Shown: one piece after another, positions 1 through 58,070 of the stretch
Numbering within the stretch: position 1 is the stretch's first letter
Layout: each line of letters begins with the position of its first letter
Source: Hyphomicrobiales bacterium
GTDB lineage: Bacteria > Pseudomonadota > Alphaproteobacteria > Rhizobiales > Methyloligellaceae
Length of the DNA: 58,070 nt
Assembly: GCA_021775595.1 (NCBI GenBank)
Contig: JAJFHN010000099.1
Location: forward strand, 1 to 58,070
Direction: 5' to 3'
Translations under genes and position numbers: made by a program
Notes under the pieces: model-generated
The model's input: only the letters and a program-made list of their open reading frames with translations
Told to the model about the DNA's origin: nothing
Database searches by the model: none

Positions 1-1
1 C

Positions 2-823
2 GCCCAGGAAGAGGAGGCTGGCTGGGACGCGGATGCGCTCGAGCGGGCGGAAGATTTTATGATCGACATGGTCCGCCAGTCACTGGAGGCCAACAAGGTC
101 GATCTTTATCTGCAGCCGATCGTCTCGCTGCCCCAACGCAAGGTCGAGGCCTATGAGGCGCTCACCCGGCTGCGCGGCGAAACCGACGAAGTGATCATGC
201 CTAAGGACTATCTGCCGATTGCGGAGCAGGCCGGCATGATGCCGCTGATCGACAATGTCATGCTGTTCCGCTGTGTCCAGGTGCTGCGCCGCCTGTCGGA
301 GCGTTCCAGCGGACGCAGCGTCTTCTGCAACATTTCCGTCCACTCGCTGCTCGATCCGGAATTCTTCCCGGAGTTCATCTCATTCATGGACCGCAACAGC
401 GGGCTCTCGAAAAATCTGATTTTCGAATTCACCCAGGCGATGATGAACAATTGCGGCGCCCTTGAGCTCGAAAGCCTGAACGCGCTCTCCTCGCTCGGTT
501 TTCGCTTCTGCCTCGATCACGTGCATGACCTCAGCACCGATTTCGAAGCGCTGTATGGCAAGGGGTTCCGCTTTGTCAAAATTGACGCAGACGTATTCCT
601 CAACCGGATGGCGGAAGTCGGTGCTCCAATCCATCCGGCCGACATGCGCGCTTATCTCGACCGCTACGGTATCGATCTCATCATCGAAAAAGTGGAGGAC
701 GAGAACAGCTTGCGCCAGCTGCTCGAACACGACGTCAAAACAGCGCAGGGCTTTTTGTTTTCCGAGCCGCGACCGGTGCGTCCGGAAATTTTCGACGAGC
801 GCGATGCAGTGAGCGCTGCCTGA
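2..823 (+). CDS. EAL-domain protein with degenerate signature (5' end outside window)
   Basis: The reading frame is open from base 2, so the N-terminus lies upstream; the first ATG inside the window (59) is internal. Visible residues form one EAL domain. An EALTRLR segment replaces EALxRW, and the loop normally reading DDFGTG reads DHVHDL, so a key metal-binding acidic residue is lost. NISVHS and EKVEDE stand where active enzymes carry NLS and EGIE/EGVE-type motifs. It is therefore probably a c-di-GMP binder or inactive phosphodiesterase rather than an enzyme. Alphaproteobacterial TipF, a flagellar-positioning protein with a C-terminal degenerate EAL domain, is a plausible relative and the nearby cheY-cheZ pair fits, but the N-terminal membrane and coiled-coil part needed to say so is not in view. 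Stop is TGA at 821-823. Confidence 0.85.
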   Translation, partial: AQEEEAGWDADALERAEDFMIDMVRQSLEANKVDLYLQPIVSLPQRKVEAYEALTRLRGETDEVIMPKDYLPIAEQAGMMPLIDNVMLFRCVQVLRRLSERSSGRSVFCNISVHSLLDPEFFPEFISFMDRNSGLSKNLIFEFTQAMMNNCGALELESLNALSSLGFRFCLDHVHDLSTDFEALYGKGFRFVKIDADVFLNRMAEVGAPIHPADMRAYLDRYGIDLIIEKVEDENSLRQLLEHDVKTAQGFLFSEPRPVRPEIFDERDAVSAA

Positions 824-871
824 GGGCGCACGGACTTGACCCAATTGGCGCGAACGCCTAGGCACGCGCCG

Positions 872-1744
872 ATGACCCAGGCGCCCGACACCATTCCCGT
901 TATCGATAGCATTGCGGCGCTGTGTGCCGACTATCAGCTCATGCTGTGCGACGTGTGGGGCGTCTTGCACAATGGCAGGGACGTGTTCGCCGATGCGCTC
1001 GAGGCTTGCGCGGCGTTCCGCGCGGGCGGCGGTACGGTTGTCTTGATTTCAAATTCACCCCGTCCCCGGCAATCGCTGATCGAGCAGCTCGACATGATAG
1101 GCGTGCCGCGTACGGTCTATGACGGCGTGGTCACATCGGGCGATGTCACGCGCGGGGAATTGAGCGGCCGGGGCGGCGCGCGGGTTTTTCATCTTGGACC
1201 CGAGCGTGATAAGGGGATCTTCGAGGGGCTCGAAACTGTTTTCGGCGAAGCAGATAAGGCAGACCTCGTCGTGTGTTCGGGCCTGTTCGACGACACCAGC
1301 GAGACGCCTGAGGATTATATCGAGATGCTCGCCGCTATGAACGCGCGGGGACTGGCGATGATATGCGCCAACCCGGACCTGATGGTCGAACGCGGCGGAA
1401 GTCTGATTTATTGTGCCGGTGCGCTTGCACAAGCCTATGAAGAGCTGGGCGGCGAGGTGCTCTATGCCGGAAAGCCATATCTTCCGATCTACGAGCGCGC
1501 TTTGACGCTGGCTGCTGAGACGCGCGGCGAGGATGTGCCGCTCGGGCGGGTTGTCGCGATCGGCGATGGCTTGAAAACGGATATGGCCGGGGCGGCGCGG
1601 CTGGGCGTTGACGCGCTCTTCGTTGCAAGCGGCCTGCACGTGGCCAACAAAGACGATGGGCTCGATGAGAATACGGTAGCGCGGCTCTTCACCGAGCATG
1701 CGGTCAAGCCGATCGGCGCTTTGTCCGCTCTTCGCTGGACTTAG
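872..1744 (+). CDS. HAD-superfamily subfamily IIA hydrolase (TIGR01459-like)
   Basis: This is a HAD phosphatase of the class IIA type (NagD/phosphoglycolate phosphatase-like). The motif I region reads DVWGVLHNG, with the nucleophilic Asp near residue 22 counted from the ATG. Motif II is SNSPRP, where a Ser/Thr is expected. A late GDGLKTDMAGAA segment supplies the metal-binding acidic motif. In alphaproteobacteria this family commonly sits upstream of ribF, as here with a short insertion. The natural substrate is not known to me, although a sugar or nucleotide phosphate is likely. A TTG at 836 would extend it by 12 residues. I prefer the ATG at 872 because the extension does not resemble the family, but neither start has a strong ribosome binding site. 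Confidence 0.85.
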   Translation: MTQAPDTIPVIDSIAALCADYQLMLCDVWGVLHNGRDVFADALEACAAFRAGGGTVVLISNSPRPRQSLIEQLDMIGVPRTVYDGVVTSGDVTRGELSGRGGARVFHLGPERDKGIFEGLETVFGEADKADLVVCSGLFDDTSETPEDYIEMLAAMNARGLAMICANPDLMVERGGSLIYCAGALAQAYEELGGEVLYAGKPYLPIYERALTLAAETRGEDVPLGRVVAIGDGLKTDMAGAARLGVDALFVASGLHVANKDDGLDENTVARLFTEHAVKPIGALSALRWT

Positions 1745-1777
1745 AATCGGAAATCGTGGCTTGCGCCCTAGCGCGGG

Positions 1778-2383
1778 TTATCCGGCAAGCAGGGCGTCGA
1801 TGTCGTCCTGGGCCAGGCCGTCGCCGTCTTTGGCGGGACCATGCAGTATCAGCTCTTTTTGGCGCTTGGTCTTGCGCGCCTCGCAATCGCTGGCGGCGCC
1901 CACCCAGTCACGCATGCCGGAGGCCTTGGCAAAGCGCGAGATGCGCCGGTCGACGCGATTGAGCGTGTCGACCGCCTTGGAGATGTGCTGACCCGAGATG
2001 TCTTGAAAGGCGCAGGCCTCCAAAATTTCGAGCATGGCCTCATTCACGCTTGCCTTGTAGGACTCCGCATCGCTTGCCTCGATCGACATAACCTTTTCGG
2101 CGCATGTTAAAATTTGCTCGGCAGCCTCTTCCGTCGCCTTGACCGCGATATCGAGTTCATCAAGCGCGTTTGGAATATGGTTTGAACTCAAGTCGAGCGG
2201 CTGAAGGCGAGCGATCTCCTCGCGGATGATCTCGATGTCACATTGTTCGTGGGCTTGCGTGTCCTTGCCGCCGGCAATAAGGGCCGATTTGGCGAACGAC
2301 AACACATCGTCGAGCGTTATCGTTTTGCGCTTTCCCAGTTTATTGACAGCAGCGCGCAGCTTTTTCTGATCAGTTTGTGACAC
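1778..2383 (-). CDS. cheZ: Protein phosphatase CheZ
   Basis: CheZ dephosphorylates CheY-P and so ends the chemotaxis signal. The protein is 201 residues and mostly helical. The catalytic segment FQDISGQHISK matches the CheZ FQDLTGQ motif with its essential Gln. The C-terminus ends in QDDIDALLAG after a flexible stretch. CheZ proteins end with a CheY-binding helix, and this one closely resembles the CheY-binding peptide at the N-terminus of FliM. The start is GTG with a strong Shine-Dalgarno GGAGGGG just upstream on the minus strand. It lies downstream of cheY on the same strand, with a 100-base gap that contains a stable stem-loop. It converges on the HAD gene. Confidence 0.92.
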   Translation of the reverse strand: MSQTDQKKLRAAVNKLGKRKTITLDDVLSFAKSALIAGGKDTQAHEQCDIEIIREEIARLQPLDLSSNHIPNALDELDIAVKATEEAAEQILTCAEKVMSIEASDAESYKASVNEAMLEILEACAFQDISGQHISKAVDTLNRVDRRISRFAKASGMRDWVGAASDCEARKTKRQKELILHGPAKDGDGLAQDDIDALLAG

Positions 2384-2415
2384 GATACCCCTCCATCACA
2401 TGAGCACAGGTCTAA

Positions 2416-2449
2416 GCCTGTCGCGTGGCGGTTAGCACCACGGACAGGC
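2416..2449 (-). promoter_or_regulatory. Stem-loop between cheY and cheZ
   Basis: An inverted repeat lies between the cheY stop and the cheZ start. Arms GCCTGTC and CGTGG pair with CCACG and GACAGGC, giving 12 base pairs with a one-base bulge and a 9-base loop. No T-run follows on the minus strand, so it is not a classical terminator. It may be a partial terminator, a processing site or an mRNA stabiliser that sets the cheY to cheZ ratio. Confidence 0.5.
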
Positions 2450-2483
2450 GGACCAATCGCTTGATGACTGTGCTGAGGAGGGC

Positions 2484-2867
2484 CTAATCGCCGAAAACAG
2501 CATCGATCTTGGCCTTCAACGTCGAAGCGTTGAACGGCTTAACGATGTAGTTGTTCACGCCGGCTTTCTTGGCGGCGATCACGTTTTCGGTCTTGGACTC
2601 CGCCGTCACCATGATGAAGGGCGTGCGGTTGAGCGATTCATCGCCACGAACTTCCTTGAGAAGCTCGTAACCGGTCATCGGCTCCATATTCCAATCGGAA
2701 ATCACCAGGCCGTATTTGCGACGCTTCATCATTTCCAGCGCCTGTGTACCGTCGGCCGCATCGTCGACTTCGCTGAAGCCCAGTTGCTTCAACAGATTGC
2801 GGATAATGCGGATCATTGTCTTGTAGTCGTCGACCACGAGAACCGGTGTGGCAAGATCAATCGCCAT
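2484..2867 (-). CDS. cheY: Single-domain response regulator CheY
   Basis: This is a 127-residue receiver domain with no output domain. The acidic pair is Asp13/Asp14, the phospho-acceptor is Asp58 (VISDWNMEP), the signalling Thr is Thr88 and the invariant Lys is Lys110 (VKPF). Phospho-CheY binds the flagellar switch protein FliM to change rotation. The start at ATG 2867 is chosen because GGAGAG sits seven bases upstream. The frame stays open further upstream but those residues do not fit the family. The gene is followed on the same strand by cheZ, so phosphorylation target and phosphatase are co-transcribed. No che kinase or receptor gene is in the window. Confidence 0.93.
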   Translation of the reverse strand: MAIDLATPVLVVDDYKTMIRIIRNLLKQLGFSEVDDAADGTQALEMMKRRKYGLVISDWNMEPMTGYELLKEVRGDESLNRTPFIMVTAESKTENVIAAKKAGVNNYIVKPFNASTLKAKIDAVFGD

Positions 2868-2909
2868 ATTACTCTCCATCCCCCAATTGCGCCGGTCCAT
2901 TGGGCCGTA

Positions 2910-2930
2910 CGCAAGACTCACACTCTTGCG
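2910..2930 (-). promoter_or_regulatory. Inverted repeat upstream of cheY
   Basis: A perfect 7-bp inverted repeat, CGCAAGA and TCTTGCG, separated by 7 bases, lies 43-63 bases upstream of the cheY ATG. It could be an operator or a hairpin in the cheY leader. I see no convincing -35/-10 pair to place it relative to a promoter. The rest of the 276-base gap up to the MaoC-like gene holds no gene I can support. Confidence 0.35.
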
Positions 2931-3143
2931 GCTGCTTCCATCGATAAACCCCTGGCAATCAAGCGTAATGATGGTTCAGCCGCTACTTGAAACCGCTACA
3001 AGATACGCATTGCACTTAAAAATAGAGTTAATCGCCAAAGCCGCTGTTCGACTGAGGTTTCGAGACCCTCGAGCGCGGTTGCGGGCCGAATACGCCTCGG
3101 CTAGTGTGCACTGCGAAAAACGGGGCAAATCGGGGATGGCTTG

Positions 3144-3593
3144 ATGACAGAGACCAGCGGTTCGGCGGCGATTCAAGGCCACAGCTTCGAGCAGCTCGAA
3201 GTGGGTATGGAAGCGAATTTCAGCAAAACGATCAGGGCAGAAGACATTGACGCCTTTGCTGACATCTCCGGTGACATAAATCCTGTGCATCTAGATGCCG
3301 AGTACGCAGCCGGCACGATGTTCAAGGAGCGCATTGCCCACGGTATTTTGACCGCCAGCCTGATCTCCGCCGTGTTTGGCACCAAGCTGCCGGGTCCAGG
3401 ATGCATCTACCTCTCGCAAAGCCTCAATTTCAAAGCGCCAGTGAAAATCGGCGACGAAGTGACTGCCTCGGTCCGTGTCGTTGAATTGATCGACAAACGC
3501 AATCGGGCGGTCTTTGCTTGCGATTGCCAAGTCGACGGCAAGACGGTTCTCGATGGCGAGGCCGTTTTGGTCGTGCCGTCCGCCGAACAATAA
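3144..3593 (+). CDS. MaoC-like (R)-specific enoyl-CoA hydratase
   Basis: This is a single hot-dog-fold hydratase of the PhaJ type, 149 residues, which hydrates trans-2-enoyl-CoA to (R)-3-hydroxyacyl-CoA. The hydratase-2 motif is intact around residues 38-60: FADISGDINPVH, with the catalytic Asp and His, followed by FKERIAHGIL. The real start is taken as ATG 3144, immediately after an in-frame TTG, with GGGGATGG upstream. The gene stands alone between the divergent cheY and ribF, so context does not say whether it supplies PHA precursors, takes part in beta-oxidation or serves another acyl-CoA pathway. No PHA synthase or ketothiolase gene lies in the window. Confidence 0.88.
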   Translation: MTETSGSAAIQGHSFEQLEVGMEANFSKTIRAEDIDAFADISGDINPVHLDAEYAAGTMFKERIAHGILTASLISAVFGTKLPGPGCIYLSQSLNFKAPVKIGDEVTASVRVVELIDKRNRAVFACDCQVDGKTVLDGEAVLVVPSAEQ

Positions 3594-3626
3594 GCGGACC
3601 ATTCGCACGCGGCGGACGCGAAACAC

Positions 3627-4631
3627 ATGGACATCATCAAAGGCCATCAGGCGCTGACGGGCGCGCTAGCCAGACCGACCATGGCGATCGGTAACTTTGA
3701 CGGTGTTCACCGCGGTCACCAGGCTGTCCTGCAGGCGGCCCAAGCAGCGGCGCGCCAAGCGCGCTCGGCAGCCGGCGTGATGGTGTTCGAGCCTCATCCC
3801 AGACAATATTTTAAGCCCGATCAGGCGTTGTTCCGGCTGACGCCACTCGAGCTCAAGCTCAAATTATTCGAGATGTTCGGGCTCGATTTTGCCATCGTGC
3901 TCGATTTTGATGCAGCGCTCGCCACCATGTCCGCAGACGCCTTCATTCGCGATGTTCTGATCGGCGAGTTCGATGCGCGGCACGTGGTGACGGGATATGA
4001 TTTTCACTTCGGAAAAAACCGGCAAGGCACGCCCGAATTTCTCAAAAAAACGGGAGACGAGATAGGACTCGACGTGACAATCGTCGATGCGGTCGGTGAA
4101 GAAGACATCACATTTTCTTCCAGCGACGCGCGGGCCATGCTGCAGCGCGGTGACGTCGAAGCGGCGGCCAATATCCTAGGCTATTGGTGGCGCGTCCTGG
4201 GTGACGTCCAAGCCGGCGCCGCGCGCGGCAGTGATTTGGGCTACCCCACCGCCAATCTCACGCCGCCCGCCAATTTCGATTTGGCCCATGGCATTTATGC
4301 CGTGCGGGTGGTCGCGCCGGACGGGCGCTATGACGGTGCGGCCTATGTCGGCACCCAGCCCACATTTGACGGCAAAGAGACGATCATCGAGGCTTATTTG
4401 TTCGACTTTGAAGGCGACCTTTACGGCCGCGAGATAGAGATCGAATTCATCGCGCGCTTGCGTGGGGATGAGCGCTTCGAGACAGTGGAGGCGCTCACAG
4501 CGCAAATGGAGCGCGACTGTGACGAGGCACGCGCGGTGCTCGCCAAATACAGCCGCGACGATCCACAGAACCGCTTCCCGCTCGGGCGCGGACTGAGTCT
4601 GCCACAGGCAGGCGGAGAGGCAGCCGACTAG
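3627..4631 (+). CDS. ribF: Bifunctional riboflavin kinase / FAD synthetase
   Basis: RibF phosphorylates riboflavin to FMN and adenylates FMN to FAD. The N-terminal nucleotidyltransferase domain shows GNFDGVHRGH near residue 22, the adenylate-binding motif of the family, and EPHPRQYF about 30 residues later. The C-terminal flavokinase domain contains the SDLGYPTANL stretch (residues about 201-210), where most relatives have GRxLGFPTAN. At 334 residues it is slightly longer than usual, with a low-complexity tail of about 15 residues. It begins a same-strand series with ileS and lspA, an order common in bacteria. Start is ATG 3627, 33 bases after the preceding stop. Confidence 0.96.
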   Translation: MDIIKGHQALTGALARPTMAIGNFDGVHRGHQAVLQAAQAAARQARSAAGVMVFEPHPRQYFKPDQALFRLTPLELKLKLFEMFGLDFAIVLDFDAALATMSADAFIRDVLIGEFDARHVVTGYDFHFGKNRQGTPEFLKKTGDEIGLDVTIVDAVGEEDITFSSSDARAMLQRGDVEAAANILGYWWRVLGDVQAGAARGSDLGYPTANLTPPANFDLAHGIYAVRVVAPDGRYDGAAYVGTQPTFDGKETIIEAYLFDFEGDLYGREIEIEFIARLRGDERFETVEALTAQMERDCDEARAVLAKYSRDDPQNRFPLGRGLSLPQAGGEAAD

Positions 4632-4726
4632 CGCCCGGCCGTTATTGATACCAATGAGCGCTGGATTGTTGCGGGCGGCGTTGTTAGAACCCGCGCCCAA
4701 GCAGAACCTTTGGGCCTAACCGAATC

Positions 4727-7684
<2,958 letters not shown>

Positions 7685-7696
7685 GAAGGACGCAGG

Positions 7697-8218
7697 ATGA
7701 AACATGCCGCCGGCGGCAATCTCCTATGGGGACCCTGGAGCCGGCTTGGCGTGGCCATCATGCTCGTGGCGCTGATCGCCGATCAGCTCTGCAAATGGTG
7801 GATGATCTACGTCTATAAAATCGGCGAGAGAGGCAAGGTGGCACTCACGCCGTTTTTCGACCTGGTTATGGTTTGGAACGAGGGCATCAGCTATGGCCTG
7901 TTTCCCCAGGGCAGTGCCGCCGGACGCGCGGTGTTGGTCGGCATTGCGGTTGTCGCGGTGCTGGCATTGATCGTCTGGCTGGCGCGCGCTGAGCGGGGCC
8001 TTGCCGCCGTTTCCATTGGTCTCATCGCCGGGGGCGCAGTGGGCAATGCCATCGATCGGACGATTTATGGGGCCGTCGCCGACTTTTTCTCTCTGCACGC
8101 ATTTGGCTACTATTGGTACATCTTCAATATTGCCGATGTGGCGATCGTTGCGGGCGTCGCCGGGCTGCTCTACGACACGCTTATAACGGGTCACAAAATG
8201 GTCCCAAAGTCGCCTTAG
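7697..8218 (+). CDS. lspA: Lipoprotein signal peptidase (signal peptidase II)
   Basis: LspA is an inner-membrane aspartyl protease that removes signal peptides from diacylated prolipoproteins. The 173 residues form four hydrophobic segments. The catalytic aspartates are Asp120 in GNAIDR and Asp147 in FNIADV, and WNEGISYGLF supplies the conserved N-x-G-x-S/A-F stretch. It starts 12 bases after the ileS stop with a purine-rich AGGAAGGACGCAGG leader, so it is surely co-transcribed with ileS. The next gene downstream encodes a predicted lipoprotein, a likely substrate. Confidence 0.96.
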   Translation: MKHAAGGNLLWGPWSRLGVAIMLVALIADQLCKWWMIYVYKIGERGKVALTPFFDLVMVWNEGISYGLFPQGSAAGRAVLVGIAVVAVLALIVWLARAERGLAAVSIGLIAGGAVGNAIDRTIYGAVADFFSLHAFGYYWYIFNIADVAIVAGVAGLLYDTLITGHKMVPKSP

Positions 8219-8280
8219 ACCCGTCATCAGACGGACTGCGCGACAAGCGCAGCCGGTAGGATGGTGGGGCATTACACCAT

Positions 8281-8895
8281 ATGGATCGCGTAACGTTGAA
8301 ACGCTCATTGCAAACTGTAGCCGTGGTTGTTCTGGGAACCACGGGCATGGGCGGTTGCGCGGCCACCGATCAGATCGAGTTCCAGGGCAAGATCTTCGAA
8401 ATGGCGGGTTTGACCAATCGGGAGAAAAAAGAAACCGTGCCTGTAGAGCGCGCTCCTTTGGTCGTTCCGCCAACCAAATCACTGCCTCAACCGGGTCCAC
8501 GCCAAGCGGCGGCTACGCCGCAAAACTGGCCTGTGGACCCGGATGAGGTGGCAAAAAAAGACGAAGAAGAAGAAAAGAAGCGCTTGCAGAAATATTATCG
8601 TGACGGCGATTTCAGCGATAACGCTGGAATCGAAGAGTTCGAGTATTTCACGAACGAGCGCGACCGCCGGCCAGGCATGGCCTCCAAGACCGCCAACGAG
8701 ATTATTCAGACGGGCAGGGAGCGTGCAGCGGCCGAAAAGGCGCAGCAAGCAACACAACAACGCTCTACCCGGTCGGTGGCCGATGCTGAGCCTGCCAGCG
8801 CCCAACCGCAGGCTGCCGATGGCGGCTGGACCACGCAGTCCGAGCCGGCCGATCCCAATGCCTCGCCGCCCATTCAGCTGCCGCCCGGCCAGTAA
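8281..8895 (+). CDS. Predicted lipoprotein with RAPLVVPP motif (DUF3035-like)
   Basis: The 204-residue protein has a basic N-terminus, a hydrophobic stretch and a lipobox-like GMGGC, so Cys at about residue 26 is the probable lipidated residue. It then has a conserved-looking ERAPLVVPPTKSLPQPG segment, an acidic-lysine run and a long Pro/Ala/Gln-rich disordered tail. The RAPLVVPP stretch is familiar from a family of alphaproteobacterial outer-membrane lipoproteins found between lspA and M16 peptidase genes, which is this context. Some members have been tied to outer-membrane assembly, but I cannot infer a function here. Homology is limited to the N-terminal half. Confidence 0.75.
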   Translation: MDRVTLKRSLQTVAVVVLGTTGMGGCAATDQIEFQGKIFEMAGLTNREKKETVPVERAPLVVPPTKSLPQPGPRQAAATPQNWPVDPDEVAKKDEEEEKKRLQKYYRDGDFSDNAGIEEFEYFTNERDRRPGMASKTANEIIQTGRERAAAEKAQQATQQRSTRSVADAEPASAQPQAADGGWTTQSEPADPNASPPIQLPPGQ

Positions 8896-9071
8896 AGCTC
8901 TAGCAGCCAAAGTCGATACGGTCGTTCACCGCTCTCTGTCCGACGCCTTGAAATGGGACAGACGAAAGCAGACATAGCCCAGTGACGAAAGCGCCCAATT
9001 GAGAGAGTTGGGGCGGCTTTCACTTGACCGGTCCTTGCTGGAAAAACAGTGCGACATAACGGAGATGCGAC

Positions 9072-10487
9072 GTGATCGATTACCTACCCGGATTGCTTGT
9101 GCTGCGCATGGCCGCCTTGGCCGCCTGCGTCGTCTTTGCCAGCGGCGCGCTCAATGTCGCGGCTGCCGAAGTGGCCGTCGGTCCCAAAGCGAAGAATTTC
9201 AAGCTCGCCAACGGCATGGATGTGGTGGTGATTCCCGACCGCCGCGCGCCGGTGGTCACACACATGGTTTGGTACCGGGTCGGATCGGCTGACGAAGCGC
9301 CGGGCTCTTCCGGTATCGCGCACTTCCTTGAGCATTTGATGTTCAAGGGAACGGAAAAAATACCGCCGGGTGAATTTTCGAAAATCATCGCGGCCAATGG
9401 CGGCCAGGACAACGCTTTCACAAGCCAGGACGCCACCGCCTATTTCCAGCGCGTCTCCAAGGAGAACCTGCCGCTGGTGATGGAGATCGAGGCTGATCGT
9501 ATGGCCAATCTGCGGCTCGATGAAAAATCCGTTTTGACCGAACGCGACGTGATCCTCGAAGAGCGGCGTTCGCGGGTCGACAACGATCCCTCGAGCATCC
9601 TGAACGAGCAGCTGATGGCGGCGCTTTATCAATCGCACCCCTACGGCATTCCGGTCATTGGCTGGCGCCATGAAATTGCCGAGCTCGACCGCAGTGACGC
9701 GCTGAGCTTCTATTCCAAGTATTACGCGCCCAACAACGCCATCCTGGTTGTCGCGGGCGATGTTGACGCCGATGAGGTCAAGGCGTTGGCTGAAAAGACA
9801 TACGCAAAGGTCAAAAAGAACGGAAAGATCACCACGCGGGCGCGCCCGAAGGAGCCGCCGCATCAGGCTGGCGTGCGTCTCACGCTGGAGGACCCGCGTG
9901 CTGGCAAGGCTACTCTGCAGCGTCTCTATATCGCGCCAAGCTATGCGTCGGCCAAGGAAGGCGAGGCCGAAGCACTCGATATGCTGATGAAGATCGCGGC
10001 CTCAGGCACAACGAGCCGTCTTTATAAGAAACTTGTCGTCGAGCAGAAAAAGGCGGCGAGCGCAGGCGGCTGGTTCAGCGGTACCGGACTGGATTCCGGC
10101 CGGCTGGGATTTGCCATAGTCGTTGGCGGCAAGACGCCCATTGAAGACGTCGAGCGTGCCATGGACGACGTCATCGAAGAGATCAAAGACAAGGGCGTCA
10201 CGCAAAAAGAGCTCGATCGGGCGCGTGAAGCCTATATCGCCGATCTTGTTTACAGCTCAGACAGCCAAACCCGTCTCGCCCAGCGCTATGGCTGGGCCAT
10301 GGCGACGGGCCGCAGCGTCGAGGCCGTCGAAGCCTGGCCCGAGCGCCTCAAGAAAGTCACCGTCGAGGACGTGAACAAGGTCGCGCGCACCTATTTCGAT
10401 CTCAAGCAATCGGCCACCGGCTACTTGCTTCCCACCGAGAAAAAGGCCACCAAGTCGGCCGATGACACACGGAATGGCAAATCTTGA
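9072..10487 (+). CDS. Secreted M16 zinc metallopeptidase, catalytic subunit
   Basis: The 471-residue protein starts at GTG 9072 with GGAGAT upstream and an N-terminal signal peptide (residues about 1-32). The inverted zinc motif HxxEH is intact at His84, Glu87, His88 (GIAHFLEHLMF), and the third ligand Glu164 sits at the usual spacing of 76 residues. The rest follows the two-domain M16B fold. It is probably a periplasmic peptidase that degrades short peptides. The next gene encodes an M16 protein without the zinc motif, overlapping by one base. Together they probably form a heterodimer, as in mitochondrial processing peptidase and several bacterial M16B pairs. Confidence 0.93.
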   Translation: MIDYLPGLLVLRMAALAACVVFASGALNVAAAEVAVGPKAKNFKLANGMDVVVIPDRRAPVVTHMVWYRVGSADEAPGSSGIAHFLEHLMFKGTEKIPPGEFSKIIAANGGQDNAFTSQDATAYFQRVSKENLPLVMEIEADRMANLRLDEKSVLTERDVILEERRSRVDNDPSSILNEQLMAALYQSHPYGIPVIGWRHEIAELDRSDALSFYSKYYAPNNAILVVAGDVDADEVKALAEKTYAKVKKNGKITTRARPKEPPHQAGVRLTLEDPRAGKATLQRLYIAPSYASAKEGEAEALDMLMKIAASGTTSRLYKKLVVEQKKAASAGGWFSGTGLDSGRLGFAIVVGGKTPIEDVERAMDDVIEEIKDKGVTQKELDRAREAYIADLVYSSDSQTRLAQRYGWAMATGRSVEAVEAWPERLKKVTVEDVNKVARTYFDLKQSATGYLLPTEKKATKSADDTRNGKS

Positions 10488-11884
10488 TGAGCGCTCTAGT
10501 GACGCCGAGACACCATGCAGGCATTGGACGCGTCAGGCGCGCGCTTTCCTATTGGGTCCGAAACAGCACCCTGGCCTTGGCCATTGTCGCGCTAACCGCA
10601 GCACTATCACCGGCTAATGCCATGAAAATCCAAGTTGTCACCAGTCCTGGCGGTATCACGGCGTGGCTTGTCGAAGCCCATGAAGTGCCGCTCATTGCTA
10701 TGCGGTTCGCATTCGAAGGCGGATCGGTGCAGGACCCGAAAGACAAAAACGGCGTCGCCTACTTCGTCTCAGGAATGCTTGATGAGGGCGCGGGCGAACT
10801 CAACTCGGTGGCCTTTCAGGAACGGCTTGAAGAGACAGCGACGCGGATGAATTTCGACGCCACAAGGGACGTCTTCATCGGCAATTTTCAGACGCTCACC
10901 AAGAACGCCGGCGAGAGCTTCGAGCTGTTGCGTCTGGCCCTCAACGAGCCGCGTTTCGACCAGGACGCGGTGGATCGGATCCGTCAGCAGATTCTGGCTG
11001 GCCTCGAATTCGATTCAAACGATCCCGAAAACGTAGCGGCGCGCGAGTGGTACAAGCTGGCCTTTGCCGATCATCCCTATGCGCTGCCGGTCAAAGGCAC
11101 GAAAGAAACCGTTGGCGCCATCGGCGCCGACAATCTCAAGTCTTACGCCAAACGCGTTTTCGCACGTGACACTCTGAAGGTCGCCGTCGTGGGGGATATT
11201 GATGCCGAGACCCTCGCGAAGGTGTTGGACGAGGTGTTTGGCGGCTTGCCCGAATCGGGAGACCTGACGAGCGTGCCGGAAGCCAAACCGCCGGTGGGAC
11301 CACAGGAAAAACTGGTTGAGATGAATATCCCTCAATCGGTGGCGCAGTTTGGACACAGCGCCTTTAAGCGCGATGACGACGACTTCATCGCCTCTTATAT
11401 GCTCAATTACATTTTGGGCGGTGGTGGCTTCTCTTCGCGGCTGATGGAGGAGGTGCGCGAAAAGCGCGGCCTGGCCTATTCCGTTTATTCCTATGTTCAC
11501 CCCTACGAGCGCGCGGCGATCTATGCCGGCAACGTGGCCACCAAGAGCGACGCGATCGGCACGTCGCTTGATGTTATCAGGGGCGAGATCGGCCGAATGG
11601 CCGAGAGTGGACCGAGCAAAGAGGAGCTGCAAAAAGCCAAGCAGTATCTGACCGGTTCTTATGCGCTGCGCTTTGACACCAACTCAAAGATTGCCAGCCA
11701 GCTGATTTGGATACAGCTCCAGAATCTCGGATTGGACTACATCGACAAGCGCAATGATCTGATCAATGCGGTTAGTCTCGACGACGTCAAACGTGTCGCC
11801 AAGAGGTTGCTTAAGGCCGACGGATTGATCATTACGATCGTTGGCAAACCCGAGAGCAGCCCTAAGAAACCGGTGCGCGGCTGA
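10487..11884 (+). CDS. Secreted M16 family protein lacking zinc site, partner subunit
   Basis: 465 residues from ATG 10487, which overlaps the TGA of the preceding gene in TGATG, so translation is coupled. An in-frame TTG sits just upstream. The N-terminus is a long signal peptide ending near Ala-Asn-Ala (residues 43-45). At the position of HxxEH the sequence reads YFVSG (residues about 92-96), so zinc cannot be bound. The C-terminal domain keeps the substrate-binding region SSRLMEEVREKRGLAYS with the conserved Arg and Tyr. The protein is therefore expected to serve as the non-catalytic half of a peptidase dimer with the upstream subunit. Confidence 0.92.
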   Translation: MSALVTPRHHAGIGRVRRALSYWVRNSTLALAIVALTAALSPANAMKIQVVTSPGGITAWLVEAHEVPLIAMRFAFEGGSVQDPKDKNGVAYFVSGMLDEGAGELNSVAFQERLEETATRMNFDATRDVFIGNFQTLTKNAGESFELLRLALNEPRFDQDAVDRIRQQILAGLEFDSNDPENVAAREWYKLAFADHPYALPVKGTKETVGAIGADNLKSYAKRVFARDTLKVAVVGDIDAETLAKVLDEVFGGLPESGDLTSVPEAKPPVGPQEKLVEMNIPQSVAQFGHSAFKRDDDDFIASYMLNYILGGGGFSSRLMEEVREKRGLAYSVYSYVHPYERAAIYAGNVATKSDAIGTSLDVIRGEIGRMAESGPSKEELQKAKQYLTGSYALRFDTNSKIASQLIWIQLQNLGLDYIDKRNDLINAVSLDDVKRVAKRLLKADGLIITIVGKPESSPKKPVRG

Positions 11885-12015
11885 GGCCTGCAAAACTGCC
11901 CCCACGGCTTTGGCGATTGTGCTAAGCAGACACGGAGCGGACGCGGATCAAAGCAGTTTGCTTGGTGCGACAGTCCAGGCGTTCAATCCCATAGTGATTT
12001 AGAGGATGGTGGAGC

Positions 12016-13389
12016 GTGACGTATCGTCAGTCCATCGAGGGGTGCCTTGAAGCCACGATCGGATCGGGCGGGCTCGATGCCGCCCTGCTGACGCGCAATC
12101 TGGACGCGCTCAAACCCCATTGCGACGCGCTCAAAGCGGCCTATCACGACCAAACCATCCCCCTGCTGCGCGTGCCCGAATGGCGCGACGACCTCGATGA
12201 GGCCCAGGCCGCGCTCGAACGCCTATATGCCGGAGCGCGCACGCTGATCTTTTTCGGGACCGGCGGATCGAGCCTGGGCGGTCAAGTGTTGGCCCAGCTC
12301 GGTGGTTGGTTCATTCCCGGCGAGCAGCGCGACGGCCAGCTCAAGCGGCCGCGCACCCGGCTCTACGACAATTTGGACGCGCGCACGCTGGAGCGCATGC
12401 TGGGATCAATCGATCTCGCCGCAAGCCGGTTCGTCGTCATTTCGAAATCGGGCAACACGGCCGAGACCCTCGTGCAATTTCTGAGCACGCTGCAGGCCGC
12501 CGAAGCGGCGGGTCTCGAAAAACAGATACCGTCGATGTTCTTGGCGCTCAGCGAAACGGGCAGCGCCGATAACGGATTGCGTGCGGTCTGCGAACGTTAT
12601 GCGATTCCGGTGCTCGAGCATCACGCCCAAATTCCCGGCCGCTTCTCTGCCCTGACCAATGTCGGCGGATTGGCCGCGCTGGCGCGCGGCTTGGACATGG
12701 CGGCTCTGAGAAAGGGCGCCAAGACGGTGGTCGATGAGATGCTTGGCGCCGAGACGCCGGGAGATTGCCCGCCGGCGCTGGCGGCGGCGGCTATGGTCGG
12801 GCTGATGGAAGAGCGGGGCTGCAATACCAGCGTCATGATGCCCTATTCGGATCGACTCAAGTCATTGGGTCATTGGTACGCCCAGCTCTGGGCCGAAAGC
12901 TTGGGCAAGAGCGGGAAAGGCTCTGCGCCCGTTGCGGCCTTAGGCCCGGTCGATCAACATTCCCAGCTGCAGTTTTTTCTCGACGGGCCGCAGGGTCAGG
13001 TGATTACCATCATTCGACACGCGACCAAGGGCGAGGGGCCGTCGATCGCGCCTGAGATGGCGCAGTTGGCCGGCGCCGGCTATCTGGCCGGACGAAGTGC
13101 GGGCGATCTCGTCGATGCTCAGCAGAACGCCATTCCCCAAGCGTTGATCGAGGCGGGCCGTCCGGTTCGCCTGATCGATTGTGGGGACATCGACGAAGAA
13201 ACCCTTGGCTCGCTCATGATGCACTTTATGATTGAGACGATTCTGACTGCCCGGCTGCTGGGCGTGAACCCGTTCGACCAACCAGCGGTGGAAGAGGGCA
13301 AGCGGCTCACCAAGGAGCGACTTGCCGGGACAGCCGCCACGAAGGAGAAAACGGGTGGCCATTCGCCAGTTGCCGCCGTCGACCGTTAA
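12016..13389 (+). CDS. pgi: Glucose-6-phosphate isomerase
   Basis: Pgi interconverts glucose-6-phosphate and fructose-6-phosphate. The 457-residue protein is short for the family (about 550 in E. coli), a compact form known from many bacteria. Sugar-phosphate isomerase elements are visible: [13 protein letters not shown] near residue 80, [13 protein letters not shown] near residue 142 and the [12 protein letters not shown] segment near residue 311. The start is GTG 12016, preceded by GGATGGTGGAGC. The 131-base gap after the M16 pair makes a separate promoter possible. The 3' end overlaps the mutL start by 35 bases. Confidence 0.95.
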
Positions 13390-15154
13390 CCGCATTGCCG
13401 CCGGCGAGGTGATCGAGCGGCCGGCGAGCGTCGTCAAGGAACTGATTGAAAACGCCATTGATGCCGGTGCGCGCCAAATCGACGCGACGGTCGCTGGCGG
13501 CGGGCTCTCGCTGATCCGGGTCAGCGACGACGGTTGCGGTATCGCGGCAAGCGATCTCGACCTGGCGCTCGAACGACACGCCACGTCCAAGCTGGACGAC
13601 GACGATTTGCTGGCCATTCATACATTGGGATTTCGCGGCGAGGCACTGCCCTCAATTGGCGCGGTGGGCCGGCTGACGATTGAAAGCCGGGCATCGGACG
13701 CGCGCGACGGCTACGCCATCACGCTCGAGGGCGGCCAAAAGTCGAAGCTCAAACCGGCTGCGCTCAATCCGGGCACGCGCATCGAGGTGCGTGACCTGTT
13801 CTTTGCCACGCCGGCCCGGCTGAAGTTCATGAAGTCCGAACGCGCTGAAAACGCGGCCATCAGCGACATCGTCAAGCGTCTGGCCATGGCTCATCCATAT
13901 ATTGGCTTCACGCTCACCAATGGCTCGCGCACGACGCTGAGACTGCCCGCCGAGCAAGAAGGCGAGACGGGTCCCTTGAGGCGGTTGGGGCGTATCATGG
14001 GCGATGAATTTATGGCCGATGCGCTGCCGGTCGGCGCCTTGCGCGAAGGCCTATCGCTTTCTGGTTTTGGCGGGTTGCCGACGCTCCACCGGGGCAACGC
14101 CGCCATGCAGTTTCTGTTCGTCAATGGCCGGCCGGTGCGCGACAAGCTGCTGGCGGGCGCGGTGCGCGCGGCCTATGGCGATTTTGTGCCCTCGGGCCGC
14201 CACCCGATGCTGGCTCTGTTCCTCGACGTACCCACACAGGAAGTCGACGTCAATGTGCACCCGGCAAAGGCCGAAGTACGGTTTCGCGATGCCGCTGGCG
14301 TGCGCGCCCTGATCGTCGGTGCCTTGCGCCAAAGCCTCGCCGATGCTGGACACAAGGCCGCCTCGTCTTTGGCGCCGCGCGCTTATGCCCATGCGCTGCC
14401 GAACGCCAGTCCAAGCCACGGCTATGATCCGCAGCGCTCCAATTTCACGCCGCGAGACATGGGCGCGGGAGCGGGCTTTGGCGAGAGCGCACAATCGGGG
14501 CTTCGGGGATTGAATGAGCCAAGCGGTGATGTTGGCGCGTCGCTCGAACGCGCTGATGATGCGGGTGACCAGGCGCGCCCGCTTGGCGCCGCGCGCGCGC
14601 AATTGCACGACACGTATATTGTTTCGCAGACCGGTGATTCGATCATCATCGTCGATCAACATGCAGCCCATGAGCGCCTGGTGTATGAGCGGCTCAAGTC
14701 CCAACTCGAGAATGGCGGCGTGCAACGCCAGATCTTGCTGATCCCTGAGATCGTCGAGTTGGACGAGACACTGGCGGATTTAATAGGCGATCGGGCGGAC
14801 GACATCGCGCGTTTTGGCGTCGTGCTGGAGCGTTTTGGCCGGGGCGCGGTCGCCGTGCGTGAAATGCCGGCGCTGTTGGGCAACACCGATATCAAGGGTT
14901 TGGTGTGCGACTTGGCCGACGAGATCGCCGAAAACGCCGAAACCTTCGTCCTGAAAGAGCGGCTAGAGCACGTCTGCGCCACCATGGCCTGTTATGGCAG
15001 CGTGCGCGCCGGCCGGCGAATGCGGGGCGAAGAGATGAATGCTCTGCTGCGCGATATGGAAGACACGCCCCATTCCGGCCAGTGCAATCATGGCCGCCCC
15101 ACCTATGTGGAGTTAAAGCTCGCCGACATCGAAAAGCTGTTTGGCAGGCGCTGA
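13355..15154 (+). CDS. mutL: DNA mismatch repair protein MutL
   Basis: MutL couples MutS mismatch recognition to strand incision. The N-terminal GHKL ATPase has [22 protein letters not shown] and GFRGEAL. The C-terminal domain has [12 protein letters not shown], the DQHA(x)2E(x)4E endonuclease motif, and GQCNHGRPT, so the protein should nick DNA itself. This fits an alphaproteobacterium lacking MutH. I place the start at GTG 13355 with AAGGAG upstream, which begins the protein [18 protein letters not shown] as in other MutLs; it overlaps pgi by 35 bases. A longer reading from 13322 has no family support. 599 residues. No mutS is in the window. Confidence 0.96.
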
Positions 15155-15163
15155 GGCGGCGCG

Positions 15164-15469
15164 ATGCGCAAACCGATAACGGTTATGTTTGGGGCAACGA
15201 TCGCGGGACTCGCCGCTTACGCCCTCTATGACGCGTTTTGGGGGCCGCAGCCGGAAGTGCTGGGCTATGGCCAGGTCGAGGCCAAGAGCCGCTACGACGC
15301 CAACCGCATTGAGCGGCCGCGCATCCGGGACATGCGCCGAGGTGATGTACGCTATCGCGAGGTCGAACTGCCAGGGGGCGCCTGGATCGCGTGCGAGAAG
15401 GACTGCGCCGAGACCTATCGCCGCCGGCATATGGACCTCTACGAGACGATCCACGACGAGGCGGGCTAG
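15164..15469 (+). CDS. Small membrane-anchored protein of unknown function
   Basis: I do not recognise this 101-residue protein. It begins with a short basic stretch and a hydrophobic segment (residues about 6-26) that would anchor it or act as an uncleaved signal. The rest is highly charged, rich in Arg and Asp, with WIACEKDC near residues 75-82, giving a Cys-x3-Cys pair that would face the periplasm if the N-terminus is inside. It follows mutL by 9 bases, so it is probably co-transcribed, and its stop overlaps the end of convergent rsmD by four bases. Codon use looks like its neighbours. Confidence 0.7.
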   Translation: MRKPITVMFGATIAGLAAYALYDAFWGPQPEVLGYGQVEAKSRYDANRIERPRIRDMRRGDVRYREVELPGGAWIACEKDCAETYRRRHMDLYETIHDEAG

Positions 15470-16023
15470 GGGCTCTGCAGGAACACCACTTGCGTATCGC
15501 CGTAGCGCCGCTGATCCAGCCGTTCGAAACCCTGCGGCAGATCGATGTCGGCGCCAGCCGCCTCTTCGAGCACGCAAATGCCGCCGGGCTCGATCCAGCC
15601 GCCCTCGAGCGCGGATGCCAGCGCCAGCTGACCCAGACCCTTGCCATAGGGGGGATCGAGAAAGATCAGGCCAAAGGCGCCGAGATGACCGGCGGGGCCG
15701 AGCTTGGTCGCATCGCGCCGCCAAATCTTCGTCGCGCCGGTGAGGCCCAAATCCTCGACATTGCGCCGCAGGGTTGCGCGCACTTCGGCGTTTTGCTCGA
15801 TGAAGAGACAATAGCGCGCGCCGCGAGAAAGTGCTTCGAGCCCCATGGCGCCCGTTCCGGCAAACAGATCGAGCACGCGGACGTTATCTGGTTCGAAGCC
15901 TTCGATCCCATGGGCCAGCACATTGAAGACGGCTTGGCGGACCTTGTCTGACGTCGGCCGCGCAACATTCGATTTCGGCGAGGCGAGGCGCGCGCCGCCA
16001 AACCGCCCTGCGACGATCCTCAT
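15466..16023 (-). CDS. rsmD: 16S rRNA (guanine-966-N2)-methyltransferase
   Basis: RsmD methylates G966 of 16S rRNA using S-adenosylmethionine. The 185 residues show MRIVAGRFGGARLASP at the start, the SAM-binding motif VLDLFAGTGAMGLEALSRG near residue 50 and the catalytic DPPYGKG motif near residue 123. Its ATG overlaps the stop of the upstream pseudouridine synthase gene by four bases (ATGA), so the two rRNA-modification genes are translationally coupled. Confidence 0.95.
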   Translation of the reverse strand: MRIVAGRFGGARLASPKSNVARPTSDKVRQAVFNVLAHGIEGFEPDNVRVLDLFAGTGAMGLEALSRGARYCLFIEQNAEVRATLRRNVEDLGLTGATKIWRRDATKLGPAGHLGAFGLIFLDPPYGKGLGQLALASALEGGWIEPGGICVLEEAAGADIDLPQGFERLDQRRYGDTQVVFLQSP

Positions 16024-16838
16024 GGAGCAGGCCGCCCTTGGCGTTTGGCCGGCTTGAGACCGAATTCGGCCGAGAGGCTGGCGCCCAGTTGATCGGTGAG
16101 CACGCTGCGTCTGATCTCTTCGATGGCGCCGGCCTTCAGTTCGCCAAGCGCAAAGGGGCCATAGGAAATGCGGATCAGACGGTTTACCTCCAGCCCCAAA
16201 TGGCCGAGCACGCGTTTGATTTCACGGTTCTTACCCTCGCGCAACGCAATCGTGAACCATTGATTCGTGCGCTCGGCCCGGTCGAGCTTGGCCTCGATCG
16301 AGCCGTAGGTGACGCCATCGATCGTGATTCCGCCCTTGAGCCTGTCGAGGCCCGCTTGATCGATCTTGCCGTGGGCGCGCACGCGGTAGCGCCGCAGCCA
16401 GCCGGTCGCCGGCAACTCTAAGTGCCGCGCCAATCCGCCATGATTGGTGAGCAGCAGCAAGCCCTCGGTCGTGAAATCGAGGCGGCCGACCTTCATCACC
16501 CGGGGCAGATCGTTGGGTAGCGCGTCGAAGACGGTCTTGCGGCCTTCGGGATCGTGCGTACTGGTCACCTGACCCTTGGGTTTGTGGTAACGCCACAGAC
16601 GCGGCGGGCCCGCGTTTGGAAGCGGTTCGCCATCCACCCGGACATCGTCGCCCGGCGCCACCAAATGCGCCGGTGTAGTCAACAGCTCGCCATTGACGGC
16701 GACGCGGCCTTCGACGATCCAGCGCTCGGCTTCTCGCCGCGAACACAGTCCGGCGCGCGCGATCGCCTTGGCGATGCGCATCGGTGCGTCCTTATCGGAG
16801 CGCTCTTGTGTCTTGGGCGCCCGCGATCTCGCCGTCAT
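16020..16838 (-). CDS. rluB: RluB/RsuA-family rRNA pseudouridine synthase
   Basis: The 272-residue protein has an S4 RNA-binding domain at residues about 18-65 (RIAKAIARAGLCSRREAERW) and a pseudouridine synthase domain whose catalytic motif is GRLDFTTEGLLLLTN. By family it modifies U2605 of 23S rRNA (RluB); the related RsuA or RluE cannot be fully excluded by reading alone. Start is ATG 16838, with TTAGGAG about 7 bases upstream. The frame continues further upstream without family resemblance. Translationally coupled to rsmD and divergent from tadA across only 48 bases, so the promoters must overlap. Confidence 0.88.
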   Translation of the reverse strand: MTARSRAPKTQERSDKDAPMRIAKAIARAGLCSRREAERWIVEGRVAVNGELLTTPAHLVAPGDDVRVDGEPLPNAGPPRLWRYHKPKGQVTSTHDPEGRKTVFDALPNDLPRVMKVGRLDFTTEGLLLLTNHGGLARHLELPATGWLRRYRVRAHGKIDQAGLDRLKGGITIDGVTYGSIEAKLDRAERTNQWFTIALREGKNREIKRVLGHLGLEVNRLIRISYGPFALGELKAGAIEEIRRSVLTDQLGASLSAEFGLKPAKRQGRPAP

Positions 16839-16886
16839 CTGCACACTCCTAATCCCTTGACCGCTGGGGTCGACCTGTTCCACCAA

Positions 16887-17375
16887 ATGGCGATGAAGGC
16901 AGGCACCGTGGCAAAAGGCCGCTCACCCGGCAAGCCCTTGAGTTTCATGGAACAGGCGCTCGAAGAGGCCCGCATCGCCGCTGAACGCGGCGAAGTGCCG
17001 GTTGGCGCGCTCATCGTGCACGGCGATAAGGTCATTGCGCGCGCCCACAACCGGACGATCGAACTCCACGATCCGACCGCGCACGCCGAAATGCTCGTTA
17101 TTCGAGAGGCCGGCCGGACGTTGGCGAGCGAGCGCCTGGAGGCGTGCGATCTCTATGTCACCCTGGAGCCCTGCGCCATGTGCGCGGCCGCCATATCCCA
17201 TGCCCGCATCCGCCGGCTCTATTTTGGCGCCGAAGACGTCAAAGGCGGCGCGGTGGAAAATGGCGTGCGCTTCTTTGATGCTGCAACCTGTCATCACCGG
17301 CCCGAAATCTATGGCGATATCGACGGCGCGCGCGCAGGCGACTTGCTGAAAGCGTTCTTCAAGGCGCGGCGCTGA
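16887..17375 (+). CDS. tadA: tRNA-specific adenosine deaminase
   Basis: TadA deaminates A34 to inosine in the anticodon of tRNA-Arg. From ATG 16887 the protein is 162 residues. The zinc site is intact: HAE at residues 66-68, with Glu68 the proton shuttle, and PCAMC at 95-99. The ATGs at 16893 and 16947 are alternative starts; the family core begins around FMEQALEEA (16947). The frame stays open far upstream, but that part runs opposite to the pseudouridine synthase gene and is not coding. The 3' end overlaps the convergent patatin gene by 17 bases. Confidence 0.93.
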   Translation: MAMKAGTVAKGRSPGKPLSFMEQALEEARIAAERGEVPVGALIVHGDKVIARAHNRTIELHDPTAHAEMLVIREAGRTLASERLEACDLYVTLEPCAMCAAAISHARIRRLYFGAEDVKGGAVENGVRFFDAATCHHRPEIYGDIDGARAGDLLKAFFKARR

Positions 17376-18240
17376 GGCGCTGCTCCAGCGCACGCTTGAG
17401 CTCGTCCTTGATGGGCGCGGCGCTGTCGAGAATCTCATCGATCAAGTGAAACTGCATCAGCCGGTAGCGTTCGACTCTCGGTGAGAGCAAGACATCGGGC
17501 GCGCTCGCCTTGAGCTTTTCGGTGATGATGGCACTCTGCATGATGTGGGAGGCTGAAAGCGCGATTTCGAGCGGCGTCGGCAGCTCGTTTGAGGGGTCTT
17601 CCGCCGGCCCGCCCAGAACGTTGCAGGCGATGGTGAAGTCGGTTTTGTTTTGCACCAGATCGAAGGGAATAGGGTTGGTCATGCCGCCGTCCAACAACAC
17701 GCGTCCATCGTGTTCGACGGCGCGAAACAGCGCCGGCAAAGCGATGCTGCCGGCGACCGCTGGCAACAAGGGACCCTGATGCATGACGTAGGGCGTGTGG
17801 CGATGGAAATCCGTCGCCACCACTTCCAGCGGGATCTTCAGCTGCGAAAAATGCACTGATTGGAGCTCCGGAAAGATCGCCTCCAACAGCGCGGCAGGTT
17901 TGACCAAGGCAGCGGTGAACGGGCGCAGCTTCCAGAAATCGGTCATGGATCTGCGCGAGCTGACCAGCACGTGCTTGGCGATGTCCGTCCAGCGGCCCAA
18001 CACCTCATTCGATCTCTCTCGGATCTCCTTTGCCTCAAGACCGCAGGCATAAGCCGCGCCGTAGATGGCGCCAATGCTGGTGCCGGCAATCAGGCTGGGG
18101 CGCAGTCCCAATTCGTCGAAGGCTTCGAGCACCAGAATGTGAGCGAGCCCGCGCGCGCCACCGCCGCCCAGTGCGAGACCGATTCTGGGCTCCGCCGGAT
18201 CGGGATCCGGTGCTGCCGGTCTTTGGGATCGCTCGGACAT
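17359..18240 (-). CDS. Patatin-like phospholipase (RssA-type)
   Basis: A 293-residue serine hydrolase of the patatin family. The glycine-rich oxyanion loop GGGGARG is at about 25-31, the nucleophile Ser55 is in GTSIG, and Asp184 is in DGG, completing the Ser-Asp dyad. No signal peptide is seen, so it is cytosolic or membrane-associated and probably hydrolyses lipid esters. I take ATG 18240; an in-frame TTG at 18252 overlaps the stop of the upstream hydrolase gene and would couple the two. It is the last gene of a minus-strand group beginning with purD. Confidence 0.9.
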   Translation of the reverse strand: MSERSQRPAAPDPDPAEPRIGLALGGGGARGLAHILVLEAFDELGLRPSLIAGTSIGAIYGAAYACGLEAKEIRERSNEVLGRWTDIAKHVLVSSRRSMTDFWKLRPFTAALVKPAALLEAIFPELQSVHFSQLKIPLEVVATDFHRHTPYVMHQGPLLPAVAGSIALPALFRAVEHDGRVLLDGGMTNPIPFDLVQNKTDFTIACNVLGGPAEDPSNELPTPLEIALSASHIMQSAIITEKLKASAPDVLLSPRVERYRLMQFHLIDEILDSAAPIKDELKRALEQRLSAAP

Positions 18241-18248
18241 CGGTTGTC

Positions 18249-19154
18249 TCAATCCCGTTTGAGGAAGGGGAGCAGTGCCTCAAGCGTGGCATGGGGGGCT
18301 TCCTCGACGACAAAGTGGCCGGCCTCGATAGCCTGACCCTCGACGCGTTCGCACCAGTCGCTCCAGATATCGAGCGGTCCGCCGGCCTGGCCCGGAAAAC
18401 CGGCGCTGCCCCATACAACGCATGTCGGGCAGGCGATCTTATTGCCTGCCTCGCGATCCTTGGCGTCGGCCTCGAAGTCAAAACTGGCGCCCGCGCGATA
18501 GTCCTCGCAGCAGGCGTGGATGCGCTCCCAAGTGGCGAACTGGCGGCGATAGTGCCCGAGCACTGGCTCCGAAAACGCCGAGAGATTCTTTGATGCCGTC
18601 CAACTCGCCAGCGTGTGTTCGATGTAATAGTCGGGCGCGCCGCTGATCAGCGTTTCGGGCAGCGGTGCGGGCTGGGCCAGAAACGGCCAATGATAGGCCT
18701 TGAGCGCTAGTGTGCGGCCCATTGTGCTCCACATGGCGTGGGTCGGTACGATGTCGAGCAGCGCCATGCGCTCCACGTGCTCGGGCGCGTCAAGCGCCAT
18801 GCGATAGGCGGCGCGCGCGCCACGATCGTGTCCCAGAACCGCAAAGCGCTCATGACCCAGCGCGGCCATCAGCCCGACCATGTCGGCCGCCATCGCGCGC
18901 TTGGAGTAGCTGGCGTGATCGCTTAGCGTTTCCGGGCAGGAGCTCTCGCCATAGCCACGCAGGTCGGCGATCACCAATGTGAAATCTTGCGCCAGCCGTT
19001 CAGCAACGGGATGCCACATAACGTGGGTCTGCGGGTAGCCGTGCAACAGCAGCAGCGGCGCCCCGCTGCCACCGATGCGCGCGAAGATCTCGGCGCCATC
19101 GGCTTTGAACCGGTGCGTATCAAAACCCGGAAACAAATCGGTTGGCGTGGTCAC
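18249..19154 (-). CDS. Alpha/beta hydrolase, probable fluoroacetate dehalogenase
   Basis: From GTG 19154 this is a 301-residue alpha/beta hydrolase that strongly resembles the fluoroacetate dehalogenase of Rhodopseudomonas palustris (RPA1163), as I recall that sequence. The residues important in that enzyme fall at the same numbers here: nucleophile Asp110, carboxylate-binding Arg111 and Arg114, Asp134, His155-Trp156 and Tyr219 of the halide pocket, Trp185, and catalytic His280. The segment [13 protein letters not shown] is nearly identical. The reaction would be hydrolysis of a haloacetate to glycolate plus halide. GTG overlaps the purD stop as GTGA, with AGGGAA upstream. Epoxide hydrolases share the fold but not the His-Trp pair. 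Confidence 0.88.
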
Positions 19155-20431
19155 GCCGCTTTTTCCCTCGCAATGGCCCGCCAGCCGATGTCGCGGCGGC
19201 AGAAGCCTTCGGGCCAATCGATCAGGTCGATGGCGCGGTAGGCGCGCGCCTGCGCTTCGGCCACGTTTTGCCCCAATGCGGTGACGGCCAGCACGCGGCC
19301 GCCGGAAGCGGCGATGTCGTCGCCGTTGCGTGCGGTGCCGGCGTGAAAGATTTCGACATCGGGATCGGCGTCGGCGGCTTCCAAGCCGCCGATCACGCTG
19401 CCCTTGTCATAGTCGCCGGGATAACCCTTTGTCGCCATAACGACAGTCAGTGCGGTTTCGTCCCGCCAACGCAGATCGAAATTTTCAAGTACGCCGTCGG
19501 CCGTGGCGACCAATGCCGGCAGCAGGTCCGACTTCAGCCGCATCATCAACACCTGACATTCGGGATCGCCAAAGCGGACATTGTATTCGATGAGCTGGGG
19601 ACCTTGTTCGGTCAGCATCAGGCCGGCATAGAGCACGCCGCGATAGGGCGTGCCGGCCTGGGCAAGCCCCTCGACAGTGGGCGAGATGATCTCATCCATG
19701 GTGCGTCTGCAAAGCTCTTCGCTCATCACCGGCGCCGGCGAATAGGCTCCCATGCCGCCCGTATTGGGTCCTTCATCGCCATCGAAGGCCCGCTTGTGAT
19801 CTTGCGCTGTCGCCAATGGCAGCGCGGTCTTACCGTCAACCAGCGCGAAGAAGCTCGCTTCTTCACCCACCAGGCACTCTTCGATGACGACTTCGGCGCC
19901 CGCCGCGCCGAAGCGGCCGGCGAAACAGTCGTCGATTGCGGCTTCGGCTTCGGCCACGCTTGCGGCAACCGTAACGCCTTTACCGGCGGCCAGCCCGTCG
20001 GCCTTGACCACGATCGGCGCGCCCTCGGCCCGCACATAGGCCTTGGCGGGCTCGGCCTGATCGAACCGGCCGTAACGCGCGGTTGGGATATTGTGGGCGC
20101 GGCAGAGTTCCTTGGTGAATGCCTTGGAGCCTTCGAGCTGGGCTGCGGCGCGCGAGGGACCGAAGACTTTGACGCCGGCGGCGATCAAATCGTCCGACAG
20201 CCCCGCGACCAGCGGCGCTTCGGGACCGATCACCACCAGCGCGATGTCGTTCGCGCTGCAGAACTCGATGACCTTGGCGTGATCGGCGACATCAAGCATC
20301 ACGCATTGCGCCAGCTTCGCGATGCCGCCATTGCCTGGTGCGCAATAGAGCGCGTCGAGCATGGGACTGGCAGAGAGCGCCCAGGCCAGCGAGTGCTCGC
20401 GGCCGCCCGAACCGATCAACAGCACATTCAT
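19151..20431 (-). CDS. purD: Phosphoribosylamine-glycine ligase
   Basis: PurD is the GAR synthetase of purine biosynthesis, joining phosphoribosylamine to glycine with ATP. The 426 residues follow the ATP-grasp order: N-terminal [31 protein letters not shown] near residue 92, [11 protein letters not shown] near residue 144, and [12 protein letters not shown] near residue 287. It begins a minus-strand group whose next genes are a haloacetate-dehalogenase-like hydrolase (4-base overlap) and a patatin-like lipase. Divergent from xseA across 91 bases. Confidence 0.97.
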
Positions 20432-20522
20432 TTCACTTCGTTCCCGCGTTTATGCATGTTCGCCCGTAGATTGAGAGTCATGTAACATCGCACACGCGAT
20501 AGCGGAACGGTTTGGAGGCAAA

Positions 20523-21992
20523 TTGGTGGTCAGCGACTCCGATCATTCATTGGACGAGCAATCGGGCTCTGGCGCAAGCAACGTCGCCGAATTCACGGTC
20601 TCCGAGCTTTCGTTCGCCCTCAAGCGTACCGTCGAAGAGACCTATGGCTATGTCAGGGTCCGCGGTGAGCTGGGGCGGATTTCGCGGCCGGCCTCGGGTC
20701 ATATCTATTTGGATCTCAAGGATGAGAAATCGGTGTTGGCAGGCGTGATTTGGCGCGGCCAGGCGGAAAAGATCAAATTCAACCCGGAGGAGGGTCTTGA
20801 AGTGGTGGCGACGGGTCGCCTCACCACTTACCCGGGCCAAAGCAAATACCAGATCGTGATCGAGGCGCTGGAGCCTGCCGGCGTCGGCGCGCTGCTGGCC
20901 CAGCTCGAAAAACTCAAAAAGAAGCTCGCCGCCGAAGGGCTGTTCGATGACGACCGCAAGCTGCCTTTGCCATTCCTTCCATCGACAGTTGGCGTGGTGA
21001 CCTCGCCGACGGGCGCCGTGATCAGAGACATGCTGCATGGCTTCGACGAGCGATTTCCCGTTCACGTTCTGCTCTGGCCCGTGCGGGTCCAAGGCGAGAG
21101 CAGTGGCCGCGAGGTGGCGGCGGCCATTCGCGGATTCAATGCGCTCTCGCCGGGCGATGGGCTGCCGCGCCCAGACGTGCTCATTGTCGCGCGCGGCGGC
21201 GGAAGCCTGGAAGACCTATGGGGCTTCAACGAGGAAGTTGTCGCCCGCGCGGTTGCCGAGTGCGCAATTCCGATTATCTCTGCGGTGGGGCACGAGACGG
21301 ACTGGACGCTCATCGATCTCGTTGCCGACGCACGCGCACCGACGCCGACCAAGGCGGCGGAATGGGCGGTGCCCAAGTTTTCCGATTTGAACGAACGCCT
21401 TGAGACGCTAGCCCGGCGCGGGGCTCAGGTGACGCGGCGGGCTCTCGAGGAGCGGCGCACCAGATTTAAGGCGTTGGCGCGCGCCTTGCCGCGCATTCAA
21501 GACATCATGGCCTTGCCGCGCCAGCGCTGCGATGCCGCAAGCGGCCGATTGCCGAGAGCGCTGTTGGCAAACACCCAGCGTCATCGCACGCGATTTGAGC
21601 GCTCGAGCGGGCGCCATCAGCCAAACGCCTTGCGCCAGCGCGCGCGCTTTGGACGCGAGCGGTTTGCGGATCTCAATCGGCGCGGCGCAATGGCCCTGCA
21701 CCAAAGTATGACCCAAGCGCGATCCCGCTTCGAGGCACGCGCCAAACTGCTCGCGACTTTGGGATTGGAAGGGGTTTTGTCTCGCGGATTTGCCTTGGTG
21801 CGGAACGAGGCGGGCAAGGGCGTGCGCCAGGCAGCAGCGCTGTCGCGGGGCGATGGCGTCGAGATCCAATTTTCCGACGGCCGCGTCGGCGCCCGCATAG
21901 AGGGCGAAATGACCGGGCCACGCAAGCCGGCAAAGCGCGCGGGTTCGACCAAGAAGCGCTCCGAGGGTGGACCGCAAGGTTCGCTTTTTTGA
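20523..21992 (+). CDS. xseA: Exodeoxyribonuclease VII large subunit
   Basis: XseA is the catalytic subunit of exonuclease VII, which trims single-stranded DNA. The N-terminal OB-fold begins [17 protein letters not shown] and continues [19 protein letters not shown]. The catalytic region includes [26 protein letters not shown] and [12 protein letters not shown] long Arg-rich coiled-coil segment follows (residues about 290-410), then a conserved LSRGFALV end and a basic tail. Start is TTG 20523 with GGAGG at normal spacing; GTG 20526 is an alternative. The small subunit xseB is not in the window. Confidence 0.96.
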
Positions 21993-22066
21993 GCTCGGGA
22001 TGGACTGGCCATGTGGCAATCGAATGGCTATTGTGCGCGCCACTGAGTGTTCTTTGAGGCGCTTGC

Positions 22067-22297
22067 ATGAACCGGCTTGAAAACCGTTTCGCCGTCAAGG
22101 GCGAGGCAAAACTCAAATATTTGAGCGGCGAATTTCAGGTGTTGGAGCCGGGCGACTTCGTGAGTTGCGCGGTGACGGGCAAGCCCATTTCGCTCGACCA
22201 ATTGCGCTATTGGAGCGTCGAGCTGCAAGAACCCTATGCCAGCGCCGAAATTTCGTTCGAGCGCACTGTGGCGCGCGCCATACAGGCTGACTCATAA
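22067..22297 (+). CDS. DUF2093 family protein
   Basis: A 76-residue protein of the DUF2093 family, small alphaproteobacterial proteins of unknown function commonly next to lpxK or xseA. Its family pattern is AKLKYLSGEFQVLEPGDFV followed by CAVTGKPISLDQLRYWSVE. No signal peptide or membrane segment. The lone Cys-Ala-Val-Thr-Gly turn suggests a small beta-rich fold rather than a metal site. It follows xseA by 74 bases and converges on lpxK. Confidence 0.85.
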   Translation: MNRLENRFAVKGEAKLKYLSGEFQVLEPGDFVSCAVTGKPISLDQLRYWSVELQEPYASAEISFERTVARAIQADS

Positions 22298-22304
22298 GCG
22301 CTGA

Positions 22305-22322
22305 CGTCTGATCAGACGCTTT
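22305..22322. terminator. Candidate bidirectional terminator between DUF2093 gene and lpxK
   Basis: CGTCTG and CAGACG form a perfect palindrome around AT, followed on the plus strand by CTTTT. It lies at the junction of the two convergent genes and overlaps the lpxK stop. The short loop means only about four pairs could form in RNA, so this is a weak call. Confidence 0.3.
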
Positions 22323-23328
22323 TGCTTGCGAGCGCCTTGGCCAGCAAATCCGAATAAGCGCGTTCGTTTTCGAACTTCAACACAATGGGAAGCGCGCGGG
22401 CGGCCTTGCACAGCGCGCGCTGGTGGGGTTGCGGTCCTTTGAGCCGCGCCAAATCTTTTTCCGTCGTGACCAGTTGACTGCGCTTGGCCTTCGCCAGGTC
22501 AAGCAACCGCCCGGCATCGTCCGCGCTGAAGACATGGTGGTCGGGAAATGGAACGGACTCGGCGATGTGAGCGCCCAGGCGCTCAAGGCCCGAAAAGAAC
22601 TTTGATGGACGGGCGATGCCGGCAAAGGCAATGACCGGTTGCTTCTTGAGCCAGTCAGTTTTTGCAGCGGGAGTGTAAACCGCGTGAAAAATCGGTTTGC
22701 CGTGATCGGCCATCATCTCAGCCACGCTATTGCCCGCGGCGCCAGAACCGATCAAGACCAACGCGTCGGCCCGGGAGATTTGATAGGAGAGCCGCGCGCG
22801 CAGCGGGCCGGACGGCGCCACCCAGCCATTGCCGACGCCGACCTCGGCATCGATTGCAACGATGCAGAGAGTTTTGGCAAGTCCGGGGCTTTGAAACCCA
22901 TCATCCATGACGATCGCGCCAGCGCCGTGCGCCACGGCACGCTCGGCGCCCTTGACGCGATCGCGTGCCACGATGGTTGGCGCTTGGCGTGCCAACAAGA
23001 GAGGCTCATCGCCTACGAGGTCTGCCCCATCCTGCTCGCCATCGACAAAATGCGGTCCCTTTTCACGCCCGCCATACCCGCGGGTCAGCAATACGGGATT
23101 GACGCCCTTAGCCGCCAACAGTTTGGCGGTGGCGATGGCGGTCGGTGTCTTACCGCCACCGCCCAGGGTGAAATTGCCAATGCATATGACAGGAACGTCT
23201 GCGCTCTGGGATTGAGAAAAGCGCCAACGTGCTTCGACCGCCGCGCCATAGAGGAGAGCTGCAGGAGCCAACAGCGCGCTTGCCGCGCCGGGACCGCGCC
23301 GCCACCAGAAAGCCGGCTCAGAAAGCAC
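22312..23328 (-). CDS. lpxK: Tetraacyldisaccharide 4'-kinase
   Basis: LpxK phosphorylates the 4' position of the lipid A disaccharide at the inner membrane. From GTG 23328 the protein is 338 residues, the usual length. EPAFWW opens it, a membrane-contacting hydrophobic segment follows, and the Walker A-type loop is GNFTLGGGGKTPT at about residues 48-60. TRGYGG, GDEPLLLA and DDGFQ motifs follow in the normal order. GTG is preferred because GGGGA sits 7 bases upstream; this overlaps the waaA 3' end by 11 bases. A TTG at 23334 is possible. The frame upstream of that is an out-of-frame shadow of waaA. Confidence 0.94.
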   Translation of the reverse strand: MLSEPAFWWRRGPGAASALLAPAALLYGAAVEARWRFSQSQSADVPVICIGNFTLGGGGKTPTAIATAKLLAAKGVNPVLLTRGYGGREKGPHFVDGEQDGADLVGDEPLLLARQAPTIVARDRVKGAERAVAHGAGAIVMDDGFQSPGLAKTLCIVAIDAEVGVGNGWVAPSGPLRARLSYQISRADALVLIGSGAAGNSVAEMMADHGKPIFHAVYTPAAKTDWLKKQPVIAFAGIARPSKFFSGLERLGAHIAESVPFPDHHVFSADDAGRLLDLAKAKRSQLVTTEKDLARLKGPQPHQRALCKAARALPIVLKFENERAYSDLLAKALASKSV

Positions 23329-24757
23329 GCGCAATTCCCCTATTTCGCCCGATATTTTTTTCTTTGGTGCTGCGCTTTGCCGGTTTGCCGGAGCGAGCCC
23401 ACGGCAGCAAGGGCTCCAGGGCGCCGAGCGTTCTCTCAAGCGCGCCGCCCATCGAGGCGACGCAGCGCGTGGCGTTCGCTGCGATCGCCTGCCGCTGTTT
23501 CTCGTTCTCAAGCAGGGATGCGAACGCCGTCTCCAGACCGCCCGCCTCGGTCAGCGGGAGACAGGCGTCTTCCGCGATCAATGCCTGATAGGCGTCGTGA
23601 AAATTTTCAATGTGCGGCCCGGTGATGACGGCGCAACCGCACTTGGCGGCCTCGATCGGGTTCTGCCCGCCATGGGGAATGAGCGAGCCGCCAATAAAGG
23701 CGATCGGTGCCAGGCGATAGAACAGCCCCAATTCGCCAATGGTGTCGGTCACGTAGACCTCGCATGACTCGTCAGGCTCGTCGCCGGTAGAGCGCAAGTG
23801 CGCTCGAAGCCCTTCGGCTTTGGCAAGGGCAGCGATGTCCGGCCCCCTTTCTGGATGACGGGGTGCGATGAGCGTCAGCAGACCTTTGTGCCGGCGAGCG
23901 AGCGCGCTGTGGGCCTGCAAAACGGCTTTGTCCTCACCCGGGTGCGTGCTTGCGGCGAGCAGAATGGGGCGATCGCGGGTCATAGCGCGCAGATGCGCCA
24001 AGGTGCGGTCGTCGGCGGGTGGCGGCGGCCCGTCGATCTTTAGATTGCCGACGGTCTGGGCGGCGTGTGCGCCAAGCGCGGCGAAACGTTCGGCCGTCTC
24101 CTCATTGTGGGCGAGCACCAGATCCAGGCGGCCGAACAGCGGGCCGCTGATGCTGGGCCGGGCGCGCCAGCGTTTGAAGGAGCGCTCGGACAAACGGCCA
24201 TTGACGAGGGCCAGCGGGACGCCGCGCTCGGACAAGCCCAGTACGAGGTTCGGCCAAATCTCCGATTCGGCGAAAATGGCGGTATCGGGAGACCAGTGGT
24301 CGAGAAAGGCGTCGATGAACTGGGGCATGTCGAGCGGAGTGAACTGATGAATGGCCTTACCGGAAAGCCGCACCTTTGCCAGTTTGGCCGAGGTCACCGT
24401 GCCGGTTGTGAGCAGAATGTTGAGCTCGGGCGCGCGGGCCTGCAAAGCGCCGATCAAGGGCAAAATGGCGTTGGTCTCGCCGACGCTTGCCGCGTGCAGC
24501 CAAACAAGGGGGCCGGGGGGGCGCGCGATGCTCGCTTGGCCCAACCGTTCGCGTGCGCGCGCGGGATCTTCTTTGCCCTGTTTGGTTCGCCACTTGATCA
24601 GGAGCGGCGTGAGTGGCGCGGCTGCTCGGGTCAGCCCATGATAGAGGCGCAACGCCAGGCCGGGTTCGGGCGCGGTTGATGGCGGGCCGCCGCGATCATG
24701 CGTGGTGCCGCTGGCCTGAGCGAGAGAAGCCTTGGGCTTGGCGTGACGTGGTGCCAT
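23318..24757 (-). CDS. waaA: 3-deoxy-D-manno-octulosonic acid (Kdo) transferase
   Basis: WaaA/KdtA adds Kdo from CMP-Kdo to lipid IVA. The 479-residue protein has a proline- and basic-rich N-terminal extension of about 35 residues, then the family core: LYHGLTRAAAPL, WLHAASVGETNA with the catalytic Glu near residue 98, FAESEIWPNLVL, and a C-terminal sugar-nucleotide half with IGGSLIPHGGQNPIEAA. Start is ATG 24757, 20 bases from the msbA stop. The coupling with lpxK and msbA places it in a lipid A assembly operon. Confidence 0.95.
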   Translation of the reverse strand: MAPRHAKPKASLAQASGTTHDRGGPPSTAPEPGLALRLYHGLTRAAAPLTPLLIKWRTKQGKEDPARARERLGQASIARPPGPLVWLHAASVGETNAILPLIGALQARAPELNILLTTGTVTSAKLAKVRLSGKAIHQFTPLDMPQFIDAFLDHWSPDTAIFAESEIWPNLVLGLSERGVPLALVNGRLSERSFKRWRARPSISGPLFGRLDLVLAHNEETAERFAALGAHAAQTVGNLKIDGPPPPADDRTLAHLRAMTRDRPILLAASTHPGEDKAVLQAHSALARRHKGLLTLIAPRHPERGPDIAALAKAEGLRAHLRSTGDEPDESCEVYVTDTIGELGLFYRLAPIAFIGGSLIPHGGQNPIEAAKCGCAVITGPHIENFHDAYQALIAEDACLPLTEAGGLETAFASLLENEKQRQAIAANATRCVASMGGALERTLGALEPLLPWARSGKPAKRSTKEKNIGRNRGIARAF

Positions 24758-24776
24758 GGATTTTGAGCTCGCCGGC

Positions 24777-26657
24777 TTATTCGCCAGCGGCGGAGGCTGG
24801 AACCTTGCTGCGGGTGCGCTTGGTTGGCGGAATGTCGTCTTCGACGTGGCCCAACTGGGTGCGGTGGAGCCGGGCATAGAGGCCGCCTGCGGCAACCAAG
24901 TCGGCGTGGCGACCGGTCTCGACGATACGTCCGGCATCCATCACGTAAATGATATCGGCCTTCTTGATGGTCGAAAGGCGATGAGCGATGACGATCACCG
25001 TTCGCCCGCGCATGAGCTTGTCGAGCGCGCGCTGAACCTTGTCCTCGGCCTCGCTGTCGAGCGAGCTCGTTGGTTCGTCCAGCAGCAGGATCGGCGCGTC
25101 TTTGAAGATTGCGCGCGCGATGGCGACGCGCTGCTTCTCGCCGCCAGAGAGCGCGTTGCCCGCTTCGCCGGCGCGGGTCTCGTAGCCATGGGGTAACTTG
25201 CTGATGAAGGAATCCGCGGCCGCGGCCTTGGCAGCGGCGCGTATGGCCTGCTCGCCGCCGGCCTTCGAACCATATGAAATGTTGGCGCTCAGGGTATCGT
25301 CGAACAAGACCGGGTCTTGCGTCACCAGCGCGATCGAATCGCGCAAGCTGGCAATCGTGACGTCGCGTATGTCTTGACCATCGATCGTGACGCGGCCCTC
25401 GACGGGATCGTAAAAACGCAAGGCCAGATTCATCAAAGTGCTCTTGCCCGAGCCCGAGCGCCCCACCAGCGCCACTGTCTTGCCGGCTGGCACCTTGAGC
25501 GCGATGTCGCGCAAGACCGGATTGCCGGGCTCGTAGGAAAACGTCACGTTTTCGAAATTCAACTCACCCTTGATGGGCTTCAGGGGCTTGGCGTCCGGCT
25601 TCTCGGTGAGATGGCGTTTGTGGTCGATGATGCCGAACACGCGGCTAGCGGCGGCCACGCCCTCCTGCAGGGATGTTTGCAGTGTCGCGACGCTTTTGAG
25701 CGGCTGATAGAGCAAGACGGCAGACGCCATGAAGCCCATGAAATGACCGAGCGACACAGCACCCGTCACACCCTTGACGCCCGCCCAGTAAATCGCTGCG
25801 GCAAATCCCAGCCCGACCAGGATTTCCATCGCAGGCGCCGAGGCCGCGCGGGCACGGGCGCCGCGCATCGTGAATTCGAGCGAACGGTTGATGGTGTCGG
25901 CCGCCCGGTTGATTTCCATGCGTTCCTGCTGATAGGCGCGCACGACGCGCATGCCGCGCAAGGTCTGGGTGATAAGCGTGCTCAAATCGCCGGTCTCCTG
26001 CAGCGACTTGGTGGTCGATTTGCGCATCCGGCGGCGTTGGCGGCCAAGCAGCACGACGCCAATCGGCATCAAGACCAGGATGGCGCCCGAAAAGCGCAGG
26101 TCCATCCACAACATCACGCCCATCAGCACGACGACCTTGAGAGCGTTCTCCACCAGCGCCACTATCGCCTTGCTGGCGGCTTGTCGGATCAGATTGGCGT
26201 CATACAGAAATCCGGAAAGCAACCGGCCGGAATGGACCGACTGAATCCAACTCATATCGGCGTATGAGATTTTGGCGAACATCGCCACGCGCAAATCGGC
26301 GATGAAGCGGTGTCCGAGAAAGCCGACGGCGACATTGGAAATGTATTCGGCAATCGCCTTGGTGAATGTAACGGCGATCACCGCGGCGGTGATCGGCAGG
26401 ACCATGTTGGCGTTCTTGTTGACGAAGACCTCGTCGGCCGTCATTTGGATCAGGAACGGCACCGCGCCGGTGGTGGCGGCGGTGATGGCCATGGCGATGC
26501 TCGAGACAATGACGAGGCCGAGGCGCGGGCGCAGATGCTCGCGCCAAATTCGCTTGGCCACGTCTGCGGTCGCATATTCGACCTGCAGGATGTCATCTGA
26601 TCGCGTAATGGATTGGGCGTCGCTGAACAGATTTTGTTTTGCGCGGCGTTCAGTCAT
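24777..26657 (-). CDS. msbA: MsbA-type ABC exporter (lipid A/lipid flippase)
   Basis: A 626-residue half transporter with an N-terminal six-helix membrane domain (residues about 45-330) and a C-terminal ATPase. Walker A is GRSGSGKST, the signature is LSGGEKQR (a Glu variant of LSGGQ), Walker B is ILLLDEPTSSLD, and the switch His is in IAHRLST. A likely homodimer that moves lipid A-Kdo across the inner membrane, given its place with waaA and lpxK. ABC half-exporters of this shape also handle drugs or glycans, so context carries the assignment. The C-terminal tail is basic. Confidence 0.87.
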   Translation of the reverse strand: MTERRAKQNLFSDAQSITRSDDILQVEYATADVAKRIWREHLRPRLGLVIVSSIAMAITAATTGAVPFLIQMTADEVFVNKNANMVLPITAAVIAVTFTKAIAEYISNVAVGFLGHRFIADLRVAMFAKISYADMSWIQSVHSGRLLSGFLYDANLIRQAASKAIVALVENALKVVVLMGVMLWMDLRFSGAILVLMPIGVVLLGRQRRRMRKSTTKSLQETGDLSTLITQTLRGMRVVRAYQQERMEINRAADTINRSLEFTMRGARARAASAPAMEILVGLGFAAAIYWAGVKGVTGAVSLGHFMGFMASAVLLYQPLKSVATLQTSLQEGVAAASRVFGIIDHKRHLTEKPDAKPLKPIKGELNFENVTFSYEPGNPVLRDIALKVPAGKTVALVGRSGSGKSTLMNLALRFYDPVEGRVTIDGQDIRDVTIASLRDSIALVTQDPVLFDDTLSANISYGSKAGGEQAIRAAAKAAAADSFISKLPHGYETRAGEAGNALSGGEKQRVAIARAIFKDAPILLLDEPTSSLDSEAEDKVQRALDKLMRGRTVIVIAHRLSTIKKADIIYVMDAGRIVETGRHADLVAAGGLYARLHRTQLGHVEDDIPPTKRTRSKVPASAAGE

Positions 26658-26803
26658 GAACCTTCACACGAAAGCCTTCATTCGGGGCACTGGCCATCGA
26701 CCGGCTTGCTGCTGGGCTGCCCTTCTACCAGCAAATCAACTTGGGCACCACATCGCCGAAAACTATAGCTAAAAAGGCCGAGGTGCGGGCTATTGACTTG
26801 GTA

Positions 26804-27061
26804 TCAGTCCGTCACCGGATCGTCGTCGGGATCGAGCAAGCGGTGCATGTGAACGATGAAATAGCGCATATGGGCGTTGTCCACAGTGCGCTGGGCAGCC
26901 GCCTTCCAGGCGTCATAGGCGCTGGCATAATTGGGATAGATGCCGACGATTTCCAGCGCGTCCAGATCCTTGAATTCGATGCGGTCGAGATCGATCAATT
27001 CGCCGCCGAAGACAAAATGCAGCAGTTGCTCTGGGGGCTTGTTTTTATCGGAAGTGCTCAT
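26804..27061 (-). CDS. DUF4170 family protein
   Basis: An 85-residue protein of the DUF4170 family, common in alphaproteobacteria between a cysQ-like gene and lipid A genes, as here. The pattern FGGELIDLDRIEFKDLDAL, then IVGIYPNYASAYDAWKAAAQ and MRYFIVHMHRLLDP, is characteristic. The sequence looks like a small alpha/beta domain without catalytic motifs. Function unknown. The 146-base gap between it and msbA holds no gene I can support. Confidence 0.88.
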   Translation of the reverse strand: MSTSDKNKPPEQLLHFVFGGELIDLDRIEFKDLDALEIVGIYPNYASAYDAWKAAAQRTVDNAHMRYFIVHMHRLLDPDDDPVTD

Positions 27062-27099
27062 GGGACCGTTCTGCCTTCAGCTTGGCTGCGGGTCAACGC

Positions 27100-27909
27100 T
27101 CATTGCAGCCGGCCGATCAGCGCCTTGTGCAGCGCCGGGCCTGCCGCAATCATCGGCTCGTTTCTAACGATCGAGCCGTCGTAGGTCAGCGGATTGCCGC
27201 GCAAGCTCGTAATCAGTCCACCGGCCTCTTCGACCAAAAGATGCGCGGCGGCGACATCCCAGTCATTGCCCATATTGAAAATGCTGGCGTCAAAGGAGCC
27301 TGAGGCCGTCAAAGCCAAACGGTAGGCGATGGATTTTGCCCACACCTTTTGCCGATCTGGCCAGGGCTGCTGCCAGATATCACGCTCCAGCATGCGCTGT
27401 GTGGCGGCCAGTTTGATGCCTGTGATGTCGTGAGCGGCGCTGACCTTAAGCGGTTCGCCGTTCAGGAAGCCGCCGGCGCCATGGGCCGCGCAGTAAAATT
27501 CTTGTTTGACGGGATTGAAGACAACCGCCAGCACCGGCTGGTTATCTCCGACCAAGGCAACCGATATGGTCCAATCGGGAATTTCGGCGAGGAACGCCCG
27601 CGTGCCGTCGATTGGGTCAACGACCCAGCCCAGCGGACTGGTGCGCGCGCCTGGGTCATGATCCGATTCCTCCGACAACCAGCCATAGCCCGGACGTGCG
27701 CCAAGCAGAGCCGCTTTGAGCAATTCGTCAACGGCGAGGTCGGCCTCGCTGACGTCGGTGCCGTCGCTCTTGAGCTGGCTGCGCGGGGCATTGCCGTAAT
27801 AGCTCAGCGCCAACGCGCCGGCCTTCGAGACGACCTCGGCGAGCAGGTTGAAATCATCAGAACGCGCGCCCGTCAGGGCGGACGCCAAAGCTCGAATGTC
27901 CTGGTCCAT
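27100..27909 (-). CDS. CysQ-like inositol-phosphatase family enzyme
   Basis: The 269-residue protein is a lithium-sensitive magnesium phosphatase. Metal ligands are seen in SEESDHDPG, in WVVDPIDGTRAF (the DPxDGT motif) near residue 96, and in NDWDVAAAHLLVEEAGG. By family it is most like 3'(2'),5'-bisphosphate nucleotidase CysQ, which recycles adenosine 3',5'-bisphosphate, but inositol- or histidinol-phosphate activity cannot be ruled out by reading. It is the first gene of the minus-strand group with DUF4170, and diverges from the DUF6101-like gene. No strong ribosome binding site precedes ATG 27909. Confidence 0.85.
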   Translation of the reverse strand: MDQDIRALASALTGARSDDFNLLAEVVSKAGALALSYYGNAPRSQLKSDGTDVSEADLAVDELLKAALLGARPGYGWLSEESDHDPGARTSPLGWVVDPIDGTRAFLAEIPDWTISVALVGDNQPVLAVVFNPVKQEFYCAAHGAGGFLNGEPLKVSAAHDITGIKLAATQRMLERDIWQQPWPDRQKVWAKSIAYRLALTASGSFDASIFNMGNDWDVAAAHLLVEEAGGLITSLRGNPLTYDGSIVRNEPMIAAGPALHKALIGRLQ

Positions 27910-28067
27910 GGCCGCTAACTTATAGTTTTCACAGGGTTAAATACGCATCCGCCGAATACCAAACTTTAACGGTCTTTCTTAAGCGGACGGGAAGTTTTCT
28001 CTGGCATTATCAGGAACAATCAAGACCGCAATAGACGGTCAATAACGATCGCAAAGTCGGTCGGAAT

Positions 28068-28154
28068 GGTTGCGATAAGACAACCATCAAATGGGGAGTT
28101 AAGAGTGAGGCGTCAAACCCACGATGTGGGTCTTGCTACCCGTTGGGTAGCAAG
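28068..28154 (+). promoter_or_regulatory. Three hairpins around the start of the DUF6101-like gene
   Basis: Hairpin A pairs GGTTG (28068-28072) with CAACC (28081-28085). The Shine-Dalgarno GGGGAG at 28093-28098 and GTG start at 28105 follow. Hairpin B pairs ACCCAC (28117-28122) with GTGGGT (28126-28131). Immediately adjacent, hairpin C pairs CTTGCTACCC (28132-28141) with GGGTAGCAAG (28145-28154), a perfect 10-bp stem on a 3-base loop. B and C lie inside the first codons, so the 5' end of the message would be strongly structured on both sides of the ribosome site. Confidence 0.5.
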
Positions 28155-28671
28155 CCCGCTGGATGTAGATCCGTGCCAGTTGCCGGCGAAGTTCGCGTTG
28201 CCCTTGCGGGGCCGTTCGAATACTCCGTCGCCCAGCCGCGACACGGTGCTTGTTTCTTGCGACTGCGTGGCGCTCGAGCGTAACGGTCGCATCGAAGCTC
28301 ACGAAATCGATGACTTCGCTGGCGTTTCTGTTCGCATAGACGGCAGCGAAGACTTCTGGGCCGTATCGATCAATCTTCAGCACGACGATCCCGATCTCTG
28401 CATTCCACTGCACGTCGCCTTCGATTTGGACGAGGTTGGCGCGCGCTGGCAGAGTTGGGCGAAGACGCTTGGATTGCCGCTGTTGTTGCCCAGCGAAGAC
28501 GGTACCTGGCGCGAAGCCATCACCCGATTGGGTAAAGTGGCCGTCAAAGCGCCGTTAAAGCGCCGGAGCACCGCCAGCCAGCGCCGGTCATCGATCAGCG
28601 CAACGCGCACAATGGGCGCGGTCGGCGAGCGGTCTGTGGCACGCGGCAGGGAAATCATAGCGCGCCGCTGA
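28105..28671 (+). CDS. DUF6101-like conserved protein
   Basis: A 188-residue protein like the alphaproteobacterial family I know as DUF6101. The shared pattern is a core near residues 35-60, AVSINLQHDDPDLCIPLHVA, then DEVGARWQSWAKTLGLPLLL and a basic C-terminal tail rich in Arg, Ser and Lys. The function is unknown. I choose GTG 28105 because GGGGAG precedes it at good spacing and the product aligns with family N-termini. An ATG at 28066 would add 13 residues and would include the leader hairpin. Two strong hairpins lie in the first 17 codons. The gene is convergent with ubiA, with 10 bases between stops. Confidence 0.75.
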   Translation: MRRQTHDVGLATRWVASPLDVDPCQLPAKFALPLRGRSNTPSPSRDTVLVSCDCVALERNGRIEAHEIDDFAGVSVRIDGSEDFWAVSINLQHDDPDLCIPLHVAFDLDEVGARWQSWAKTLGLPLLLPSEDGTWREAITRLGKVAVKAPLKRRSTASQRRSSISATRTMGAVGERSVARGREIIARR

Positions 28672-28681
28672 TCACCTGGTC

Positions 28682-29677
28682 TCATAACAGGGCGGCGGCC
28701 AGCGCGTCGGCGATGAAGCTGACGAACACGATGGCGCCCAACTCGCGGTTGGAGCGAAAGCGCGCCAAGCAATTTTCGGCATCGTTGATGTCCAGCGTCA
28801 TGATTTGCCATGCCAAATGCGCGGCGGTTGCGACCATGCCCGCGGCGAACACGATGCCCGCGCCCGCCGCGAGGCCAGAAGCCAGAAATCCTGCCAGCGC
28901 GAGACCGTAAAACAGCCACAGCCAAGTCCGTGTGGCGTCGCCGAATTTGAGGGCTGTCGAGCCCAATCCCAAGAGCTGATCGTCTTCCTTGTCTTGGTGG
29001 GCATAAATCGTGTCATAGCCGATGGTCCAAGCGGCTGTTCCGGCATAGAGCAGCAACGGTTGCCAGGTGAGCTCGCCAAAAACGGCGGCCCAGCCCATCA
29101 AAGCGCCCCATGAAAAAACCAACCCCAATACGGCCTGCGGCCAATCGGTGATGCGCTTCATGAAAGGATAAAGCGCGATTATTGCCAGCGAGCTCGTGCC
29201 AAGCATGATCGTGTAGGTATTGAATTGAAGCAGAACCAATAGCCCAACCAAGCAGAGCGCCAACATAAAGAGCTGGGCTTGGCGTACCTTGATTTGACCG
29301 CTGGGAATTGGCCGCAGGCGCGTGCGCTCGACACGAGCGTCGTAGTCTCGGTCGACGATGTCGTTGTAGGTGCAGCCGGCCGCGCGCATGACGACGGCGC
29401 CGAGAGCAAACAGCGCTAGATTTCGCCAATCGGGAAAGGCCTCGGATGCTTGGATGGCCGCCAATGCCAGCGACCACCAGCATGGCCATAGCAGCAGCCA
29501 GACGCCAATCGGCCGGTCCGCGCGGGCCAACCGTAAATAGGGCTTGAGCGCGTCGGGCGCGTACCGGTCCACCCAGTTTTTAGAGGGCGCATCGGCAACT
29601 GCCCGCGGAGAGCCGCGATTTGTGCCACCATCGGGAGTCGCAGACATCTTGGTTTGAGTGGACCTTTCATTCTGCAT
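28682..29677 (-). CDS. ubiA: 4-hydroxybenzoate polyprenyltransferase
   Basis: UbiA prenylates 4-hydroxybenzoate in ubiquinone synthesis. About 8-9 membrane helices are visible. The two Asp-rich prenyl-diphosphate motifs are NDIVDRDYD near residue 106 and a DKEDDQ segment near residue 228. A hydrophilic N-terminal extension of about 45 residues precedes the family core at YAPDALKPYLRLARADRP. I use ATG 29677; ATG 29647 is also possible. A longer frame up to 29773 would overlap the rsmE promoter region and is unlikely. Confidence 0.92.
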   Translation of the reverse strand: MQNERSTQTKMSATPDGGTNRGSPRAVADAPSKNWVDRYAPDALKPYLRLARADRPIGVWLLLWPCWWSLALAAIQASEAFPDWRNLALFALGAVVMRAAGCTYNDIVDRDYDARVERTRLRPIPSGQIKVRQAQLFMLALCLVGLLVLLQFNTYTIMLGTSSLAIIALYPFMKRITDWPQAVLGLVFSWGALMGWAAVFGELTWQPLLLYAGTAAWTIGYDTIYAHQDKEDDQLLGLGSTALKFGDATRTWLWLFYGLALAGFLASGLAAGAGIVFAAGMVATAAHLAWQIMTLDINDAENCLARFRSNRELGAIVFVSFIADALAAALL

Positions 29678-29791
29678 GGAATCTGTCTGGATGATCGCCT
29701 TTATGGCGGGCGGAGGACGACAAGGCAATGGCGCGCTAAGCCCTAACACGGCAATTGAGAAATTCTCTTGCAAGGTCTAGGTGGTGTCGTC

Positions 29792-30523
29792 ATGCAACTG
29801 CCGCGACATCGCCTTTATGTTGAAACGCGTCTCGAACCTGGGGCGGCTCATGTCTGTGACAGCGCTCAGGCGAATTATCTCATCAACGTATTGCGTTTGA
29901 GCGCGGGAGACGAAATTCTCGTTTTTGACGGACGCAGTGGCGAGTGGCTGGCGGCAATCGCGGAAACGGGACGCGGGCGTTGCACATTGGCGGTCGGCAC
30001 GCCCACGCGTCAGCAAGTCGAGGGCCCGGACATTCATTATCTGTTTGCGCCGCTCAAACGCGCTAGGCTCGATTACATGGTGCAAAAGGCGGTAGAATTG
30101 GGCGTGGCGCGGCTCGTTCCAGTTAGAACGCGACGCACGCAAGTCGCCCGCCTGAACCAGAATCGAATGCGCGCCAACGTCATTGAGGCTGCCGAACAAT
30201 GCGGTGTTCTGCGGCTGCCGGAGATAGACGATCTGCGCGATCTTGCTGCCCTGCTGGCCGATTGGCGGCCTGAACGCCGTTTGGTTTATTGCGATGAACA
30301 GATGGGCGCCGGAGATCCAATGCTGACTTTGGGCGCGATCGATCCCGGACCGTTGGCGCTTTTGGTGGGTCCGGAAGGCGGGTTCGACGACCAGGAGCGC
30401 GAGATGCTGCGCGCCAAGTCATTCGTCACCGCCATTTCTCTCGGGCCGCGGGTGATGCGGGCCGACACGGCTGGCGTGGCGGCGTTGGCTCTGATCAACG
30501 CGGCACATGGCGATTGGCGTTGA
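29792..30523 (+). CDS. rsmE: 16S rRNA (uracil-1498-N3)-methyltransferase
   Basis: RsmE methylates U1498 of 16S rRNA. The 243-residue protein has an N-terminal PUA-like region (LPRHRLYVETRL, residues 3-14) and a SPOUT methyltransferase domain with the knot motifs LVGPEGGF near residue 192 and SLGPRVMRADTA near residue 218. I choose ATG 29792, the start of family similarity; the frame is open to 29768. Divergent from ubiA across 114 bases, which include GAGAA-A-TTCTC at about 29758-29768, a possible but unsupported operator. Confidence 0.94.
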   Translation: MQLPRHRLYVETRLEPGAAHVCDSAQANYLINVLRLSAGDEILVFDGRSGEWLAAIAETGRGRCTLAVGTPTRQQVEGPDIHYLFAPLKRARLDYMVQKAVELGVARLVPVRTRRTQVARLNQNRMRANVIEAAEQCGVLRLPEIDDLRDLAALLADWRPERRLVYCDEQMGAGDPMLTLGAIDPGPLALLVGPEGGFDDQEREMLRAKSFVTAISLGPRVMRADTAGVAALALINAAHGDWR

Positions 30524-30630
30524 TACCGGCTGATATTGCGCGCATGGATCGGGCGGGCGATAAGGGCAAACGTTGAATCGTGCCGGGCGCAGTCGGCGCG
30601 TCCAATCGCCGTTTGAGGGAAGTCCAGCTC

Positions 30631-32013
30631 ATGTCAACGCGTGTGGAGAGCTCGCAGACCGCTCCCGTCGAGACGCGCGACGAGCTCATTGCTTATGTCG
30701 CCGCCGGCTGCAAGGCGCGCTCGGACTGGCGGATTGGCACCGAGCACGAAAAATTCAGCTTTCGAACCAGCGACAATACGCCCCTGCCATACGAAGGCGA
30801 GGCGGGCGTCCGCGCACTTCTTGAAGAGATGGCTGAGCGCTTTGGCTGGCTGCCTGTCTTGGAGAACGGAAACATCATTGCGCTCGGCCACGCGGATGGT
30901 CCGTTGGGGGGCTCTATTTCACTTGAGCCTGGCGGACAGTTCGAGCTCTCAGGCGCGCCGCTCGAAAACGTGCATGAGACTTGTGAGGAAGTGAACCTTC
31001 ATTTGGCGCAGGCGCGTGAGGTCGGCGAAGCCCTCGGCATCGCGTTTATGGGATTGGGTTTTTCTCCCAAATGGACGCTGGCCGAAACGCCGCAAATGCC
31101 GAAAAAGCGATACAGGATCATGAGCGGCTATATGCCGGACGTCGGCGCGGGCGGTTTGGATATGATGTACCGGACGTGCACGATCCAGGTGAATTTGGAT
31201 TTCGGCGACGAGGCCGACATGGTCAAGAAATTCCGCGTCGCTCTGGCGCTGCAGCCGATTGCCACCGCGCTGTTTGCCAACTCACCGTTCATCGAAGGCC
31301 GTCTGAACGGCTTCCAATCGTACCGCAGCGAGCTGTGGCGCGACACCGACCGCAACCGCACCGGCATGCTTCCTTTCGTGTTTGAACAGGGCATGAGCTT
31401 TGAGCGCTATGTCGACTACGCCCTCGATGTGCCGATGTATTTCGTTTACCGCAACGACCAATATATCGATGTGGCCGGCGCATCGTTTCGTGACTTTTTG
31501 GCCGGCACGCTGAAGGCTTTGCCAGGCGAGTTGCCGACACTCTCGGATTGGTCGGATCATTTGACGACGTTGTTTCCGGAAGTTCGCATGAAGCAATTTT
31601 TGGAAATGCGCGGCGCTGATGGCGGACCGTGGCGCCGCATTTGCGCTTTGCCGGCTTTCTGGGTGGGTCTTCTATATGACCAAGGCGCGCTTGATGCCGC
31701 TTGGGATCTGGTGAAGGACTGGAGTGCGGAGGAGCGTCAGGCCTTGCGCGACGGCGTTCCAGCTCAAGCCTTGGGGCTGGCGTTTCGCAGCGGAACCGTG
31801 GGCGACATCGCACGCCAGGCGGTGGCCATTGCTCATGGGGGCCTGGAGGCGCGCGGCCGGCGCGATAGCCTCGGTCAATCGGAGAGCCAATTCCTCACGA
31901 CACTCGCCGAAGTCGCCGATTCAGGGCGCACATCCGCCGATCAGCTGATCGAGAATTTCAACGGCAAATGGAACGGCGACGTCGAGCCGGTTTTCAGCGA
32001 GTACGCCTATTAG
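30631..32013 (+). CDS. gshA: Glutamate-cysteine ligase (proteobacterial/plant-type)
   Basis: This enzyme makes gamma-glutamylcysteine, the first step to glutathione. The 460-residue protein belongs to the GCS2 class used by alphaproteobacteria and plants rather than the E. coli GshA class. Visible landmarks include RIGTEHEKFSF near residue 35, SLEPGGQFELSG near residue 97, PKKRYRIMSGYMP near residue 155 and LMYRT-like DMMYRTCTIQVNLDF near residue 178. Start is ATG 30631 with AGGGAAG upstream; the open frame begins at 30580. gshB is not in the window. Confidence 0.94.
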   Translation: MSTRVESSQTAPVETRDELIAYVAAGCKARSDWRIGTEHEKFSFRTSDNTPLPYEGEAGVRALLEEMAERFGWLPVLENGNIIALGHADGPLGGSISLEPGGQFELSGAPLENVHETCEEVNLHLAQAREVGEALGIAFMGLGFSPKWTLAETPQMPKKRYRIMSGYMPDVGAGGLDMMYRTCTIQVNLDFGDEADMVKKFRVALALQPIATALFANSPFIEGRLNGFQSYRSELWRDTDRNRTGMLPFVFEQGMSFERYVDYALDVPMYFVYRNDQYIDVAGASFRDFLAGTLKALPGELPTLSDWSDHLTTLFPEVRMKQFLEMRGADGGPWRRICALPAFWVGLLYDQGALDAAWDLVKDWSAEERQALRDGVPAQALGLAFRSGTVGDIARQAVAIAHGGLEARGRRDSLGQSESQFLTTLAEVADSGRTSADQLIENFNGKWNGDVEPVFSEYAY

Positions 32014-32025
32014 GACCGGCGACGT

Positions 32026-32040
32026 GCGCTGGTTCAGCGC
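32026..32040. terminator. Candidate hairpin between gshA and the DUF937 gene
   Basis: GCGCTG and CAGCGC form a perfect 6-bp stem around GTT, positioned between convergent gshA and the DUF937 gene and overlapping the stop of the latter. The T-run is weak (CGCCTTTCG on the plus strand), so efficiency is doubtful. Confidence 0.3.
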
Positions 32041-32738
32041 GCGCCTTTCGTCATCATGTCAAAAATGTCGTCCATCGCCGATCCGTCGCCATCGGCATCG
32101 AGCATGGAACCGAATATGTCGATGGCGCTCGGCGGAGCCTTGCCTTGGGGCGCGCTGCCGGCGTCTGCCTGCCGTTGGCTGCCGGCCGGGCCTTCCGTTG
32201 GTGGGCCGCCCTTGATGATGTCGGCAAGGTCGCCAAAGGGATTGTCGCCCTGAGGCGACTGACGTTGTCCGCTTGAGGGGCGTCCGCCGCCGAGAATCTC
32301 GCCGAGGATATCGTTGAGTGGATTGCGCCCGCTTTTGGTCAGCGCGCCCATAATGATGGAAGCGATGATGGGAAGCATCTGCTTTAGGATTTCCTGTCCG
32401 ATACCCGTCTGGGCCGAAGCACGCTGCACGGCGGCGCGGCTGACATCCTTCGAACCCAATACGTGACCCAGTATGGCGTTGCCTTCTTGCATCGTGGCGG
32501 CGTCGCCGAGCATGTTGGGATCATCGACGTAACGCTCGTGATTGGGCCGGTTGAGCGCTTGGAGGAACGCGGCAAGGCCATCGGGGCTTGCAGTGTTGCG
32601 CTTGATACCGCTGGAGAGCGCCGGCAGCAGGGCGCGGACCGCTTGCTCTGCTTGTTGTTGATCCAAGCCGAATTGTTGACCCAGATTGCCCATGGCCGAG
32701 CCGCCCTGGGCAGCCATTATCATTTCTAACATCGTCAT
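32034..32738 (-). CDS. DUF937 family protein
   Basis: A 234-residue DUF937 protein. The N-terminal half (residues about 1-130) has a helical bundle with LGQQFGLDQQQAEQAVRALL and ALSSGIKRN typical of the family (YidB-like). The middle and C-terminal part is Gly/Pro/Gln-rich and low-complexity (about 150-205), then ends with an acidic, helix-forming segment MLDADGDGSAMDDIFDMM that resembles a calcium-loop-like DxDxDG stretch. Its role is unknown. ATG 32738 is chosen because GAGGAGCG precedes it; the frame opens at 32771. Divergent from dodecin. Confidence 0.82.
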   Translation of the reverse strand: MTMLEMIMAAQGGSAMGNLGQQFGLDQQQAEQAVRALLPALSSGIKRNTASPDGLAAFLQALNRPNHERYVDDPNMLGDAATMQEGNAILGHVLGSKDVSRAAVQRASAQTGIGQEILKQMLPIIASIIMGALTKSGRNPLNDILGEILGGGRPSSGQRQSPQGDNPFGDLADIIKGGPPTEGPAGSQRQADAGSAPQGKAPPSAIDIFGSMLDADGDGSAMDDIFDMMTKGAR

Positions 32739-32941
32739 CGCGTTCGCTCCTCGACACGCACTGAACCCCACACCGAGATAATGGGCGCGTGAGAATGGCG
32801 TTGCAAGGTGCAGTTGGAGCCAGGCGCGGATCGAAACCGATTTGCTGGCGCCGCCCTATACCTGCCGCAGTCGATGCGTCTAGTATGAACCGTCGCCTGA
32901 AAAATAGCGGGCTAAGTACCGGTCGTGTAAAGGAGAATTGA

Positions 32942-33145
32942 ATGTCAGTGCATAAAGTTATCGAGATCATGGCGGAGTCGGACAAGAGTTGGAAAGAAGC
33001 CGCCCAGAACGCCGTCAAGGAAGCAGCCAAGACCGTCAAGAACATCAAGTCCGTTTGGATCAAAGATCAAAGCGCGACGGTGAAGAATGGCGAAATCGAC
33101 AGCTACCGCGTCCATTGCCGTATCACTTTTGAAATTAGCGACTAG
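32942..33145 (+). CDS. Dodecin flavin-binding protein
   Basis: A 67-residue dodecin, a dodecameric flavin-storage protein. Family pattern: VHKVIEIMAESDKSWKEAAQ, then VKEAAKTVKNIKSVWIKDQSA and a C-terminal RVHCRITFEISD strand. The conserved Trp of bacterial dodecins that stacks on flavin may correspond to Trp39 in KSVWIKD. The ribosome binding site is excellent, AAGGAG six bases from the ATG, suggesting high expression. Shares a 203-base divergent region with the DUF937 gene; I see no clear promoter there. Confidence 0.93.
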   Translation: MSVHKVIEIMAESDKSWKEAAQNAVKEAAKTVKNIKSVWIKDQSATVKNGEIDSYRVHCRITFEISD

Positions 33146-33157
33146 TCCACTCGCGGC

Positions 33158-34582
33158 TCAATCGCCGGGAGTGGAAAACGGCCATAGCGGCCATCGGCGC
33201 TGCAGCGGAACTGCGGTGGCGTCGGGGCCCGCATGGGCATGGGCGAGGGTGGCGATCAGCTGATAGCAGGCCGCCACCGCCAGCCCTCCCACCACCACAC
33301 TTCCCAGCATGTAGCCGGTGAGCGCGCCCGTCGCGCCATACCACTGTCCGCCGAAATAGACGAAGGGTATGGTGCCGAGCGTTGCACGCGCCCATGCAAA
33401 CGCGGTCGAGTAATGCGGCCGGCCAAGATTGTTGAAGGCGGCGCTGGCAACAAACAGTGCGCCGAAAAATAAGAAGGTCGGGCTCAACCAGGTGCAAAAC
33501 AGGCCGACCAATTCGGCGGCCGGTCCGCTTAGCCCAAAAAATGCCGAGATGTATTCGTGGCCCAGCGCCAAGATCGCCCAAGCGACCGCGACGTAGATGA
33601 AGGCAAACAGCAGAGAATCCGACAAGCTCTGGCGCAGCCTGCCGTATTGGTGGGCGCCGAGATTTTGGCCGAGGATCGGGCCGACCGCGCCTGAGAGCGC
33701 GAACACCACGCCGAAGGCAACCGGAATGATCCGCCCCACCACGGCCCAACCAGCGACAGGGCCGTCACCGAATTGGGCGATCACCGATGTCACGTAGGCA
33801 TTGCCCACCGGCGTCGCGACGTTTGTCAAAACAGCCGGTGCCGCGATTGCCGAAATTGCGGGTGTGTCGAGCCAGAGCAGCGAATAGACGGGCTTGTCGA
33901 TCATCTTGTGCACGCGAATGACGCCGTAGAGTCCGACGCACATGACGGCCAGGCGCGCGCAGACAGAGGCAATTGCCGCACCGTCCAGCCCAAGCCCCGC
34001 GCCGAATATAAGAATTGGGTCGAGCACGGCGTTCACTAAGCCGCCGGATAGCGTCACATACATGGCTCGCTTGGGATCGCCGAGCGCGCGCAGTATGGCG
34101 CCGCCACATATGCCAAGCGTGAGTGCGGGCATGGTGGGTACGATGATGCGCAGATAATTGGTCGCCAGCGCGTGCGCGCGCCCTTCCGCGCCCAGCAGCG
34201 ACAATATGGCCGGAACAAAAAGCCAGAGCAGCGTGGCAAGAATGGCGGCGATCACCGCCGAATAAATCAATGAGTTGGTGCATAGGCGTTTGGCGCCGGC
34301 GCGGTCATCGGCTCCGATTGCGCGGGCCACCAGCGCCGAAGCCGCAATCGCCAATCCGATGCCGATCGAGACATTGAAGAACAGAATCGAGCCGGCATAG
34401 CCGATGGCCGCAGCTACTTCGATTTCGCCCAGCAGCGAAATGAAATACATGTCGGCAAAGTCGACCAGGAACAGCGCGACCAGACCGACAGAACTCGTCA
34501 CCGTCATCACAACGACGTGGCGCATGGTCGAGCCGGTGACAAAGCGCGCGCTGGTGGTGCTGGTGGATTGGGCTTCGGTCAT
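33158..34582 (-). CDS. MATE-family multidrug/sodium exporter
   Basis: A 474-residue integral membrane protein with about 12 helices arranged as two homologous halves, typical of MATE (NorM/DinF-like) cation-coupled exporters. Family features include VALFLVDFADMYFISLLGE near residue 34 and GNAYVTSVIAQFG in the second half. It probably exports cationic drugs or metabolites by antiport; the substrate cannot be told. Converges on dodecin with 12 bases between stops. Start ATG 34582. Confidence 0.9.
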   Translation of the reverse strand: MTEAQSTSTTSARFVTGSTMRHVVVMTVTSSVGLVALFLVDFADMYFISLLGEIEVAAAIGYAGSILFFNVSIGIGLAIAASALVARAIGADDRAGAKRLCTNSLIYSAVIAAILATLLWLFVPAILSLLGAEGRAHALATNYLRIIVPTMPALTLGICGGAILRALGDPKRAMYVTLSGGLVNAVLDPILIFGAGLGLDGAAIASVCARLAVMCVGLYGVIRVHKMIDKPVYSLLWLDTPAISAIAAPAVLTNVATPVGNAYVTSVIAQFGDGPVAGWAVVGRIIPVAFGVVFALSGAVGPILGQNLGAHQYGRLRQSLSDSLLFAFIYVAVAWAILALGHEYISAFFGLSGPAAELVGLFCTWLSPTFLFFGALFVASAAFNNLGRPHYSTAFAWARATLGTIPFVYFGGQWYGATGALTGYMLGSVVVGGLAVAACYQLIATLAHAHAGPDATAVPLQRRWPLWPFSTPGD

Positions 34583-34667
34583 CGGACGGGTGCTGGGGAC
34601 AGGTGCACGAGCTTGTGTGCAAGCGCGCAGAAATAGGCGCTAATCGCCGCTGACGCAATCGCCGCCG

Positions 34668-35219
34668 TTAATTCAGAGCGTCGATGGCGGGCGAGAGGCC
34701 TTTAAGCGATATCGGGATACCGATGCCAGCTTCGGGCGTGTCGAAAATAATGAAGACGGCGGTCTTGCCGCTCCGCAGAGTTTTTAACAATTCAGCTGGC
34801 ACTTGGGCGCGCGCCAGGCAGCCGCTGGCGAAGCAGCGCAAGTACGGCACGTTGCCGACATCCTTACCGTCGACCTTGAGCCCAAGGCGGCGCGGCAGGA
34901 TGACACCGAGAGGCGCCTGGATTTGCAGCGTGCCCTCATCGCCCTTGGTTGGCTTTAGATACGTCACCGTAAGCCCGACATTGGGACGGTCTTCGGACGT
35001 GACCTTCTGCTCGACCCAGCAAATGCTCTCCTTGGAGCCTGGCGGTTTGCCGCATTTGACCAGCCAGTCGCCGTGGGTGCTTTTGAGGCTTTCTTCTTGT
35101 GCATCGGCTGTGCTCGGCGAGACCAGCGCAAAGAGGCAGACCAGCGCCGCTATCAGCAAGGGCCTGAAGCTGGCTTGGCGATCTGGCTGTTTGGTGGAAT
35201 TGGAGATCTGGTTTTTCAT
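34668..35219 (-). CDS. Invasion-associated locus B (IalB)-like secreted protein
   Basis: The 183-residue protein has a signal peptide at residues about 16-40 ending with Ala-Asp-Ala, then the IalB domain: THGDWLVKCGKPPGSKES, the WVEQKV strand, GVILPRRLGLKVDGKDV and RCFASGCLARAQV with a probable disulfide pair. In Bartonella the homologue is needed for erythrocyte invasion, but the family is widespread in free-living Rhizobiales, where its role is unknown. ATG 35219 is chosen with CAGGA upstream; residues before it do not fit. Upstream lies the cox promoter region. Confidence 0.85.
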   Translation of the reverse strand: MKNQISNSTKQPDRQASFRPLLIAALVCLFALVSPSTADAQEESLKSTHGDWLVKCGKPPGSKESICWVEQKVTSEDRPNVGLTVTYLKPTKGDEGTLQIQAPLGVILPRRLGLKVDGKDVGNVPYLRCFASGCLARAQVPAELLKTLRSGKTAVFIIFDTPEAGIGIPISLKGLSPAIDALN

Positions 35220-35616
35220 GCGTCCTGCTGGAATCGGTTCGGGTCGGCGTTGGGCGCCGCTGCGCCAGATTGCGGACGCGTATGCGGCGGCATGTCCATG
35301 CTCGACCACGCCCGGCCTGTCGCGCAGGATTCGGGCCAAATTAGGACATCGGCGCCGCCCGCGGCTGCTGGTTATGGCGTCATTGATCGGCATCATGGAT
35401 CATCGCGCGTAAATTGCTGGAAATGCCAGGGTTACGGTCCTTGTTGCACATGCGAAAAACGTGATAACTGTGATTCACATTGGTCCATGTGAGTTGAAAC
35501 GAGGACGGCAGCGTCTTCGCGGGGCATTCGAAGGGTACGCAGGGGGCGGTCCCGGACAAGCTCGGTCGGCGGGTTTGCCCGTCGGGGCAGACCGCAGAAT
35601 TGAGGAGGCCAGCAGG
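35220..35616 (+). promoter_or_regulatory. Intergenic region upstream of coxB with candidate promoter and palindrome
   Basis: This 397-base gap separates the IalB-like gene from coxB and holds no gene I can support. A weak promoter match is TTGTTG (35441-35446), 16 bases, GATAAC (35463-35468). Just downstream, TCACAT (35475-35480) and ATGTGA (35487-35492) form a perfect 6-bp inverted repeat around 6 bases, placed to overlap the start of transcription. A protein binding there could control the cox operon. The leader to coxB would be about 140 bases. Confidence 0.35.
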
Positions 35617-36498
35617 ATGCGGCTTGGCGATCGATGGGGGAGCGGAGGCACTGCGCTGCCGCCGTCTTTGAACGTGCGCATGACGTTGACGGCGCTGTTG
35701 GCAGTTCTGATGCTTGCCGGACTCGGGCAACCGGTTCTGGCAGAGCAGCCCGAACCCTGGCAGATGGGTATGCAACCCGCCGCCACGCCGCTTGCCGAAC
35801 AGCTTCAGTGGTTCCACACATTCCTGCTCTACATCATCACCGGCATCGTCATTTTTGTATTCGTCTTGATCGGCTACGTGCTGCTGCGCTTCAACGAACG
35901 GGCCAATCCCAAGCCATCGCGCACGACCCACAACACGTTTCTGGAAATTGCCTGGACCGTGGTCCCCATCCTGATTCTGCTGGTGATCGCGATCCCGTCG
36001 TTCCGGCTGCTTTATGCTCAATACGCCTTTCCGAAGCCTGACCTAACGATCAAAGCAATTGGTTCGCAGTGGTACTGGACATACGAGTATCCAGATCACG
36101 ACGATCTGACCTTCGATGCGGTTATGGTCGAGGACAATCAGCTCAAGCCGGGCCAGCCCAGATTGCTGGCCACCGATAATGACGTGGTGGTACCGGTTAA
36201 CAAGAACGTTCATGTTTTGGTGACGGCGAGCGACGTCATTCACAGTTGGGCTGTACCGGCGTTTGGCCTGAAATCGGATGCGGTGCCGGGACGGGTGCAG
36301 CGCACCTGGTTCCGTGCAGAACGCACCGGAACGTTTTATGGCCAGTGTTCTGAATTGTGCGGGCGCCGCCACGCCTTCATGCCGATTGCGGTTCGGGTGG
36401 TGAGCCAGGCGGAATTTGAGCAATGGCTTGCACAGGCAAAAGAGACATTCGCTTCTGGCTCCAGCCGCGCTTCGGAAGTCGCGCGGCTCGAGCGCTGA
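35617..36498 (+). CDS. coxB: Cytochrome c oxidase subunit II
   Basis: Subunit II carries the CuA centre that receives electrons from cytochrome c. From ATG 35617 it has 293 residues, with GAGGAGG upstream, a signal peptide ending near Val-Leu-Ala, two membrane helices, then a periplasmic cupredoxin domain. The aromatic electron-entry motif is QWYWTYEYP, the first CuA His is in HSWAVP, and CSELCGRRHAFM gives both Cys, the second His and Met. No C-terminal cytochrome c domain. The frame is open from 35461, but the upstream part lacks family similarity. First gene of the cox operon. Confidence 0.96.
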   Translation: MRLGDRWGSGGTALPPSLNVRMTLTALLAVLMLAGLGQPVLAEQPEPWQMGMQPAATPLAEQLQWFHTFLLYIITGIVIFVFVLIGYVLLRFNERANPKPSRTTHNTFLEIAWTVVPILILLVIAIPSFRLLYAQYAFPKPDLTIKAIGSQWYWTYEYPDHDDLTFDAVMVEDNQLKPGQPRLLATDNDVVVPVNKNVHVLVTASDVIHSWAVPAFGLKSDAVPGRVQRTWFRAERTGTFYGQCSELCGRRHAFMPIAVRVVSQAEFEQWLAQAKETFASGSSRASEVARLER

Positions 36499-36512
36499 CA
36501 CAACGGGTCTGA

Positions 36513-38147
<1,635 letters not shown>

Positions 38148-38181
38148 TGGGTGAAGTGTTCATGACAGATTGGGGAACGCG

Positions 38182-39123
38182 ATGAGCGAAGCGAGCCGAC
38201 CCATAGGAGCCGAAGAACTGGATGCGTCCGGTAGCGGCGATGTTGGAGACTATATCGCGCTGATGAAGCCGCGCGTGATGGCGCTTGCCGTCTTCACCGC
38301 GCTTGTCGGTTTGATGATTGCGCCGGGCACCATGCATCCGGTGATCGCCTTTGCTGCGCTGCTCTGCATTGCGATCGGGGCGGGCGCCTCGGGTGCACTT
38401 AATATGTGGTACGACGCCGATATCGATGGCCTGATGGCGCGCACCTCCGCGCGCCCAATACCCCGCGGTCGAATCTCGCCGGGCGAAGCTTTCACGTTTG
38501 GCATGGTGCTGGCCTGTTTCTCAGTGCTGTGTCTTGGCATTCTGGTCAACTGGTTGGCGGCGCTGACATTGGGATGCGCCATCGCCTTTTACATCGTCAT
38601 CTACACAATGTGGCTGAAACGCCGGACGCCTCAGAATATTGTGATAGGCGGTGCGGCGGGCGCCTTTCCGCCGGTCGTCGGTTGGGCCGCAGCCACGGGC
38701 GCGATATCGGTTGAGGCGCTGGCGCTGTTTCTGATCATCTTTCTCTGGACGCCGCCGCATTTCTGGGCTTTGGCGTTGGTCCGCAGGCGCGATTACGAGC
38801 GCGCGGGCATTCCCATGTTGCCAGTCGTCGCGGGCGAAGATGAGACGCGGCGGCAGATATTGCTTTATTCGTTGGCGCTTGTGCCGGTCTCATTTGCACC
38901 GGTTCTGCTCGGCCTTGGCGGTGGCCTGAGCGGTCTCTTGATACTGGGGCTCAACGTGCTGTTCTTGTCGGCTGCCTACCGCGTCTACACAATCCGTAAG
39001 GGACGCGGTGCGGAACACGCAGCCCGCCAGCTCTTTGGTTTCTCGATTCTGTATCTCTTCCTGCTGTTTGCAGTTTTAATGGTCGAGCAAAGTCTGGGTG
39101 CGGGCGTGCCCTGGTTGGCGTGA
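38182..39123 (+). CDS. ctaB: Protoheme IX farnesyltransferase (heme O synthase)
   Basis: CtaB converts heme b to heme o, the precursor of heme a for subunit I. The protein has 313 residues and about nine membrane helices. The prenyl-diphosphate motif is [12 protein letters not shown] near residue 74, followed by TSARPIPRG; a second Asp motif lies in [13 protein letters not shown] take ATG 38182, with GGGGA 5 bases upstream, in place of TTG 38170. It follows coxA and precedes the small CoxF-like gene. Confidence 0.95.
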
Positions 39124-39124
39124 G

Positions 39125-39262
39125 ATGACGGGCGAACAAGCCAAGCGGGCTCAGCGGCAACGGTCGATCGCGATCGCCTGGGCGCTTGCGGCGCTCGCGT
39201 TGTTGTTTTTCGTCGTCACCATCGTGCATCTCGGCGGCAATGTGGCGAGCCGTCCTCTCTAG
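39125..39262 (+). CDS. CoxF-like small membrane protein of the cox operon
   Basis: A 45-residue protein starting one base after the ctaB stop codon (TGAG-ATG) and ending 24 bases before ctaG. It has a basic N-terminal stretch (KRAQRQRS), one hydrophobic helix at about residues 14-37, and the short end GGNVASRPL. This length, helix position and RPL ending match the tiny CoxF-type proteins in the same place of Rhizobiales cox operons. Role unproven, presumably oxidase assembly. Confidence 0.8.
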   Translation: MTGEQAKRAQRQRSIAIAWALAALALLFFVVTIVHLGGNVASRPL

Positions 39263-39286
39263 GGGGCAGCGTGCTGGAGCGAACAC

Positions 39287-39886
39287 ATGCAAGACGGCAC
39301 TTCAGGCCAGAGAAGCACCAGGCGCAGTCGCCTGACGGCGCTGTCGCTTGCCGGTTTCGCCGTGTTCATGCTTGGCATGTCTTTCGCCGCCGTGCCGCTT
39401 TATCGGATGTTCTGTCAGGTGACGGGATATGGCGGCACCACCCAGCGTGCCGAGGCGCCCGAAGGCCCGGTTCTGGCGCGGAGCGTGACGCTGCGGCTCG
39501 ATGCAAATGTGGCCGCTGGCCTGCCCTGGGAATTCAAACCTGAGACGCGGTCGCTGGTTCTGCGGTTGGGCGAGACCGCCTTGGTGCGCTACCGGGCAAA
39601 AAATGCGAGCGACGGGCGCACGAGGGGGAGCGCAACCTTCAACGTGACGCCCGAGGCGGCGGGTCGCTATTTCAGCAAGATCGAATGCTTTTGCTTCAAC
39701 GAGCAAGTTTTGGAAGCTGGCGGCGAGGCGGCGTTGCCCGTTAGGTTCTTTGTCGACGCGGCGATGGCAACCGATCCCGAGCTCGCGCATGTGCGCGTAA
39801 TTACGCTCTCCTACACGTTCTTCCCGATGTCGGGACAAGAGGACGTGGTGGAGCGTTCGGACGCCACGCAGCCGACCGGATCGTAG
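39287..39886 (+). CDS. ctaG: Cytochrome c oxidase copper chaperone CtaG (Cox11)
   Basis: CtaG delivers copper to the CuB site of subunit I. The 199-residue protein has one N-terminal membrane helix (residues about 14-36), then VPLYRMFCQVTGYGGT. The periplasmic immunoglobulin-like domain carries the copper site KIECFCFNEQ near residues 130-139 with the two essential Cys of CFCF. Expected as a dimer anchored in the inner membrane. Sits between the CoxF-like gene and coxC in the conserved order. Confidence 0.95.
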   Translation: MQDGTSGQRSTRRSRLTALSLAGFAVFMLGMSFAAVPLYRMFCQVTGYGGTTQRAEAPEGPVLARSVTLRLDANVAAGLPWEFKPETRSLVLRLGETALVRYRAKNASDGRTRGSATFNVTPEAAGRYFSKIECFCFNEQVLEAGGEAALPVRFFVDAAMATDPELAHVRVITLSYTFFPMSGQEDVVERSDATQPTGS

Positions 39887-39938
39887 TTTAGGCAACAGAT
39901 GGCCCCGCGGCGTGGGGCGACCAATGAGGCACAGCAGC

Positions 39939-40808
39939 ATGGCCAAAGTCGGAACCAAACCGCACGATTATCATCTCGTGGAGCCCAGCCCGTGGCCAGT
40001 GGTGGGTGCGCTCGGCGCTTTTTCGCTGGCGCTCGGCGCGGTATTTTATTTCATCTCGCGCAAAGCGGGCGATCCGCAGCTTTGGTACATGGCGCCGGGC
40101 GCCCTCATTGTGGTGGTCACGATGATCGGCTGGTGGCGCGATGTGATCCGCGAGGCCGAACACGAAGGTCATCATACGGCCGTCGTCCAGCTGCATCTGC
40201 GTTACGGCATGATCTTGTTCATCATCTCCGAGGTGATGTTTTTCGTTGCCTGGTTCTGGGCTTACTTCGATGTGGCGCTGTTTCCGGCCGACGCCGCGCA
40301 AGTCGCGCGCTCCGAACTGACGGGCGGCCATTGGCCGCCGGTTGCAACGGGTGATGGAAGGTTCGAGCACGTGTTCGATCCCTGGGACTTGCCCTTCGTC
40401 AACACGCTGATCCTCTTAGCATCGGGTACGACGGTGACGTGGGCGCACCACTCATTGATCGAAAACGACCGCAATGGCCTCATATGGGGGCTGATCTTGA
40501 CCGTGGTCTTGGGGATACTCTTTACGATCTGCCAGGTGTTCGAATACGGCCATGCAGGATTTCAGTTCGCGGGCCACATTTATGGCTCTACATTTTATAT
40601 GGCGACCGGCTTTCACGGCTTTCACGTCATTGTCGGTACGATCTTCCTCAGCGTTATTCTGTTTCGGGCCATCTCTGGCCACTTCACGCCCACTCACCAT
40701 TTCGGCTTTGAAGCGGCGGCCTGGTACTGGCATTTCGTCGATGTCGTTTGGTTGTTCCTGTTCGTCAGCATCTATGTGTGGGGTTCGGGGATGGCCATTC
40801 CGTTTTAA
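39939..40808 (+). CDS. coxC: Cytochrome c oxidase subunit III
   Basis: Subunit III stabilises the oxidase and holds lipids near the D channel. The 289-residue protein begins KPHDYHLVEPSPWPVVG, which is typical, and has seven membrane helices. Conserved landmarks include HEGHHTAVVQLHLRYGM near residue 77, FGFE near the end (HHFGFEAAAWYWHFVDVVW), and the Glu in that segment that binds lipid. Start ATG 39939 fits the family. An upstream ATG at 39924 and a GTG at 39912 are less likely. Confidence 0.95.
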   Translation: MAKVGTKPHDYHLVEPSPWPVVGALGAFSLALGAVFYFISRKAGDPQLWYMAPGALIVVVTMIGWWRDVIREAEHEGHHTAVVQLHLRYGMILFIISEVMFFVAWFWAYFDVALFPADAAQVARSELTGGHWPPVATGDGRFEHVFDPWDLPFVNTLILLASGTTVTWAHHSLIENDRNGLIWGLILTVVLGILFTICQVFEYGHAGFQFAGHIYGSTFYMATGFHGFHVIVGTIFLSVILFRAISGHFTPTHHFGFEAAAWYWHFVDVVWLFLFVSIYVWGSGMAIPF

Positions 40809-40817
40809 GAGCGGCCA

Positions 40818-41201
40818 ATGACTCGAAAATCCGACCACGCTCCCGCGATCTCATCGCTGGCTGCTGGCTGGAGCGCGGTGTGCCCGCGTTGCGGCCAAGG
40901 CAAGCTGTTCGACGGTTTTTTGGCGTTGCAAAAGAAGTGCGAGGCGTGCGGCCTCGATTACGGCTTTGCCGATACGGCCGATGGCCCGGCAGTGTTCGTC
41001 ATGTTGGTCGTAGGCTTTATCGTTGTCGGCGGTGCGCTGGCTGTCGAAATTCTCTATCAACCGCCCTATTGGCTGCATGGTGCGCTGTGGCTGCCGTTGG
41101 CGCTCATCCTCTCGCTGTTGATGCTACGGCCGCTGAAAGCCTGGATGATGGCCCAGCAATATCGCCATAAAGCCGAAGAGGGCCGGCGGGCCCGCGACTG
41201 A
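40818..41201 (+). CDS. DUF983 membrane protein
   Basis: The 127-residue protein is of the DUF983 family, commonly next to coxC and SURF1. The N-terminal part has two Cys pairs, CPRCGQGKLFDGFL and CEACGLDYGF, looking like a zinc ribbon on the cytoplasmic side. It is followed by two hydrophobic helices (residues about 53-95) and a basic tail. It is probably an assembly or regulatory factor of the oxidase, but no function is established that I know of. Starts 9 bases after the coxC stop. Confidence 0.9.
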   Translation: MTRKSDHAPAISSLAAGWSAVCPRCGQGKLFDGFLALQKKCEACGLDYGFADTADGPAVFVMLVVGFIVVGGALAVEILYQPPYWLHGALWLPLALILSLLMLRPLKAWMMAQQYRHKAEEGRRARD

Positions 41202-41218
41202 TTGGGAGCGGTTGTTTC

Positions 41219-41941
41219 ATGCCATTGCGCGCGCTCATAGTGCCTACCGTGTGCACGATTGTGGCCTTTGCCATGCTCGCGGGCTTGGGCGTCTGGCAGA
41301 TCAAACGCTTGCAATGGAAACAAGATCTAATCGCCCGCATCGAAGCGCGTGCGGCAGCTCAGCCAATCACTTTGGCGCAAGCGATGGGGCGCAAGGAGGC
41401 AGGCGATGACGTCAGGCATGCGCGGGTCGTCCTCGAGGGTCGCTTCCAGCATGATGGCGAGGTGCACCTCTACAGCTTGGCCGGCGGGCGGGCTGGATGG
41501 CGCATTATCACGCCAATGGCATTGTCCGGCGGCGGTGTTGTGCTGGTCGACCGGGGCTTTGTGCCCCATCGATTGAAGCAGGCCGCAACCCGCCAGGCGG
41601 GACAGGTCGAAGGAACGGTGCGCGTTGTGGGCAGGGTCCGTTTGCCCCATCCCCGCGATGCTTTTGCCGCCGACAACGACCCGCAAAAAAACGAGTGGTT
41701 TTGGCGCGATCTGGACGCAATGGCGAGCGCTGCCCTAGGCGATGCTCAATCGGGTTCGCTCGCGCCGCTGATCGTCGAAATGGAGGCAACCGAAGTGGCG
41801 GGCGGTTGGCCGCGGGGCGGGGTTGCGGTGGTCAAACCGTCGAATCGGCATTTGGGTTACGCGATCACCTGGCTCGCGCTCGCCGTGATCGTGTTGATCA
41901 TCTATGGAATCTTTGTCCGCAACACGCTCAAACGGGCCTAA
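41219..41941 (+). CDS. SURF1 family cytochrome oxidase assembly protein
   Basis: The 240-residue protein has membrane helices at both ends (residues about 6-26 and 213-233) and a soluble middle domain, as in SURF1, which aids heme a insertion into subunit I. Family features are GVWQIKRLQWKQDLI at the start, VEGTVRVVGRVRLP in the middle and NRHLGYAITWLALA at the end. Last gene of the oxidase set; thrC follows after 96 bases. Confidence 0.9.
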   Translation: MPLRALIVPTVCTIVAFAMLAGLGVWQIKRLQWKQDLIARIEARAAAQPITLAQAMGRKEAGDDVRHARVVLEGRFQHDGEVHLYSLAGGRAGWRIITPMALSGGGVVLVDRGFVPHRLKQAATRQAGQVEGTVRVVGRVRLPHPRDAFAADNDPQKNEWFWRDLDAMASAALGDAQSGSLAPLIVEMEATEVAGGWPRGGVAVVKPSNRHLGYAITWLALAVIVLIIYGIFVRNTLKRA

Positions 41942-42037
41942 CCAAGTTGCCGCAGCTTGCTTGCCCAGACGTGCGCGCAAAGATACCGTGCATGGCGGCG
42001 TGAACAATTCCGGTACTATCCTTGAGAGGCAGCTTCC

Positions 42038-43450
42038 TTGCGCTATGTAAGCACGCGCGGTCGCGCGGACGAACTCGGATTTGAAGAGGTTATGCTCGCG
42101 GGTCTGGCCCGCGACGGCGGCCTCTATGTGCCAAAAACATGGCCGGTGCTCGCCGATAAGGACTTGGAAGCCTTGGCGGGTGCGGCCTACACCGAGGTCG
42201 CTTTGGCCGTGCTCGCGCCCTTTGTCGGCAGCGATATACCCGAGAGCGAATTGGCAGAGCTCATCAAGGACGCTTACGCGACTTTCGATACGCCGGAGGT
42301 TGCACCATTGCACGAGATCGGCCCCGATATGTGGGTGCTCGAACTCTTTCATGGTCCGACCTTGGCCTTCAAAGACATCGCGATGCAGCTTTTGGCTCGG
42401 TTGATGGACCGGGCGCTGGCCAAGCGAAACCGGCGGCTCACCATTATCGGCGCCACGTCCGGCGACACGGGTGGTGCGGCCATCGAAGCCTTCCGCGGAC
42501 GTGAGGCGGTCGATATTTTCATTCTGCACCCGAAAGGCCGCGTCAGCGACGTGCAGCGCCGGCAAATGACGAGCGCGGACGAGCCCAACGTCTTCAACAT
42601 CGCCATCGAAGGAACATTCGATGATTGTCAGGCGCTGGTGAAATCGCTGTTCAACGATCTGGCGTTGCGAGACCGTTTGTCGCTGGCTGGCGTCAATTCG
42701 ATCAATTGGGCGCGGATCATGGCGCAGACGGTCTATTACGTGACCAGCGCACTGGCGCTCGGGCGAGACCATTGGCCAGCATCATTCGCCGTCCCAACAG
42801 GAAATTTCGGAGATATTTTCGCCGGTTACGTGGCCGCAAAGATGGGGTTGCCGGTTTCGCGCCTCGTTATCGCCACGAACGAAAATGATATTTTGGCCCG
42901 CACCCTGAAAACCGGCCGCTACGAGCCGCAGGGCGTTCGTGCCACCTCAAGTCCGAGCATGGACATTCAAGTATCGAGTAACTTCGAGAGGCTGCTTTTC
43001 GAAGTGTCAGGTCGAGACGGCAGGCGGGTTCAAGCCATGATGGAAGATCTTGGCCGCGATGGCACGTTTGAACTCGCGCCGAGCGAGCTTGAACAGATAC
43101 GCAGGCAGTTCCGTGCCCATCGCATCGACGAGGCCGAAACGGCCGCGACGATCGCTATATTGCATGAGGCAAGCGGCTATTTGATCGATCCCCACACCGC
43201 CGTGGGGGTCGCGGCGGCGCTGCGCGAGCAGGGCGAAGAGGGCGGTCCGGTCGTCGTGCTGAGCACCGCCCATCCAGCCAAATTTCCGGATGCCGTGCAG
43301 CGCGCGTGCGGCGCCGTGCCGCCGGTGCCAGATCGTCTGGCCGCCCGATTGTCTGCATCTGAGCGTTACGACGTGATGGCGAACGATGTTGGCGCACTGG
43401 CGCGCTATCTTGAAGATCACGCCCGTGTCGGCGCGGAGCCCGGCGCATGA
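42038..43450 (+). CDS. thrC: Threonine synthase
   Basis: ThrC converts O-phosphohomoserine to threonine with pyridoxal phosphate. The 470-residue protein begins STRGRADELGFEEV after the start. The PLP lysine is in HGPTLAFKDIAMQ near residue 115 and the phosphate-binding loop is SGDTGGAAIEAF. It starts at TTG 42038 with GAGAGG upstream; no ATG fits the N-terminus. The last 4 bases overlap the M16 gene (ATGA). The partner thrB is about 8 kb away on the minus strand. Confidence 0.95.
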   Translation: MRYVSTRGRADELGFEEVMLAGLARDGGLYVPKTWPVLADKDLEALAGAAYTEVALAVLAPFVGSDIPESELAELIKDAYATFDTPEVAPLHEIGPDMWVLELFHGPTLAFKDIAMQLLARLMDRALAKRNRRLTIIGATSGDTGGAAIEAFRGREAVDIFILHPKGRVSDVQRRQMTSADEPNVFNIAIEGTFDDCQALVKSLFNDLALRDRLSLAGVNSINWARIMAQTVYYVTSALALGRDHWPASFAVPTGNFGDIFAGYVAAKMGLPVSRLVIATNENDILARTLKTGRYEPQGVRATSSPSMDIQVSSNFERLLFEVSGRDGRRVQAMMEDLGRDGTFELAPSELEQIRRQFRAHRIDEAETAATIAILHEASGYLIDPHTAVGVAAALREQGEEGGPVVVLSTAHPAKFPDAVQRACGAVPPVPDRLAARLSASERYDVMANDVGALARYLEDHARVGAEPGA

Positions 43451-44733
43451 ACGTGAAGCTCAGCACGCTTGAGAACGGCTTGCGCGTGGTCACCCAATCG
43501 ATGGATCATCTTGAGACGGTGTCATTGGGGCTTTGGGTGGGCGCTGGATCGCGTTTCGAATCCGACGGCGAACACGGCATTGCCCATTTGCTCGAACACA
43601 TGGCGTTCAAGGGGACCACGTCGCGCAGCGCGCGCGATATCGCCGAAGAAATCGAATATGTCGGTGGCGATATCAACGCGGCAACCAGCGCCGAAACCAC
43701 CGCTTATTATGCCCGCACCATGAAGCAGGATCTGCCACTGGGGCTTGAGCTTATCGGTGATATTCTCATTAACCCCACATTCGACTCCGATGAGCTGGAG
43801 CGCGAAAAAAATGTCATTATTCAGGAGATTTCGGCAGCCAACGACAGTCCCGACGACGTGATATACGACCTCGCCCAGCAGCATGCCTTTCCAAACCAAG
43901 CTTTGGGGCGCTCCATATTGGGCACCGCCGAGAGCGTGATGAGTTTTACAGCGGATGACCTTCGGGCATTTCGAGACAGCCGCTATGGCGCCAATTCCAT
44001 GGTGTTTTCGGCATCGGGCGCACTCGATCACGATGAAGTCGTGGCCCGTGCTGGCGAACGGTTCGGCGCACTTGAGAGCCACGCGTCTCCTGCCGCGCAA
44101 AAAGCCGTTTATCACGGCGGTTTTTGCCAATCGCCGCTGCGCTTCGAGCAGGGCCATTTGCTGTTGGCTTACGAAGGACTGTCCTACACCGACGACGGCT
44201 ATTACGCGGCGCAGGTCCTGTCGGCCATTTTGGGTGGAGGCATGTCGTCTCGCCTGTTTCAGGAGGCGCGCGAGGCGCGCGGACTCTGTTACGCCATCTA
44301 TTCGTTTTGCTGGGGCGTCAATGACACCGGCATGTTTGGCGTGCATGCGGCAACGGCGCCCGACCAGTATGATGCACTGCTCGATATCATCACGTTTGAG
44401 CTGCGCCGGGCTGTCGAGGAACCGCCAAGCGAAAATGAACTCACCCGCGCCAAGGCTCAGCTGAAGGCGGGCTTGATGCTATGCTTGGAAAGCTCTGGCG
44501 CGCGCGCCGAGCAATTGGCCCGGCAAACATTGGCCTTTGGGGCGCCGTTGGCTGTGGCGGAAATGGTCGCCAAGGTGGAGGCCGTGAGCGTGGAAGCTGT
44601 TCAATCGGCTGCGAAAAAGGTGTTTGATGGGCGCGCGCCGACATTGGCAAACGTCGGTCCGCGTGAATTGAACGTGAAAAGTCAAGCCTGGGTGCGGCGC
44701 TTGGGCGCCGAGACCGGTTTGGCGGCGGAGTAA
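43447..44733 (+). CDS. M16 zinc peptidase, mitochondrial-processing-peptidase-like
   Basis: The 428-residue protein has no signal peptide. The zinc site is intact: His47, Glu50, His51 (AHLLEHMAFKGT) and third ligand Glu127. The C-terminal domain has GGGMSSRLFQEAREARGLCYA, the substrate-binding region. Alphaproteobacterial members of this group resemble the beta subunit of mitochondrial processing peptidase and are usually found after thrC, as here. Unlike the 9-12 kb pair it is cytosolic and has no inactive partner nearby. Start overlaps thrC by four bases. Confidence 0.94.
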   Translation: MNVKLSTLENGLRVVTQSMDHLETVSLGLWVGAGSRFESDGEHGIAHLLEHMAFKGTTSRSARDIAEEIEYVGGDINAATSAETTAYYARTMKQDLPLGLELIGDILINPTFDSDELEREKNVIIQEISAANDSPDDVIYDLAQQHAFPNQALGRSILGTAESVMSFTADDLRAFRDSRYGANSMVFSASGALDHDEVVARAGERFGALESHASPAAQKAVYHGGFCQSPLRFEQGHLLLAYEGLSYTDDGYYAAQVLSAILGGGMSSRLFQEAREARGLCYAIYSFCWGVNDTGMFGVHAATAPDQYDALLDIITFELRRAVEEPPSENELTRAKAQLKAGLMLCLESSGARAEQLARQTLAFGAPLAVAEMVAKVEAVSVEAVQSAAKKVFDGRAPTLANVGPRELNVKSQAWVRRLGAETGLAAE

Positions 44734-44755
44734 AGACAAGGACGGAGCAACGCGC

Positions 44756-45343
44756 ATGGCGCTGTTGAAATCAGTTGCACCTCCTGAGACGGGGCCGGTC
44801 ATCAGCGGTGATCTGGTCCGGTTGCGCCTGCCGATCATGTCCGATTATCCGGCCTGGGCGGGCCTGCGCTCGCTCAGCCGTGAATTTCTGACGCCGTGGG
44901 AGCCCACATGGACGCGCAACGAGCTCACCCGGCTCTCCTTCCGGCGGCGGGTGCGCCACTATGTCCGCGAGGCGCGCGAAGATTTGGGTTACGCCTTTTT
45001 GATGTTCCGGCGGAGTGACGATGCGCTGCTTGGCGGTTTGACCATTTCAAACGTCAGGCGCGGCGTGACGCAATCGGGCACGCTTGGCTACTGGGTCGGC
45101 CAACCCCATGCGCGCCGCGGTTACATGGCTGAGGGAATGTCCACATTGATGCCCTTCGTCTTTGATACGTTGCGGCTGCACAGACTCGAGGCCGCCTGCC
45201 TGCCACACAATGCAGCCTCGATGAGGTTGCTGGAAAAGGCGGGTTTCCAGCAGGAAGGGCGGGCGCGGCGCTATCTGCGGATCAACGGCATCTGGCAGGA
45301 CCACGTACTGTATGCGCTGATCCACGACGATCCGCGGCCATAG
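44756..45343 (+). CDS. GNAT acetyltransferase, RimJ-like
   Basis: The 195-residue GNAT-fold protein belongs to the group of RimJ/RimL-type acetyltransferases. It has the acetyl-CoA loop GYWVGQPHARRGYMAEGM and the AACLPHNAASMRLLEKAGFQ pattern. RimJ acetylates the N-terminus of ribosomal protein S5; other members modify other amines. Follows the M16 gene by 22 bases, as in related genomes, so it is part of the same transcript. The RimJ label is a family guess. Confidence 0.85.
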   Translation: MALLKSVAPPETGPVISGDLVRLRLPIMSDYPAWAGLRSLSREFLTPWEPTWTRNELTRLSFRRRVRHYVREAREDLGYAFLMFRRSDDALLGGLTISNVRRGVTQSGTLGYWVGQPHARRGYMAEGMSTLMPFVFDTLRLHRLEAACLPHNAASMRLLEKAGFQQEGRARRYLRINGIWQDHVLYALIHDDPRP

Positions 45344-45363
45344 AGTGGAGTGAGACGGTTAGT

Positions 45364-48300
45364 TTGAAACGGTCCAATTTGGTCGATGCACTGTCTGGCT
45401 TGAGCTGGGTTGGCGCTGGTGGCCGGCTCTGCGCGCGCTTGGCGCTTGCGGCCGTGATGCTAGCGCTTTGGTCGCCGCTCGCGCTGGCGCTGGAAGCGAT
45501 CGTCGTCGAGCAGGATTTGGATCGCATCGATGTCACCGCATTGGGCGAACTTTACGAAGGCCGGGGCGACCGCCTGCAGCTTGAGACGGCGGCGGGCGAA
45601 GATGGCATTACCGGCCGGATGGCCGTTCAGGCCACAACGCCCGGCACCAATCCGAATTGGATCGTTTTCGCGCTAAGAAACCCCACAGATGAACGCATCG
45701 TGCGTTGGTTGACGGCAGCGCGCTATTCGCATGTCGGATCACAGGTTTTTTGGCCAAATCTCGATACGGCCCGCATCGCCGCCGTTACGCCATCGCTCGG
45801 CTTCAGGCCGGAACGCGTCGATGACGACCGCGCCGATATCTTCAAGCTCACCCTGGAGCCCGGCGCCACGGTGACCTTCGTTGCCGAGTTGAGCTCGTTC
45901 AAGCTGCCGCAGCTCACCCTATGGAATGCCCAAGCCTATGAGCGGACCCTGCAGGACCGGATGCTGTTCAACGGCATCATGCTCGGTATTGTCGGTCTGC
46001 TCGCAATCTTTCTCACCTCGATCGTCGCGGCCAATCACAAAGCGATTTTTCCAGCCACCGCGCTGGTGGCCTGGAGCGCGTTGGCGTTGTTTTGCGTGGA
46101 CTTCGGGTTTTGGAGCAAGCTGTTCAACATCGCGACGGAAGAGACGGCGATGTACCGCGCCAGCACCGAAGCGGTCCTGGCGGCCAGCTTGGTGCTCTTT
46201 CTCTACACATTCCTGCGCATCAACTATTGGCACACATTCATCAAGATGGCCTTTGGGCTGTGGATCTTGGGTCAGTTGGCGCTGGTTGGCCTTGCCGTGC
46301 TGGATCCGCGCTTGGCGTCGGGCTTGGCGCGGGCGTCCTTTGCGGTCACCGCGCTCGCCGTGGCGCCGCTTATCGTGTTTTTGGCCGTGCGCGGCCAAGA
46401 GCGCGCCCTATCCCTTATCCCGACCTGGATCCTGTTTCTGGTCTGGACCTTCGGCGCCGCGATGGTCGTTTCGGGTCAGCTCTCGGGCGAAATCGTCGTC
46501 TCAGGCATGGTTGCCGGGCTGGTGCTGTTGATCGTGTTGTTGGGCTTCACCGTTACGCAATACGCCTTCCGTTCAGGCGAACCCATCTATGGCGCGCTGT
46601 CCCACCGCCTGCAGCTCCACTCCCATGCGCTTGAGGGCTCGGGCGCCAATGTGTGGGACTGGAACATGAAGCGCGATGAGATCACCGTCAGTTCCGACTT
46701 GGAGGACGCGCTTGGCCTGGCCGATGGCGCGCTCAATCTCTCTTCGAAGGAATGGTTGACCCACGTTCATCCAGGCGACCGCGAACGATTGCGCTTGCTG
46801 TTGTGGTCGCTGCAGGAGCGCAAGGGAGGTGAACTCAACACGGAGATGCGCCTGAGGCGCGGCGACGGCAGCTATCTTTGGTATGAGCTGCGTGCCGAAT
46901 GCGTCGAATATAAGCAGCCGCCGACCTTGCGCTGTGTTGGTCTGATGCGCGACGTGACGGGCTCCAAACGCACCCAAGAAAGGCTGATGCACGACGCTGT
47001 CCATGACAGTCTCACCGGCCTGCCGAACCGCGAACTGTTCCTTGACCGGTTGGGCTGCGCCGTGACCCGAACGCGTCAAGGCGAGGGCAACAGGCCGACC
47101 GTTCTGCACATCGATATTGATCGCTTCAAGAACGTTAATCGCGCATTGGGACTGACGGTTGGCGATACGATGTTGTTGACTGTTGCGCGCAGGCTGGCGC
47201 GCCAGTTCAAGGCGCAGGACACGCTGGCGCGCATTGGCGGTGATCAATTCGCCGCCCTCATTGTTTCGGAAACCGACCCTCACCAAATCGCCACCATGGC
47301 CGAGCGGGTGCGGCGCTCGCTGCGCACGCCAATGAAAATTGCCGACAAGGAAGTGATCCTCACCGGCAGCGTCGGAATTGCAGTCTATGACGGCCAGCAG
47401 AGCCAGCCTGAAGATCTACTGAAGGAGGCCGAAATCGCCATGCTGCGGGCAAAACGGTCGGGCACGGATCGGATTGATATCTTCAAGGCCGACATGCGCA
47501 ATGAGACAGACGACCGCTTGCCGCTAGAAAGCGACCTGAGGCGGGCGCTTGAGCGCGGTCAAATCACCGTTTTGTTCCAGCCCATTATGCGATTGAGCGA
47601 TGAAAGCGTCGCGGGGTTCGAGGCGTTGATGCGCTGGGACCACCCCAAGCATGGCCGGCTCAACCCCGACGACTTTATTCCCATTGCCGAGGAATCGGGA
47701 TTGATGGGCGCGCTTGGCGCGCACGTGGTTCAGCAGGCCGTCGAGAACGCAGCCGAATGGCACAACGTCTATACCAGCGAGAACGGCCCGCTCTTTGTCA
47801 GCATCAACATTTCCAGCAGGCAGCTCTTCAAGCAGGACATGATCCAGCAGATTCGGCTGGTTCTCGCCAGCGACCTGGTGCCCAAGGGGACGCTGTGGCT
47901 CGAATTCACCGAGAGCCTGGTGATGGAAAACCCCGAGCAGGCGATCGAAAACATGAAGATGCTGAAGGATCTCGGCGCCTGCTTGTCGTTGGATGATTTC
48001 GGTACGGGATATTCGTCGCTCAGCTATCTGCAACGTTTCCCGATCGATGCCATCAAGGTCGACCGCAGCTTCGTGCGTGACAGCGAACTAAACGGTTCGT
48101 CGCCGGTTATTTTGAAATCGGTCATCGCGCTCTCCCACGAGCTCGAAAAGGTGGTGGTCGCCGAGGGCATCGAAACGGAAAAAGATGCCACCTATCTGCG
48201 CCTGATCGGCTGCGAGTATGGCCAAGGCTTTTTCTATGGCGAACCGCAGGAGCAGACCAAGGTGGTCAGATTGCTGAAGGCGTTGGCCAAAATTGAGCGT

Positions 48301-48537
48301 AAATCCAAGCAGGCCGAGCCCCAGCCGGTGGTTCCGGCAGCCGATCAGACATTGGCCATGCTGCCGCCTCCGGTGCCCCCGTCGCGGCCGGCGCCGCCAG
48401 CCACCAGGCCGCAGCAGCCGCGGGCAAAACCCGCGCAATCGGTTAAACCGCCGCAGCCGCGGGCAAAGCCCGTTCCGCCAGCCGCAAAGCCCGTGGCCAA
48501 GCCCGCCGCGCGCAAGCCCGTCACCAGCCCGGGTTAG
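45364..48537 (+). CDS. Membrane PAS-GGDEF-EAL protein, probable c-di-GMP phosphodiesterase
   Basis: A 1057-residue signalling protein. Order: signal peptide (about 1-43), a periplasmic sensor domain like 7TMR-DISM extracellular domain 2 (45-195), about seven to eight membrane helices (200-400), a PAS domain (about 420-540), GGDEF (about 545-715), EAL (725-980) and a disordered Pro/Ala/Lys tail. The GGDEF motif reads GGDQF at 625-629 and the I-site RxxD reads KAQD, so cyclase activity and product inhibition are probably lost. EAL is intact (EAL 753-755, DDFGTG 877-882, AEGIET), so it should cleave c-di-GMP. Start is TTG 45364. No ligand for the sensor is evident. Confidence 0.92.
48414..48472 (+). 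repeat. 20-bp direct repeat in the proline-rich tail
   Basis: Bases 48414-48433 and 48453-48472 are the same but for one position (GGCAAAACCC versus GGCAAAGCCC). Both encode QPRAKP. They lie in the Pro/Ala/Lys-rich C-terminal tail of the PAS-GGDEF-EAL protein, where further AKP units follow, and probably arose by slippage. Confidence 0.7.
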
Positions 48538-49151
48538 GCGTGGCCGGAATCGTTCACCAAAAATGATGGATTGATGCCGATTTTTGCCAGCGCGCGCTCA
48601 TACTTGTTTTCGACGGTGGGATTGAAAATCAGATCGGCATCGGACGGGCAGTGCAGCCAGCCATTTTCATGGATTTCGCTTTCAAGCTGACCTGGCGCCC
48701 AGCCGGCGTACCCAAGCGCGAGCAAGACCTGATTTGGGCCGTTGCCATAGGCGATGGCACGCAAGATATCCAGTGTGGCCGTGAGACAGACGCCCTCATC
48801 GATGGGCAGCGTGCTGTCCTCGGCGTAATAGTCAGAACTGTGCAGGACAAATCCACGACCGGTCTCGACCGGACCGCCCATATGCACGGCCATCGACTGA
48901 TTGATGACGGGCATCGAAATCCGCTCTTGCGGTGGATTGATATTGAGCTGTTCGAGCAGTTCGTCAAAGCTGATATGAGGCGCGTGCTGATTGACGATGA
49001 TGCCCATGGCGCCGTCTTCGGAATGGGCGCACAAATAGATGACCGAGCGCTCGAAACGCGGATCGGCCATGGCCGGCATTGCGATCAGAAGCGCGCCGTC
49101 GAGAAAATTGCACTCCGGGTCGAATATGTCTTCTTTGATCAAGCGCCCCAT
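48534..49151 (-). CDS. YqgE/AlgH family protein (UPF0301)
   Basis: The 205-residue protein belongs to UPF0301. Conserved pieces are [21 protein letters not shown] at the start, [12 protein letters not shown] near residue 44, [14 protein letters not shown] near residue 90 and the [11 protein letters not shown] motif near residue 147. The fold is known but the biochemical function is not; some homologues affect alginate or stress-linked expression. Stop overlaps the end of the EAL gene by four bases (convergent). Often next to the DsbD-N-like and peroxiredoxin genes in Rhizobiales, as here. Confidence 0.9.
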
Positions 49152-49340
49152 GGTCAGAAGACTAAACCCAGAGCGGTCGGGTTGTGAAGCATAAGGGGGG
49201 GCGAGGGGGTATGCTTTTCGCTATCCTGTTGCCGCTGGGTCACGCAAGCGTGATTCGAAGTATCTGGCAAAGGCTCGAAACGGTGTGGCATTGACCCTAG
49301 ATTGACGGAAGGCGGAAGGCGCTGGAAACGGAAACTGACT

Positions 49341-50213
49341 ATGGCAATTGACTTGCGATCGATGACGCCAAAGGCGGCCAGAATCCTAGCCGTCTTGCCG
49401 CTCGTGCTGGCCGTGAACACTGCCCAAGCAGACGAGGCATCGCCGTGGGCGAAGGGCCATTATGCCCAGACGCGCTTGCTGTCGGGCGAGATCGCGGGCG
49501 TGACCGGCGAGTCTCAAATCGTTGCCGGAGTCCAGATAAAATTGGATCCGGGATGGAAGACCTATTGGCGCAACCCCGGTGATTCAGGTTTGCCACCCAG
49601 TTTTGACTGGTCGCAGTCGCAAAATCTCAAGAGCGCGAAGGTGCTTTGGCCGGCCCCCCATCGCTTCAGCGACAGTTATGGCACGTCGATTGGCTATACG
49701 GGCGGCGTGGTGTTTCCGGTCGAAATCGTCGCTGAGCGCAAGGGCGAACCGGTCGATGTCAAACTCAAATTGGATTACGCCATTTGCAAGGATATTTGCG
49801 TGCCGGCCGAGGCTAAGCTGGATTTACGCCTGGGTGATGGTGCGCGGCGTTCGGCGGGATTTGCGGGCGAAATCTCGCGCTTTATGACGCTGGTGCCGCG
49901 CAATGCAGCCAAAGAGGGCGCGGGCGCACCAAACATCGAACGCGCCGAAGCCAAACTTACAGGATCCGCGCCCAGCATTGTCGTCGAGGCGCGCTTTCCC
50001 AAGGGCTCCCAAGGGGCGGATCTATTTGCCGAGGGCGGTAGCGACATCTATCTGCCGCCACCCCAAACCATAAAAAAGACCGGCGCGGCCTCCGTTCGCT
50101 TCACCATTGCACTTAGCGAAGACGCCGAAACAGCCAAGCTGAAGGGCCGGGAGATCAAATTGACGCTTGTTTCCGATGCGGGCTCCTCGGAGACGCTGTG
50201 GACAGTCGAATAG
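49341..50213 (+). CDS. Periplasmic DsbD N-domain-like protein
   Basis: From ATG 49341 this is a 290-residue exported protein: signal peptide about residues 1-30 ending Ala-Gln-Ala, then an immunoglobulin-like domain like the alpha domain of DsbD. Typical pieces are GVQIKLDPGWKTYWRNPGDSG, TSIGYTGGVVFPVEI and YAICKDICVPAEA with two Cys four apart. It lacks the membrane and thioredoxin parts of DsbD, so it would be a soluble thiol-transfer or copper-resistance-type partner. The upstream gap carries TCACGC-AA-GCGTGA at 49240-49253, a possible palindromic operator. A TTG at 49302 is a less likely start. Confidence 0.83.
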   Translation: MAIDLRSMTPKAARILAVLPLVLAVNTAQADEASPWAKGHYAQTRLLSGEIAGVTGESQIVAGVQIKLDPGWKTYWRNPGDSGLPPSFDWSQSQNLKSAKVLWPAPHRFSDSYGTSIGYTGGVVFPVEIVAERKGEPVDVKLKLDYAICKDICVPAEAKLDLRLGDGARRSAGFAGEISRFMTLVPRNAAKEGAGAPNIERAEAKLTGSAPSIVVEARFPKGSQGADLFAEGGSDIYLPPPQTIKKTGAASVRFTIALSEDAETAKLKGREIKLTLVSDAGSSETLWTVE

Positions 50214-50241
50214 GCCTGAATCCCATCGATTGACACCAGCC

Positions 50242-50268
50242 TTGGCGCGCTATCGGCAAGCCTATAAG
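50242..50268 (+). promoter_or_regulatory. Candidate promoter of the peroxiredoxin gene
   Basis: TTGGCG (50242-50247) and TATAAG (50263-50268) lie 15 bases apart, in the 101-base gap before the peroxiredoxin gene; both are fair matches to a housekeeping promoter of an alphaproteobacterium (CTTG and CTATAA cores). The spacing is short, so this is only a candidate. Confidence 0.35.
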
Positions 50269-50314
50269 CTCGCGGTTCCAGACACCTCAGCCAAAATCAA
50301 CCGGAGGAAAGTTT

Positions 50315-50800
50315 ATGACGATCAGTGTCGGTGAGCGCCTGCCTGAGGCGACCTTTACCACCATGGGCGCCGATGGACCTGAAGCGGTGACAACGGCTCA
50401 GGTATTTGGCGGCAAGAAAGTGGCCGCCTTTGCCGTTCCAGGTGCCTTCACGCCGACCTGTCATGCCCAGCACCTGCCAGGCTTTCTGAAGGAATTGGAG
50501 GCGTTCCAGGCCAAGAGCGTCGACACGGTGGCCTGCATCGCCGTCAACGATGTCTTCGTGCTGCAAGCGTGGGCCAAGCAGAGCGGCGCCGACGGAAAAA
50601 TTGTGTTCTTGGCGGATGGCAACGGCGATTTCACGAAAGCGGCGGGTATGGAGCTCGACGTGCGCGCGGTTGGGCTCGGGGATCGCTCCCAACGCTACGC
50701 CATGTTGGTCGACGACGGCGTGGTGACGGCGCTTAACATTGAGGACGCGCCAGCCAGCGCCATCATGTCGAGCGCCGAGGAACTGCTCAAAGCGCTGTAG
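50315..50800 (+). CDS. Peroxiredoxin (Prx5-type)
   Basis: The 161-residue thiol peroxidase reduces hydroperoxides. The catalytic motif PGAFTPTCHAQHLPGF (Cys at about residue 49) is typical of Prx5-type enzymes, which use glutathione and glutaredoxin or thioredoxin; gshA is in the same window. There is no signal peptide. The ribosome binding site GGAGGAAAG is strong. It is convergent with rnhA; a short AGCGG...CCGCT stem follows the stop at about 50805-50820 and could aid termination. Confidence 0.93.
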   Translation: MTISVGERLPEATFTTMGADGPEAVTTAQVFGGKKVAAFAVPGAFTPTCHAQHLPGFLKELEAFQAKSVDTVACIAVNDVFVLQAWAKQSGADGKIVFLADGNGDFTKAAGMELDVRAVGLGDRSQRYAMLVDDGVVTALNIEDAPASAIMSSAEELLKAL

Positions 50801-50828
50801 TTACAGCGGGCCTGACCGCTCGGCAGGA

Positions 50829-51275
50829 TCACTGATAGGGCGCCATTCCAGCGCGCGCCAGTTCATCGGCGCGCTCGTTTTCGGGATGTCCGGCGTGACC
50901 CTTGACCCAGTGCCAAGATATCTCGTGACGGGCCTGCGCCTCGTCCAGGGCGTGCCATAAATCGTCGTTCTTGACTGGCTTGCGATTGGCGGTGCGCCAA
51001 CCGTTGCGCTTCCACTTGGTGATCCATTCGGTAATGCCGCTGCGCAAATATTTGGAATCGGTGTGGAGCTCGACGCGGCTCGGCCGGGTGAGCGCGTTTA
51101 AGGCTTCGATCGCGGCGAGCAACTCCATGCGGTTGTTGGTCGTTTCGGTCTCGCCGCCGCACAACTCCCTTTCGCTGTCACCAAAGCGCAGTAAGGCGCC
51201 CCATCCGCCGGGTCCCGGATTGCCCGAACAGGCTCCGTCGGTGAAAATCTCCACAATTTGCGCGTCATCCGCCAT
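50829..51275 (-). CDS. rnhA: Ribonuclease HI
   Basis: RNase HI cleaves RNA in RNA-DNA hybrids. The 148-residue protein has all four catalytic acids in family motifs: [31 protein letters not shown] and ERADELAR. The His of the [12 protein letters not shown] loop is also present. It follows thrB, overlapping by one base (TGATG), an arrangement shared with many rhizobia. Confidence 0.97.
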
Positions 51276-52243
51276 CAGGCGTTCTCCAAACCATATTCAT
51301 TGACCGACGTCACCCGGGCGTGGAAGCGCAGTTTGCGCAGATATTCGATTGGGTCTTTGCGTTCGACCAGCGCGTGCTCGCTGGTGTTGAGCCAATCGTA
51401 GACGCGCGTCAGCAAAAACCGCATCGCAGCGCCACGGGCGAGCAGGGGAAGAAATTCGAGCTCCTCTGTGCTCAAAACGCGCTCGCTCGTATAGGCATTC
51501 AGCAACGCCCGCGCCTTTGTCACATTGAAGGCGCCGTCGGGCTCAAAGCACCAGGCGTTGAGGCAAATTGCGATGTCGAGGGCCAACATGTCGTTGCAGG
51601 CGAAGTAGAAATCGATGAGGCCCGAAATCTTGGAGCCCAGAAAGAACACGTTGTCGGGAAACAGATCCGCATGAATGATCCCGGAGGGCAAAGCCGTGGG
51701 CCAGTTCGCTTCGAGATGGGCCAATTCGGTTTCAATTTCTTCGGCAAGTCCAGGAGCGATGGTGTCGATGTCGCCCCCGCAGGCCTCAAACAGCGGCCGC
51801 CAGCCATTGACCGAAAGAGAATTTGCCCGCTTGGCGCGGTAGTTTTGGCCGACCAAGTGAAATTCGGCCAGCGCCCGGCCGAGCAGCGCGCAATGCTCGA
51901 CGCGAGGGCGGCGGACCCATAGGCCCTCGAGAAACGTGATTATGGCGGCGGGCCGGCCGGCCAATTGGCGCAGCATTCGGCCTTCGCGATCGTGCAGCGG
52001 GGTTGGGCACTTGATGCCAGAAGTGGCCAAATGATCCATCAGTTCCAGAAAGAACGGCAGATCCTTCTGTGCCACGCGCTTTTCGTAAAGCGTCAGGATG
52101 AACGGACCCGATGACGTGTTCACCAGGTAATTGGTGTTTTCGACGCCTTCGGCGATGCCTTTGTAGGATTTGAGCTCGCCAAGCCCATAGCTCGCCACAA
52201 AGCGCGCCAATTCCTCGTCGCTCACTTGGGTATAAACGGCCAT
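51275..52243 (-). CDS. thrB: Homoserine kinase (ThrB, APH-like type)
   Basis: The enzyme phosphorylates homoserine. The 322-residue protein belongs to the aminoglycoside-phosphotransferase-like ThrB family of alphaproteobacteria, not the GHMP type of E. coli. Start [19 protein letters not shown] is the family N-terminus. The catalytic loop is [14 protein letters not shown] near residue 190 and the metal-binding Asp is in [13 protein letters not shown]. Between ispH (one-base gap) and rnhA (one-base overlap), clearly one operon. Confidence 0.94.
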
Positions 52244-52244
52244 A

Positions 52245-53231
52245 TCAGGCGCGCGCCGCCCCGATCAGTTCGCGCGGCAGTTTGAAGGCAACGTTTTCCT
52301 CGGCCGTAGCGATGCTGGAGACGGAGATGTCGAAGCGGGCGCCGAAAGCGGCGATGATTTCATCGACAAGCACTTCCGGTGCCGAGGCGCCCGCCGTGAT
52401 GCCGAGCGTCTCGATGCCCTCAAATGCGTCCCAAGGAATTTCGGCAGCCCGCTGGAGCAACAACGCCTTGGGGCAGCCGGCTTTTTCGGCAACCTCCACC
52501 AGGCGCTTGGAGTTTGAGCTGTTCTGCGCGCCGACCACGATCAGGGCCTCGCATTTTGCGGCGATTGCCTTCACCGCTGCCTGCCTGTTCGTCGTGGCAT
52601 AGCAAATGTCTTCCTTGTGCGGTCCGACGATGCTTGGAAAGCGTTCGCGCAAGATTGCGACGATCTCATCGGTATCATCGACCGACAGGGTAGTCTGGGT
52701 GATGTAAGCCAATGCGTTCGGGTTGTTTGGCTTGAAAGAGTGGGCTTGGCCGGCCGTTTCGATTAAGCGGACCGCGCCCGTGGGCAGCTGGCCCATGGTG
52801 CCGATCACTTCGGGATGGCCCGTGTGGCCGATCAGGATGATTTCATAGCCGTTGGCGAAATGACGCTCGGCCTCGACGTGAACTTTGGAAACCAGGGGGC
52901 AGGTGGCGTCCAGATAGAAAAAATTGCGCGCTTTGGCGCTCTCGGGCACCGATTTTGGCACGCCATGGGCAGAAAAGATGACCGGGGCGTCGGTTTCGGG
53001 GATTTCGTCGAGCTCCTCGACGAACACGGCGCCCTTATCGCGCAGACTGTCCACCACAAATTGGTTGTGAACGATCTCGTGACGCACATAGACCGGGGCG
53101 CCATAGGTTTTGAGCGCCAGCTCGACAATCTGTATGGCGCGGTCGACTCCGGCGCAGAATCCGCGGGGCGCGGCCAGCAGAATCTCAAGTGCCGGTTGGC
53201 TCTGTGCAACGTATTGATTTGATTGTGACAA
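52245..53231 (-). CDS. ispH: 4-hydroxy-3-methylbut-2-enyl diphosphate reductase
   Basis: IspH (LytB) is the last enzyme of the MEP isoprenoid pathway, an iron-sulfur reductase. The 328 residues have three conserved Cys for the cluster: PRGFCAGV near residue 22, DATCPLV near residue 109 and the region [11 protein letters not shown] with further Cys nearby; IVHN carries a conserved His. It starts at TTG 53231 with AAGG upstream and no ATG is available near the N-terminus. First gene of the ispH-thrB-rnhA operon. Confidence 0.96.
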
Positions 53232-53429
53232 TCGAATTTACCTTCAACTTAGAGTATGCAGTTTGTTGCGGCTAGAAAGGTCAAATGGCTCTTGCGGCCT
53301 CTGGGGTTGCCGGATAGGGTCATCAGCATTGTCGCAGGGCAATAATAAGAAATAAATGGTGGGCGGCACCGTGCAAGCATACAGATGTTTGTAAGCGTGG
53401 GCTGTCAAAATTTGTGAGTTGGGGGCCCG

Positions 53430-54068
53430 TTGCAAGACCGCAGGACTACTGCCGCCGGATCAGCTTGTTTGGTGTGCGTCTACGCGTTGATCGCGGTCGT
53501 ACTCTCTGGCTGTGCCATCTCGCAGATCACATCGCCCTTCCGCTCGCGTGGCGAGCGGGGAGGATGGGCGACGTCGGTCAGTGAAGAGCGTTTGCTTGAG
53601 GCTGCCAAAAACGACACGTCTTCCCAGGTAGATTTGCCGGCGCGGGATCAAAACTGCCCGCGATTTTCGGTCTGGCAACGCGACCGCATGCTGACCTTTT
53701 ACGAAAAGGGCCGGCGCGGTGATCAGTTGGCGATCAAATATCGTGGCGAGCTCACCAAAACCGCGCGCGAGTGCAATATCGGCCGCAATAAAATCTCGGT
53801 CAAATACGGTTATGCCGGTCGCGTGTTGCTGGGACAACGTGGCCAGCCCGGGACGCTCAGACTGCCCTTGCGAATTCATGTCACCGACGCGTCGCGCAAC
53901 ATCATTTCGAGCCAAACCACCACCGTTTCGGTCAACGTCGCGCCAGGCTCGCTGGTTGGCTATTTCTCGGCCGTCGGCAAGGTCAGCTTCGCGATCGAAA
54001 GCGGTACGTCGCCCTCCCAATACCAGCTCTATGTCGCCTTTGACCGCAATGCGGCGGGCTCGGGCTAG
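53430..54068 (+). CDS. Predicted lipoprotein of unknown function
   Basis: The 212-residue protein starts at TTG 53430 with GGGGG upstream. A signal peptide leads to a lipobox VVLSGC, with Cys28 lipidated. The mature part is beta-rich, basic and ends YVAFDRNAAGSG. I do not recognise a named domain, though similar alphaproteobacterial lipoproteins are familiar. Its 3'-terminal 60 bases recur with 90% identity at 56633-56692. The 198-base gap before it holds no gene I can support. Its stop overlaps the convergent sigma-factor gene by four bases. Confidence 0.8.
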   Translation: MQDRRTTAAGSACLVCVYALIAVVLSGCAISQITSPFRSRGERGGWATSVSEERLLEAAKNDTSSQVDLPARDQNCPRFSVWQRDRMLTFYEKGRRGDQLAIKYRGELTKTARECNIGRNKISVKYGYAGRVLLGQRGQPGTLRLPLRIHVTDASRNIISSQTTTVSVNVAPGSLVGYFSAVGKVSFAIESGTSPSQYQLYVAFDRNAAGSG

Positions 54069-54757
54069 CCCTTCAGCAAAGGCTTGAGCAACTCATAGAG
54101 CGCGATGCGAGCCTTGTGCAGACGAAGCTCGGCAACCTCCTCGCTTATTCGAAGCAATTCCGCTGCTTCGCGCGCTGGGCGCTGGTCGATATCGCGGAAT
54201 TGAATAATCAGTCGGTACATTTCAGGCAAGTCATTGAATTTGGTAATGACAAACTCACACCTGTCGTCCAACTGGCGGCTCTTGTTCTGCGCTGTCGGTT
54301 GGCCTGCCGGTTCTCCGCATTTAATATGCCTTTGTTGTGTGGCGAGCAGGGCATCGTCGAATGGCACCTGCGACTGATTGTTCATGGCCTGCAGTTTCTT
54401 CAGCGCTTGGATCACAACGATATGGCAGAGCCTGCTCTTTAGGCCTGAGTGTTCCTCGAAGTCTGCGATTTTTCGCAGTGTGTTGAAAAATGCCTCCTGA
54501 ACACAATCTTCCGCCAACACAGGGTCGGCGAGAAGATGCTCCGCAATAGCGGTCATCCACGGCATATGATCAAGAACAAATTTTTCGAGCGCTGTGTCAT
54601 CGTCCGAAATCAGCTCAGCGATCAACGATGCATCGCCTTTTCCTGCAGCAAAGGCCGAAATCGGATCATCTGAAGACGCTTGTTCCGCTGCCGCCAGATC
54701 GTTCGGGCGATGGTGGATGACATCCCTATCGCACTTTGATTTATCGCCGGTTCGCAT
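54065..54757 (-). CDS. RNA polymerase sigma factor, ECF-type
   Basis: From ATG 54757 (AGGGGAA upstream) this is a 230-residue sigma factor. Region 2 is at about residues 60-125 with LAEDCVQEAFFNTLRKI, and region 4 is at 175-228 with LPEMYRLIIQFRDI and ISEEVAELRLHKARIALYE. It therefore belongs to the ECF or short sigma-70 class. An extra N-terminal segment of about 50 residues is present. No anti-sigma gene is adjacent; the neighbour on one side is a lipoprotein gene and on the other an OxyR-type regulator, divergent across about 129 bases. The target promoters are unknown. Confidence 0.87.
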   Translation of the reverse strand: MRTGDKSKCDRDVIHHRPNDLAAAEQASSDDPISAFAAGKGDASLIAELISDDDTALEKFVLDHMPWMTAIAEHLLADPVLAEDCVQEAFFNTLRKIADFEEHSGLKSRLCHIVVIQALKKLQAMNNQSQVPFDDALLATQQRHIKCGEPAGQPTAQNKSRQLDDRCEFVITKFNDLPEMYRLIIQFRDIDQRPAREAAELLRISEEVAELRLHKARIALYELLKPLLKG

Positions 54758-54846
54758 GGGTTCCCCTGCCAATTTGATGAATCCGTCCTCTGATCTGGTT
54801 GGAGAATGGCAGGTATTACTTATCGACCAAAACGATATAAAATCCA

Positions 54847-54875
54847 TTTTCTATTCGAGTATTACGAATTATAAG
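54847..54875 (+). promoter_or_regulatory. Candidate promoter of the oxyR-type gene
   Basis: TTTTCT (54847-54852), 17 bases, TATAAG (54870-54875) points to oxyR. Transcription would start about 5 bases before ATG 54887, which fits the lack of a Shine-Dalgarno and suggests an almost leaderless message. On the minus strand TATAAT (54868-54873) overlaps the same bases and may serve the sigma-factor gene. TATCG-7-CGATA at 54821-54837 could be a regulator site. Confidence 0.35.
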
Positions 54876-54886
54876 ATGTGGGTGTG

Positions 54887-55786
54887 ATGAAGATCCTTCC
54901 TAGCCTAAAACAGGTCGAATACCTGGTGGCGCTTGCAGAGGCGCAGCATTTCGCTCGAGCGGCGAATGCGTGCAATGTGACGCCGTCAACATTGAGCGCC
55001 GGGATAAAAGAGCTCGAAGCGGTGCTTGGCGTCGAGCTGGCGGAGCGCACCAAAAGAACGGTTTTGATGACGCCGGTCGGCGTTGAAATTGCAAATCATG
55101 GGCGGCTGTTGCTGGGGCACGCGCAGGACCTGATGGATCTGGCAGCGACCCAGACCGAACCCTTAACGGGCGACTTGCACATTGGTGTAATTCCGACAGT
55201 CAGTCCGTTTCTGTTGCCCCGTGTTTTGCCGAACTTGATGAAGCATCATCCGCGACTGCGGCCTTTTCTGCGTGAAGAACCAACCGAAAATCTATTTGCC
55301 CGCTTGCGGCGCGGCGAACTCGACGTGGCGGTGGTTGCCCTCCCTTATGACATTGGTGGCTTTGACTGCGAGATCATGTTTGAAGATCCCTTCCAACTCG
55401 CTTGTTTGACAGACCATAAGTTGGTTAGCCAAGACTTGATTGAGCTAGAGGATCTCGACATCAATACGCTTCTGCTTCTTGGAGAGGGACATTGTATGCG
55501 CGGCCATGCGTTGGAAGCGTGCCAGCTCAACGAGAGGGACCGGCGATCTGAATTTGAAGCAACCAGCATGCATACAATCGTCGAAATGGTCGCAGCGGGC
55601 ATTGGAATTACGCTGCTGCCCCAAATAGCCATTGACGACGGTATTGCGAAAGATACGGATATCAATCTCATCCCGATTACGGGCGCACCGTCGCGGCAGA
55701 TCGGACTCATTTGGCGACAATCGTCGTCGCGTGCTGATGAGTTCAAAATTCTGGCGGATGAACTGACCCCCTCATCGTTGAAGTAG
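54887..55786 (+). CDS. oxyR: OxyR-type LysR-family peroxide sensor
   Basis: The 299-residue LysR regulator has an N-terminal winged helix-turn-helix (residues 1-62, with FARAANACNVTPSTLSAGI) and a C-terminal sensor domain. The peroxide-sensing cysteines are Cys203 and Cys212 in GHCMRGHALEAC, the same 9-residue spacing as Cys199/Cys208 of E. coli OxyR. It should therefore form a disulfide upon peroxide stress and activate antioxidant genes. I prefer ATG 54887 over GTG 54878. It is divergent from the ECF sigma gene; no catalase or ahpC gene is adjacent. Confidence 0.92.
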   Translation: MKILPSLKQVEYLVALAEAQHFARAANACNVTPSTLSAGIKELEAVLGVELAERTKRTVLMTPVGVEIANHGRLLLGHAQDLMDLAATQTEPLTGDLHIGVIPTVSPFLLPRVLPNLMKHHPRLRPFLREEPTENLFARLRRGELDVAVVALPYDIGGFDCEIMFEDPFQLACLTDHKLVSQDLIELEDLDINTLLLLGEGHCMRGHALEACQLNERDRRSEFEATSMHTIVEMVAAGIGITLLPQIAIDDGIAKDTDINLIPITGAPSRQIGLIWRQSSSRADEFKILADELTPSSLK

Positions 55787-55899
55787 AACGAGGGGAGCCC
55801 GGAAAGACACTATCGGTCCGTATTCATTGCCGCATTTCGGCTCGGACGAAAACGATGTCTGATGGGTCGGCGTCGCTTTGGGTTAAAAAAGCTGGATTG

Positions 55900-56136
55900 T
55901 TATCTGCGCCGAATCCGACGCAAACGGTCCACTTCTCGGGCGGCTTCAACCGCCCGGAATCGGGTATCGTCGACCGGCGGCGCGGACTCTTTCATCAAAT
56001 CAAGGCCTGCCACTTCGAGCAGCGCCGTCAGCGATATACCATTGCTGTCACAGAAATGACGGAAACCGTTCGCCGATTGCTGCGAAATTTTGGCAGTGAT
56101 TACAACACGCTCTTCATTCTTGATGTCAGCGGGCAT
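55900..56136 (-). CDS. Small predicted ribbon-helix-helix-like DNA-binding protein
   Basis: I support this as a gene from its composition and a pattern I associate with Arc/CopG-like DNA-binding folds. RVVITAKISQQSANGF could give the short beta strand, and HFCDSNGISLTALLEVAGLDLM the two helices, followed by a basic tail (REVDRLRRIRRR). It is 78 residues from ATG 56136, or 81 from GTG 56145. Neither start has a Shine-Dalgarno I can see. The intergenic DNA upstream carries a strong promoter for the opposite strand, overlapped by a 10-bp inverted repeat, the kind of site such proteins bind. Not assigned to a named family. Confidence 0.55.
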   Translation of the reverse strand: MPADIKNEERVVITAKISQQSANGFRHFCDSNGISLTALLEVAGLDLMKESAPPVDDTRFRAVEAAREVDRLRRIRRR

Positions 56137-56197
56137 CGATTTCACACGGATTCAAATCGGTTCAGAGCTCATTTCAATCCTAGTTACGACAAGCAGC

Positions 56198-56238
56198 TTG
56201 ACAATGCAACTAGTAGCAGCTATTCAAACTGCTACTAG
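56198..56238 (+). promoter_or_regulatory. Near-consensus promoter overlapped by a perfect inverted repeat
   Basis: TTGACA (56198-56203) and TATTCA (56221-56226) are exactly 17 bases apart, reading toward the small gene at 56297. A perfect inverted repeat, CTAGTAGCAG (56210-56219) and CTGCTACTAG (56229-56238) with a 9-base centre, covers the spacer, the -10 and the likely start site. A bound protein would block RNA polymerase. The DNA here is AT-richer than its surroundings: 50 G or C in the 120 bases 56161-56280. Confidence 0.65.
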
Positions 56239-56296
56239 CAGCACGTATAAGCAGATGTATGGAATTTATGTCGACGGGATGAGAATGGATGGGATC

Positions 56297-56527
56297 ATGA
56301 CCCGCAAGCGATCAACGACTAATACAGCTGGCAAAACATCCGCTAAAAAGACGCAGCCAGATGATATGGATCTGCTTGAAGGCGCAAAAATAGCGCAGTA
56401 CATAGGCTTTGAGTGCGAGGCGCTTCGAAAAATTGCCGTTTTGCATGACTTGAACTTCCTCGCCTACATTTTGAAAATGGCGGTCTTGGAGACAAAAATT
56501 GTATTGGGCGAGCACGATTTGACCTAG
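56297..56527 (+). CDS. Small conserved-looking protein of unknown function
   Basis: A 76-residue protein with a basic, Thr/Lys-rich N-terminus and a helical C-terminal part: GFECEALRKIAVLHDLNFLAY then ILKMAVLETKIVL. The latter is a pattern I have met in small alphaproteobacterial proteins of unknown function. ATG 56285 is another possible start; GGGATGAG and GGATGGGAT respectively precede the two. It lies directly downstream of the promoter with the inverted repeat and diverges from the ribbon-helix-helix-like gene. Toxin-antitoxin-like or regulatory pairing is conceivable but nothing shows it. Confidence 0.5.
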   Translation: MTRKRSTTNTAGKTSAKKTQPDDMDLLEGAKIAQYIGFECEALRKIAVLHDLNFLAYILKMAVLETKIVLGEHDLT

Positions 56528-56632
56528 CGGTCTGGAACAAACACACGCAAATAGCGCGGGATTGAATTGGAATGCTTTTGGCAAGGGCAAGGGCTTGGCA
56601 TCAGCAATTTTCAACGCAACTCAATGGTGTTG

Positions 56633-56692
56633 TTGCCCTGTCAATACCAGCTCTATGTCGCCTTCGACCGCAATGCAGCGGGCGCGGGCTAG
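56633..56692 (+). pseudogene. Remnant copy of the 3' end of the 53.4-kb lipoprotein gene
   Basis: These 60 bases match 54009-54068, the last 20 codons of the lipoprotein gene, at 54 positions; the last 51 differ at only three. The end QYQLYVAFDRNAAG and the stop codon are kept, with changes mostly synonymous (TTT to TTC, GCG to GCA, one TCG to GCG). Upstream of 56633 and after the stop the two loci differ. It looks like the trace of a second paralogous lipoprotein gene, otherwise lost. Confidence 0.75.
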
Positions 56693-56733
56693 AGACGGTT
56701 TTCCACGGAAATTGGCCAACGGGCGCGCGTCTG

Positions 56734-56761
56734 TTGACTCGGCCATTCGAGCTTCTATCAT
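56734..56761 (+). promoter_or_regulatory. Promoter of the glycine cleavage operon
   Basis: TTGACT (56734-56739), 16 bases, TATCAT (56756-56761) is a strong housekeeping promoter match (five of six at each box). Transcription would begin near 56768, about 38 bases before the glycine riboswitch, with no gene in between. Confidence 0.65.
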
Positions 56762-56805
56762 GCGCTCCGCCGCAGCCGTTGGCAGCGGCGACATGACCGT
56801 GTGAA

Positions 56806-57000
56806 CCCCGCGGGAGAGACCGGATCATTCCGGCGCCGAAGGAGCAACCGCCCCGGAAACTCTCAGGCAAATGGACCGCGGGGGGACGGCACTCTGGAAA
56901 GCAGGCGGCGTTCGACTTAAGGGCGCCGGCTCACCGAAGGGGATAGGCCCGCCAATTCTCGTTGCGCGGATAAATCTCTCAGGTTCCGTGACAGATGGGG
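56806..57000 (+). promoter_or_regulatory. Tandem glycine riboswitch
   Basis: Two glycine aptamers lie in tandem before gcvT. The first has a perfect 8-bp P1 (CCCCGCGG 56806-56813 with CCGCGGGG 56876-56883) and conserved GGGAGAG, GCCGAAGGAGCAA and ACTCTCAGGCAAATGGACCG blocks. The second (about 56887-57000) has CACCGAAGGGGATAGG, ATCTCTCAGGTTCCG and ACAGATGGGG. This class binds glycine cooperatively and usually switches on the glycine cleavage genes. The expression platform should lie between 57000 and the ATG at 57059. Confidence 0.93.
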
Positions 57001-57058
57001 CGTGTCTCAAGCAAATGTTTGAGGCGCGCGAAACTGTATCGAACGGGATCTGGAGCCC

Positions 57059-58070
57059 ATGGCCGGGCAGCCTACCGAACACAGTCTTGACGATCTGAAG
57101 CGCACGCCGCTGCACGATTTGCATGTTGAGCTCGGCGCCAAGATGGTGCCGTTTGCCGGCTATGACATGCCCGTCAATTATCCGATGGGTATCCTCAAGG
57201 AACACCTGCATACGCGAGCGGCCGCCGGGCTGTTCGATGTCTCCCACATGGGGCAGGCCTTTGTGCGTGGACCAGACCATGACACCAGCGCCAGCGCGCT
57301 AGAGGCCCTGATGCCGGCCACGCTGCACGAGCTCGAGCCCGGCGCGATGCGATACAATTTTTTGCTCAATCAAGAAGGCGGCGTGATCGATGACTTGATT
57401 GTCAGCCGACCCGCTTCGGGTGACGACGGGGTGTTCATGCTGGTCGTCAACGCCGACCGCAAGGAAGTCGATTACCAGCATATACAAGCAATGCTGCCGG
57501 CCGGAGTTGTACTCAGCCGGTCGGACGAGAAGGCCCTGCTTGCACTCCAGGGACCGGCGGCGGCGGCCATACTGGCCTGTCATGCGCCTGGAGCCGATGC
57601 GCTTGATTTCATGACCATGGCGCGTTTGGAGTTCGACGGCATCGACTGCCAAATCAGCCGGTCCGGCTATACCGGAGAGGACGGCTTCGAAATTTCCGTA
57701 GCCGCCAGTCAGGCGGTCGATCTGGCGCGCATTCTGCTGGCCGATGTCGAGGTCGAACCGATCGGTCTTGGCGCGCGCGACTCGCTGCGGCTGGAAGCCG
57801 GGCTCTGCCTCTATGGTCACGATTTGGATGAGACGACTTCGCCGATTGAAGCCGGACTGATCTGGGCAATCGGTAAACGCCGGCGCAGCGATGGCGGCTT
57901 TCAGGGCGCTGAGCGGATTCAACGTGAGATTGCGGAAGGCGCGAGCCGGCGGCGCGTTGGCATCGGTATCGAGGGCCGCGCGCCGGCGCGTGAGGGGAGC
58001 GATATCGTCAATACCGACGGCCAGAAGCTGGGCCTGGTGACCAGCGGCGGCTTCGCGCCATCGCTCGGCC
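57059..58070 (+). CDS. gcvT: Aminomethyltransferase (glycine cleavage T protein), 3' end outside window
   Basis: GcvT takes the aminomethyl group from H protein to tetrahydrofolate. 337 codons are visible and the frame is open to the edge. Family landmarks: LKRTPLHDLHVELGAKMVPF at the start, AGLFDVSHMG near residue 60, the GYTGEDGFE motif near residue 200 and LGARDSLRLEAGLCLYGHDL near residue 240. Start ATG 57059 has GGAG upstream. The gene is under the glycine riboswitch; gcvH and gcvP probably follow beyond the window. Confidence 0.96.
   Translation, partial: MAGQPTEHSLDDLKRTPLHDLHVELGAKMVPFAGYDMPVNYPMGILKEHLHTRAAAGLFDVSHMGQAFVRGPDHDTSASALEALMPATLHELEPGAMRYNFLLNQEGGVIDDLIVSRPASGDDGVFMLVVNADRKEVDYQHIQAMLPAGVVLSRSDEKALLALQGPAAAAILACHAPGADALDFMTMARLEFDGIDCQISRSGYTGEDGFEISVAASQAVDLARILLADVEVEPIGLGARDSLRLEAGLCLYGHDLDETTSPIEAGLIWAIGKRRRSDGGFQGAERIQREIAEGASRRRVGIGIEGRAPAREGSDIVNTDGQKLGLVTSGGFAPSLG

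Follow-up and report, generated by a model that had tools for sequence, protein, structure and literature searches.

A putative ribbon-helix-helix repressor gene divergent from a small hairpin-protein gene, with a candidate operator in the shared gap

A gene for a ribbon-helix-helix (RHH) type protein and a gene for a small predicted helical-hairpin protein were found back to back in the window, the whole stretch of 58,070 nucleotides analysed here. The best reading of the pair, and in our view a probable one, is that of a dedicated local RHH repressor and its divergent target. The sequences indicate homologous proteins in a conserved divergent order, a conserved putative operator and -35 element, and confinement of that operator to the locus. 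From these features we infer a regulatory role of the RHH protein: it would occupy the operator and repress, and a signal would be needed for its release. In the proposed mechanism the minus-strand gene would encode a small RHH transcriptional repressor, dimers of which would bind the 14-bp palindrome TGCTACTAGTAGCA; in the window the two copies with one mismatch each would span the promoter spacer and the +1 stretch. The bound repressor would keep the hairpin-protein gene off until some signal releases it and the gene turns on. Thus the locus appears to be an on/off switch dedicated to an uncharacterised bacterial protein and not a toxin-antitoxin pair. It gives a candidate repressor-operator-target unit for a small-protein family unnamed in the searched libraries, yet matched in 119 of 170 genomes. 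The putative operator is known to single-base precision, which opens regulator binding and the inducing signal to direct tests. The features are the following.

55900 to 56145, minus strand: gene for the RHH-type putative repressor, 81 residues from GTG at 56145 or 78 residues from ATG at 56136
56177 to 56204, minus strand: likely RHH-gene promoter TTGTCA-16-TAGGAT (TTGTCA 56204-56199, TAGGAT 56182-56177), from the consensus scan
56198 to 56226, plus strand: putative hairpin-gene promoter TTGACA-17-TATTCA (TTGACA 56198-56203, TATTCA 56221-56226)
56205 to 56218, no strand assigned: candidate operator copy 1, TGCAACTAGTAGCA, one mismatch to TGCTACTAGTAGCA, in the promoter spacer
56230 to 56243, no strand assigned: candidate operator copy 2, TGCTACTAGCAGCA, one mismatch to TGCTACTAGTAGCA, just downstream of the -10
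56251 to 56262, plus strand: second shared motif, GCAGATGTATGG, containing GCAGAT, found in homologous gaps
56297 to 56527, plus strand: hairpin-protein gene, 76 residues, ATG at 56297, the stop ending at 56527; earlier in-frame starts are possible

The 81-residue minus-strand ORF and the 76-residue plus-strand ORF form a divergent pair sharing one control region, and both lie where the original prediction had them (56145-55900 and 56297-56527). Another plus-strand ORF at 55855-56238, overlapping the RHH gene, was dropped, having no convincing family match. The islet had also been described as AT-richer than its surroundings. The low GC is real, at 0.46-0.52 over 55750-56749 in 500-nt windows as compared with 0.55-0.63 over 50000-54000 and 0.59-0.65 from 56500 onward, but it is not limited to the islet, since GC drops to 0.50-0.55 already from about 54000. 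This preceding stretch harbours an ECF-type sigma factor gene (54065-54847, minus strand) divergent from a LysR-type regulator gene (54878-55786, plus strand), for which the best NCBIfam model was OxyR, under its cut-off.

A TTGACA-17-TATTCA pair directed toward the 76-residue ORF, overlapped by a perfect 10-bp inverted repeat, was the core of the original prediction, and both elements were recovered. The hexamers are separated by 17 nt at 56198-56226, and the arms of the repeat are CTAGTAGCAG (56210-56219) and CTGCTACTAG (56229-56238) with a spacer of 9 nt. By allowing mismatches, the arms extend to 15 nt (56205-56219 and 56229-56243) with 87% complementarity. Perfect repeats of this kind (10-bp inverted arms, spacer up to 30 nt) occur 6 times in the whole window and 1-7 times per sequence in ten dinucleotide shuffles, so the bare repeat is unremarkable in 58 kb. 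Within the 1,014 nt from 55787 to 56800 one repeat was found against 0.04 expected from 500 shuffles. The repeat rises above chance because it is kept in related loci, where its form also becomes clear: TGCTACTAGTAGCA is present in two imperfect copies in the window, and their halves that face each other make up the reported repeat.

Clear homologues of the minus-strand protein, with 51-56% identity, were found in the genomes G106, G064 and G139 among 151 genomes searched, the window's own (G000) included. As in the window, G064 (locus L009) and G139 (locus L010) have a hairpin-family gene divergent from the RHH gene. One of the checks originally put forward was whether relatives keep the divergent pairing together with its operator, and these two relatives bore it out; they share one genus, and the window belongs to another family. 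In G106 the RHH gene is present and its divergent partner is an unrelated ORF without a Pfam match. G106 is absent from the 119 hairpin-positive genomes, and no hairpin gene was found within 1.5 kb of its dprA. Between G064 and G139, identity amounts to 54 of 78 positions for the RHH proteins, 19 of 53 for the hairpin proteins and 121 of 202 for the gaps, and gap pairs involving G106, which cross families, have 92-109 identical of 152-166 positions. As the same-genus gaps are no more alike than the cross-family gaps, the intact palindrome is not explained by mere recent ancestry, in a comparison of four loci, with G064 and G139 belonging to one genus.

The palindrome TGCTACTAGTAGCA is perfect in the gaps of G064 and G139, with one copy each, and the window has two degenerate copies instead; the expectation that the repeat would recur at the relatives' loci was thereby confirmed. 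The best copy in the G106 gap has two mismatches, and the G106 genome contains another site of equal quality outside the locus. In G000, G064 and G139, the RHH locus is the only place with a site of one mismatch or none. An exact match to the palindrome was present in two of 397 genomes of the order, precisely at the RHH loci of G064 and G139. A control pattern made of the palindrome letters reversed was found once or twice in many other listed genomes, and the palindrome is therefore rarer than its composition implies. Exact matches in at least 120 viral stretches were taken as chance, since none of the 120 listed loci holds a relative of the RHH or hairpin protein at E 0.01. Furthermore, CTAGTAGCA was detected in all four homologous gaps, with 7 occurrences when both arms were counted; an 8-mer common to all four gaps never arose in 300 mononucleotide shuffles. 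The distance from the palindrome to TTGACA varies from family to family.

These distributions also bear on whether a different regulator occupies the palindrome, the RHH gene being a mere neighbour, which we find very improbable. The operator is putative, and all four gaps contain a second motif, GCAGAT, to which no owner is assigned; both points would leave room for another protein. GCAGAT has 6 occurrences across the four gaps, with GCAGATGTA in three of them, and in shuffle controls a 6-mer was common to four gaps in 32 of 300 sets, twice with 6 occurrences. Against another regulator stand the exact palindrome, which among the 397 genomes was found solely beside the RHH gene (2 genomes), and the outer neighbours, which differ between the loci according to ORF lists read by eye.

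All four homologous gaps contain TTGACA directed to the divergent partner; of 5,000 shuffled sets, none had it in every gap on the same strand. A poor -10, TAGTAG, follows TTGACA after 17 nt in G064 and G139 and lies within the palindrome. The hairpin-gene promoter is unlisted by the consensus scan in all three loci (window, L009 and L010); the scan omits TTGACA-17-TATTCA because it requires a T closing the second hexamer. In the region the same scan gave 3 sites, and shuffles gave 0.9. One of these is the likely RHH-gene promoter, the -35 of which overlaps the -35 of the divergent hairpin promoter in the window. The equivalent position in L009 holds TTGTCA-17-TATCAT as RHH-gene promoter, and no RHH-gene promoter was listed by the scan in L010. 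In the window, one operator copy fills the spacer of the hairpin promoter and the other follows its -10. Because the two promoters share the -35 stretch, the candidate operators cover the hairpin promoter and lie directly upstream of the RHH promoter. From this position, the operators would most naturally serve to repress the hairpin gene. Auto-regulation, as originally suggested, is possible, since a repressor bound this close to the likely promoter of its own gene may also adjust its own expression.

In systems of the TetR/tetA type, the regulator gene stands back to back with its target and the operator lies in the common gap. The window resembles these in having a regulator back to back with a presumed target and the candidate operator on the target's promoter; it differs in that the regulator is RHH-type and the target an uncharacterised hairpin protein.

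The assignment of the minus-strand protein to the RHH type, part of the original prediction, was supported by profile alignment. With hhalign, residues 7-50 of the four-sequence alignment aligned ungapped with positions 1-44 of five RHH_1 members from related genomes, the domain being cut by hand. The score of 16.37 exceeded all 200 column shuffles (maximum 11.62) and the reversed control (4.0); both alignments are shallow, and hhalign's own probability was just 3.7% with E 0.0036. Helices were predicted at residues 19-32, 36-48 and 56-77 with low confidence (pLDDT 62.4). The first two lie where RHH proteins have them; the monomer model shows no strand. Fold searches with this model returned four Foldseek matches (best E 5.4) and, in a second comparison, five chains, with no RHH protein among them. 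No trustworthy match to Pfam, NCBIfam, PHROGs or PADLOC was found, and at E 0.001 PF01402 matched nothing in the own genome. Since no curated RHH model reaches the protein, it is named RHH-type and not a member of a named family. Relative to RHH repressors of the MetJ/Arc/CopG superfamily (RHH_1, PF01402), the N-terminal unit of about 45 residues is in full register, the protein is small and basic with two helices as expected, and a palindromic site covers the promoter. Unlike these, it has no listed family model and adds a charged C-terminal helix, which is conserved and equally so in the G106 homologue. The protein fits an RHH repressor with an N-terminal unit as in RHH profiles. A literature search, in which the operator sequence CTACTAGTAG was included, found no description of this RHH subfamily or its operator. 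Just downstream of the G064 RHH gene (L009 1917-2399, plus strand) we noticed an ORF whose N-terminus, judged by eye, resembles RHH and which has no Pfam match.

The distribution of the RHH protein is sparse and patchy. Five of 151 genomes had a match at E 0.01 or better, namely the own genome, G106, G064, G139 and, marginally, G109. With the own genome counted in both cases, the four-sequence profile had matches in 5 of 397 genomes of the order, one of them weak, and in 2 of 385 of the class, one of them both weak and partial. No new relatives were obtained in small family searches around G064 (3 genomes) and G106 (4 genomes). Several candidates were dropped: G109 as weak, with E 0.008 in one search and 0.025 in another; G708 likewise, with 32 residues matched at E 2.8e-4; G213 (E 5.4e-5), the ORF of which was judged by eye to be antisense to other genes; and L012, a 28-residue match inside a 237-aa ORF without evident kinship.

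An origin from phage, also suggested originally, found no backing. No relatives of the RHH protein were detected in plasmid or phage records, nor matches to its profile in viral contigs, and no hairpin protein was found in plasmids (searched with the G139 and window proteins) or phages (searched with the G064 protein).

The plus-strand protein was modelled by AlphaFold2 as a two-helix hairpin with helices at 23-49 and 53-74 (mean pLDDT 80.8). As with its neighbour, none of Pfam, NCBIfam, PHROGs and PADLOC gave a match that could be trusted, in agreement with the original statement that neither protein could be placed in a named family. When 29 members of its family were compared with Pfam and NCBIfam, isolated single-member hits were found, none of them shared. 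Fold searches yielded generic helical bundles in the PDB and nothing among viral models at E 0.001. Rop-like hairpins share the two antiparallel helices and a similar length (1f4m, Z 7.9, rmsd 1.1 over 55 residues; 1rop, Z 6.6, rmsd 1.8 over 55 residues), yet identity is 11% and such Z values are common for helical hairpins. The modelled resemblance is no evidence of kinship or of RNA binding.

Relatives were first hinted at by five weak matches, spread over 4 of 60 other genomes. A six-sequence profile then matched the hairpin family in 119 of 170 genomes, own included. A dprA gene was present within flanks of about 1.5 kb in 22 of 32 hairpin loci examined (e.g. L003, L005-L007 and L156-L163), a count biased toward dprA loci by the profile, four of whose seeds adjoin dprA; repeat copies of one place were left out of the 32, and the window, G064 and G139 loci were counted. 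As the family often adjoins dprA, our guess is that the hairpin protein may be an adaptor in DNA metabolism. The window hairpin gene is the sole family match in its genome, and no hairpin copy was detectable at that genome's own dprA locus. Kinship was supported by a 25-member profile from which the window, G064, G139 and L004 proteins were excluded; when run on 313 ORFs of five loci, it matched the window ORF (6e-13), G139 (3.7e-7), L004 (4.5e-6) and G064 (2.8e-5), nothing else among the 313 ORFs and nothing in the G106 locus. A test for a single clade of the three operator-linked hairpins needed 3 tree changes and did no better than shuffled labels, 500 of 500 label shuffles being as low, on a tree weakened by long branches.

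The original prediction likened the module to a toxin-antitoxin system, in which the RHH protein would be antitoxin and autorepressor and the 76-residue protein the toxin, encoded divergently. RHH is one of three main DNA-binding types of type II antitoxins, and antitoxins repress their own operon by operator binding (PMC4803016). An RHH fold common among such operon-repressing antitoxins would accord with this reading, as would two small adjacent genes, one for a small DNA-binding protein, with a common operator-like site over the promoter. Here, however, the two genes diverge at all three loci (window, G064 and G139), which makes a single operon impossible, and the partner is a predicted helical hairpin without a toxin or defence family match, although a novel kind of toxin is conceivable. 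The hairpin family is matched in 119 of 170 genomes and the RHH protein in 5 of 151; the hairpin partner is of a widespread family, found mostly without this RHH protein. Conversely, the RHH gene of G106 is paired with an unrelated divergent ORF in a genome without a hairpin match, and a hairpin paralogue in G064 and G139 has an HTH regulator instead. With divergent genes, no obligate pairing and no toxin-family partner, a toxin-antitoxin pair is highly improbable, and that part of the prediction was not supported.

G064 and G139 have 8 and 7 hairpin matches, of which 6 and 4 places were inspected. At the paralogous loci L188 (2012-2653) and L191 (1439-2115) of these genomes, the hairpin gene is divergent from an HTH_3/HTH_31 regulator unrelated to RHH, and a BLUF photoreceptor gene lies beyond the regulator. 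These two loci count as one case because their genomes share a genus. L191 displayed TTGACC-17-TACAAT with the -10 inside a perfect 7+1+7 palindrome, ACGTACAATGTACGT. L188 displayed TTGACC-17-TACATG and only a shorter palindrome, CGTACATGGTACG, read by eye; the inverted-repeat script detected no palindrome there. A palindrome over a TTGAC-17 promoter is accordingly found in both RHH- and HTH_3-linked hairpin cases. In L207 (G011) a hairpin gene has a divergent AraC-family gene, and no palindrome was found. This was the one locus in which a divergent regulator was confirmed among 20 further hand-picked hairpin loci; in the other 19, the listed divergent ORFs, where there were any, look mostly antisense by eye. 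Divergent regulators dedicated to a hairpin gene thus recur, but they are not general.

Related hairpin genes facing different regulator classes suggest that conditional hairpin supply was selected more than once. A wider proposal, which we consider unlikely, is that the hairpin family has repeatedly come under dedicated divergent regulators of unrelated fold (RHH, HTH_3 and possibly AraC), the hairpin being a general adaptor and its conditional copies switchable inputs to DNA processing that may feed back on the regulator.

Feedback could also be the essence of the locus itself: the hairpin protein would bind the RHH repressor as an anti- or co-repressor and give a bistable or pulse circuit. 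Divergent promoters packed closely enough for their -35 elements to overlap, as in the window and L009, would suit such a circuit, a hairpin is a plausible protein-binding scaffold, and the charged C-terminal helix of the RHH protein could be the docking site. That helix is, however, equally conserved in G106, whose neighbour is no hairpin protein, and hairpin paralogues adjoin other regulators or none that could be confirmed. Four loci are too few for a test of co-evolution, and we regard a feedback switch as doubtful.

Downstream of the hairpin gene, a glycine riboswitch aptamer (RF00504, 78.8 bits) was identified at 56801-56888 on the plus strand, upstream of an ORF at 57059. This ORF reads like gcvT, an arrangement that we take to be ordinary.
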